Virus record (IMG/VR): IMGVR_UViG_3300023174_000533
Location: 1-27,940 of that record
DNA from: a virus
Length of the DNA stretch: 27,940 bases
Direction: 5' to 3' (one strand)
A program made the translations under genes and the position numbers. The notes under the pieces are model-generated. The model had not been told where the DNA came from. It ran no database searches and saw nothing but the letters and a program-made list of their open reading frames with translations. This document shows, one piece after another, positions 1-27,940 of this stretch (positions within the stretch are counted from its first letter, which is position 1; every line of letters begins with the position of its first letter).

Positions 1-636
1 TGGTCTGAAAATTCTGGAACATTGAGTGATGGAAAGTATGTTCCAACGGGATATGAAATTAATTCAAACAAAACTGGTATAACCTCAACTGATGATTTCC
101 TTATTCTCTCAGATCATAATCGTGGAGAAATTTCGGTAAATACTGAAAGAATTGAACAACGCAAAAGAATGGCTAATGGAACTATGCGTTCTTATCATAT
201 TGCAGATAAATTAAAAATGTCAGTAAGTTGGCAAATGCTTCCATCAAGATCTCATACTTTATACCCTAATTTTAATCAATCTACTGGAGTTTCTATATTT
301 AATAATCCTAGTTCTGGAGAATCAATAAATGCAACAGAATATACAGCAGATGGTGGTGCAGGTGGAGTAGAAATGTTAGATTGGTATGAAAATCATAAAG
401 GTCCATTTTGGGTATTCCTTGCATATGACAAATATAATAATTTTGGAAATGATAATGCAGCACGAGCACACTTAGCACAATATAATCAAATTATTCAAAT
501 GTATATTACAAGTTTTGATTATTCTATTGTAAAAAGAGGACAACCTTTTGTTACTGGTTATGATGCAAATGGCCTGCCAATAAGATCAGGCGGACATGAC
601 ATGTGGAATGTAAGCGTATCCTTGGAAGAGGTTTAA
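1..636 (+). CDS. Tail/baseplate protein, 5'-truncated by window edge
   Basis: The reading frame is already open at base 1 and no stop precedes the first possible start (TTG at 22), so the true start is probably upstream and this is the C-terminal part, about 211 residues. It has no signal peptide or membrane segment and is rich in aromatic residues and Asn. The end reads like a virion domain: a GPFWVFLAYDKY segment, then a C-terminal MWNVSVSLEEV strand. It stops 1 nt before the start of the very large tail protein, so the two are probably translationally coupled. From position and composition I infer a minor tail or distal-tail/baseplate component. I do not recognise a specific family, so the exact role is open. 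Confidence 0.7.
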   Translation, partial: WSENSGTLSDGKYVPTGYEINSNKTGITSTDDFLILSDHNRGEISVNTERIEQRKRMANGTMRSYHIADKLKMSVSWQMLPSRSHTLYPNFNQSTGVSIFNNPSSGESINATEYTADGGAGGVEMLDWYENHKGPFWVFLAYDKYNNFGNDNAARAHLAQYNQIIQMYITSFDYSIVKRGQPFVTGYDANGLPIRSGGHDMWNVSVSLEEV

Positions 637-637
637 T

Positions 638-3600
638 GTGTGGGAAAGCACAGAATTAAAAAATCATTTACAAACTTCTCCAACTATTGAATCTCAAAGT
701 GCTGTAATTGCTGAATGGAATATGAATGTTCCAGGTAATATTTTTAAATTAGGTAACTATAGATATAGAAAAAACAGTGCAACCTATAGTGCTTTACCTA
801 ATTTTTTTGATAGAAATGATTCTTTAAATTTTTATACTAATGCTACCTATGCAGATACAGTAATTCAGAATGGATTAGAAACAGATGGAATAACACCAAT
901 TTTATTTACTTCTAGAAATGAATTAGAAAAACTTTATTTTTCTTTAGAAGACTGTATCAAACCCTTTAGACCAAGATCTGGTATCAATAAGGCAACATTT
1001 TTTAAAAATAGATTTTTTACTCATCCCAATAAAGATATGTACCTTCGCCCAAGATATTATATGCCACACAGAGACGATATGTTTAAATATTGGAGATCTT
1101 ATAGAACAGAAAGTTTGGCATTAGAAAATGGACTTATTGACATTTGTACATTAAATGAATCAATTAGTTTACCTAATCAAAATATTGAATATGGTATTTC
1201 TCAAAATAATGCAAACTCTGTATACTCAATTGATGATGCTGTTCCATTTGTTGTATATAAAGAAGAAGTTCCAGCAAATAGAATTGTCTTAAAGGTTCAA
1301 ACAAATGTTGGAGATATAAATTTAGGATCATTTAAAAAAGATGGCAATACAATTACTGATCCATTTTATGGAACTGCAAATCAAACAACTCCAAAAACTT
1401 TTAAGGTTCAATATTTAGATTCAAATGATAAGTGGATAGATGCTTATTCTTTTAATCAAAATTCAACAAGAGAAGATAACACGCCAATTTTTGCAAGTGA
1501 TGGATATTTAAGTTTGCAGTATGGTTTAGATATACCTTCAGATTTTAAAAATAATTTTGTACTTGTTGGATCAATAACATCAACAAATGTTTTACCAGAA
1601 AAAAATATTGTAGGGTATTCTTATTTATTACAAACTGATTTAAACACTAGAGGGATATTGTATATTTGGAATGGTACAGCCTATCAAACATATACACCAA
1701 AATATAATTGGAAAATTGGAACAGATGGTGTTTATGAAAATACTCAATTTGTAACAGACTTTACAAACCCTTCATATTTTGTACAAAATAATGATAATTC
1801 AAAAATTTATAGAGAGTTTGTTTTTATAAAAGGAATTAGAATTGTAGTTGAAACAATGAATGTTCCAGATGTGCCATTTGAACTTATTGAATTTTCTACA
1901 AGGTTAGTTGCAGATATTTCAAATAAAATGATAGAGTTTAGTGTAACAAAAATGTTATCAGATTTAGGAAATGCAGGGATGCCAGTAGGACAATTAATGG
2001 CATCTAATGGAAGCATAGGCTTATTTGATGATGATCAAAGTTTTAATATTAACAATGCATGGAATGGAACAAGTGGAAGCATTATTGCTAACTATATGCA
2101 AAAAAATATTAAATTTAATTTTTATGAAATTATTAAAAATGTTAATAAATCAAACTATTATGTTCCAATAAAAACATTATATGCAGATAGTGTTCCTCAA
2201 GTTGATCAAAATGCTGGAACAATAACCATTCAATTGAGAGATTTTTATTTTTATTTTGAATATTTGCAAGCCCCACAAATTTTATTAACAAATGTTTCTC
2301 TAAGTCAGGCCGTTGCTGTTTTATTAGACTCAGTTGGATTTTCTAACTATGTCTTTAAAAGACTATCAACAGAAAATGATCCTATAATTCCTTATTTTTT
2401 TATCTCTCCAGATCAAAATATTGCACAAGTTCTTCAAAGTCTTGCAGTTTCAACACAATCAGCAATGTTTTTTGATGAGTATAATAATTTTATAGTAATG
2501 ACTAAAAATTATTTGCTAGATGATAGTGGTGAAAGAAAATCAGATATGACTATGTATGGATCACAAACAATAACTGATTCAGGAGTTATTGAAAATATAA
2601 CATCAACACCATTGCCAAACATCATTGGAATATCTTCTTCAGATCAAAAAGTATTTAATGACGGTAATATTACATATACTGAAAGATATATTCAACGATC
2701 TTATGGAACTATTAGACAATCTCAAATGGTTGATCAAGATAAAACTTGGATATATAAACCAGTATTATTATGGGAAGTTTCTGGAACAGAAGCAACCAAG
2801 ACAGCCAATAATACAATGCAGTCAAAATATGTATTAAGTGCTATGCCATTAAATTCTGATTTAACTGCAGAAGTTCCACAAGTTGTTAATGGAGTTTTAA
2901 AAAACAACGTAATAGATTTTGGAGAAAATATTTATTGGTTAGCAAGATATAATGGATATTTTTATTCAAATGGAGAAATAATAAGATATGATGCTGTTGA
3001 ATATAATGTTCCAGGCGTAGGAAATACTTGGATAACAAGTAATCTAGAATATCAAAATTATTTTTCAAAAATTACTTTTAATGGAAAACTTTATCCTACT
3101 GGCAATGTAAGAATTTATGCCGAACCTTATTATGAAAATGTCAACGGCATAACTAAATTAAAAAATGGTGCTGTAGTAAAGCATGGAAGAGCACAGTTTG
3201 GAACAGAGATTCAAGAACATTCTGCAGGTCTATCTTCTTACTGGTCAAATAATGATTATATTCAGGGATGTGACATGCAATCTGAATTTTTATATACTAC
3301 AAAAGTTGATATATTAAACGACCCAGAATTTCCTACAGTAACAACTGGAGCAGCAGGCGTTGATACTGGTCAAGCAAAAAAATCTAATAGAAATGGAATT
3401 ATTAAAAACTATTTTGCTTCAGGATATGAAAGTGAAAACTCAACAATAACATTAAAAACTCCACAAACTGGAACAATTCAATCTTCGGCATTGGTTTTTG
3501 ATGGACCTATCTTTAAAGCAACAGCAAAGCCAAGAGATTTCATTTCTTATGTTTGGAAAACTTTAGATAAGCCATACAAGCATTTTGGAACACGCATGAG

Positions 3601-5038
3601 GATTATTGGAAAAATAGAGTCTTCTGGAGAAACAAAACAAACACCAGTTGGATCAACAAGTTATTACACTGTTCCAAATACTGATCCAACAAAGAGTGTA
3701 ACTTTAGGTGGTGGTTCAGGTGGAATTTGTATTGCTAACCCAACAACAAATCAAGGATATTATTTTGAAATTGCAGCACTGACTGATTCAAATATTAATA
3801 GTTATTTAAAAACTGATAATGCTGGCGCAACAACAATGAATCTTGATAATATTATTTTTTATAAAATACAAAAAAATGCATCTAGCACAAGAGCAGTTCC
3901 AGTAAAGTTGTGGGGTGGAATTGGAAACATTATTGTTGATGATGGAAATTTTGTAGGTCAATATAGAGTAACAAATGAAGAAAATCCAACGGTATATGAC
4001 CTAGCAATTGAATATGTAGATGTAAATGCTACGACTAGAACTTTTTATTTATATATTAATGAAAAATTAATTACAACAATAACAGATACAAATCCATTGG
4101 CAATTGAAGGTAATACAATGGGATTGTTTGTTCGTGGGTCAACAAGAGCAATGTTTGAAAATCTTTATGCTTTATCTCAAAACTATGCAACTAACTCAAC
4201 TTTTACAACAGGCGTTCCAATTTCTTCAGTTTTTGCAGATAGTGATAAATTTATTAATGCAAATCAAGCAATGAACAAGTATGCATTGTCTGGTGTTATA
4301 CAAAAAACATTCCTCAAAGGAATAAGGCCATCAAGTATTCCACAATATAATTTATACTATGAAGAATTTGGTTCAATAATGAGAGAGGCTTCTTATTTTA
4401 ATATTAGATATGATAAAGCATATCCTGCTTTATATGCAAAAATATCTAATACATTTAATAGAGTAAAGGGATATACTATCTCTGGGTTTGCTGCTGATTC
4501 TTACGGTGCTGAATTTTTAGTTTTTAATGCAACAGATAAAGCCCTTAGCCTTGATGAAACTACTGGAAACTATTTAAGAATTCAAGGGGTAACATTTACT
4601 CAAGACACAACTCATAAACTTACAGTAGATGATTATTATAAAAAACGTGGTAATTTGTCAGATCCAGAATTAAAGGGAAATCAACTTATAACATCGCCAT
4701 ATAAATATATAGAAGAATATGATAAGATTCGTGTTAGTAGAATGAAATATGGCAAAAATGAGTTTGCACTACAGGCGGATTATATTCAAGATCAAGACTC
4801 TGCAGCAGAACTTGTTGGCTGGATTTCAAGTAAAATGTCTAGACCAAGAAAAGCAATTGGCATGGAAATTTTTTCAACACCAATATTGCAGTTGGGTGAT
4901 ATAATTAATATTAATTATAAAACAGAAGATGGAATAGATCTTGTTGTTAAAAATGATGTTAACTTAGTTGTTTACCAAATTGAGTATGGAAAGGGCATAG
5001 GAGGACCGTCAATGGTTGTTTATGCAAGTGAGGTATAA
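638..5038 (+). CDS. Large minor tail protein, baseplate-hub-like, with lectin-like insertion
   Basis: This 1466-residue protein is the largest gene in the window. It starts at GTG 638, preceded by an AAGAGG ribosome site; the overlapping ATG at 636 leads to a stop after 7 codons, which supports the GTG. Residues about 420-720 and the C-terminal 100 residues (DSAAELVGWISSKMSRPRK, then LQLGDIININY) resemble the tail-hub fold of siphophage and myophage baseplates, in which a discontinuous hub wraps around inserted domains. Residues about 965-1175 look like a concanavalin A/LamG-type jelly roll (GICIANP, WGGIGNIIVDD, TMGLFVRGS, FENLYALS), a likely carbohydrate-binding insertion. I infer roles in tail-tip structure and host-surface contact. 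The family calls are from sequence character only. Confidence 0.8.
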   Translation: MWESTELKNHLQTSPTIESQSAVIAEWNMNVPGNIFKLGNYRYRKNSATYSALPNFFDRNDSLNFYTNATYADTVIQNGLETDGITPILFTSRNELEKLYFSLEDCIKPFRPRSGINKATFFKNRFFTHPNKDMYLRPRYYMPHRDDMFKYWRSYRTESLALENGLIDICTLNESISLPNQNIEYGISQNNANSVYSIDDAVPFVVYKEEVPANRIVLKVQTNVGDINLGSFKKDGNTITDPFYGTANQTTPKTFKVQYLDSNDKWIDAYSFNQNSTREDNTPIFASDGYLSLQYGLDIPSDFKNNFVLVGSITSTNVLPEKNIVGYSYLLQTDLNTRGILYIWNGTAYQTYTPKYNWKIGTDGVYENTQFVTDFTNPSYFVQNNDNSKIYREFVFIKGIRIVVETMNVPDVPFELIEFSTRLVADISNKMIEFSVTKMLSDLGNAGMPVGQLMASNGSIGLFDDDQSFNINNAWNGTSGSIIANYMQKNIKFNFYEIIKNVNKSNYYVPIKTLYADSVPQVDQNAGTITIQLRDFYFYFEYLQAPQILLTNVSLSQAVAVLLDSVGFSNYVFKRLSTENDPIIPYFFISPDQNIAQVLQSLAVSTQSAMFFDEYNNFIVMTKNYLLDDSGERKSDMTMYGSQTITDSGVIENITSTPLPNIIGISSSDQKVFNDGNITYTERYIQRSYGTIRQSQMVDQDKTWIYKPVLLWEVSGTEATKTANNTMQSKYVLSAMPLNSDLTAEVPQVVNGVLKNNVIDFGENIYWLARYNGYFYSNGEIIRYDAVEYNVPGVGNTWITSNLEYQNYFSKITFNGKLYPTGNVRIYAEPYYENVNGITKLKNGAVVKHGRAQFGTEIQEHSAGLSSYWSNNDYIQGCDMQSEFLYTTKVDILNDPEFPTVTTGAAGVDTGQAKKSNRNGIIKNYFASGYESENSTITLKTPQTGTIQSSALVFDGPIFKATAKPRDFISYVWKTLDKPYKHFGTRMRIIGKIESSGETKQTPVGSTSYYTVPNTDPTKSVTLGGGSGGICIANPTTNQGYYFEIAALTDSNINSYLKTDNAGATTMNLDNIIFYKIQKNASSTRAVPVKLWGGIGNIIVDDGNFVGQYRVTNEENPTVYDLAIEYVDVNATTRTFYLYINEKLITTITDTNPLAIEGNTMGLFVRGSTRAMFENLYALSQNYATNSTFTTGVPISSVFADSDKFINANQAMNKYALSGVIQKTFLKGIRPSSIPQYNLYYEEFGSIMREASYFNIRYDKAYPALYAKISNTFNRVKGYTISGFAADSYGAEFLVFNATDKALSLDETTGNYLRIQGVTFTQDTTHKLTVDDYYKKRGNLSDPELKGNQLITSPYKYIEEYDKIRVSRMKYGKNEFALQADYIQDQDSAAELVGWISSKMSRPRKAIGMEIFSTPILQLGDIININYKTEDGIDLVVKNDVNLVVYQIEYGKGIGGPSMVVYASEV

Positions 5039-5040
5039 TA

Positions 5041-5838
5041 ATGCGTGCTCCTGATGACTCATATGGGGATTTTAGTGCAATAGATTTTTCTGGTTTATTA
5101 GATTTTTCTGGAATGGATTTTAGCAATTTTGATTTTGGAGCATCTTTAGCAAATATAGATTATGAAGCACTGTCTGCTATGGCAGATCCAGGTTTTGATT
5201 GGGCAGGATTTGTAAATATAGATCCATCAAACTTTGATACTGGTTCAATTCAAGGTGATGGTAAATTTTTAGGTGAAAATAATACAGATTATGGACAAGG
5301 TTCAGATACTGAAGAAACAATTACTGGGTCAACGGCATCAACAGTTAATCAAGGGTCTACAGTTTTTTTTGACTCAACTCCAACTTACTATGCCCCATCA
5401 ACACCACCTGCTACTCCCGCAATAAAAACGGGCACACCACAATATATTTTATTTAATGATGATGAAGTTCCCGTTGATGCAATAGTTGATTTATTATTTG
5501 AAAATATTGGTGGACAAGAGTTATTAAGCATTGGAAGATCGGATACTGTTAATGGACAAAAAGTGCTTTATCAACCTATCAAAAATCTTAATATTTTAAA
5601 AGAACAATATAATCCAAACAATGTTATTAGACTTCAAAATACATCTGATAAATTTTTTAGTAATTTTAGCATTAAATTAACAGATAAAATACCTAATGTT
5701 GGAAATGGTCCAAATGGAACTAATGTTTATCTTGATTCTAGTGGCAATCTTGTGATTGAGTTTATTAATTTATTGGATGAAGAACAGGCTGAAATTGAAA
5801 TCACTTCTAGTGGTATAATAAATGAGGTAGGTATATAA
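5041..5838 (+). CDS. Tail-module protein with N-terminal Asp/Phe repeats
   Basis: This 265-residue protein starts at ATG 5041, two bases after the hub gene's stop, with GAGG at 5030-5033. Residues 8-70 are a degenerate repeat around D-F-S-x-hydrophobic (DFSAIDFSGLLDFSGMDFSN, then FDFGASL, FDWAGFVNID, NFDTG) and are strongly acidic. A Thr/Ser/Pro-rich linker (about 90-135) follows, then a compact C-terminal domain of about 125 residues (YILFNDDEVPVDAIVDLLFE onward) whose final strands look like an immunoglobulin or beta-sandwich fold. There is no signal peptide. Its place between hub and fibre proteins argues for a virion component, perhaps an adaptor or flexible appendage. I do not recognise the family. 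Confidence 0.75.
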   Translation: MRAPDDSYGDFSAIDFSGLLDFSGMDFSNFDFGASLANIDYEALSAMADPGFDWAGFVNIDPSNFDTGSIQGDGKFLGENNTDYGQGSDTEETITGSTASTVNQGSTVFFDSTPTYYAPSTPPATPAIKTGTPQYILFNDDEVPVDAIVDLLFENIGGQELLSIGRSDTVNGQKVLYQPIKNLNILKEQYNPNNVIRLQNTSDKFFSNFSIKLTDKIPNVGNGPNGTNVYLDSSGNLVIEFINLLDEEQAEIEITSSGIINEVGI

Positions 5839-7373
5839 TGATAACTAATACAGGTAAAGAGATTCTTGCTAAATATTTAATGGGTATTGCTCCAGCATAT
5901 GCCTCATACATTGCTGTTGGCTGTGGGCCAAAACCAAGATTAAATATAAATGTTTTGACTTCTTGTTCTTCTTCAGGAACAACCGTTACAACAGCGTCAA
6001 CTGCTGGACTATGGGTTGGAGCAGCAGTTTATAATGTGACTGCAGGAACTGGATCAATTCCCGCTACGGCTGTAGTTACTTCAATTATTAATTCTACACA
6101 ATTTACATTAAGTATAGCACCTACAGTCGCATTATCTGGAGCAACTATTACTATTGAAATTGATAAAGATAAACAATCACTTGACTTTGAAATGTTTAGA
6201 GTTCCGATTTCCTCAAGAGGATATATAAATGATGGCACATATGACAAAATAGTTTTTACAGCAGAACTTCCAACAGAAGAAAGATATGAAATTTCTGAAA
6301 TTGGACTATATTCTGCAGGATCAAATCCAAGTGCAGGATCTTATGATAGCAAAACTCTTTATGCTTTTACTGATGCAGAAAACTGGCAACTAAATGATTC
6401 TGCAAGTTCTACATTGAGTAGCCCAGTATCTATAACAAGTTCTATTATTGATGGATCAAACGTTATTACTTCAACAGCAAATGCAATTCAAACTTTATCA
6501 AATAATGCTGGATTCTTAGATCCAACTCGTGAAGCAAGATATGAAAGATGTAGATATTTTAATAATATTATTATGCTAAGAGGAAATAATTCTTACTTAA
6601 GCAATGCTGCAGGAGTTTTATCAGTTGGAACAACTCCTAAATTTTTACAATTAACTGGACAAACAGTTGACTTTACAAGAAACTCAACTTCAGATTTAAT
6701 AAAAATAGCATTCTCAATAGTAAATGTTTATGGTGCTGCATCAACATATCCTGACAAAGTAAGAGTTTTAGTTGAGTTTGCAAGTAGCGATGGAACACAA
6801 TATGCAAGAATGAATGCTGAATCAACACATACTGAATCAAACTTTTCTACTAATAGATATATGGTTGTTTCAAAAAGACTAGATGCTTTAACTTATTCAA
6901 CAACTTTTTCATGGAATGCAGTTAGTGTTGTTAAAATATATGTAAGTGCAATTAATAATTATACTATTACAACAAAGGCTTACTCATCTCCATATGTAAC
7001 ATTAACAACAAGTTCAACTCATAATTTACAAGCAGGCGATATTGTTAAAGTTTCAAATCTTGGAACTGGATATGATGGTCAATTTACAGTTTTTGACACT
7101 CCAACAGGTACTACATTTAGATATTATGTTGCAACAACCCCTGCTGGCACTGGAGCACTTTCACTACCACAAACAATTGAAGCAGCATCTTCTAAATACT
7201 TTATTGCTCTTGATGCAATACGTTTTGAGAATGTTGGAACAATTAATCCATTATACGGAATGACTGGATATTCTATTATTCAAGATATTACAAACACTCC
7301 AGCAGAAACAATAGTAAAATCTTCAAACTCTAATAATTATATTGAATACAGACTTATTGTGGATGTAACATAA
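5838..7373 (+). CDS. Tail fibre / baseplate appendage protein
   Basis: 511 residues. Its ATG overlaps the previous stop by one base (TAATG); GAGG at 5824-5827 serves as the ribosome site. The N-terminus (MITNTGKEILAKYLMG, then YASYIAVGCGPKP) has the character of phage fibre or baseplate attachment domains. The segment at about 107-175 (SLDFEMFRVPISSRGYIND, TAELPTEERYEISEIGLYS) continues the same domain. Between them, residues about 34-105 form a Thr/Ser/Val-rich beta module that looks inserted. A second beta module (about 375-440; LTTSSTHNLQAGDIVKVSNL) resembles small Ig-like phage virion repeats. I infer an adsorption appendage. The bipartite N-terminal domain is my reading, not an alignment result. 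Confidence 0.75.
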   Translation: MITNTGKEILAKYLMGIAPAYASYIAVGCGPKPRLNINVLTSCSSSGTTVTTASTAGLWVGAAVYNVTAGTGSIPATAVVTSIINSTQFTLSIAPTVALSGATITIEIDKDKQSLDFEMFRVPISSRGYINDGTYDKIVFTAELPTEERYEISEIGLYSAGSNPSAGSYDSKTLYAFTDAENWQLNDSASSTLSSPVSITSSIIDGSNVITSTANAIQTLSNNAGFLDPTREARYERCRYFNNIIMLRGNNSYLSNAAGVLSVGTTPKFLQLTGQTVDFTRNSTSDLIKIAFSIVNVYGAASTYPDKVRVLVEFASSDGTQYARMNAESTHTESNFSTNRYMVVSKRLDALTYSTTFSWNAVSVVKIYVSAINNYTITTKAYSSPYVTLTTSSTHNLQAGDIVKVSNLGTGYDGQFTVFDTPTGTTFRYYVATTPAGTGALSLPQTIEAASSKYFIALDAIRFENVGTINPLYGMTGYSIIQDITNTPAETIVKSSNSNNYIEYRLIVDVT

Positions 7374-7894
7374 TGGCAGATGCAAATATTAAAAAAGTTG
7401 TAATACCAAAAGCACAACTACCTTCACTTCTTTTAACTCCTATGTTTGATTCAACAACTTCTGGGAATGCATTACCAACACACAATACAACATATGGATA
7501 TAATGTTAGATATAGAATAATTTCTGAAGACAAAAATAGAACCTCACATTGGTCAAAAATTTATAATATTAATGGAAAAGATCAAGTGCCAACTGTAAAT
7601 CTTGGATATTCATATGTAAAAGAAACAGTAACAACATCTACTGGCACTAATACAGCATTAAGAATAAACTGGGAAATTCCTATAACTTTAGGAACTAATA
7701 CTTTTGATATTTTTGTTAAAAAAAATTCTGGATCTTATTTATATTATGGAACATCATATACAAATACATACGTAGTTACTAGATCTACTTCACTTGAAAC
7801 ATCAATAACTATATTAGTTCAAACACCCACATATCCAAAAGCAGTAACTGCTGGTGCAAAATTATTTGAAACGGCAGCAATAACAGTACCATAA
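7373..7894 (+). CDS. Small virion protein, FN3-like
   Basis: 173 residues, with the ATG overlapping the upstream stop by one base. The body (about 40-165) alternates short beta strands with Thr/Ser-rich turns. YNVRYRIISEDKNRTSHWSK followed by NLGYSYVKETV and LRINWEIPITLGTNTFDIFV resembles a fibronectin type III fold, where the W of the E/C strand and the Y of the F strand are typical. No signal peptide, cysteines or membrane segment are present. It sits between two fibre-like genes in one tail operon and is probably a spacer or decoration module of the adsorption apparatus. The FN3 assignment is by pattern only. Confidence 0.65.
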   Translation: MADANIKKVVIPKAQLPSLLLTPMFDSTTSGNALPTHNTTYGYNVRYRIISEDKNRTSHWSKIYNINGKDQVPTVNLGYSYVKETVTTSTGTNTALRINWEIPITLGTNTFDIFVKKNSGSYLYYGTSYTNTYVVTRSTSLETSITILVQTPTYPKAVTAGAKLFETAAITVP

Positions 7895-7903
7895 TGGTAT
7901 AAT
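7895..7903 (+). promoter_or_regulatory. Extended -10 promoter candidate TGGTATAAT
   Basis: TG-G-TATAAT lies just after the stop of the 7373 gene and 17 bases before the ATG at 7920. Only a poor -35 is visible at normal spacing, so it would rely on the extended -10. A strong AGGAGG ribosome site follows at 7909-7914. It may give the fibre-tip gene extra transcripts inside the tail operon. Confidence 0.4.
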
Positions 7904-7919
7904 TTAATAGGAGGCAAAA

Positions 7920-8363
7920 ATGTCAAGAGTACCAATACCACAAAGAGGGCAACCATTAGATGTTGCGTATATCTCTCAACTTTCAGAAGCAGTAAATGAT
8001 ATTGCTGGACAGGTATCTTCAGCAACTTATAACTATACAACAATTGATACTATAGACTCAGGCAAGCAAAGTATTAAAACTTCAGAGACCAGGGTTGTTG
8101 GTGGATACGTAGTGGTATCTAGTGATAGTGTAGTTACCTCATCTCAAACAAAATCATTTACATATACATTTTCAGGTGATTTTAAATATGTTCCAATTGT
8201 TACAGCAACACCAATTAATACAGGTAAAAACTCTGTAGGTGAAAATGTTACAGTAGTTTTAACAGATGTTAGTAGATCAAGCGTAACTGGATTTGTTAGA
8301 TATAATGCCAATGGTAGTGTTTCAACAGTTGTAAACCTAATCATCATTGGAATTCCTAATTAA
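7920..8363 (+). CDS. Putative fibre-tip / receptor-binding-type protein
   Basis: 147 residues; the ATG follows the strongest ribosome site of the tail region (AGGAGG, 6 bases upstream). The N-terminal 45 residues (PIPQRGQPLDVAYISQLSEA) look like an attachment segment with a helical piece. Residues about 55-147 are a Ser/Thr/Val-rich beta domain (VVGGYVVVSSD, FTYTFSGDFKYVPIVTATPI, VVLTDVSRSSVTGFVRYN) ending in hydrophobic NLIIIGIPN, typical in character of small trimeric fibre tips. It is the last structural gene before regulatory and replication genes and has its own promoter candidate. Function is inferred from fold character and position only. Confidence 0.65.
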   Translation: MSRVPIPQRGQPLDVAYISQLSEAVNDIAGQVSSATYNYTTIDTIDSGKQSIKTSETRVVGGYVVVSSDSVVTSSQTKSFTYTFSGDFKYVPIVTATPINTGKNSVGENVTVVLTDVSRSSVTGFVRYNANGSVSTVVNLIIIGIPN

Positions 8364-8554
8364 TGCCAAAGTGTGAAAAATGTAAAAGCAGAATGTTTGT
8401 TGACAGACAATATACAACTATTGATCATGTTGAAATTTTTTGTCTAACTTGTGGATCAAGAAAATTTTTTAATCCACCATCAATCAATAGAGTAGGATTA
8501 TGGATACTTCAACAGGAAAAGTTACTAGTGAAGAGTACAATAACTCCCCTATAA
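8363..8554 (+). CDS. Small zinc-ribbon protein
   Basis: 63 residues, with the ATG overlapping the previous stop by one base. C4-x2-C7 and C27-x2-C30 (CEKC and CLTC) form a typical four-cysteine zinc ribbon in the first 35 residues. The remaining tail is probably less important, because its last 55 bases also encode the start of the next protein in another frame. Such phage zinc ribbons usually bind DNA or proteins, but nothing here fixes the target. Confidence 0.6.
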   Translation: MPKCEKCKSRMFVDRQYTTIDHVEIFCLTCGSRKFFNPPSINRVGLWILQQEKLLVKSTITPL

Positions 8555-9042
8555 TTAAAGGAAATCAAAAAGTTTGGTTTTTAAATGGGGATTTAGTTAG
8601 AGTACATCATTATAATAAATCTAATGGCTTAATATCTGTTTATAATATTAATCAAGATAGAATTGAAACTTGTTTAATTAGTGATTTTAAACGCAATCGT
8701 GAGAAGGCTTATACAGTAGGAGAGACTGCTAAATTAATTAATCGTCATAAAAAATATATGCCATCATTAATTAAACGAGGAGTTATTCCTCCACCAGTAG
8801 GTTCTCAAAAAGGTGGAGCAACTGGTTGGCAAGTAAGATCATATTACTCAGAATCGCATGTAAAGGACATACGTGATATACTTGCAAGTATACATATTGG
8901 ACAGCCAAGAAAAGATGGATTGGTAACAAATAATATTACTCCTAATACGCAAGAGTTGACAAGGCGTATGGGAGAAGGTATACTTACATATACGAAGACA
9001 GAAGATGGACGATTTATTCCAGTGTGGAATGAGTCTATTTAA
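8500..9042 (+). CDS. MerR-type helix-turn-helix DNA-binding protein
   Basis: 180 residues. Residues about 68-130 form a winged-helix MerR-like domain: AYTVGETAKLINRHKKYM (HTH), LIKRGVIPPP (wing turn), then RSYYSESHVKDIRDILASI. The N-terminal 67 residues are a small beta-rich domain (VWFLNGDLVRVHHYNKSNG). No C-terminal effector or dimerisation coiled coil typical of full MerR regulators is seen. The start at ATG 8500 lies 55 bases inside the zinc-ribbon gene; the next in-frame Met is residue 83, which would remove part of the HTH, so the overlap is probably real. A strong promoter lies inside the 3' end of this gene, so it may regulate the replication block or its own region. Confidence 0.75.
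   Translation: MDTSTGKVTSEEYNNSPIIKGNQKVWFLNGDLVRVHHYNKSNGLISVYNINQDRIETCLISDFKRNREKAYTVGETAKLINRHKKYMPSLIKRGVIPPPVGSQKGGATGWQVRSYYSESHVKDIRDILASIHIGQPRKDGLVTNNITPNTQELTRRMGEGILTYTKTEDGRFIPVWNESI
8956..8984 (+). promoter_or_regulatory. Strong sigma70-type promoter for the replication block
   Basis: TTGACA at 8956-8961, a 17-base spacer, then TATACT at 8979-8984 within GGTATACTT. Transcription should start near 8991, giving a leader of about 67 bases before the ATG at 9058. It lies inside the 3' end of the MerR-like gene. This is one of three sites with the same GGTATACTT core and a TTGAC(A/G) box (see 26541 and 27109). Confidence 0.7.
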
Positions 9043-9057
9043 CAGAATGGGTGGAAA

Positions 9058-9267
9058 ATGGAAAACGATTCAACTAAAGTATCTGTAACACTTGGATACA
9101 CACTTAACCTTGGAAACTTTCAATCACTAAGACTTGATCTTGGCGTTGTTGATTCTAAGCGTGATGGAGAAAATACAGATCAGGCTTTTGATCGTGTATA
9201 CAAGTTTGTTGAAGAAAAACTAACTACAAAAATTCAAGAAGCACAGTCAGAGGCTGCTGAAGAATAA
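9058..9267 (+). CDS. Small conserved-looking protein, first gene of replication block
   Basis: 69 residues, acidic C-terminus. The sequence begins with a beta-type stretch (VSVTLGYTLNLGNFQSLRLD) followed by a helix (AFDRVYKFVEEKLTTKIQEA). The ATG follows GGTGG. It is the first gene downstream of the strong promoter at 8956 and overlaps the next gene by one base. I have seen similar short proteins beside phage replication genes, but no function is known to me. It could be a small DNA-binding or helicase-associated protein. Confidence 0.6.
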   Translation: MENDSTKVSVTLGYTLNLGNFQSLRLDLGVVDSKRDGENTDQAFDRVYKFVEEKLTTKIQEAQSEAAEE

Positions 9268-9578
9268 TGGCAGACCGCAAAGACCGAATGGCTTTGCTTA
9301 GTCGCTACAGCAAGTTTCATACTGCAAGGTATGAGCAAAAGCCATCTTTAAATTTAAACGTAGAGCAATGGTCTGCTGATGCCCTTATTGAGTCATATGG
9401 CATTAGTCAGTGCTACGATCTTTTAGAATATTACTTTAGCGTGGCACCTTCACCAACATGGAACTATTTTGCATATAGTGCAGAAAAAATATTACAGGCA
9501 ATTAAAGATAAAAAACAAGATGATGAAGAAAGAGCACAACGCAGACTTATGGCAAAGGAATGGTTAAAGAGTGAATAA
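9267..9578 (+). CDS. Small helical protein preceding the helicase
   Basis: 103 residues, mostly helical, with a charged C-terminal helix (IKDKKQDDEERAQRRLMAKE). The middle contains WSADALIESYGISQCYDLLE and a PTWNYFAY aromatic patch. It starts with TAATG coupling to the gene before and overlaps the helicase gene by 8 bases. Position directly before a DnaB-type helicase suggests a helicase loader or accessory factor, but that is context only and no loader motif (Walker A) is present. Confidence 0.65.
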   Translation: MADRKDRMALLSRYSKFHTARYEQKPSLNLNVEQWSADALIESYGISQCYDLLEYYFSVAPSPTWNYFAYSAEKILQAIKDKKQDDEERAQRRLMAKEWLKSE

Positions 9579-10797
9579 TACAGAGGCAAGATTACTTTCA
9601 GCAGTACTAGAAGATAAGCAGATCCACGTTTTGCTTCAGGCAAATGTAGATAATCTTCTTAGAACGCATAGTGATATTTGGCAATTCATTCGTAATTATT
9701 CAGAACACAATGCAGCGCTTCCTCCAACTTCCTTGGTAGTTGAAAAATTTAGAGACTTTGAGCCAGTAAAAGATGTAGGTTCAACTAAACATCACCTTGA
9801 AGAATTGCAAACAGAATATTTAAATGATAGCCTTAAGGATATTATTAGAAGCGCAGCATCTGATATTCAACTAGGTCAAGGTAGTCAAGCACTTGAATCT
9901 TTAATTCAAAAAACATCTGAGTTAAAAAAGAATACATCAATGATTCGTGATATTGATGTAACAGATCTTGAATCTGCTCTTGCTTATTATGAAAATGTAA
10001 AAGAGCAACAAGCATTAGGTCATCGTGGAATTAAAACTGGTCTTCCAGGATTTGATAACTATCTTCCTGCTGGAATTATGCCAGGACAGTTGGGAGTATT
10101 TCTTGCTTATCCAGGAATTGGAAAATCATGGTTGGCTTTATACTTTGCTGTACAGGCTTGGAAACAAGGAAAGTCTCCCTTAATTATTTCTCTTGAAATG
10201 TCTGAGACAGAAGTTCGTAATCGTGTATTTACTATTATGGGTGAAGGCCTTTGGTCACATAGAAAACTTTCAAATGGTGAAGTTGAATTAGATATGCTAA
10301 AGAAGTGGCATGCTGATAAACTTGAAGGAAAGCCAGAGTTTCATATTATTTCAAGTAACCAAGGTGGAGAAGTAACTCCATCTGTATTACGTGGAAAGAT
10401 TGATCAATACAAACCAGACTTTGTTATTGTAGATTATTTACAACTTATGAGTCCAAATCAAAAGTCAGATAATGAAACAGTAAGAATGAAAAATCTTTCA
10501 CGAGAACTTAAACTAATGGCAATTGGTGAAGAAGTTCCTATCATTGCTATTTCATCTGCAACACCTGATGATGTTAATGATTTAAGTAGTGTTCCAACGC
10601 TTGGACAAACTGCATGGTCAAGACAGATTGCTTATGATGCTGATTGGGTAATGGCTCTTGGTCGTGCTACAAACAGTGATATCATTGAATGTGCTTTTCG
10701 TAAGAACCGTAATGGATTTATGGGAGACTTTTTAGTTCAGTGTGATTTTGATAGAGGATACTATCGTTACAAAGATTATGAAGATAAGCAGGTATAA
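9571..10797 (+). CDS. dnaB: Replicative DNA helicase, DnaB-like
   Basis: 408 residues, GTG start. An N-terminal helical domain (1-150) is followed by a RecA-fold ATPase: Walker A AYPGIGKS at 179-186, LEMSETEVRNR (motif 1a-like, 209-218), Walker B FVIVDYLQL at 284-292, motif H4-like NLSRELKLMA, and a C-terminal IAYDADWVMALGR ... AFRKNRNG segment matching the DnaB arginine-finger region. It is shorter than cellular DnaB (about 450-470), as expected for phage versions. It would unwind DNA at the fork with the primase (11049), SSB and DnaE polymerase encoded downstream. Family assignment is secure from these motifs. Confidence 0.93.
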   Translation: MNNTEARLLSAVLEDKQIHVLLQANVDNLLRTHSDIWQFIRNYSEHNAALPPTSLVVEKFRDFEPVKDVGSTKHHLEELQTEYLNDSLKDIIRSAASDIQLGQGSQALESLIQKTSELKKNTSMIRDIDVTDLESALAYYENVKEQQALGHRGIKTGLPGFDNYLPAGIMPGQLGVFLAYPGIGKSWLALYFAVQAWKQGKSPLIISLEMSETEVRNRVFTIMGEGLWSHRKLSNGEVELDMLKKWHADKLEGKPEFHIISSNQGGEVTPSVLRGKIDQYKPDFVIVDYLQLMSPNQKSDNETVRMKNLSRELKLMAIGEEVPIIAISSATPDDVNDLSSVPTLGQTAWSRQIAYDADWVMALGRATNSDIIECAFRKNRNGFMGDFLVQCDFDRGYYRYKDYEDKQV

Positions 10798-10803
10798 TAT
10801 AAT

Positions 10804-11130
10804 GTGCACAATTATCATCATAAAACAATTAAAAAGTTTAATCTAAATGGATTAATCCATGATGAAGCAGCCACACCAAGACTAAAAGATGAATATATAA
10901 GATTAGTTTTATCGCAAATGAAACTTTTAGGGTATGTGCCAAGATTTGACATAAGCCCTGATTTTACGGTAGACTATAATGAAAGAAAGCAATACTTTGA
11001 GTTTAAACTCTCAGTGTATGGAATATATATAGGAAAGAAGCAAACAGAATGTATACAAGGGATAGACGGCAACAAGGTGATATATACACCGCCGAACAAG
11101 TTAAAAGAGTCCTCAACGGCTCAGGTATAG
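10804..11130 (+). CDS. Small hypothetical protein overlapping primase start
   Basis: 108 residues from GTG 10804. The sequence contains HDEAATPRLKDEYIRLVLSQ and a beta hairpin YFEFKLSVYGIYIGKKQ; I do not recognise it. Its last 82 bases also encode the first 27 residues of the primase in another frame. No ribosome site precedes it, but a TATAAT at 10793-10798 ends 5 bases before the GTG, so a leaderless transcript is conceivable; coupling to the helicase stop (7 bases away) is the simpler explanation. It lies inside the replication operon. Confidence 0.6.
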   Translation: MHNYHHKTIKKFNLNGLIHDEAATPRLKDEYIRLVLSQMKLLGYVPRFDISPDFTVDYNERKQYFEFKLSVYGIYIGKKQTECIQGIDGNKVIYTPPNKLKESSTAQV

Positions 11131-11993
11131 ACATTGCTAATGAGTTAGACAATGACTATATTGTATTTTGTGTTTATCACAACAACTACCGCACCCCTGC
11201 TGCAGAAATATCTAAGAACAAAGGAACATTCTTTTGTTTCTCTTGTCAAATAACAAAAACACTTATTGAAGTTGTTATGCATTCTTCTGGCAGATCCTAT
11301 TTTGAGGCTGCTCGTTTTATTAAAAGTAAAGAACAAGAAAATAATATTGAGTCTGTAATTAACAAAGCACTTTATGCAAAACCAGATTATGTTCAATTTG
11401 ATGAACTAATTCTTAAAAGACTTTATAACAATCTTAATACATCTGATAGAGCAAAAGATTATTTTATTTATCGTAAAATTGATACATCTTCTTTTGCAAA
11501 GTTTGGACTTGGGTATTCAGAAAAACAAGATATGGTTACTGTTCCAGTACACTCACCAGATGGATTACCACTTGGATTTGTTGGTCGTTCTATTGAAGGC
11601 AAAGAATTTAAAAATACACCAGGATTACCTAAAAGCAAAGTTTTATTTAACTTGCACAGAGTAAAATCCTCTGATAAGGTTTATATAGTTGAATCATCAT
11701 TTGATGCTATTAGACTTGACCAAGTAGGGTTTCCAGCAGTTGCAACCCTTGGTGCAAACGTATCTAATACACAAACAGAATTGCTTCAAAAATACTTTAA
11801 CAACATAATTGTTATTGCAGATAATGATGAAGCAGGAGGAAATATGAAAGACAGGATAATTGAAAAACTTGGATCTCGTGTTTCCGTTATACAGTTAGAC
11901 AAACAATATAAAGACATAGGCGATATGACTGATGAAGCAATTAAAACTTTAGAGTTTAAGTTTGACAATTCAATCATGTCTATGCTAAACTAA
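11049..11993 (+). CDS. dnaG: DNA primase, DnaG-like (CHC2 zinc finger + TOPRIM)
   Basis: 314 residues. A CHC2-type zinc finger is formed by C41-x2-H44 and C63-x2-C66. A TOPRIM domain follows with E215 (YIVESSFDAIRL) and D258/D260 (IVIADNDEAGG). It synthesises RNA primers for the helicase-driven fork. The protein is shorter than cellular DnaG (about 600) and lacks a separate C-terminal helicase-binding domain. The start at 11049 gives an 82-base overlap with the preceding gene; no other ATG, GTG or TTG exists in frame before the zinc finger, so the overlap is needed. The overlap is visibly richer in G+C than its surroundings, consistent with double coding. Confidence 0.9.
   Translation: MYTRDRRQQGDIYTAEQVKRVLNGSGIDIANELDNDYIVFCVYHNNYRTPAAEISKNKGTFFCFSCQITKTLIEVVMHSSGRSYFEAARFIKSKEQENNIESVINKALYAKPDYVQFDELILKRLYNNLNTSDRAKDYFIYRKIDTSSFAKFGLGYSEKQDMVTVPVHSPDGLPLGFVGRSIEGKEFKNTPGLPKSKVLFNLHRVKSSDKVYIVESSFDAIRLDQVGFPAVATLGANVSNTQTELLQKYFNNIIVIADNDEAGGNMKDRIIEKLGSRVSVIQLDKQYKDIGDMTDEAIKTLEFKFDNSIMSMLN
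11962..11991 (+). promoter_or_regulatory. Promoter for the SSB gene
   Basis: TTGACA at 11962-11967, an 18-base spacer and TAAACT at 11986-11991, preceded by TGC (extended -10). The predicted start near 11998 gives a leader of about 23 bases containing AGGAG before the ATG at 12021. The same TGCTAAACTA core with TTGACA recurs at 19729-19757. Confidence 0.55.
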
Positions 11994-12020
11994 AACATAC
12001 AACAAATAAAAGGAGAAAAT

Positions 12021-12671
12021 ATGAGCGTAGTAAAGGGACTCAAAAACATTAATGCCCTGCTTGACAAGCCAAAGATGGAATCATCAGGTATCAAAGTTCG
12101 CTGGGTTAAACTAGCGGACGGACAATCAGCAAAGATTCGTTTTGTTGAAGAGTTGGATTCAGATTCAGCACACTTCACTGAAGATCGTGGACTTGCTGTA
12201 GTAATTTCAGAACACACAAACCCAAAGGATTATAAGCGTAAGGCTGCTTGTACACAGGATTCTCTAGGTCGCTGCTTTGGCTGTGAGATGGCCCGTAAAG
12301 AGCCTAAGAGTGGTTGGAGAGCACGTTTGCGCTTCTACTGCAATGTTCTTGTAGATGATGGCACTGAAGAGCCTTACGTAGCCGTATGGTCTCAGGGTAT
12401 CAGCAAGCAATCAGCATTTAATAATATTCGTGAGTATGCCCTAGAAACAGGAAGTATCACAAATCTTAGTTGGAAGTTAAAGCGTAATGGTCAGGGAACT
12501 GAAACTAATTACACACTTCTTCCAACTGCTCCAGATGCAGAACCATATGTATGGACTGTTGAAGGATTCAACCTAGAAAAGGTTGTTCGTGAAGTACCAT
12601 ACGCAGAGCAGGAAGCATTCTACTTTGGGTTTGATACTCCATCTGTTACCTCTTCAAATGTTGAGTGGTAA
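12021..12671 (+). CDS. Single-stranded DNA-binding protein, gp32-like
   Basis: 216 residues, with a strong AGGAG ribosome site and its own promoter candidate. The N-terminus (KGLKNINALLDKP) is followed by a beta-rich core (KVRWVKLADGQSAKIRFVEE). A metal site is probably formed by C77, C85, C88 and C107 or H65, as in T4-type gp32, and the core continues through WRARLRFYCNVLV. The protein would coat single-stranded DNA at the phage fork. Codons are noticeably less AT-biased (many CGT, AAG, GTT, CTT) than in the tail genes, which suggests high expression. The long acidic C-tail of gp32 is short here (it ends VTSSNVEW). The assignment rests on fold character, cysteines and its place between primase and polymerase. 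Confidence 0.75.
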   Translation: MSVVKGLKNINALLDKPKMESSGIKVRWVKLADGQSAKIRFVEELDSDSAHFTEDRGLAVVISEHTNPKDYKRKAACTQDSLGRCFGCEMARKEPKSGWRARLRFYCNVLVDDGTEEPYVAVWSQGISKQSAFNNIREYALETGSITNLSWKLKRNGQGTETNYTLLPTAPDAEPYVWTVEGFNLEKVVREVPYAEQEAFYFGFDTPSVTSSNVEW

Positions 12672-12675
12672 TTAA

Positions 12676-15600
12676 TTGAACTACGTTGGTTTACATGTCC
12701 ATACACACTACTCCCTTATGGATGGTGTTGCTACTCCAGAAGAATACGTTGACCGTGCAGTTGAGTTAGGAATGCAAGCAATTGCTATTACTGACCACGG
12801 TACTTTATCTGGGCATAGGGAACTGCACCGTATTGCAAAAGCAAAGGGCATTAAACCAATACTTGGCGTAGAAGGCTATATGACTACGAATATGGCGGAT
12901 AAGAGAGCAAAGGCAGATCGTACTGATCCTCTTGACCAAAATTATCATCATATAGTTCTTCTCGCCAAGAACCAAATAGGTCTAGAGAATCTTAATAAAA
13001 TTAATGAGATTGCTTGGACTGATGGATTTTTTAGCAAACCACGTTTTGATTTTGAAACTCTTGCTAAATATAAAGAAGGAATTATTGTAACATCTGCTTG
13101 TCTTAGTGGATGGATTGCAAAGGCTGTTGAACTAGGAGAACTTGCAACAGCAAAAAAGCACATGAAGTGGTTTAAAGAAGAATTTGGCGATGATTATTAT
13201 GTTGAAGTAATGCCACATAATCCTTCAGAAGTAAATAAAGGAATTATTGAACTTGCTGATGCAATGAATATTAAGATAGTTGTAACACCAGATTGTCATC
13301 ACTCAGATACAAGTCAAAAAGAAATTCAAGAACTTATGCTCATTCTAAATACTCATGCAAAGTTAGAAAAGGATGTAACATACGATAAGTCCAAAAAGAA
13401 GGACAACTTTATGGAGCGTCTAGATTATCTTTATGGTGCAGACCGCATGATGAGTTTTAATAAGTTTGATATTCATCTTCTATCATATGAAGAAATGAAG
13501 AATGCAATGTTAAAGCAAGGCATTGATCGTGAAGATATGTTTGTTTCTACAAATGAAATTGCAGATAAGATTGGAGATTATGGTATTCAAGAAGGATTGA
13601 ACCTTCTTCCTGCACAGTATAGAAATCCAGGAGAAGAGTTAAAGAAACTTGCTTTAGAGGGATTAACTCAACGCAAAGTTGATTCTAAAGAATACTTAGA
13701 TCGTCTTGATGAAGAGTTAAATATTATTGCTCAAAAGAATTTTGAACCATATTTTCTTGTAGTACGCAATATGATTAACTGGGCTAAGAAAGAAGGAATT
13801 ATGGTTGGCCCAGGTCGTGGATCTGCAGCAGGCTCATTGCTTTGCTATGCACTTGGAATTACGGATATTGATCCAATTAAACATGGACTTTTATTCTTTC
13901 GTTTTATTAATCCAGAACGTAATGACTTTCCTGATATTGATACAGATATTCAAGATTCACGTCGTGATGAAGTTAAAGATTATTTAGTTAGACAATATCG
14001 CCATGTTGCGTCTATTACAACATTCTTGCAGTTTAAAGATAAAGGGGTTGTGCGAGATGTAGCACGTTCATTAAATATTCCACTAACTGATGTAAACAAG
14101 GTGTTAAAACTTGTTGATACTTGGGAAGAGTATTGCTATTCAAAATCAACTCAATGGTTTAGAGATAAGTATCCAGAGGTTGAAATGTATGGAGAACAAC
14201 TTCGTGGTCGTATTAGAGGAACTGGCATTCATGCTGCTGGAGTTGTAACTAGCAAAGATCCAATATTTAGATTTGCTCCAATGGAAACACGTTCAGTAAC
14301 TGGTCAAGATGAAAGAATTCCAGTAGTTGCTGTTGATATGGCAGAGGCTGAAAAGATTGGACTTATTAAAATTGATGCATTAGGACTTAAAACTCTTAGT
14401 GTATTAAAGAATACTCTTGATATTATTAAAGAAAGACATGACAAAGAAATAGATTTATTATCTATTAATATGGATGATAAAAATGTTTATCAAATGCTTT
14501 CTGATGGTTATACCAAGGGAGTTTTTCAATGTGAAGCAACACCATACACAAATCTCTTAATTAAAATGGGAGTAAAAAATTTAGATGAACTTGCTGCATC
14601 AAATGCACTAGTTCGTCCAGGTGCTGCAAATACTATTGGAAAAGACTATATTGCTCGCAAGCATGGGAAACAAAATGTTTCTTATATACATCAAATTATG
14701 AAAGAATTTACGGAGGACACTTATGGCTGTATTCTTTACCAAGAACAAGTTATGCAAGCATGCGTACACCTTGGACAAATGTCCATGTCGGAAGCAGATA
14801 AAGTTAGAAAGATCATTGGAAAGAAAAAAGATGCTAAAGAATTTGATGCCTACCAAGATCAATTTGTTAAAGGTGCTTCAGCGTATATTAGTCCTAATCA
14901 AGCATTAGATCTTTGGCATGACTTTGAGGCCCACGCAGGGTATTCATTTAATAAGTCACACGCAGTAGCATATTCAACACTATCTTATTGGACAGCATGG
15001 TTAAAATATCATTATCCATTAGAGTTTATGTATTCATTGCTTAAGAATGAAAAAGATAAAGATGCTCGCACAGAATATCTTATTGAGGCAAAACGTATGA
15101 ATATTCCTATTAAACTGCCACACATTAATGAATCAGATAATGATTTTAAGATTGAAGGCAAAGGAATTAGATTTGGATTAACTGGTATTAAGTTTATTTC
15201 AGATAACATTGCCTCAAAGTATATGAAGGGTCGCCCTTTTAAATCATATAAAGAACTAGAAGAGTTTACTTTTACAAAAGGTAATGGGGTCAATAGTCGT
15301 GCATTAAATGCTTTGAGACTTATTGGGGCAGCAACTTTTGCAGATCAGCCAATTAATGATAAAGAAGTTAAAGAAAATCTTTATGAGTTTTTGAATCTTC
15401 CAGAGTTTAATCTTACAGTTCCTTCTCATTACTACGCATTTATTCAAGATATTGAAGAGTTTGAAGAGAAGGGTTCCTTTATATTAATGGGTATGGTTAA
15501 ATCAATTAAAAGAGGTACTGGTTGGTCAAGAGTTGAAATTCTAGATAAGACTGGCAGTATTGGAATATTTGATGATGAGCAAACAACTATTGAGGCTGGA

Positions 15601-15945
15601 AGTTCTTATATTATTCTTGCAAGCGATAATAGAATTCTTTCTGCAATACCTGTTGATGAGATTAAAGATTCAAAATCAGGTTTGATTAAGTTTTTAAATT
15701 ACAAGCAATTGCCCTATACTGAAGAAGAGATGTTTGTTGTTTCTTTTAAGCCAAGAATTACCAAGGCTGGAAAGAAAATGGCTTCACTTACCTTAGCAGA
15801 TTCATCAAGAGAATTGCATTCTGTTACAGTATTTCCGACAGCATTTGCAAAGGCATACATGAAGATTGAAGAAGGAAATCCCTATAAATTTTCTTTTGGT
15901 AAAACAAAAGATGGAACCGTAACATTGGAGGATGTAAATGTTTGA
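12676..15945 (+). CDS. dnaE: DNA polymerase III alpha subunit, DnaE-type
   Basis: 1089 residues, close to full-length bacterial DnaE. The PHP domain begins at once: H7-x-H9, D40-H41, G-V-E66, a HHIVLLAKN block and PDCHHSD. The polymerase core has PGRGSAAGSLLCYALGI, catalytic D422 and D424 (PDIDTD), HAAGVV and the third acidic residue D567 (IKIDALGL), then FNKSHAVAYSTLSYWTAWLK. A C-terminal OB fold (about 930-1010; FILMGMVKSIKRG) completes it. The start is TTG 12676, four bases after the SSB stop, without a ribosome site, so coupling is likely. No DnaQ-like exonuclease is encoded nearby, and the PHP metal ligands look complete, so it may proofread itself. It is the replicative polymerase of the phage. 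Confidence 0.95.
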   Translation: MNYVGLHVHTHYSLMDGVATPEEYVDRAVELGMQAIAITDHGTLSGHRELHRIAKAKGIKPILGVEGYMTTNMADKRAKADRTDPLDQNYHHIVLLAKNQIGLENLNKINEIAWTDGFFSKPRFDFETLAKYKEGIIVTSACLSGWIAKAVELGELATAKKHMKWFKEEFGDDYYVEVMPHNPSEVNKGIIELADAMNIKIVVTPDCHHSDTSQKEIQELMLILNTHAKLEKDVTYDKSKKKDNFMERLDYLYGADRMMSFNKFDIHLLSYEEMKNAMLKQGIDREDMFVSTNEIADKIGDYGIQEGLNLLPAQYRNPGEELKKLALEGLTQRKVDSKEYLDRLDEELNIIAQKNFEPYFLVVRNMINWAKKEGIMVGPGRGSAAGSLLCYALGITDIDPIKHGLLFFRFINPERNDFPDIDTDIQDSRRDEVKDYLVRQYRHVASITTFLQFKDKGVVRDVARSLNIPLTDVNKVLKLVDTWEEYCYSKSTQWFRDKYPEVEMYGEQLRGRIRGTGIHAAGVVTSKDPIFRFAPMETRSVTGQDERIPVVAVDMAEAEKIGLIKIDALGLKTLSVLKNTLDIIKERHDKEIDLLSINMDDKNVYQMLSDGYTKGVFQCEATPYTNLLIKMGVKNLDELAASNALVRPGAANTIGKDYIARKHGKQNVSYIHQIMKEFTEDTYGCILYQEQVMQACVHLGQMSMSEADKVRKIIGKKKDAKEFDAYQDQFVKGASAYISPNQALDLWHDFEAHAGYSFNKSHAVAYSTLSYWTAWLKYHYPLEFMYSLLKNEKDKDARTEYLIEAKRMNIPIKLPHINESDNDFKIEGKGIRFGLTGIKFISDNIASKYMKGRPFKSYKELEEFTFTKGNGVNSRALNALRLIGAATFADQPINDKEVKENLYEFLNLPEFNLTVPSHYYAFIQDIEEFEEKGSFILMGMVKSIKRGTGWSRVEILDKTGSIGIFDDEQTTIEAGSSYIILASDNRILSAIPVDEIKDSKSGLIKFLNYKQLPYTEEEMFVVSFKPRITKAGKKMASLTLADSSRELHSVTVFPTAFAKAYMKIEEGNPYKFSFGKTKDGTVTLEDVNV

Positions 15946-16255
15946 TAGTTTGTCATTAAGGTTGCATGAAACAGCACAAGCAAAAAGATTTTGGCCTGAA
16001 AAGGTTGACGATATCTTTATTGCAAAGCAGTGCATGATGATTGTTTCAGAAGTTACAGAGGTAATGGAAGCAGTTAGAAAATCAAAAGGTAGCGAAGAAG
16101 TAACTAAAGAGATTGCAGATATTTTAATTCGTACACTAGATCTTTATCAGGGAATGTATGTTCACGGATATGTTGATCATTCACTAGATGAAATGTTTGA
16201 AGAAAAAACACAATACAATAAAAGTAGACCAGAAAAGCATGGGGTAAGATTCTAA
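15938..16255 (+). CDS. MazG-like nucleotide pyrophosphohydrolase
   Basis: 105 residues, all helical. The MazG signature ExxE-12 to 28-ExxD is met by E38-V-T-E41 and E58-I-A-D61 (SEVTEVMEA and KEIADILIRTLDLY). Such enzymes hydrolyse (d)NTPs to monophosphates and pyrophosphate; phage versions have been proposed to adjust nucleotide pools or alarmones during infection. The ATG lies 8 bases inside the polymerase gene and the stop overlaps the RecA start (TAATG), so it is part of the same operon. Confidence 0.85.
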   Translation: MFDSLSLRLHETAQAKRFWPEKVDDIFIAKQCMMIVSEVTEVMEAVRKSKGSEEVTKEIADILIRTLDLYQGMYVHGYVDHSLDEMFEEKTQYNKSRPEKHGVRF

Positions 16256-17274
16256 TGGTAATGACAGTAGAAGATGTACTAGCACAACTTAATCCAAAGT
16301 TACGTAAAACTATTATGGCTGGGGATTCATTACCTGCCACAGAATATGCTTCAACCCCTAGTTTTGGACTTAATAAGGCTTTAAATGGTGGACTTCCTTA
16401 TGGTCGTCAGATCCTCATATGGGGTTCTAAATCCTCTGCAAAGTCATCTCTATGCCTTCAGATGATAGGTCTAGCACAGAAAGAGGGAAAGATCTGTGCA
16501 TGGATTGATGCTGAAATGTCATACGATAAAAACTGGGCAGAAAAACTTGGAGTGAATACTTCACAGTTAATTGTTTCACAATGTCGCACTATTAATGAAA
16601 TGGTTGATATTGGTACCAATCTTATGAACGCTGGAGTTGATATGATTGTTGTTGATAGTATTACTTCTCTTCTTCCAGCAATCTATTTTGAAAAGGATTC
16701 AGATGAACTTAAACAACTTGAAAATACAAAACAAATCGGAGCAGAGTCTAGAGACTTTAGCAATGCGTGGAAAATGCTTAACTATGCAAACAATAAAGTT
16801 AAGCCAACTATGCTTGTTCTTATTTCTCAGTCTCGTAACAATATCAGTGCTATGTATACTAGCCAGCAGCCTACTGGTGGTCAGGCTACTAAGTTTTATT
16901 CCTCAACTGTTATTAAGTTATTTTCTTCTGAATCCGACAACCAAGCAATTAAAGGAAAGATCCAAGTCGGAGATAAACTTATTGAAGAAAAGATTGGTCG
17001 CAAGGTTCGTTGGGAACTGCAATTTTCAAAAACTTCTCCTGGTTTTCAGTCTGGTGAGTATGACTTTTATTTCAGGGGAAATGATATTGGTCTTGATAGC
17101 ATTGGTGATCTTGTTGATACGGCTGAACTAGCAGGGCTAGTAACTAGAACTGGTGCTTGGTATCTTCTTCCAGATGGAACAAAAGTCCAGGGTCGTGAAG
17201 GATTTGTAAATAGAGTAAAGGAAGATTTGGACCTTCAAGATTCATTGAAGAGCCAACTGATCAATGTCTCATAA
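16255..17274 (+). CDS. RecA/UvsX-like recombinase
   Basis: 339 residues. Walker A is GSKSSAKS at 57-64, catalytic E87 sits in CAWIDAEMSYD, Walker B is MIVVDS at 130-135, and the DNA-binding loop region runs through ISQSRNNISAMYTSQQPTGG. The Walker A lacks the usual Gly before Lys (Ala62), a departure from GPESSGKT of cellular RecA also seen in T4 UvsX (GPSKSFKS), so I place it with phage UvsX-type proteins. It would drive strand exchange in recombination-dependent replication and repair, working with the SSB, Cas4-like nuclease and RuvC-like resolvase nearby. Confidence 0.92.
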   Translation: MVMTVEDVLAQLNPKLRKTIMAGDSLPATEYASTPSFGLNKALNGGLPYGRQILIWGSKSSAKSSLCLQMIGLAQKEGKICAWIDAEMSYDKNWAEKLGVNTSQLIVSQCRTINEMVDIGTNLMNAGVDMIVVDSITSLLPAIYFEKDSDELKQLENTKQIGAESRDFSNAWKMLNYANNKVKPTMLVLISQSRNNISAMYTSQQPTGGQATKFYSSTVIKLFSSESDNQAIKGKIQVGDKLIEEKIGRKVRWELQFSKTSPGFQSGEYDFYFRGNDIGLDSIGDLVDTAELAGLVTRTGAWYLLPDGTKVQGREGFVNRVKEDLDLQDSLKSQLINVS

Positions 17275-17446
17275 ACCTTTTACTGTTTACAAAGGAACAT
17301 TTCTTTGCAAAGAATGTAAAGAAGAAGTTTATTCAATGAGATACTGGCGAGAAACTGGTAAAGCAAGTTGGATGTGCAAAGATAAACACTTAAGTGAAAT
17401 TCAATTAATTTATATTAAGGGGATGCATCGTGAGCGAAAAGAATGA
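17264..17446 (+). CDS. Small zinc-finger protein
   Basis: 60 residues, basic. C15-x2-C18 (CKEC) pairs with C38 and H42 (MCKDKH) to make a possible CCCH zinc site. The start overlaps the recA stop by 11 bases and the 3' end overlaps the next gene by 17 bases, so it belongs to the recombination operon. The function is unknown; a role in DNA binding is plausible but not shown. Confidence 0.6.
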   Translation: MSHKPFTVYKGTFLCKECKEEVYSMRYWRETGKASWMCKDKHLSEIQLIYIKGMHRERKE

Positions 17447-17717
17447 GGCTAAAAGAATTGGGGCTAAGCAGCATAAAAACTCTGGTCGTAATACTCAAAA
17501 AGGAGATGCCACTTGGAAAGGCTTTGTGGTTGATTTTAAAGAAGCCTCTAAGTCCTTTAATCTAAATCAGGATGTATGGGCAAAAGTTACCACAGATGCA
17601 ATCAAAGCGGGTACAGATAAGGCACCAGCAATAGTAGTAATCCTTGGAGAAGGAAATACAAAGGTTAGACTTGCTATAATTGAGATGGATATGCTAGAAC
17701 AGTTAACGGAGGAATAA
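17430..17717 (+). CDS. Small PD-(D/E)XK nuclease-like protein
   Basis: 95 residues from GTG 17430 with AAGGGG upstream. The pattern GD26-ATWKGFVV-D35-F-K37 matches the D...(D/E)-x-K core of PD-(D/E)XK nucleases such as archaeal Hjc-type resolvases, followed by helix and strand (IKAGTDKAPAIVVILGEG, RLAIIEMDMLEQL). The basic N-terminus (KRIGAKQHKNSGRN) fits DNA binding. It sits between RecA and a Cas4-like nuclease. It is short for a full nuclease, so it may act as a dimer or be a remote relative without activity. The call is by motif only. Confidence 0.5.
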   Translation: MSEKNEAKRIGAKQHKNSGRNTQKGDATWKGFVVDFKEASKSFNLNQDVWAKVTTDAIKAGTDKAPAIVVILGEGNTKVRLAIIEMDMLEQLTEE

Positions 17718-17718
17718 A

Positions 17719-18024
17719 ATGAATAATAATGAAACAACACTAGATATGGTAAATGGATTAGCAGAAATTGCTGATTATATGCAAGATGAAGAACTAACAC
17801 AGGCTTTAACATTTATTGCCAAAGTTATAATCAAGCCTGATATTCCAACTCAGGTAGCAACAATTGAGATTGTTAGACTTCAGGCTATTGCAGCAAAGAT
17901 GGCATTTAAGGCTACTTGGATGGCTAATGTTGATAAGTCTGATAGAGGAAAGAAAAATTTATATTATACTGCTGCGGAGTCAATTAATAACTTGGTATCA
18001 GCATTAAAGTACACAACACGATAG
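17719..18024 (+). CDS. Small helical hypothetical protein
   Basis: 101 residues, nearly all helix (LDMVNGLAEIADYMQDEELT, ATWMANVDKSDRGKKNLYYT). A strong GGAGG lies just before the ATG, and a TGCTATAAT extended -10 at 17672-17680 may add transcripts. It has no cysteines or membrane segments, and I do not recognise a family. Placement inside the recombination cluster suggests a nucleic-acid-related accessory role, but nothing in the sequence proves it. Confidence 0.65.
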   Translation: MNNNETTLDMVNGLAEIADYMQDEELTQALTFIAKVIIKPDIPTQVATIEIVRLQAIAAKMAFKATWMANVDKSDRGKKNLYYTAAESINNLVSALKYTTR

Positions 18025-18026
18025 TC

Positions 18027-18089
18027 TGATATACTTAATAGAATAGAAAAGAGTTTTAAATTGACAAAAAATTTACTAAAAAGTGTAAT
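18027..18089 (+). promoter_or_regulatory. Two promoter candidates before the Cas4-like gene
   Basis: First, TGATATACT at 18027-18035 is an extended -10 without a clear -35. Second, TTGACA at 18061-18066, 17 bases, TGTAAT at 18084-18089. The second overlaps the TTG that could start the gene. If it is used, the mRNA would begin near 18096 and the protein would have to start at ATG 18112. Confidence 0.4.
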
Positions 18090-18873
18090 GATAAAAACAG
18101 CAGAAAAGAAAATGACAATAGATAATCAGGCACTGATCGCAAAGATACAGTCTGGATATATTGAAGGTCGTGGGCCAAAGCATACGCAAAAGAAAACTTT
18201 TGCTCCTTCTACAATTGCTTGGAGCCATGGGGAATGTCCACGTTATTGGTATTTAGCATTTGAAGGCAATACTTTTGCAGATGATACAACTCCATATAGT
18301 GCAGCCAATATGTCATCTGGAACTATGGGTCATGACAGAATCCAAGGCGCAATGATGAAGGCTGGAGTTGCTAAAATATTTAAAGATGATGAGGGTAACG
18401 ATACAACAGAGTTTAAAGTTTTTAACGCTGATCCTCCAATCTTTGGGTATGGCGATGTCATGCTCAATTGGGAAGGTGAAGAAATTGTTGGTGAAATTAA
18501 AACAATGATGAATGAAGCCTTTGAATACCGTAAAAACTCAGGTACGCCTAAGTCTGGTCACGTTATTCAATTGCTTATTTACATGAAAATTCTTAAGAAA
18601 GCAAAGGGGATGCTTATCTATGAGAATAAAAATAATCATGAACTACTAATCTTTGAGATTGGTGTTAATGATCAGTATAGAAATTGGGTAGACTATGCGT
18701 TTAACTGGATGCGAGATGTTCGCAAATCTTGGGAGTCAAAAGAACTTCCTACAAAAAACTACAGATCTAATTCAAAGATTTGTAAAGGTTGTCCAGTAAA
18801 AGAAGCGTGTGGTAATGCAGGGGTAGGATCTGTGAAGATCGCATCTCTGGAGGAACTGAGTGAAACTATGTAG
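18061..18873 (+). CDS. Cas4/AddB-like Fe-S PD-(D/E)XK exonuclease
   Basis: 270 residues from TTG 18061, or 253 from ATG 18112; the choice is unclear because TTGACA here also fits a -35 box. Numbered from the TTG: C59 (GECPRYWY), H91 (MGHDRI), D132 (GYGDVML), E145-I-K147 (VGEIKTM), Q170-x3-Y174 (QLLIYM), and C241, C244, C250 (CKGCPVKEAC). This is the full set of RecB-family nuclease motifs plus the one-plus-three cysteine arrangement that holds an Fe-S cluster in Cas4 and AddB. It probably resects DNA ends for RecA. There is no CRISPR array in the window, so it is a phage recombination nuclease, not an adaptation protein. Confidence 0.85.
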   Translation: MTKNLLKSVMIKTAEKKMTIDNQALIAKIQSGYIEGRGPKHTQKKTFAPSTIAWSHGECPRYWYLAFEGNTFADDTTPYSAANMSSGTMGHDRIQGAMMKAGVAKIFKDDEGNDTTEFKVFNADPPIFGYGDVMLNWEGEEIVGEIKTMMNEAFEYRKNSGTPKSGHVIQLLIYMKILKKAKGMLIYENKNNHELLIFEIGVNDQYRNWVDYAFNWMRDVRKSWESKELPTKNYRSNSKICKGCPVKEACGNAGVGSVKIASLEELSETM

Positions 18874-19156
18874 TTGGTGTGACGCATCATTTAAGCCTGC
18901 AGTCTCTTATCAAATATATTGTTCTGAACAATGTAGGGAATCTGCAACTAAAGAAAAAATTGCTGAACGCCATAAAGTTTTAAAAAGAAAGAAAAGATTT
19001 GGTAAAGAAAGAAAATGTCTTGGCGGATGTGGAACTTCTTTAACTGTCTACAATGATGCTGGATTTTGTGCTAATTGTAATATTAATCCTAAAGACGTAG
19101 ACAAGGCATTAAAAGAACTTAAGAGATTAGGAATTATAGAGTATGAGCAAGAATAA
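18860..19156 (+). CDS. Two-zinc-finger small protein
   Basis: 98 residues from GTG 18860, overlapping the nuclease stop by 14 bases; GGAGG at 18849-18853 is the ribosome site. The first zinc site is CSWC (C4, C7) with C21 and C25 (YCSEQC). The second is C53/C57 with CANC (C70, C73). A basic helix lies between them (AERHKVLKRKKRFGKERK). It is likely a nucleic-acid-binding accessory protein of the recombination cluster. The first finger resembles the small zinc ribbons seen next to phage HNH or resolvase genes. Confidence 0.65.
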   Translation: MKLCSWCDASFKPAVSYQIYCSEQCRESATKEKIAERHKVLKRKKRFGKERKCLGGCGTSLTVYNDAGFCANCNINPKDVDKALKELKRLGIIEYEQE

Positions 19157-19739
19157 ATGGGGACTAGAACTTATTCCAAAAAGAATATGTGCTATTGACG
19201 CTAGTACCAATAGTCTTGCCTTTGCTATTTTTGATACCTTTACAAAAGATCTTATTAGTGTTGGGAAAATTAACTTTGAAGGCAATGACATATACGATAA
19301 AGTTATGGATGCTGGTAAAAAAGTAAAGGCTTTCCTAGATATTTATAATGGTTTTGAAGCAATAGTAATTGAGCATACAGTATTCATGAATAGTCCTAAG
19401 ACTGCTGCTGACCTTGCTCTTGTGCAAGGAGCAATTCTTGGTTCTGCAGGTCAGACTGGAACAAAGGTTATTGGTAAGGTATCTCCAATTACTTGGCAAA
19501 ACTTTATTGGAAATAAGAAGATCTCAAAAGATGAAAAGTTTTATATCAAAGCGCAGAACCCAGGAAAGTCTGAGTCATGGCTAAAGACATATGAAAGAAA
19601 CCTAAGAAAAGAAAGAACAATTAAGTTTATTAATATTCAATACAATAGGACTATTACTGATAATGATGTAGCAGATGCTTGTGGTATTGGACACTGGGCT
19701 ATGAAAAATTGGGGTAAAGCGATTGGGGTTGACAAATAA
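19143..19739 (+). CDS. RuvC-like Holliday junction resolvase
   Basis: 198 residues with an RNase H fold of RuvC type. The acidic active site is D19 (CAIDASTNSLAFAI), E77 (AIVIEHTVFMN) and D175/D178 (DNDVADACGIG), in the usual order and spacing. It would cut branched DNA made by RecA-dependent recombination before packaging. The start overlaps the zinc-finger gene by 14 bases. The length is close to cellular RuvC (about 170) plus an extra basic loop at about 125-160 (NKKISKDEKFYIKAQNPGK). Confidence 0.85.
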   Translation: MSKNKWGLELIPKRICAIDASTNSLAFAIFDTFTKDLISVGKINFEGNDIYDKVMDAGKKVKAFLDIYNGFEAIVIEHTVFMNSPKTAADLALVQGAILGSAGQTGTKVIGKVSPITWQNFIGNKKISKDEKFYIKAQNPGKSESWLKTYERNLRKERTIKFINIQYNRTITDNDVADACGIGHWAMKNWGKAIGVDK

Positions 19740-19757
19740 CACTATGGCTGCTAAACT
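19729..19757 (+). promoter_or_regulatory. Promoter inside the start of the small HTH gene
   Basis: TTGACA at 19729-19734, 17 bases, TAAACT at 19752-19757, with TGC before it. The core TGCTAAACTA is identical to the SSB promoter. Transcription would start near 19764, inside the 51-residue HTH gene, and would serve the membrane peptide, DUF3310, TerS-like and TerL genes. Confidence 0.5.
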
Positions 19758-19899
19758 ATATACAAGTGAGTCTTGGCTTCGTAAACGTTATGTTATGGAT
19801 AAAAAGACTCCTGAAGACATTGCTAAGGAGTGTGGATGCACAGTAGAAACTGTATATGTATACCTTGCAAAATTTGGATTAAGGAAGTCTAGACGATGA
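19744..19899 (+). CDS. Small HTH DNA-binding protein (51 residues)
   Basis: A short gene of 51 codons. The sequence reads YTSESWLRKRYV, then KKTPEDIAKECGCTVETVYV and LAKFGLRKSRR, a simple helix-turn-helix like sigma region 4 or small phage HTH proteins. Basic residues at both ends fit DNA binding. The ATG at 19744 is 4 bases after the resolvase stop and has no clear ribosome site. A promoter (TTGACA at 19729, TAAACT at 19752) lies over its start, so transcripts from it could make only a form beginning at Met18 (19795). This could be an autoregulated repressor or transcription factor for the packaging block. Confidence 0.65.
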   Translation: MAAKLYTSESWLRKRYVMDKKTPEDIAKECGCTVETVYVYLAKFGLRKSRR

Positions 19900-20009
19900 A
19901 AAAATTTATAATCTTTGCAGGCATTGCTTGCTCAGTTGGCATTATATATGCAATATCAACACTAAGAGGCATTCCTGATGCTTTTGACTGGGATAATGAA
20001 GATGAGTGA
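19896..20009 (+). CDS. Single-pass membrane micropeptide (37 residues)
   Basis: A 37-codon gene overlapping the HTH stop by the classic ATGA. MKKF is followed by one hydrophobic stretch (IIFAGIACSVGIIYAIS, residues 5-21) and an acidic tail (FDWDNEDE), so a small protein with one membrane segment and the acidic tail outside, or a weak signal anchor. It overlaps the DUF3310 start by 8 bases. The function is unknown; similar micropeptides are common in phage operons. Confidence 0.55.
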   Translation: MKKFIIFAGIACSVGIIYAISTLRGIPDAFDWDNEDE

Positions 20010-20244
20010 TAATTTAAAAATTACGGTTGATCAAGTGAATCATCCGCAACATTATATAAGTGACCCATCTGGTATTGAGTGCATTCAGATTACTCGTCAC
20101 CGCAATTTTAATGTTGGCAATGCATTTAAGTATCTTTGGAGAGCAGGACTTAAAGATGAGTCAAAGACTATTCAAGATCTTGAAAAGGCTATTTTTTATA
20201 TTAAAGATGAAATTAATAGGTTAGAAGGAAAATATGACAACTGA
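20002..20244 (+). CDS. DUF3310 protein (SaV-like)
   Basis: 80 residues from ATG 20002 (the open frame extends back to an ATG at 19978, but that adds residues overlapping the membrane peptide). The domain is unmistakable: VNHPQHYISDPSGIECIQIT, then FNVGNAFKYLWRAGLKDESK and DLEKAIFYIKDEI. DUF3310 proteins are common in phages and sometimes called nucleotide-kinase-like, but their reaction is not established. The 3' end overlaps the TerS-like gene by 11 bases. Confidence 0.85.
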   Translation: MSDNLKITVDQVNHPQHYISDPSGIECIQITRHRNFNVGNAFKYLWRAGLKDESKTIQDLEKAIFYIKDEINRLEGKYDN

Positions 20245-20770
20245 AGAAGAGTTAGTAAAACATCTTGATCAAGTAAATACAGTTGTTTCAGAATATTTAA
20301 AGGGCAATGACCCAACAAGAATTTCTAAAGAACTTTCTATCCCAAGAGTTAAAGTTGTAGAACTTATCAATGAGTGGAAGGTCATGGCTTCTGCTAATGA
20401 TGCTATCCGTGCTCGTGCAAAAGAAGCACTTGCATCAATGGATGCACACTATGGAAAACTTATTGCTAAATCTTATGAAGTTATTGATGAAGCATCTATG
20501 ACTAATAATCTTGGTGCAAAGACTCAAGCAATTAAACTTGTTATGGATATTGAGGCAAAGCGTATTGATATGCTACAAAAGGCTGGACTTCTTGAAAATA
20601 AAGAACTTGCAGAAGAAATGCTTGAAATTGAAAAGCGACAAGAAGTACTGGTTGGAATTTTAAGAGATGTTGCTACAACTCATCCAGAAGTTCGTGACTT
20701 GATTATGCAGAAGTTGTCTCAAGTAGCCAAAGAAGGCGAAGTGATTACAATTGTCCACGAAGTTCAATGA
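20234..20770 (+). CDS. Putative terminase small subunit
   Basis: 178 residues, all helical. An N-terminal HTH-like segment (about 25-50: DPTRISKELSIPRVKVVELI) is followed by long helices (about 55-150) suitable for oligomer formation. It ends 20 bases inside the TerL start, the usual small/large subunit order. The small subunit recognises the packaging site and assembles as a ring. The identification rests on position, length and the HTH; small subunits are too diverse to recognise with certainty. Confidence 0.7.
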   Translation: MTTEEELVKHLDQVNTVVSEYLKGNDPTRISKELSIPRVKVVELINEWKVMASANDAIRARAKEALASMDAHYGKLIAKSYEVIDEASMTNNLGAKTQAIKLVMDIEAKRIDMLQKAGLLENKELAEEMLEIEKRQEVLVGILRDVATTHPEVRDLIMQKLSQVAKEGEVITIVHEVQ

Positions 20771-22553
20771 TTTTTTTGAGGCACTTCAAGATAATAATTT
20801 TGAAGAAACTCCAGTAGATGCAAAAACATTTGTTGAACACCCAGATTACTTAGGTCAACCATCACTATCAACTATCCAATACGACATAGTTGAAGCAATG
20901 AGCCAAATATATAAAGAAGAAGATTTAAAATTAATTATGGGGCATGACAAAGGTGCTCAGTATTTTAAAAAATATACAAAGAATGAAATTATCCTGCAAC
21001 TTGGCAAGGGATCTGGAAAAGACTTCGTATCAACAGTAGCCTGTGCATACGTAGTATATAAACTATTGTGTCTTAAAGATCCTGCTAGATATTTTGGCAA
21101 GCCTGCAGGAGATGCTATTGATATTATTAACGTTGCTATTAACGCTCAACAGGCTAAGAATGTTTTCTTTAAAGGTTTTAAAAGTAAGATTGAACGCTCA
21201 CCCTGGTTTGCTGGAAAGTATGATCCAAAAGTAGACTCAATTGGATTTGATAAGTCTATTACTGTTTACTCTGGTCACTCAGAAAGAGAATCTCATGAAG
21301 GTTTAAACTTGCTTATGGCTGTTCTTGATGAAATTTCAGGCTTTGCAAATGAAGTTGGAACAGGAAACGATCAAGGAAAAACTGCTGATAATATTTACAA
21401 AGCATTTAGCGGTACTGTAGATTCTCGTTTCCCTGATCTTGGCAAGGTTGTTTTGCTTTCATTCCCCCGCTACAATGGAGACTTCATATCTCAACGTTAT
21501 GATGATGTCATTCTTGAAAAAGATATTATTGATAGAAAGCATACATATGTTATTAATCCTGATTTACCAGAAGATGAGATTGGGAACTCATTGGATATTG
21601 CTTGGGAAGAAGATCATATAATTTCATATAAGTATCCAGGAGTTTTTGCTTTAAAAAGACCAACATGGGAAGTAAACCCTACTCGTAGCATTGAAGATTT
21701 TAAAATGGCTTTCTTTAAAGATATGGGCGATGCCATGATGCGTTTTCTTTGTACGCCAACTTATTCATCAGATGCATTCTTTAAACAAAGAGACAAACTT
21801 GAAAAGTGTATGACACTTAGAAATCCTATTGATAATTTTAAAAGGTTTGATGAATCATTTAAACCAGATCCAGAAAAGATTTATTTTGTTCATGCTGACC
21901 TTGCACAAAAGCACGACAAGTGTGCTGTAGCAATTGCTCACGTAGAAAAGTGGGTAAATGTACAAGTAATTAATAATTATGAACAAGTAGCACCTATTGT
22001 AGTAGTAGATGCAGTAGTATATTGGGAGCCAAAAGTTGAAGGCCCAGTTAATCTTTCAGAGGTTAAACAATGGATTCAAAATCTTAGAAGGCTTGGATTT
22101 AATATTGGAATGGTTACATTTGACCGCTGGCAGTCATTTGATATTCAGCAAGAATTAAAGGCTGTTGGAATAAGAACTGATACTGTTTCTGTTGCTAAAA
22201 AACATTATGAAGATTTAGCAATGATGATTTATGAAGAGCGTGTTGCTATGCCTCATATTCAACTATTGCTTGATGAAATGTCAGAATTAAAAATAACAGA
22301 TAATGGTAAAAAAGTAGATCACCCACGCAAAAAATCTAAGGACTTAGCGGATGCTGTATGTGGGGCGGTATTTGATGCGATTAGTTTTACTCAAAAAGAT
22401 AACAATCTTGAAATTGAAGTTCACACATGGACTAATACTAAGAAAGATACACCCCTCTTTGTTGACAGCAATGGGGAGGGTATGATAGACTATAAAGGTA
22501 AAGAAATACCTGATGAGGTGAAAAACTACCTTGACAGATTTAATTTACTATAG
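20751..22553 (+). CDS. terL: Terminase large subunit
   Basis: 600 residues from TTG 20751. ATPase: Walker A GKGSGKD at 85-91 (Asp in place of the usual Thr/Ser after Lys), Walker B LLMAVLDEIS, and a coupling segment VVLLSFPRYNGDF. Nuclease (RNase H-like): first Asp in FVHADLAQKHD, a central TFDRWQS, and a final DLADAVCGAVFDAI, all expected TerL nuclease positions. It cuts concatemers and pumps DNA into proheads. A 20-base overlap with the gene before supports coupling. The next gene downstream is not portal but a surface-protein cassette, so the packaging and head genes are separated. Confidence 0.95.
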   Translation: MSTKFNDFFEALQDNNFEETPVDAKTFVEHPDYLGQPSLSTIQYDIVEAMSQIYKEEDLKLIMGHDKGAQYFKKYTKNEIILQLGKGSGKDFVSTVACAYVVYKLLCLKDPARYFGKPAGDAIDIINVAINAQQAKNVFFKGFKSKIERSPWFAGKYDPKVDSIGFDKSITVYSGHSERESHEGLNLLMAVLDEISGFANEVGTGNDQGKTADNIYKAFSGTVDSRFPDLGKVVLLSFPRYNGDFISQRYDDVILEKDIIDRKHTYVINPDLPEDEIGNSLDIAWEEDHIISYKYPGVFALKRPTWEVNPTRSIEDFKMAFFKDMGDAMMRFLCTPTYSSDAFFKQRDKLEKCMTLRNPIDNFKRFDESFKPDPEKIYFVHADLAQKHDKCAVAIAHVEKWVNVQVINNYEQVAPIVVVDAVVYWEPKVEGPVNLSEVKQWIQNLRRLGFNIGMVTFDRWQSFDIQQELKAVGIRTDTVSVAKKHYEDLAMMIYEERVAMPHIQLLLDEMSELKITDNGKKVDHPRKKSKDLADAVCGAVFDAISFTQKDNNLEIEVHTWTNTKKDTPLFVDSNGEGMIDYKGKEIPDEVKNYLDRFNLL

Positions 22554-22559
22554 TAAACT
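22531..22559 (+). promoter_or_regulatory. Promoter of the surface-protein cassette
   Basis: Consensus TTGACA at 22531-22536, 17 bases, TAAACT at 22554-22559 inside TAAACTA, the same -10 core as at 11986 and 19752. It straddles the TerL stop codon. The predicted start is near 22566, where a stem-loop begins. Ribosome site AAGGAG at 22596-22601. Confidence 0.6.
22544..22557. repeat. 14-bp perfect palindrome between -35 and -10 (operator-like)
   Basis: TTTACTATAGTAAA is its own reverse complement and covers most of the spacer and the start of the -10 box of the 22531 promoter. The position is typical of a repressor operator. A symmetric dimeric regulator, perhaps one of the two HTH proteins of this phage or a host factor, could bind here. 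Confidence 0.4.
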
Positions 22560-22564
22560 AATAT

Positions 22565-22582
22565 TCTGGCTAAAAAGTCAGA
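22565..22582 (+). other. 5'-terminal mRNA stem-loop
   Basis: TCTGGCT, loop AAAA, AGTCAGA: a 7-bp stem with one G-U pair that starts at the predicted transcription start of the surface-protein gene. Stem-loops at the extreme 5' end are known to protect mRNA from 5'-dependent decay, which would fit a highly expressed product. Confidence 0.4.
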
Positions 22583-22610
22583 TATAAACAATAACAAGGA
22601 GAAATAACGA

Positions 22611-23771
22611 ATGAATTCATTCAAGAAAATCGCTCTAGCCATGGTTGCAGCCATGACTATCGGCACAATCGTAGCAACGCCTGCAAACGCTGCTGTAATG
22701 ACAGTCGCTGTATCGCTTGATACTGTAGCAAATACTACAGCATCATCAATCGCAACACCCGCTTCATTGCCAGTACCTGCAGACAATTCAGTAGATTCTA
22801 CTGATGCACTAAAGTTTGTAGCAACAGTTGATGCAGGAACAAACGTTTCTGTAGTAGCAACAAATGCAACAATCGTGTCTGCACTGCACACATCTGCTGC
22901 ACCAGTAGGAGCAACTTCAGGATCTTCATCTTTGACAATTGCCACTGGTACAGGAACAACAGCAACATTTTATGTCTATACAAAGACAACAGCAATTGGT
23001 ACAGTTGTAATTACTAACGGTGGAACACAACTTACATACTACGTACAGGGAACTGCTGGTAAGATTAATACTCTAACAGTATCTGCTCCTGCTACAGGTG
23101 CTGCTGGCACAAAGCAAGACATTACAGTAACTGCAACAGACACATTTGGAAACAAGGTATCTGGTAAGTCAATTACTGCAACAGTATTTGCTGCAACAGC
23201 AACACTAGACACAGCAACAGCAACAACTGGTGCTACACTTTCAGACTTTGGAGTTGCTACATTTAAGGCAACACTTCCAGCAACTGGAGTGCGATCACTA
23301 ATCACATTTTCACCTACAACATCATCTGATGCAACAACAGCAGATGTAGTTGGTCTTCCTGCTCGTGCACTAGCACCTTTTGCAGAGATTACAGTTCGTG
23401 ATCTAGTATCAGAACTTGCAGCACAAATTGCTGCTAAGGATGCAGCACTTGCTGCTAAAGCAATTTCAGATGCTGCAGTTGTAAAGGCTGCTGCAGATGC
23501 TGCTGCTGCTAAGGTTACTTCAGATGCTGCTCTTGCAGCAGAAAAGGCTGCTTCTGTAAAGGCACTTGCTGATGCAAAGGCTGCTGCTGATAAGGCACTT
23601 GCTGATGCAAAGGCTGCTTCAGATAAGGTTATCCTTAATAAGGATGCAACTATTGCTAAGTTAACAGCAGATAATACTGCTGCACTTAAGTCAATTAAGG
23701 ATGCTTTCAATGCACTTGCAAAGAAGTGGAATGCAAAGAATCCAAAGGCTAAGGTTACTTACCTTAAGTAA
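22611..23771 (+). CDS. Secreted surface protein with Ig-like domain and Ala-rich coiled coil
   Basis: 386 residues. A clear Sec signal peptide (MNSFKKIALAMVAAMTIGTI, then ...TPANA) has a cleavage site after A27. Residues about 28-135 are a Thr/Val/Ala-rich beta domain. Residues 140-240 resemble a bacterial Ig-like (Big_1, invasin) repeat (DITVTATDTFGNKVSGKSIT, FGVATFKATL). Residues 262-370 form an Ala-rich coiled coil with 11-residue periodicity, ending in KKWNAKNPKAKVTYLK. There is no LPxTG or obvious anchor, so cell-wall association could use the coiled coil. Composition and codons (AAG, GCT, GCA) differ from neighbouring phage genes, and it has its own promoter and terminator, so I infer a host-derived moron that may alter the infected cell surface. 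Confidence 0.85.
   Translation: MNSFKKIALAMVAAMTIGTIVATPANAAVMTVAVSLDTVANTTASSIATPASLPVPADNSVDSTDALKFVATVDAGTNVSVVATNATIVSALHTSAAPVGATSGSSSLTIATGTGTTATFYVYTKTTAIGTVVITNGGTQLTYYVQGTAGKINTLTVSAPATGAAGTKQDITVTATDTFGNKVSGKSITATVFAATATLDTATATTGATLSDFGVATFKATLPATGVRSLITFSPTTSSDATTADVVGLPARALAPFAEITVRDLVSELAAQIAAKDAALAAKAISDAAVVKAAADAAAAKVTSDAALAAEKAASVKALADAKAAADKALADAKAASDKVILNKDATIAKLTADNTAALKSIKDAFNALAKKWNAKNPKAKVTYLK
23559..23618 (+). repeat. Two identical 27-bp direct repeats in the coiled-coil coding region
   Basis: Bases 23559-23585 and 23592-23618 are identical 27-mers (beginning AAGGCACTTGC) with a 33-bp period. They encode KALADAKAA twice, the 11-residue unit of the Ala-rich coiled coil. 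Recent duplication within the gene explains them. Confidence 0.8.
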
Positions 23772-23787
23772 TTAGTCCAACAATTAG

Positions 23788-23815
23788 GGGAGTCATTAAT
23801 TTGGCTCCCTTTTTT
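23788..23815 (+). terminator. Rho-independent terminator
   Basis: GGGAGTCA (23788-23795), loop of 6, TGGCTCCC (23802-23809; one G-U pair), then a run of six T. It lies 16 bases after the stop of the surface-protein gene and closes that cassette. It is the best classical terminator in the window. Confidence 0.85.
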
Positions 23816-23844
23816 GTTATATCATTATGTTTAACTGAATAATT

Positions 23845-23853
23845 TGATATAAT
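23845..23853 (+). promoter_or_regulatory. Extended -10 promoter TGATATAAT
   Basis: TG-A-TATAAT, 30 bases after the terminator. The start would fall near 23860, placing AGGAGAGA (23861-23868) at the 5' end of the mRNA and favouring TTG 23876 as start codon. No good -35 is visible. Confidence 0.5.
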
Positions 23854-23875
23854 AAGCATGAGGAGAGACCACCAC

Positions 23876-26014
23876 TTGAATAAACTCTTGCGTATATCTA
23901 CAGTTATTTTACTTGCTTTTGGATGGCTATTAATATCCCCACAAGATGCTCACTCTGACGATCCCTTAACAGTAGCAGCAAAACAAATTGAAAACCTCAA
24001 TAGCGCAGTAGATAAATTAGACTATAAAGATGGTCTAATAAACCTAATTGATATAGCAGAGAATAAGTTTATGTATGCTAAAAATCTACGGGATGTCAGA
24101 GACCTAGCAATTAAAAATTATGATGATGCAGTAGATGTAGAAGCCCTAGCACTGGAAGCAAAAGATCTTGCCCAGTCTAATGTAGATGGGCAAACAGCAA
24201 CAGTAGCCACTGCCATAACAAATAAGAATAATGCTAAAGATGCTCTTGATTTAGCCAACATTAATCTATCAACTGCTCAGCAAGCATTAAGTGGCGCAAG
24301 TGGCCCTGGTTTAAGATATGATGTCTACAGTTTGATTAGAGTTAATGGACAAGCAGCCACAGATCAACTACTATGTAGTGGCACATGGAATTCTAATTAT
24401 ATGAATTTACCTGTTTGTGGTAATAGATATGAAAACTTTATAGTTAAGTTTACTGGAAAAATAACAGTACCGTCATGGTTTACATCAACAAAATTTGCAG
24501 GATACACAGATGATGGTTTTAAAATGTATGTTAATGGAAACCTTGCTATAAATAACTGGCGTGAGCAGGGAGCAACATGGAGTGCATATTCTCCAATATA
24601 CGATGTAACTGAAGAAAAAGCATTAAATGTAGAGATATGGTGGTACAACGGTGGAGGGCCTGGATCCTACCATCTTGGCTGGGCTATTCCAGGAGGATGG
24701 ACTGGCGCAGGATGTGACTACGCTGGAGATCCAAGGGTCTGGGGACAAAACTTTAGTTGTAATCTAAATACATTTTCTTCTGGATCTGGAGCAAGTGCAA
24801 CACAGACTGCAGATTATCAAGCAGCATTAAGTGCAAAGAATGCAGCACAGCAAGAATATAATGACAAACTAAATGTATATAATCAAGAAGTTGCAACACT
24901 AAATTCATATAACCAAGACTTAACTAATAAGACATCTGAGTATGAAAATGCTGTTAATAATACAGAAGATGCTTTATATGAAAAAAATAATTCTATATCT
25001 AATTTAAATAACGCAATCCTTGATGTCAATAGTGCAATTAATGACGCATGGCGTTACTATGATGAGCAATCACAACGAGAAATTCAAAGAGCAATTGCAC
25101 AAGCAGCAGCCAACGCAGTAGCAAACCAACCTACACCAGAGCCAAAGCCTACTGTTGAACCAGAAAAACCAAAGCCTTCTGCACCACCAACAGAAAAACC
25201 TGAGCCAAAACCAACTAATAATACTGCCACAGAAGAACCAGGTCCAAAGCCAACACAGCCAGGCCCAAAGCCTACAGAGCCTGGACCTAAGCCAGAACCA
25301 ACAGACAAGCCAAATCCAGAGCCTACAGATAAGCCAAAGCCAGAAGAGCCTAAGCCTACATCTGCCCCAAGTCCTGAACCAAAGCCAGGGCCTACTCCAG
25401 AGCCTTCTGTAGAGCCTTCCCAAGAACCTAAACCACTTCCAAGACCAGACTTTAAGCCAGCAGAAAACATTGATCCAGTAATCAAGGATGCAGCATTAGC
25501 AGCACTTATCCCACAAAAGGGTACAGGAAATGCAGAAGATTTATCTGGTGTTATTGCAAACCTTACAAGCAAGGATAATAAATTAGTTAAACTTTCTGTA
25601 GAGCAAACAGCAGCAGTAAGTCAAACTCTTAAATCTCTTACTCAAGAAGCCAAGGCAGAAGTAGCAGAAAACCTTGGTATTTCACCAGCAGAAGTTACAA
25701 AGGTTGCAGAGGCGATGAAGTCAAACCCTGCAGTAGCAGCAGCGTTTGTTGAGTTTGCAGAAAGAGCAGGGGATGCAGGAGATACCCCAATGCCATTTAC
25801 ATTAGCAGATGCAACAACAGAAGTACAAACAGAAGCATTTTTAGCAGACCCACTTGGAGCAGTTTTTGCGGTGGACCCAGTAGAACTTCTATCTAATTTC
25901 TTTGAGTTAGGTATGGATATGACAGACGATCAGAGAGAGAAAGCGCAAGAAGTAATTGTCCCAGTGGTCATTGCATCACAAATTGCAGGGGCAATGATAA
26001 GGAGGAACAAATGA
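23876..26014 (+). CDS. Secreted PA14-domain surface protein with Pro-rich stalk
   Basis: I start it at TTG 23876 (712 residues): AGGAGAGA lies 8-10 bases upstream and the TTG gives a compact signal peptide (NKLLRISTVILLAFGWLLIS, then PQDAHS). An in-frame ATG at 23858 lacks a ribosome site and sits 4 bases after the -10 box. Order: signal peptide; helical coiled coil 30-140; PA14-like beta domain about 142-300 (FAGYTDDGFKMYVNGNLAIN, then EIWWYNGGG and SYHLGWAIPGG) with four Cys that could form disulfides; second coiled coil 305-410; PKP/PEP repeat stalk 418-520; helical domain; hydrophobic VIVPVVIASQIAGAM then RRNK at the C-terminus, a possible membrane anchor. PA14 domains commonly bind carbohydrates. 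It is probably displayed on the infected cell. It could alternatively aid lysis, but I see no catalytic motif. Confidence 0.8.
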   Translation: MNKLLRISTVILLAFGWLLISPQDAHSDDPLTVAAKQIENLNSAVDKLDYKDGLINLIDIAENKFMYAKNLRDVRDLAIKNYDDAVDVEALALEAKDLAQSNVDGQTATVATAITNKNNAKDALDLANINLSTAQQALSGASGPGLRYDVYSLIRVNGQAATDQLLCSGTWNSNYMNLPVCGNRYENFIVKFTGKITVPSWFTSTKFAGYTDDGFKMYVNGNLAINNWREQGATWSAYSPIYDVTEEKALNVEIWWYNGGGPGSYHLGWAIPGGWTGAGCDYAGDPRVWGQNFSCNLNTFSSGSGASATQTADYQAALSAKNAAQQEYNDKLNVYNQEVATLNSYNQDLTNKTSEYENAVNNTEDALYEKNNSISNLNNAILDVNSAINDAWRYYDEQSQREIQRAIAQAAANAVANQPTPEPKPTVEPEKPKPSAPPTEKPEPKPTNNTATEEPGPKPTQPGPKPTEPGPKPEPTDKPNPEPTDKPKPEEPKPTSAPSPEPKPGPTPEPSVEPSQEPKPLPRPDFKPAENIDPVIKDAALAALIPQKGTGNAEDLSGVIANLTSKDNKLVKLSVEQTAAVSQTLKSLTQEAKAEVAENLGISPAEVTKVAEAMKSNPAVAAAFVEFAERAGDAGDTPMPFTLADATTEVQTEAFLADPLGAVFAVDPVELLSNFFELGMDMTDDQREKAQEVIVPVVIASQIAGAMIRRNK
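25131..25436 (+). repeat. Proline-rich degenerate tandem repeat region
   Basis: About 300 bases coding for repeated PEPKPT, PGPKPTEP and PTDKPNPEPT units. The DNA is a degenerate repeat of CCAAAGCC- and CCAGAGCCT-type words. The encoded polyproline-like stalk resembles wall-spanning segments of Gram-positive surface proteins. Confidence 0.75.
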
Positions 26015-26238
26015 AAATAATCAATAAAGCCATCAACCTGGTAGGCAAAATGCTCAAGGGATTAATTAAATGGTTTAAAGATGCAGGAATGGAATTAATT
26101 GCACAAGCATTTACCCTCCTTGGCTTCTTTATCGCATGGCTAACTTTAACGGGATCAGCAAGAGACATTGTTGGAATTGCAGTACTTGCAACAACAGTTA
26201 TTTGGCTAATTACAATCCCGCTTAGAAAGGAGAAATAA
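26011..26238 (+). CDS. Small membrane protein, holin-like candidate
   Basis: 75 residues, starting in an ATGA overlap with the PA14 gene. An amphipathic basic N-terminus (MKIINKAINLVGKMLKGLIK) is followed by two predicted membrane segments (about 29-48 and 51-70, LIAQAFTLLGFFIAWLTLTG and IVGIAVLATTVIWLITIPL) and an RKEK tail. Size, topology and the neighbouring membrane protein suggest a holin or antiholin pair. No endolysin gene lies in the window, so the lysis role is by inference only. Confidence 0.65.
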   Translation: MKIINKAINLVGKMLKGLIKWFKDAGMELIAQAFTLLGFFIAWLTLTGSARDIVGIAVLATTVIWLITIPLRKEK

Positions 26239-26239
26239 A

Positions 26240-26524
26240 ATGACAACTAAAAAAGTAGCAGAACCCCCAAAGAAAGAGCACCCACAGAAAGCAATAACAA
26301 ATATCTTAATGAGAATTCTTGCTGTATTTGCAGCATCTGGTCTATCAGTTTTAGGAGCAGGAGCCGTAGTAGGAATTGAAACTGTACAGGCAGTAATGCT
26401 TGCAGGACTATTAGGAGTAGCAACAGTTATTGAAAGACTGGCAAGGGCTTTTTTGGACGATGGAAGGCTATCATTAGCAGAAATAAATGATGCCTTTAAA
26501 ACGGTAGATAAAAAGGCTAATTAG
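26240..26524 (+). CDS. Putative holin
   Basis: 94 residues with strong AGGAG before the ATG. A charged N-terminus is followed by two hydrophobic segments (about 24-45, ILMRILAVFAASGLSVLGAG; and 50-68, VQAVMLAGLLGVATVIE), then LARAFLDDGRLSLAEINDAF, an acidic EF-hand-like tail found in phage holins of actinophage type. It is one base downstream of the first membrane protein, so the two are probably made together. Holins open the inner membrane for lysis. The tail motif makes this the better holin candidate of the two. Confidence 0.7.
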   Translation: MTTKKVAEPPKKEHPQKAITNILMRILAVFAASGLSVLGAGAVVGIETVQAVMLAGLLGVATVIERLARAFLDDGRLSLAEINDAFKTVDKKAN

Positions 26525-26540
26525 TCATATTTAACCTTGC

Positions 26541-26570
26541 TTGACAGCCCTCTCCAGTCAATGGTATACT
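26541..26570 (+). promoter_or_regulatory. Sigma70-type promoter of the Ntn peptidase gene
   Basis: TTGACA at 26541-26546, 18 bases, TATACT at 26565-26570 in GGTATACTT with TG ahead (extended -10). The start should be near 26577, in the loop of the hairpin at 26548-26593. It belongs to the GGTATACTT family with the sites at 8956 and 27109. Confidence 0.7.
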
Positions 26571-26598
26571 TGAAATCTACCATTTGGAGAGGGTTTTT
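26548..26598 (+). terminator. Terminator-like hairpin that also buries the ribosome site
   Basis: CCCTCTCCA (26548-26556) pairs with TGGAGAGGG (26585-26593), and AATGGTA (26560-26566) with TACCATT (26578-26584), with a 3-base bulge and an 11-base loop. T5 follows at once. The 3' arm contains GGAGAGG, the ribosome site of ATG 26601. Read-through RNA from the holin gene can fold; RNA from the internal promoter lacks the 5' arm. Confidence 0.75.
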
Positions 26599-26600
26599 GC

Positions 26601-27128
26601 ATGACAATTATTGCTGTCGTAAGACAAGATGAAACAGTTCATATGGCTGGTGACAGAGGTGCATCAACAGAAGACTCTATCTTAGTATTAAAGGCTCCAA
26701 AAGTATTTAAAATTGGTCCTTATCTTTTTGGTTATGCAGGAACAATGGATGGAGAAAGAATTCGTCATAATTTTAAACCACCTGTACCAAAGCCAAATGC
26801 TAATTTAGATAAGTTTATGTATACTGAATTTCTTGTTGCACTTAGAAATTTTTATGAAACTTGGTGGGTAGATATATCAAAAGAATCTGATTTTGGTATG
26901 CTTATTGCAATTAAAGGAAGAGTCTTTGAACATAACGTAGTTGATATGTCTTTAACAGAATACCAAGAAGATTATCTTGCAATGGGATCAGGATCTGATT
27001 TTGCACTTGGTTCTTTATGGACAACTCAAAATCAAAAAAATGGTAAAAGAAGAGCACAATTAGCAGTAGAAGCAGCCATAAAATATTCAACATCCTGTAT
27101 TGGACCAGTTGACGTATTAAGTATTTAG
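26601..27128 (+). CDS. HslV/proteasome-like Ntn-hydrolase peptidase
   Basis: 175 residues. After removal of Met1 the protein begins TIIAVVRQD, as HslV begins TTIVSVRRN, and the residues align without gaps: Thr1 nucleophile, Asp17 (MAGDRGAS) and Lys33 (LKAPKVFKI) are all in HslV register. YLFGYAGTMDGERI matches the HslV AGFAG segment, and YLAMGSGSDFALGSL the conserved IGSGG block with Ser129. AQLAVEAAIKYSTSCIGPV matches the last helix and strand. I therefore read it as an active-site-competent proteasome/HslV-family threonine peptidase. No HslU or other AAA+ partner is encoded here, so it may use a host unfoldase, act alone, or be a relative with another substrate. Hsp20 lies 267 bases downstream. 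Confidence 0.85.
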   Translation: MTIIAVVRQDETVHMAGDRGASTEDSILVLKAPKVFKIGPYLFGYAGTMDGERIRHNFKPPVPKPNANLDKFMYTEFLVALRNFYETWWVDISKESDFGMLIAIKGRVFEHNVVDMSLTEYQEDYLAMGSGSDFALGSLWTTQNQKNGKRRAQLAVEAAIKYSTSCIGPVDVLSI

Positions 27129-27137
27129 GGGTATACT
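27109..27137 (+). promoter_or_regulatory. Promoter producing an apparently leaderless mRNA
   Basis: TTGACG at 27109-27114, 17 bases, TATACT at 27132-27137 in GGTATACTT. Only 6 bases separate the -10 box from the ATG at 27144, so transcription should begin at or next to the A of the start codon. No ribosome site is present. The promoter overlaps the end of the peptidase gene. Confidence 0.65.
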
Positions 27138-27143
27138 TATAAT

Positions 27144-27335
27144 ATGAATGAAGAAGTATCAATAGAAGAGCAAGAGTTTGGAATTTGGATTACAAACGGC
27201 ATTGAAAGAGGTTGGATTACAGAACCTTATTGTCATACCCATGATGGTGGAACTCAATATATGAGTGAAGAAGAGATTCAAGAATGGGAAGATGGCGGAG
27301 ATCCCTGTGAGCACGTTGTAAGACTTATGATATAA
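27144..27335 (+). CDS. Small acidic His/Cys protein
   Basis: 63 residues, strongly acidic. WITNGIERGWITEPYCHTHD, then MSEEEIQEWEDGGDPCEHVV: the spacing C29-x-H31-x-H/D and C55-x-H57 could hold a zinc ion. Such short proteins occur in other actinophages, but I know of no function. It is read from an apparently leaderless mRNA and lies between the peptidase and Hsp20, so it may belong to the proteostasis cluster, perhaps as an adaptor; this is a guess from position. Confidence 0.65.
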   Translation: MNEEVSIEEQEFGIWITNGIERGWITEPYCHTHDGGTQYMSEEEIQEWEDGGDPCEHVVRLMI

Positions 27336-27336
27336 T
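27328..27336 (+). promoter_or_regulatory. Extended -10 promoter TGATATAAT before Hsp20
   Basis: TG-A-TATAAT overlaps the stop of the acidic-protein gene. The start near 27343 would give a leader of about 53 bases with a small CCTG/CAGG hairpin and AAAGGGGA before the ATG at 27396. No good -35 is seen. Confidence 0.45.
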
Positions 27337-27395
27337 TATTATGTACCTGCCGTCAGGGGGTATAAATTAACTTATTCGCTTGAAAGGGGAATAAA

Positions 27396-27821
27396 ATGGT
27401 AACATCATATACATATAACGGATCTTTTGGAAATTTTTTCAATGATCCATTTTTTATCGGTTTTGACAAAATGTTTGACCGATTAACAAACACAACAAAT
27501 CAACAATCTGGATTTCCTCCATATAATGTTCGCAAGGTAGACGAAGATACATTCGTTGTTGAACTTGCAGTAGCAGGTTTTAATAAACAGGCTATTGAAA
27601 TTACAGAGCATGATGGAGTTCTTACCATTAAGGGTGAGCGTCCAGAAGATGCTGAAGAATATATTCACAAGGGAATTGCAGGTAGAAAATTTACTCGCAC
27701 ATTTACGCTTGCAGAGTATATGTATGTTGATAGTGCTGATCTTAATGATGGAATGCTTTATGTTGTTGTAAAGCGTGATATTCCAGAAGAGAAAAAGCCA
27801 AAAACAATCAAAGTAAAGTAG
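27396..27821 (+). CDS. Small heat-shock protein, Hsp20/IbpA-like
   Basis: 141 residues. The N-terminus is FF-rich (GNFFNDPFFIGFDKMFDRL), as in IbpA-type proteins. The alpha-crystallin domain (about 43-130) contains YNVRKVDEDTFVVELAVAGF, then ITEHDGVLTIKGER, GIAGRKFTRTFTLAEYM and LNDGMLYVVVKRDIPE. The C-terminal TIKVK supplies the I-x-I/V anchor. Such chaperones hold unfolded proteins and occur in cyanophages and some other phages. The residues for oligomer formation are all present, so it is likely functional. It follows the Ntn peptidase and a small acidic gene. Ribosome site AAAGGGGA. Confidence 0.93.
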   Translation: MVTSYTYNGSFGNFFNDPFFIGFDKMFDRLTNTTNQQSGFPPYNVRKVDEDTFVVELAVAGFNKQAIEITEHDGVLTIKGERPEDAEEYIHKGIAGRKFTRTFTLAEYMYVDSADLNDGMLYVVVKRDIPEEKKPKTIKVK

Positions 27822-27827
27822 TATAAT
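27822..27827 (+). promoter_or_regulatory. -10 candidate for the structured RNA
   Basis: TATAAT directly after the hsp20 stop, 7-8 bases before the start of the inverted-repeat RNA. There is no good -35 or TG extension, so this is weak alone; it gains weight from its place just ahead of the stem. Confidence 0.35.
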
Positions 27828-27833
27828 AGAATA

Positions 27834-27916
27834 GTCCCCACACAGGACCTTAGTGATGGATTAGTTACCCATTTATAATGACCGTGGCCTACGTGCCTGA
27901 ATCACCTGTGTGGGGC
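27834..27916 (+). ncRNA. Candidate structured RNA (about 80 nt)
   Basis: CCCCACACAGG (27836-27846) and CCTGTGTGGGG (27905-27915) form an 11-bp perfect closing stem. A second helix TGAT/ATCA (27854-27857 with 27901-27904) stacks on it, leaving a 7-base bulge on the 5' side. Inside are possible short hairpins (ATGG/CCAT; CGT/ACG or GGC/GCC). It has no open frame, no tRNA features and only CTTTC after the stem, so a simple terminator is not convincing. It may be a free RNA or a leader element for the next gene outside the window. The fold is by eye. Confidence 0.4.
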
Positions 27917-27928
27917 TTTCAATTGTTC

Positions 27929-27937
27929 TGATATAAT
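27929..27937 (+). promoter_or_regulatory. Extended -10 promoter TGATATAAT at window end
   Basis: TG-A-TATAAT immediately before the window end, identical to the boxes at 23845 and 27328. It probably reads into the next gene, perhaps the portal or head module. The downstream start is not visible. Confidence 0.4.
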
Positions 27938-27940
27938 TAT

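Follow-up and report, generated by a model that had tools for sequence, protein, structure and literature searches.

The window analyzed here is the whole of a 27.9-kb stretch (27,940 nucleotides) that makes up one IMG/VR virus record. Between positions 26240 and 27128, it contains a junction of two genes at which a putative promoter, a hairpin, and a ribosome-binding site share sequence. The features, all on the plus strand, are as follows.

26240 to 26524, plus strand: gene for a holin-like membrane protein of 94 amino acids, the last gene of the upstream block (PHROG 26427)
26541 to 26546, plus strand: -35 box TTGACA, outside the 5' arm of the hairpin save for its last base
26546 to 26566, plus strand: 5' arm of the hairpin (26546-26556 and 26560-26566, with a bulge at 26557-26559), lying in the promoter spacer
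26565 to 26570, plus strand: -10 box TATACT, spanning the inner end of the 5' arm and the loop (26567-26577)
26577, plus strand: predicted transcription start, about 7 nt past the -10 box, placed from the promoter match
26578 to 26595, plus strand: 3' arm of the hairpin, from the fold
26586 to 26592, plus strand: Shine-Dalgarno sequence GGAGAGG, within the 3' arm
26594 to 26598, plus strand: T5 tract in the sequence, a terminator-like tail between the ribosome site and the start codon
26601 to 27128, plus strand: gene for an HslV/proteasome-beta-like (Ntn hydrolase) peptidase of 175 amino acids (PHROG 1040, PF00227)

The family of the upstream gene, PHROG 26427, carries the label "nuclease." Its product has two hydrophobic stretches, and in two distant relatives (loci L241 and L244) a CHAP-type lysin reading frame lies directly behind the gene, so that a holin suits it better than a nuclease. 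The downstream product matches PHROG 1040 with an E value of 7e-23 and Pfam PF00227 with an E value of 4.5e-4, which is narrowly short of the cutoff. Residues T2 and K34 of the peptidase are invariant in its alignment (A2), and an Hsp20 gene follows downstream.

The relatives of the window are metagenomic phages of 100 to 119 kb. A WhiB-like protein scored above the cutoff in 13 of 14 of their records, which points to actinobacterial hosts, and the lake-dwelling actinobacterial phages that carry the element form a large group. A search of a phage collection returned no close isolate (best protein identity, 33%), and a scan of a genome collection found no prophage relative, with one weak unrelated match only. 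The isolated Nanopelagicales phages have a size of 39 kb (PMC10202952) and are at most possible relatives of the present phages.

The putative promoter reads TTGACA-18-TATACT, with TG preceding the -10 box, and is the best promoter match (11/12) within positions 24000 to 27940. The hairpin consists of 18 pairs, a 3-nt bulge, and an 11-nt loop; a preliminary description of this DNA had recognized the interrupted stem, although it gave its length as 16 bp. The arrangement described there, in which a hairpin encloses the promoter, holds the ribosome site in its 3' arm, and has T5 behind it and the -10 box across its 5' arm and loop, agrees with both fold and sequence. Within the region from 26541 to 26603, the hairpin has a predicted folding energy of -24.6 kcal/mol (z = -4.1), a stability equaled by no shuffled sequence. 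The hairpin ranks first among 5576 sliding 60-nt segments of the window, and the peptidase start region is the most structured of 23 start regions. RNA derived from upstream would be the only RNA with both arms, and RNA starting about 7 nt past the -10 box would contain the 3' arm alone, as had been proposed. The folding energies suggested as a check on this, -22.0 kcal/mol (z = -4.9) for 26548-26601 versus -1.0 kcal/mol for 26577-26601, differ in the expected direction. The first two T residues of the T5 tract are still able to pair with the base of the stem. A simple terminator scanner did not list the hairpin because its loop limit is 8 nt, and Rfam at the gathering score gave no family match in the window.

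The distribution of the element was followed through 52 IMG/VR relatives from a search with the peptidase and through 295 loci from searches with the holin-like protein, 291 of which were long enough for the hairpin to be scored. A hairpin around the -10 box is present at 190 of the 190 holin-peptidase junctions in IMG/VR and at 214 of the 291 holin loci overall, yielding 113 distinct hairpin cores in 34 clusters (below 88% similarity); the TTGAC of the -35 box is retained in 108 of 111 distinct relatives. Among the 52 peptidase relatives, the fold is kept with differing sequence behind the holin-like gene and is absent behind another gene. The preliminary description had treated the element as the peptidase's own, and this view did not hold: judged from these sequences, the element is a feature of the boundary that follows the holin-like gene and not of the peptidase, since it tracks the upstream gene at every holin-peptidase junction and is absent where the peptidase lies behind other genes. 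Loss of pairing with the peptidase gene kept, which had been named as grounds for rejection, does occur, but only where the upstream neighbor has changed.

Three natural exchanges of neighboring genes illustrate this dependence. The peptidases of L036 and L041 are 98% identical, and the latter lies behind another gene and is without the hairpin; on the same contig, a hairpin around TACAAT lies behind the holin (L274) and leads into that other gene. The peptidases of L009 and L014 are 90% identical, and in L009 the promoter is still there along with the sequence of the 3' arm, whereas the 5' arm is missing. The holin end of L009 bears an unrelated hairpin with a TATAAT box and the ribosome site of the next gene, the stem of which extends beyond the start codon to TTTTT. 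In genome G001, two genes separate holin and peptidase. The first of these, which has only a weak methyltransferase match, has its ribosome site masked by a new hairpin. Of 89 start regions ranked by structure, its own comes first (-28.5) and that of the peptidase, which is open, comes 70th (-5.1). Thus, where other genes stand behind the holin, the hairpin persists and is rebuilt with the ribosome site of the new gene. The same promoter behind another upstream gene folds only to -6 to -13, and where a CHAP lysin lies upstream of the peptidase, the promoter is present and the hairpin is absent, indicating that the peptidase is not everywhere in need of such control.

For the 111 distinct members whose start could be identified, unfolding the segment from the ribosome site to the start codon is predicted to cost 18.4 +/- 2.8 kcal/mol in the long RNA versus 5.4 +/- 1.6 kcal/mol in a short RNA starting after the loop, the smallest difference being 6.5 kcal/mol. 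In the long RNA, the Shine-Dalgarno sequence is predicted to be completely paired, with an unpaired probability below 0.05 in 95/111 distinct relatives; in the short RNA, about half of it is predicted to be open. The ribosome site lies within the stem in about 108 of 113 cases. In many members, the stem passes the T-tract, and the TTGACA of the -35 box pairs with TGTCA at the start codon. Masking is nevertheless not universal, because in three distant lineages (L240, L253, and L255) the hairpin surrounds the -10 box and the ribosome site lies outside it.

The T-tract, measured in the spacer between the ribosome site and the start codon, varies more. The T content of this spacer is 0.57 in relatives with the hairpin versus 0.25 in relatives without it, and the window itself has a GC-rich stem with an immediate U-rich tract (T5). 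A run of at least three T residues occurs in 95 of 111 distinct relatives and one of at least four in 39 of 111; some tails read CTCTGTC, and the L217 group, L131, and L090 are without any T-tract. The lack of a tract in the L217 group and L090 means that termination is not universal, and since masking is more uniform than a good U-tract, termination is probably partial. Of the two outcomes put forward earlier for read-through RNA, termination or a hidden ribosome site, the latter is well supported by the predicted opening costs and the former more weakly by the T runs; masking is probably the main effect, with termination as an added and variable one.

The same observations bear on a different reading, namely, that the hairpin is mainly the intrinsic terminator of the upstream block, that its overlap with the promoter and ribosome site stems from genome compactness, and that masking is a by-product. 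Such an explanation accounts for the enrichment of T-rich tails with the hairpin, for the frequent runs of at least three T residues, for L240 and L255, which keep the hairpin and T-tail with the ribosome site outside, and for the L009 stem that runs beyond the start codon to TTTTT, as well as for a hairpin that stays at the block end whatever gene comes next. It is less easily reconciled with the minority of members having four T residues or more, with the CTCTGTC tails and the tractless L217, L131, and L090 lineages, with the clean T6 terminator that the same phages have elsewhere (positions 23786-23811 of the window), and with a stem that so regularly takes in the ribosome site, and we regard it as unlikely.

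The check on covariation of the two arms gave a strongly positive result among loci that share the upstream gene. When arms were swapped between clusters, 33 in all, the mean energy rose from -27.6 kcal/mol (native) to -16.5 kcal/mol (swapped), and few or no swaps matched the native stability in nearly every cluster. In a plain MAFFT alignment of eight members, which was not fitted to the structure, 92% of cells are paired and four pairs have double changes. In a covariance-model alignment of 39 members, 12/12 lower-stem pairs show double (compensatory) changes, 92.8% of cells are paired versus 44 to 52% in slid versions, and double-change cells number 112 versus 27.7 in shuffles and 10 to 19 in slid versions; this alignment is fitted to the structure, which makes the arm-swap test the cleaner one. 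Applied to 40 diverse members aligned with MAFFT, RNAalifold gave no consensus structure because the 3' arms are out of register in that alignment.

These data also weigh on the idea that the palindrome is a protein binding site, an operator over the promoter, or a DNA cruciform regulating the promoter. A palindrome over the -35 and -10 boxes is in the usual position of an operator, and a cruciform would be compatible with covariation. However, an operator would keep its sequence, whereas the arms vary freely across the 34 clusters with pairing kept, and the strand asymmetry of the T-tail and ribosome site, both one-sided, suits RNA; we consider either form very improbable. That the hairpin is functionless, its pairing being an accidental or inherited consequence of the promoter and ribosome-site sequences, is refuted as far as sequence goes: the TATAC of the -10 box does pair with GTATA and accounts for part of the upper stem, but the covarying part is the lower stem, outside the promoter boxes (12/12 pairs), and the same promoter behind another upstream gene folds only weakly.

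The reading that we prefer, with a probability of roughly 70%, is that of an insulator behind the holin-like gene with the promoter of the next unit nested in it, such that read-through RNA is masked and partly stopped and RNA from the nested promoter is open. It builds on the position of the element, its fold, the coevolution of its arms, its dependence on the upstream neighbor, and the predicted difference in accessibility. The logic of the preliminary description finds support in large part, although a strict dependence of the peptidase on its own promoter, as proposed there, would go further than these results do. A polymerase arriving from the long upstream block would transcribe both arms, and the hairpin would form. 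A fraction of these polymerases would probably halt at its T-rich tail; in the RNA of those that continue, the ribosome site of the next gene, and often its start codon too, would be locked in the stem. A polymerase initiating at the nested host-type promoter would begin just past the loop and make the 3' arm only, giving an mRNA with a short leader and an open ribosome site. The activity of this promoter, a consensus match only, along with its start site, the degree of termination, repression in the cell, and timing, is what we infer from the sequence. About 60 bases would thereby be shared by a promoter, a terminator-like hairpin, and a translation switch, which is a compact natural design.

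As to timing, the same-strand block directly upstream measures about 65 kb in relatives and contains structural and replication genes. Three whole relatives show hardly any consensus host-type promoters within this block, and such promoters reappear at the junction and beyond; the small intergenic space within the block in itself lowers the count there. No protein with sigma-70 region 2 was found in 14 relatives. The upstream block may be transcribed late and the nested promoter be early or constitutive; in that case, the hairpin would shield an early or constitutive gene from late read-through.

The closest known system is that of T4 gene e (lysozyme), shared by soc and 49, in which RNA initiated upstream forms a hairpin masking the ribosome site. 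Transcripts from a promoter within the 5' strand region lack the 5' arm and are translated well, with a reported 100-fold difference; gene e, a late gene, is thus protected from early read-through (PMC3014915). The parallel, already drawn in the preliminary description, is apt: in both systems a stable hairpin holds the ribosome site paired in its 3' arm, and the promoter is so placed that its RNA would lack the 5' arm. T4 gene e, however, combines nested promoters of the phage late type (TATAAATA) with upstream RNA that is early, whereas the present element has a sigma-70/sigma-A consensus and upstream genes that look late, so that with a host-type nested promoter the order would be the reverse. 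The present element also differs in its usual T-rich tail and its hosts, and there is no gene homology. Promoter, hairpin, ribosome site, and start are arranged in the same way upstream of the unrelated genes I-TevI, I-TevII, I-TevIII, and segB of T4 and mobE of Aeh1; those hairpins are tied to homing endonuclease genes (PMC2988022), unlike the present one, which is tied to the upstream gene. By analogy, its mode of action would be that of T4 e, soc, 49, and I-TevI and of Aeh1 mobE. Among actinophages, the extended start-associated sequences of Cluster K mycobacteriophages are inverted repeats just upstream of ribosome sites (PMC3203893). The start-associated sequences of that cluster are conserved 17-bp repeats (GGGATAGGAGCCC) at many genes per genome (PMC3203893), whereas the present element has one strong copy per genome, with its pairing conserved and its sequence free, and falls outside that class. 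Searching the literature for promoters that lie within terminators turned up nothing nearer than T4, and the present setting (actinophages, a host-type nested promoter, a T-tail, dependence on the upstream gene, and one copy per genome) was not found described in the literature searched.

A more specific form of the insulator reading, which we put forward tentatively and at somewhat less than even odds, is that of a dedicated boundary element tolerating mobile genes. The hairpin would end a promoter-poor block and be rebuilt to enclose the ribosome site of any gene that follows; late read-through would be cut short and left untranslated, the inner host-type promoter would serve the next unit, and the -35 box would have a second role in many members as the pairing partner of the start codon. 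More generally, the element would extend control of the kind known from T4-like phages to abundant, uncultured actinophages. The more than 100 natural variants of one element, in which evolution has varied pairing, T-tract, and ribosome-site masking independently, form a ready test set for which block matters, termination or masking.

Other structured or promoter-like sites were seen in the window and its relatives. A second promoter-in-hairpin lies in genome G004 at 70466-70540 (locus L188), reading TTGACA..TATACT with -26 to -29 kcal/mol; its ribosome site, AGGAGG, is free and lies behind the hairpin. In G001, a strongly structured start is present at position 1815 on the minus strand (locus L173), reading CATTCCCCTGGGC-TTGACA-AAGCCTGGGGGTGTGGGACGTG with TTGACA in the loop. 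The T6 intrinsic terminator of the window at 23786-23811 (GGGGAGTC..GGCTCCCTTTTTT), located between a 386-amino-acid gene and a PA14-domain gene, is conserved in many relatives. At 27109-27144, TTGACG-17-TATACT is followed by an ATG 7 nt past the -10 box and resembles the start of a leaderless gene; a similar arrangement, TTGACA..TATACTTATAATATG, occurs in the relative G013. Behind the Hsp20 gene, an intergenic stretch of about 100 nt (27830-27925), closed by CCCCACACAGG/CCTGTGTGGGG and CTTTC, has a folding energy of -32.8 (z = -2.8) and no Rfam match; with 80 to 99% identity across more than 15 relatives, it is a candidate structured RNA or unusual terminator.

Follow-up and report, generated by a model that had tools for sequence, protein, structure and literature searches.

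A predicted proteasome-like threonine peptidase conserved in a lineage of probable freshwater actinobacterial phages

The 175-aa product of an open reading frame at positions 26601..27128 (+ strand) of a viral contig was identified as a proteasome-like (HslV/BPH-family) Ntn threonine peptidase from its PHROG match, its AlphaFold2 (AF2) model and its alignment to known family members. The predicted catalytic competence of this protein is well supported by conservation, and we consider it probable that it works as a BPH-like peptidase without a dedicated phage ATPase. The whole stretch of 27,940 nucleotides analysed here, referred to as the window, had previously been interpreted from its letters and open reading frames, and that sequence-only reading had assigned an HslV/proteasome-type peptidase to this locus, which was confirmed by the match to PHROG 1040, the AF2 model and the register of the catalytic residues. 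The novelty implied by that reading was overrated, since phage proteasome homologs had been published (PMC8665760) and a named PHROG exists.

The PHROG 1040 family ('peptidase HslV family') matched the protein over its full length (residues 1-175, E 7.1e-23). The general profiles gave weak matches: the Pfam Proteasome profile scored 20.3 bits (E 4.5e-4), below the gathering score of 22.4, and the NCBIfam 20S (beta) and HslV equivalogs scored 21-27 bits (E 4e-6 to 2e-4), far under their cut-offs. The score against the HslV equivalog TIGR03692 (23 bits against a cut-off of 157.75) leaves the protein outside this equivalog. A PDB sequence search returned marginal matches only, with archaeal 20S beta, BPH and HslV at the top. 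The strong PHROG match together with the weak Pfam, NCBIfam and PDB matches indicated that the peptidase is, by sequence, a member of the superfamily divergent from every characterised member. Homologs were present in 156 deposited phage records and in at least 503 stretches of IMG/VR. A scan of a bacterial and archaeal genome collection with the peptidase alignment gave one partial match only, in a Pirellulaceae MAG contig (L066, 191-289), and PF00227 had no match in the control Corynebacterium glutamicum.

The AF2 monomer model, built from 36 sequences of the window and IMG/VR, had a mean pLDDT of 92.9 and a pTM of 0.88. The best structural match was BPH (5ovt; Z 19.8, 164 residues, 2.5 A), with residues 2..175 of the model aligned to residues 1..186 of BPH, followed by HslV (6kr1; Z 19.7) and then by 20S beta subunits, including that of Mtb (Z 18.0). 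All three types superposed on the model at Z 17-20 over 161-171 residues. The nearest predicted viral structures were other phage proteins, several of them named HslV or proteasome subunit. The model contained helices at 50-57 and 69-87 (the second helix) and a last strand at 170-174 with no helix after it. As modelled, the protein has the four-layer alpha-beta-beta-alpha Ntn fold of the proteasome type and is a compact subunit with no insertions and no C-terminal S12/H5, as expected of the group I proteasome homologs HslV, BPH, AAH, CPH and PPH (PMC8665760). The Ntn fold anticipated by the sequence-only reading was thus borne out, because the model superposed best on BPH, HslV and 20S beta.

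The phage proteasome homologs PPH, AAH and CPH described by Fuchs, Alva and Lupas in 2021 carry the same catalytic residues, and neither an AAA+ partner nor a functional context was found for them (PMC8665760). The window peptidase resembles AAH, CPH and PPH in being phage-encoded, in a compact group I fold that stops at the last strand, in its Thr/Ser1, Asp17 and Lys33 residues, and in the lack of a detectable AAA+ partner. Unlike PPH, which is ~140 aa long and lacks H2, it has 175 aa and the second helix at 69-87, which sets it apart from that group. No Actinobacteria-specific phage with AAH was found in that survey (PMC8665760), whereas the window lineage is probably actinobacterial. The best structural match, BPH (betaproteobacteria proteasome homologue; 5ovt, 5ovs, 5ovu), is a peptidase thought to act without an unfoldase; it shares 21% identity with the window protein, in which an 11-residue stretch (88-98, WWVDISKESDF) after helix 2 probably takes the place of BPH's longer, acidic pore loop. 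HslV (ClpQ) has the same fold and the same register of catalytic residues, but its identity to the window peptidase is 19%, the match falls far under the equivalog cut-off, and no HslU was found in the phage. The jumbo phage pSal-SNUABM-04 has likewise been reported with HslV and without HslU (PMC7823757). Members of PHROG 1040 in cultured phages, a label carried by proteins of many phages, among them Moorella phage MTATph1 and Aeromonas phage 2L372D, are about 25-34% identical to the window protein, and the window lineage has conserved blocks of its own, for example FGYAGTMDG and FYExWWVD. The lake actinophage DSL-LC01 (Actinomycetia phage; OQ999401, Dishui Lake) encodes a homolog labelled HslV that adjoins WhiB; this homolog differs in its length (229 aa), its basic C-terminal tail, its identity of about 33% over 116 aa and its gene neighbourhood. 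Aeromonas phage 2L372D carries two adjoining 'peptidase HslV family' genes (L059, 6570-7454), a possible pair of different proteasome-like subunits.

Numbered after the initiator Met, the residues Thr1, Asp17 and Lys33 are present and in register, and the 'GSGS' block, which the sequence-only reading had matched to the IGSGG of HslV, aligned with GSG in both BPH and the 20S beta subunit. Conservation was assessed across 57 distinct full-length homologs, comprising 47 from the same lineage, two distant IMG/VR alleles and eight from other deposited phages. Position 1 was Thr in 54 and Ser in three of them, Lys33 and Gly128 were present in all 57, and position 129 was Ser in 53 and Cys in four. 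Position 17 was more permissive, with Asp in 50 homologs and Glu in seven. The earlier claim of intact catalytic residues therefore held, with T/S1 and K33 invariant across the 57 homologs, and the expected conservation of Thr2, Asp18 and Lys34 (Met numbering) held for T/S2 and K34 in 57/57; it failed for D18, which is Glu in 7/57 homologs from two lineages. The Glu17 alleles form two separate clades, for which the tree needs two changes. Pairwise dN/dS of the peptidase gene was 0.025-0.147 (17 pairs), indicating strong purifying selection, and was 0.058 and 0.025 within the two Glu17 clades. Because the Glu17 alleles stay under purifying selection, Glu17 looks like a tolerated or tuned substitution rather than decay. 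The Glu17 variants show that the lineage does not strictly require Asp17, so these variants may have an altered or weak catalysis.

The in-frame stretch upstream of the start codon spans at most 21 codons, is unconserved and differs between alleles at the 52 IMG/VR loci compared, leaving no room for a propeptide and supporting both the predicted start codon and the absence of a propeptide. Thr or Ser directly follows Met in 57/57 homologs. Methionine aminopeptidases remove Met before Thr or Ser, and with no propeptide the removal of Met1 by the host enzyme would expose Thr1 directly. In Moorella phage MTATph1 (L054, 8001-8558), the deposited start at 8043 is probably 14 codons late; a TTG codon at 8001 gives the conserved M-T-C-I with Thr1.

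Ten proteins of the window were collinear with those of Streptomyces phage Karimac (Stanwilliamsviridae) at 32-53% identity, in a set that begins with DnaB helicase, continues with primase, SSB, DnaE, UvsX, Holliday resolvase, exonuclease and RuvC, and ends with the terminase. The terminase large subunit (20751..22553, + strand), which served as the anchor for lineage and synteny, was 53% identical to that of Karimac, and its best matches were in Streptomyces phages, followed by Rhodococcus phages. WhiB, which marks actinobacteria and the phages that infect them, was encoded in 9 of the 12 related contigs tested, including all eight of at least 80 kb, and Corynebacterium glutamicum alone matched among 14 control genomes. 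The terminase matches and the WhiB genes of the related contigs together indicate that the host is most likely an actinobacterium. The source phage is likely a freshwater relative of Stanwilliamsviridae, a habitat taken from the lake sources of similar phages rather than from the record metadata.

The core status of the gene was assessed with the terminase, not the peptidase, as bait; 80 loci were fetched and only those with at least 5 kb downstream were counted. The peptidase was carried by all 19 such loci, on the same strand and 3.1-6.2 kb past the terminase. Four terminase loci without the peptidase have just 4.1-4.4 kb downstream and may end too early. No peptidase homolog (E <= 1) was found in six complete cultured relatives (Karimac, NootNoot, Annadreamy, Trina, NiceHouse and Weasels2) with the same profile that found four positive controls. 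These six are soil relatives belonging to Stanwilliamsviridae or to Trinavirus/Weaselvirus; gp154 of Karimac, labelled 'peptidase', is not homologous to the window peptidase. Since 19/19 loci carry the peptidase and the six cultured relatives do not, the gene is a lineage-specific addition that has since become fixed as a core gene.

The close relative G001 (104.8 kb) has its terminase at 82.1 kb. Its peptidase gene, at 87.1 kb, is followed by those of a 63-aa protein, Hsp20, an HNH-like protein and a CHAP endolysin. The 63-aa protein of the window (27144..27335, + strand) is the steadiest downstream companion, its cluster being present in 44/55 loci examined, usually directly 3' of the peptidase; its only cultured match, a weak one, was gp2 of Mycobacterium phage Aminay, and its conserved motifs are WI..GI.RGWI..P.C.THDG and GGDPC. 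The small heat shock protein of the Hsp20/alpha-crystallin family (27396..27821, + strand) occurs in 15/22 related contigs, including all eight of at least 80 kb; its distance to the peptidase varies from 0.4 to 23 kb, which ruled it out as an operon partner. Upstream lie two small proteins of 75 and 94 aa (26011..26524, + strand), probably membrane proteins of the lysis region, the larger with a weak match to the PHROG holin 443. A conserved 718-aa protein (23858-26014) of secreted appearance separates the terminase from the small membrane proteins at 39 loci; it has a Pro/Lys/Glu-rich repeat and a weak PA14 domain. A 386-aa Ala/Thr-rich protein (22611-23771), with a signal-like N-terminus and an Ala/Lys coiled-coil C-terminus, lies directly 3' of the terminase and had no Pfam or PHROG match.

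The absence of an HslU-like ATPase from the window, noted in the sequence-only reading, held when the check was widened to 26 records: there was no HslU in the window, no AAA_2 (ClpX/HslU-type) match in 22 related contigs (incomplete; eight of at least 80 kb) and four other phages, and no convincing PF00004 AAA match, with two weak matches under the cut-off. The candidate of a phage-encoded HslU/ClpX partner was dropped after this search. As the contigs are incomplete, the peptidase may still be served by an unfoldase outside AAA_2 or by a partner from the host (ClpX, ClpC or Mpa/ARC).

A near-consensus sigma70-like promoter (TTGACA-N18-TATACT; 26541..26570, + strand) lies 5' of the peptidase gene and scored best in the part of the window that was scanned; few matches to this pattern would be expected by chance. 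It was kept at a similar distance from the start codon in 39/48 distinct lineage alleles and in none of the other phages. An inverted repeat, CCCTCTCCA/TGGAGAGGG, followed by T5 (26548..26598, + strand) overlaps this promoter, so that its 5' arm falls within the spacer between the -35 and -10 elements and its 3' arm coincides with the Shine-Dalgarno sequence that serves the peptidase gene. The folding z was -4.8 in the window and -3.3 to -6.5 in three relatives. The hairpin overlapped the promoter in the window and in 10/25 relatives examined (11/26 alleles), and some alleles were without it. The arm sequences vary between clades with the folding kept; covariation by alignment was weak (4 pairs), though single sequences fold well. 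We infer that the hairpin is a terminator-like or RBS-masking element for read-through RNA: RNA started at the 26541 promoter would lack the 5' arm, whereas in read-through RNA the hairpin would cause termination or mask the ribosome site. A second sigma70-like promoter (TTGACG-N17-TATACT; 27109..27137, + strand) lies in the 3' end of the peptidase ORF and would serve the 63-aa gene.

In the reading that we consider probable, the peptidase would be expressed during infection from its own sigma70-like promoter, and Lys33 as the base, with Asp/Glu17 stabilising, would activate Thr1 as the nucleophile. The protein, modelled here as a monomer, most likely forms a self-compartmentalised ring with limited access. 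As has been proposed for BPH, it would need no dedicated phage AAA+ unfoldase to cut peptides or polypeptides that are unfolded. In freshwater actinophages it would have a fixed, lineage-specific role, most likely in clearing or turning over host or phage proteins that are unfolded. The ring, the independence from an ATPase and the substrates we infer from relatives of the peptidase.

In the main rival reading, the protein would be an HslV-type peptidase served by an AAA+ unfoldase of the host (ClpX, ClpC or Mpa/ARC), through which it would redirect host proteolysis to chosen proteins. The rank of HslV as second-best structural match and the lack of a phage-encoded unfoldase fit such a partnership, which is nonetheless unlikely given that Actinobacteria, the likely hosts, are without a record of HslV (PMC8665760, Table 1) or its partner HslU, that the HslV equivalog score stays at 23 bits against 158, and that no AAA+ interactor was found to co-occur with the phage groups in the work of Fuchs et al. 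(PMC8665760). The peptidase could also act on one specific substrate, as connectase does, either as a highly specific processing enzyme or as a peptide ligase for one phage or host protein, perhaps in functions of the tail, lysis or the envelope that are encoded nearby. That the family includes specific ligases is known from connectase (PMC8665760), and the gene is fixed between the terminase/secreted proteins and the CHAP endolysin region; the model, however, is a compact group I fold with no connectase-like helical insertion evident, and we give little weight to this explanation.

A role in head or virion maturation, raised among the suggestions of the sequence-only reading, is suggested by the many phages that encode maturation proteases and by the position of the gene near the terminase, but is highly improbable. 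The same reading had argued against a classical prohead protease and had located the gene outside the head module, and both points were upheld in G001, in which Peptidase_S78 sits between portal and capsid (44.7-48.9 kb), about 40 kb upstream of the peptidase; an S78 prohead protease was present in 10/12 related contigs. With a separate S78 protease adjoining portal and capsid, head maturation was rejected. Host remodelling and a supply of amino acids, which the sequence-only reading also put forward, would be conjectural roles. It is equally hard to credit a catalytically dead scaffold that merely keeps the fold: the replacement of Asp17 by Glu in 7/57 homologs would suit it, but T/S1 and K33 do not vary even among divergent phages, and the gene is under strong selection. 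A doubtful but conceivable extension of the preferred, ATPase-independent reading is that the peptidase forms a core proteasome-like particle of an abundant freshwater actinophage lineage, brought into hosts without HslUV; its aromatic WWVD pore loop would be particular to the lineage, and repeated Asp17-to-Glu changes would tune its active site.

Phage proteasome homologs were thus already known in kind (PMC8665760), and our analysis adds core status, abundance (at least 503 stretches) and host range. They have been known from sequence since 2021, with no assigned function for any of them in the literature searched. The probable hosts of the lineage lie outside the recorded range of HslV, and the gap noted by Fuchs et al. 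is filled by actinobacterial phages with such a gene, of which DSL-LC01 already has one labelled HslV. The lineage offers an unusually good handle: its homologs number in the hundreds, their genomic position is fixed, selection is strong and Asp17/Glu17 variants occur naturally. It makes the action of a proteasome-like peptidase without an unfoldase in a phage a directly testable question.

Follow-up and report, generated by a model that had tools for sequence, protein, structure and literature searches.

A conserved peptidase–small protein gene doublet, and an apparently separate hsp20 with a ROSE-like leader, in uncultured phages most likely infecting freshwater actinobacteria

Related uncultured actinophages, whose hosts are most likely freshwater actinobacteria, carry a conserved gene doublet in which a proteasome-like Ntn peptidase gene (ntn) is followed by the gene of a small acidic Cys/His protein (here the small gene). 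The doublet appears to be new, and is undescribed in the literature searched. It lies in the final 1.3 kb of the window, by which we mean the whole stretch of DNA analysed, a virus record 27,940 bases long; there, as a preliminary description had claimed, three consecutive open reading frames of 175, 63 and 141 aa, all on the plus strand, encode the Ntn peptidase, the small protein and an Hsp20. The same description proposed that the three genes form a proteostasis cassette, an idea that proves only partly real because hsp20 is a separate unit with an apparent RNA temperature switch of its own. The explanation we favour, and to which we give about an even chance of being right, is that two independent things stand side by side: a peptidase doublet for cytosolic turnover in which the small protein is an accessory, and a separately regulated hsp20. 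We know of no function for the proteasome-like homologs of phages. A partner gene found in well over a hundred distinct phages, and kept when an unrelated peptidase takes the place of Ntn, is a first concrete lead to that function and offers a two-protein test of it. The genes concerned are as follows.

22611-26014: a pair of late proteins (386 aa and 718 aa) whose starts resemble signal peptides, conserved upstream in relatives
26011..26238, plus strand: p75, a predicted membrane protein of 75 aa, conserved upstream neighbour (128 of 166 loci searched)
26240..26524, plus strand: holin-like protein of 94 aa, the usual gene before the peptidase slot
26601..27128, plus strand: Ntn peptidase, proteasome-like, N-terminal threonine, 175 aa (PHROG match, alignment, predicted fold)
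27144..27335, plus strand: acidic orphan Cys/His protein, 63 aa (relatives in viral contigs, alignment)
27396..27821, plus strand: Hsp20/alpha-crystallin small heat-shock protein, IbpA-like, 141 aa

Loci were retrieved by similarity to the Ntn or small proteins, so that the counts given here describe this phage group and not all phages; Ntn loci were de-duplicated before counting. The hosts are most likely actinobacteria because WhiB is encoded, above the family cut-off, by 45 of 50 long relatives (the control was positive only in Corynebacterium). A tRNA search of the window found none, and a minus-strand match to SNORD12 was dismissed as a false positive.

The first protein of the doublet falls in phrog_1040 ('peptidase HslV family'; E 7e-23) and has a weak match to Pfam Proteasome that falls under the family cut-off (E 4.5e-4). 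An AlphaFold model built on a 55-sequence alignment (pLDDT 95) superposes on BPH (5ovt; Z 20.4 over 165 residues, rmsd 2.4) and, over essentially its whole length, on HslV (Z 20.2), so that its residue 2 coincides with chain residue 1 of the BPH and HslV structures. This residue is Thr in 53 of the 55 representatives and Ser in two; Lys34 (K33 of the proteasome) is invariant in the alignment; Asp18, corresponding to Asp17 of the catalytic triad, is present in the window, and nearly all relatives have Asp or Glu at this position; and Gly44 and Gly47 are invariant, either being a candidate counterpart of the oxyanion-hole Gly47. The model places helices at 50-57 and 69-87, and the protein carries a GSG motif and is of compact form, with no C-terminal fifth helix. 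Judged from sequence and model, the fold is that of a proteasome subunit of the HslV/BPH type with its catalytic Thr and Lys intact and, because residue 2 is Thr or Ser and Lys34 is invariant, the enzyme looks catalytically competent following the removal of Met1, which would expose the catalytic Thr. It probably assembles a closed ring of the compact HslV/BPH kind, and such a ring would act in the host cytosol, cutting peptides, or proteins that are unfolded beforehand, with no phage ATPase. The earlier claim of an ATPase-free peptidase agrees with the gene content of the group, as no HslU/Clp-type AAA_2 ATPase was detected among 50 long phage records, of which many are fragmentary, by a search whose control was positive in 14 of 14 genomes.

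Among known systems, HslV (ClpQ) and BPH of group I share with the peptidase its fold, length, N-terminal Thr, Lys, GSG motif and compact form, but identity to them is about 20% and the phage records lack the HslU-like AAA_2 partner gene. Assignment to HslV proper was accordingly rejected (23 bits against an equivalog cut-off of 157.75, with no HslU-like partner gene), as was assignment to PPH, which is about 140 aa long and lacks helix H2 (Fuchs et al. 2021; PMC8665760), whereas the window's protein has 175 aa and contains H2. The AAH and PPH proteins are likewise phage proteasome-like homologs with no propeptide and no AAA+ partner, but the survey that defined many such homologs found no informative genomic context for them (PMC8665760), in contrast to the conserved doublet described here. 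The HslV-family peptidases of T5-like (Epseptimavirus), Aeromonas and Vibrio phages also belong to phrog_1040, at about 30% identity to Ntn, and in four such loci examined the small protein was not found as a neighbour. In cellular genomes, Ntn relatives occurred in 3 of 289 alphaproteobacterial genomes surveyed, with the small gene absent from all three; the highest-scoring of the cellular relatives, L288 (70 bits), is an alphaproteobacterial protein other than HslV.

Conservation of the doublet was counted over 162 distinct non-isolate Ntn loci, that is, loci of uncultured phages with at least 300 bases downstream. The small gene is immediately 3' of ntn in 146 of these and 0.45-2.3 kb from it in seven more; ntn is found without it in L017, L019, L020, L241, L263, L270, L271, L274 and L244. 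Viewed from the other side, 145 of 155 small genes have ntn directly 5', and both genes are present in 43 of 50 long records. Where genes have been inserted between the two, they encode a methyltransferase, a DUF6065 protein, a tetrapyrrole-methylase domain or a transglycosylase.

In a few relatives the peptidase slot is filled by something else. L099 and L219 have the small gene without ntn and, preceding it, a DUF885 protein (E 4e-114 and 1e-121). A search for DUF885 gave eight contigs, from all of which ntn is absent, with the small gene directly downstream in seven; L298 and L304 look near-identical, and the independent DUF885 contigs are therefore fewer than eight. The six that were mapped have the order p75–holin–DUF885–small, with an extra methylase-like gene in L282, and all six DUF885 proteins tested contain an HESVPGHH motif, from which we take DUF885 to be a putative metallopeptidase. 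DUF885 (PF05960; PDB 3iuk) thus occupies in related phages, though not in the window, the same slot before the small gene as Ntn, from which it differs in having an unrelated fold and putative metallopeptidase chemistry. A literature search on the context of DUF885 in phages found no relevant paper. That one small Cys/His protein serving interchangeable, unrelated peptidases (Ntn or DUF885) amounts to an undescribed protein-turnover system of the viruses of abundant freshwater actinobacteria is a tentative suggestion, and one that we rather doubt.

The small protein itself has no family match in Pfam, PHROGs or NCBIfam, and its model (pLDDT 90) has no fold match in the PDB. Residues W15, G19, C30, T32, H33, E44, W48, D53, P54 and C55 are invariant among 91 sequences. 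Relatives in viral contigs number 124 by single-sequence patterns and at least 592 by alignment patterns, and since more than a hundred of them are close, the short reading frame is taken to be a real gene. Weak profile matches to carboxypeptidase B2 (E 0.012, with only partial profile coverage) were read as chance, and a scan of cellular genomes with the alignment returned two fragments, both spurious. Among isolated phages a single relative turned up, and a weak one: gp2 of Mycobacterium phage Aminay, whose first 8 kb contain no annotated Ntn or DUF885 peptidase; among the retrieved loci, L079 also has a family member with neither peptidase nearby.

Each of the three genes is preceded by a promoter of its own, as had been proposed: those of ntn and the small gene are near-consensus, and hsp20 has an extended -10 and a leader, described below.

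26541..26570, plus strand: peptidase promoter, TTGACA-18-TATACT with TG before the -10 (11/12 match)
26548..26593, plus strand: hairpin of CCCTCTCCA (26548-26556) and TGGAGAGGG (26585-26593), then TTTTT (read from the sequence)
27109..27137, plus strand: small-gene promoter, TTGACG-17-TATACT, its -35 within the 3' end of ntn

A peptidase promoter with at least 10 of 12 consensus positions occurs in 147 of 156 distinct relatives and in 8 of 156 shuffles; for the small-gene promoter (spacer 17) the figures are 126 of 139 relatives and 6 of 139 shuffles. The -10 of the latter ends 6 nt 5' of the ATG in 120 of the 126, and the small transcript is therefore predicted to be leaderless; it looks as if it starts at the ATG. 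The peptidase hairpin, found in part of the group, holds the -10 inside its loop and the Shine-Dalgarno inside its 3' arm. Its arms co-vary, native stems of at least 8 bp being found in 20% of 86 diverse relatives against 2.4% of mismatched halves. By analogy with a terminator-embedded promoter, transcripts reading through from upstream would either end at this hairpin or have their ribosome site hidden. A similar promoter-hairpin element is seen in L079 directly 5' of the small gene.

How closely the two proteins are tied was examined by comparing their distances. A mirror-tree test for Ntn–small co-evolution was negative (Spearman coefficient 0.13 across 137 loci and 0.49 for a subset of 32). 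Of 627 pairs of near-identical small proteins, 237 have Ntn proteins that are at least 35% different, and the converse is seen too, with close Ntn proteins paired with distant small ones. Such free reassortment argues, at the level of sequence, against a finely co-evolved adaptor. The near-zero correlation, together with the swap for DUF885, points to a shared task or position and not to an adaptor finely fitted to the Ntn ring. The adaptor role that the preliminary description suggested for the small protein is not borne out: the family also stands beside the unrelated DUF885, has members in L079 and Aminay with neither enzyme nearby, and shows no co-variation with Ntn. The same low correlation and the same peptidase-free members would suit a rival account, in which ntn and the small gene are unrelated and are held together by the embedded promoter and by homologous recombination that keeps gene order in these mosaic phages, the DUF885 swap being chance. 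The whole late block p75-holin-ntn-small is indeed syntenic, and a small-gene promoter inside the 3' end of ntn could by itself keep the pair together. We take this account seriously but put its probability well below even, because the ntn|small junction is disrupted less often than the junction on either side of it, because the replacement of ntn in seven contigs is again a putative peptidase, and because the linkage survives in a divergent Ser-type Ntn clade (L050-L052, 30% identical), in which holin and p75 were not detected. A functional link between peptidase and accessory protein is likely on this comparative evidence. In the reading that we prefer, the small protein would accompany whichever peptidase fills the slot, usually Ntn and rarely DUF885, and would share that enzyme's task, whether it regulates, protects or feeds the peptidase or handles the products, with no need to be purpose-built for the Ntn ring; the likely role of the doublet would be the turnover of host proteins or peptides during infection.

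The flanking genes raise the question of lysis. Gene families that include the 94-aa holin-like protein precede ntn in 107 loci, and the protein has a weak holin match (phrog_443, E 0.013). Its best PHROG is phrog_26427, labelled 'nuclease', yet the protein is membrane-type and holin-looking, and the label is probably a mislabel. On the other side of the doublet, a secreted subtilase-like protein (L091:5211-6164 and about 88 other loci) is encoded directly after the small gene in 74 loci, with a CHAP/PG_binding endolysin further downstream. Its profile matches a subtilisin-like protease (E 4e-15) with D33, H85 and S261 invariant, and no named Pfam family was matched. Given these neighbours, the peptidase and small protein might act with holin, subtilase and endolysin on the actinobacterial envelope or on the timing of lysis. 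We judge this unlikely: neither Ntn nor the small protein has an evident signal peptide, their sequences starting as cytosolic ones, both genes have strong promoters of their own, and the window has no subtilase gene after the small gene. Further upstream, the 718-aa late protein matches PA14 weakly and contains a repeat region rich in Pro.

The third gene encodes a clear Hsp20 (PF00011, E 1.5e-17, 64 bits against a gathering score of 20.8; phrog_432, E 1e-38), and 39 of the 50 long records have hsp20, which speaks for a three-gene module. In such a module Hsp20 would hold substrates unfolded, the small protein would deliver them and Ntn would degrade them, and the three genes are consecutive in the window, as they are in a few relatives, with hsp20 following the small gene directly in 7 loci against the 74 with the subtilase-like gene in that place. 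The conserved neighbourhood on which the module depends was found for ntn and the small gene but not for hsp20: distances compared by hand in the 37 long contigs that have both genes place hsp20 less than 5 kb from ntn in 17 and otherwise 7-28 kb away. It is within 0.5 kb in three, two of which have identical coordinates and are apparently one phage. In most relatives hsp20 is on the opposite strand, upstream, elsewhere, separated by other genes or not found. With its variable location, its own promoter and a leader that is specific to Hsp20 wherever the gene stands, hsp20 is, on the sequence evidence, a separate unit and not part of the doublet, and we consider the three-gene cassette very improbable. 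The elements around hsp20 are these.

27328..27336, plus strand: hsp20 extended -10, TGATATAAT, read from the sequence; it overlaps the last bases of the small gene
27340..27395, plus strand: ROSE-like two-hairpin hsp20 leader (predicted folds, alignment)
27342-27364: hairpin I of the leader
27372-27394: hairpin II, with UCGCU (27376-27380) opposite the Shine-Dalgarno
27836-27915: conserved element CCCCACACAGG ... CCTGTGTGGGG, just 3' of hsp20 and downstream of a TATAAT

The last of these is conserved in dozens of fetched loci, has no Rfam match, and is a possible small RNA or terminator. The TGNTATAAT of the extended -10 is conserved in relatives, and the leader, with extended -10 and two hairpins, is the same in dozens of loci whatever the position of hsp20 in the genome. 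Because alignment shifts made the RNAalifold consensus poor, leader structure was judged by individual folds and an arm-swap test; a simple thermodynamic calculation on the window leader was flat, the method not being decisive. In the predicted folds of 34 leaders there are two hairpins, with the motif paired with the Shine-Dalgarno in the 3' hairpin and the AUG free; UCGCU is present in all 34 (alignment A7), and its specificity is shown by the fact that, of 115 occurrences of the motif, 112 are at detected Hsp20 starts.

Short ROSE-like thermometers of Pseudomonas ibpA have two hairpins, a length of 61-62 nt and the motif U(U/C)GCU (PMC3669281). The window leader resembles them (PMC3669281; Rfam RF02523 ROSE_3) in its length of about 60 nt, its two hairpins, its U(U/C)GCU opposite the Shine-Dalgarno and the IbpA-like Hsp20 downstream, and differs in being phage-borne and in that thermosensing is putative. 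It looks like a ROSE-like thermometer by definition, and a phage hsp20 leader of this kind appears to be new, suggesting that viruses may time chaperone synthesis by RNA thermometers. We propose that the IbpA-like hsp20 is controlled separately by this leader and would have come to lie beside the doublet in the window through local rearrangement. The window leader has no Rfam match; among unrelated hsp20 genes of isolated phages, five of six have U(U/C)GCU 19-26 nt before the ATG, and the leaders of L294, L296 and L293 match Rfam ROSE_3 below the gathering score (E 0.00026, 0.018 and 0.056). In Synechococcus phages S-SM2 and S-CRM01 (L293, L295) hsp20 is preceded by a gene with the annotation regA, which denotes a translational repressor.
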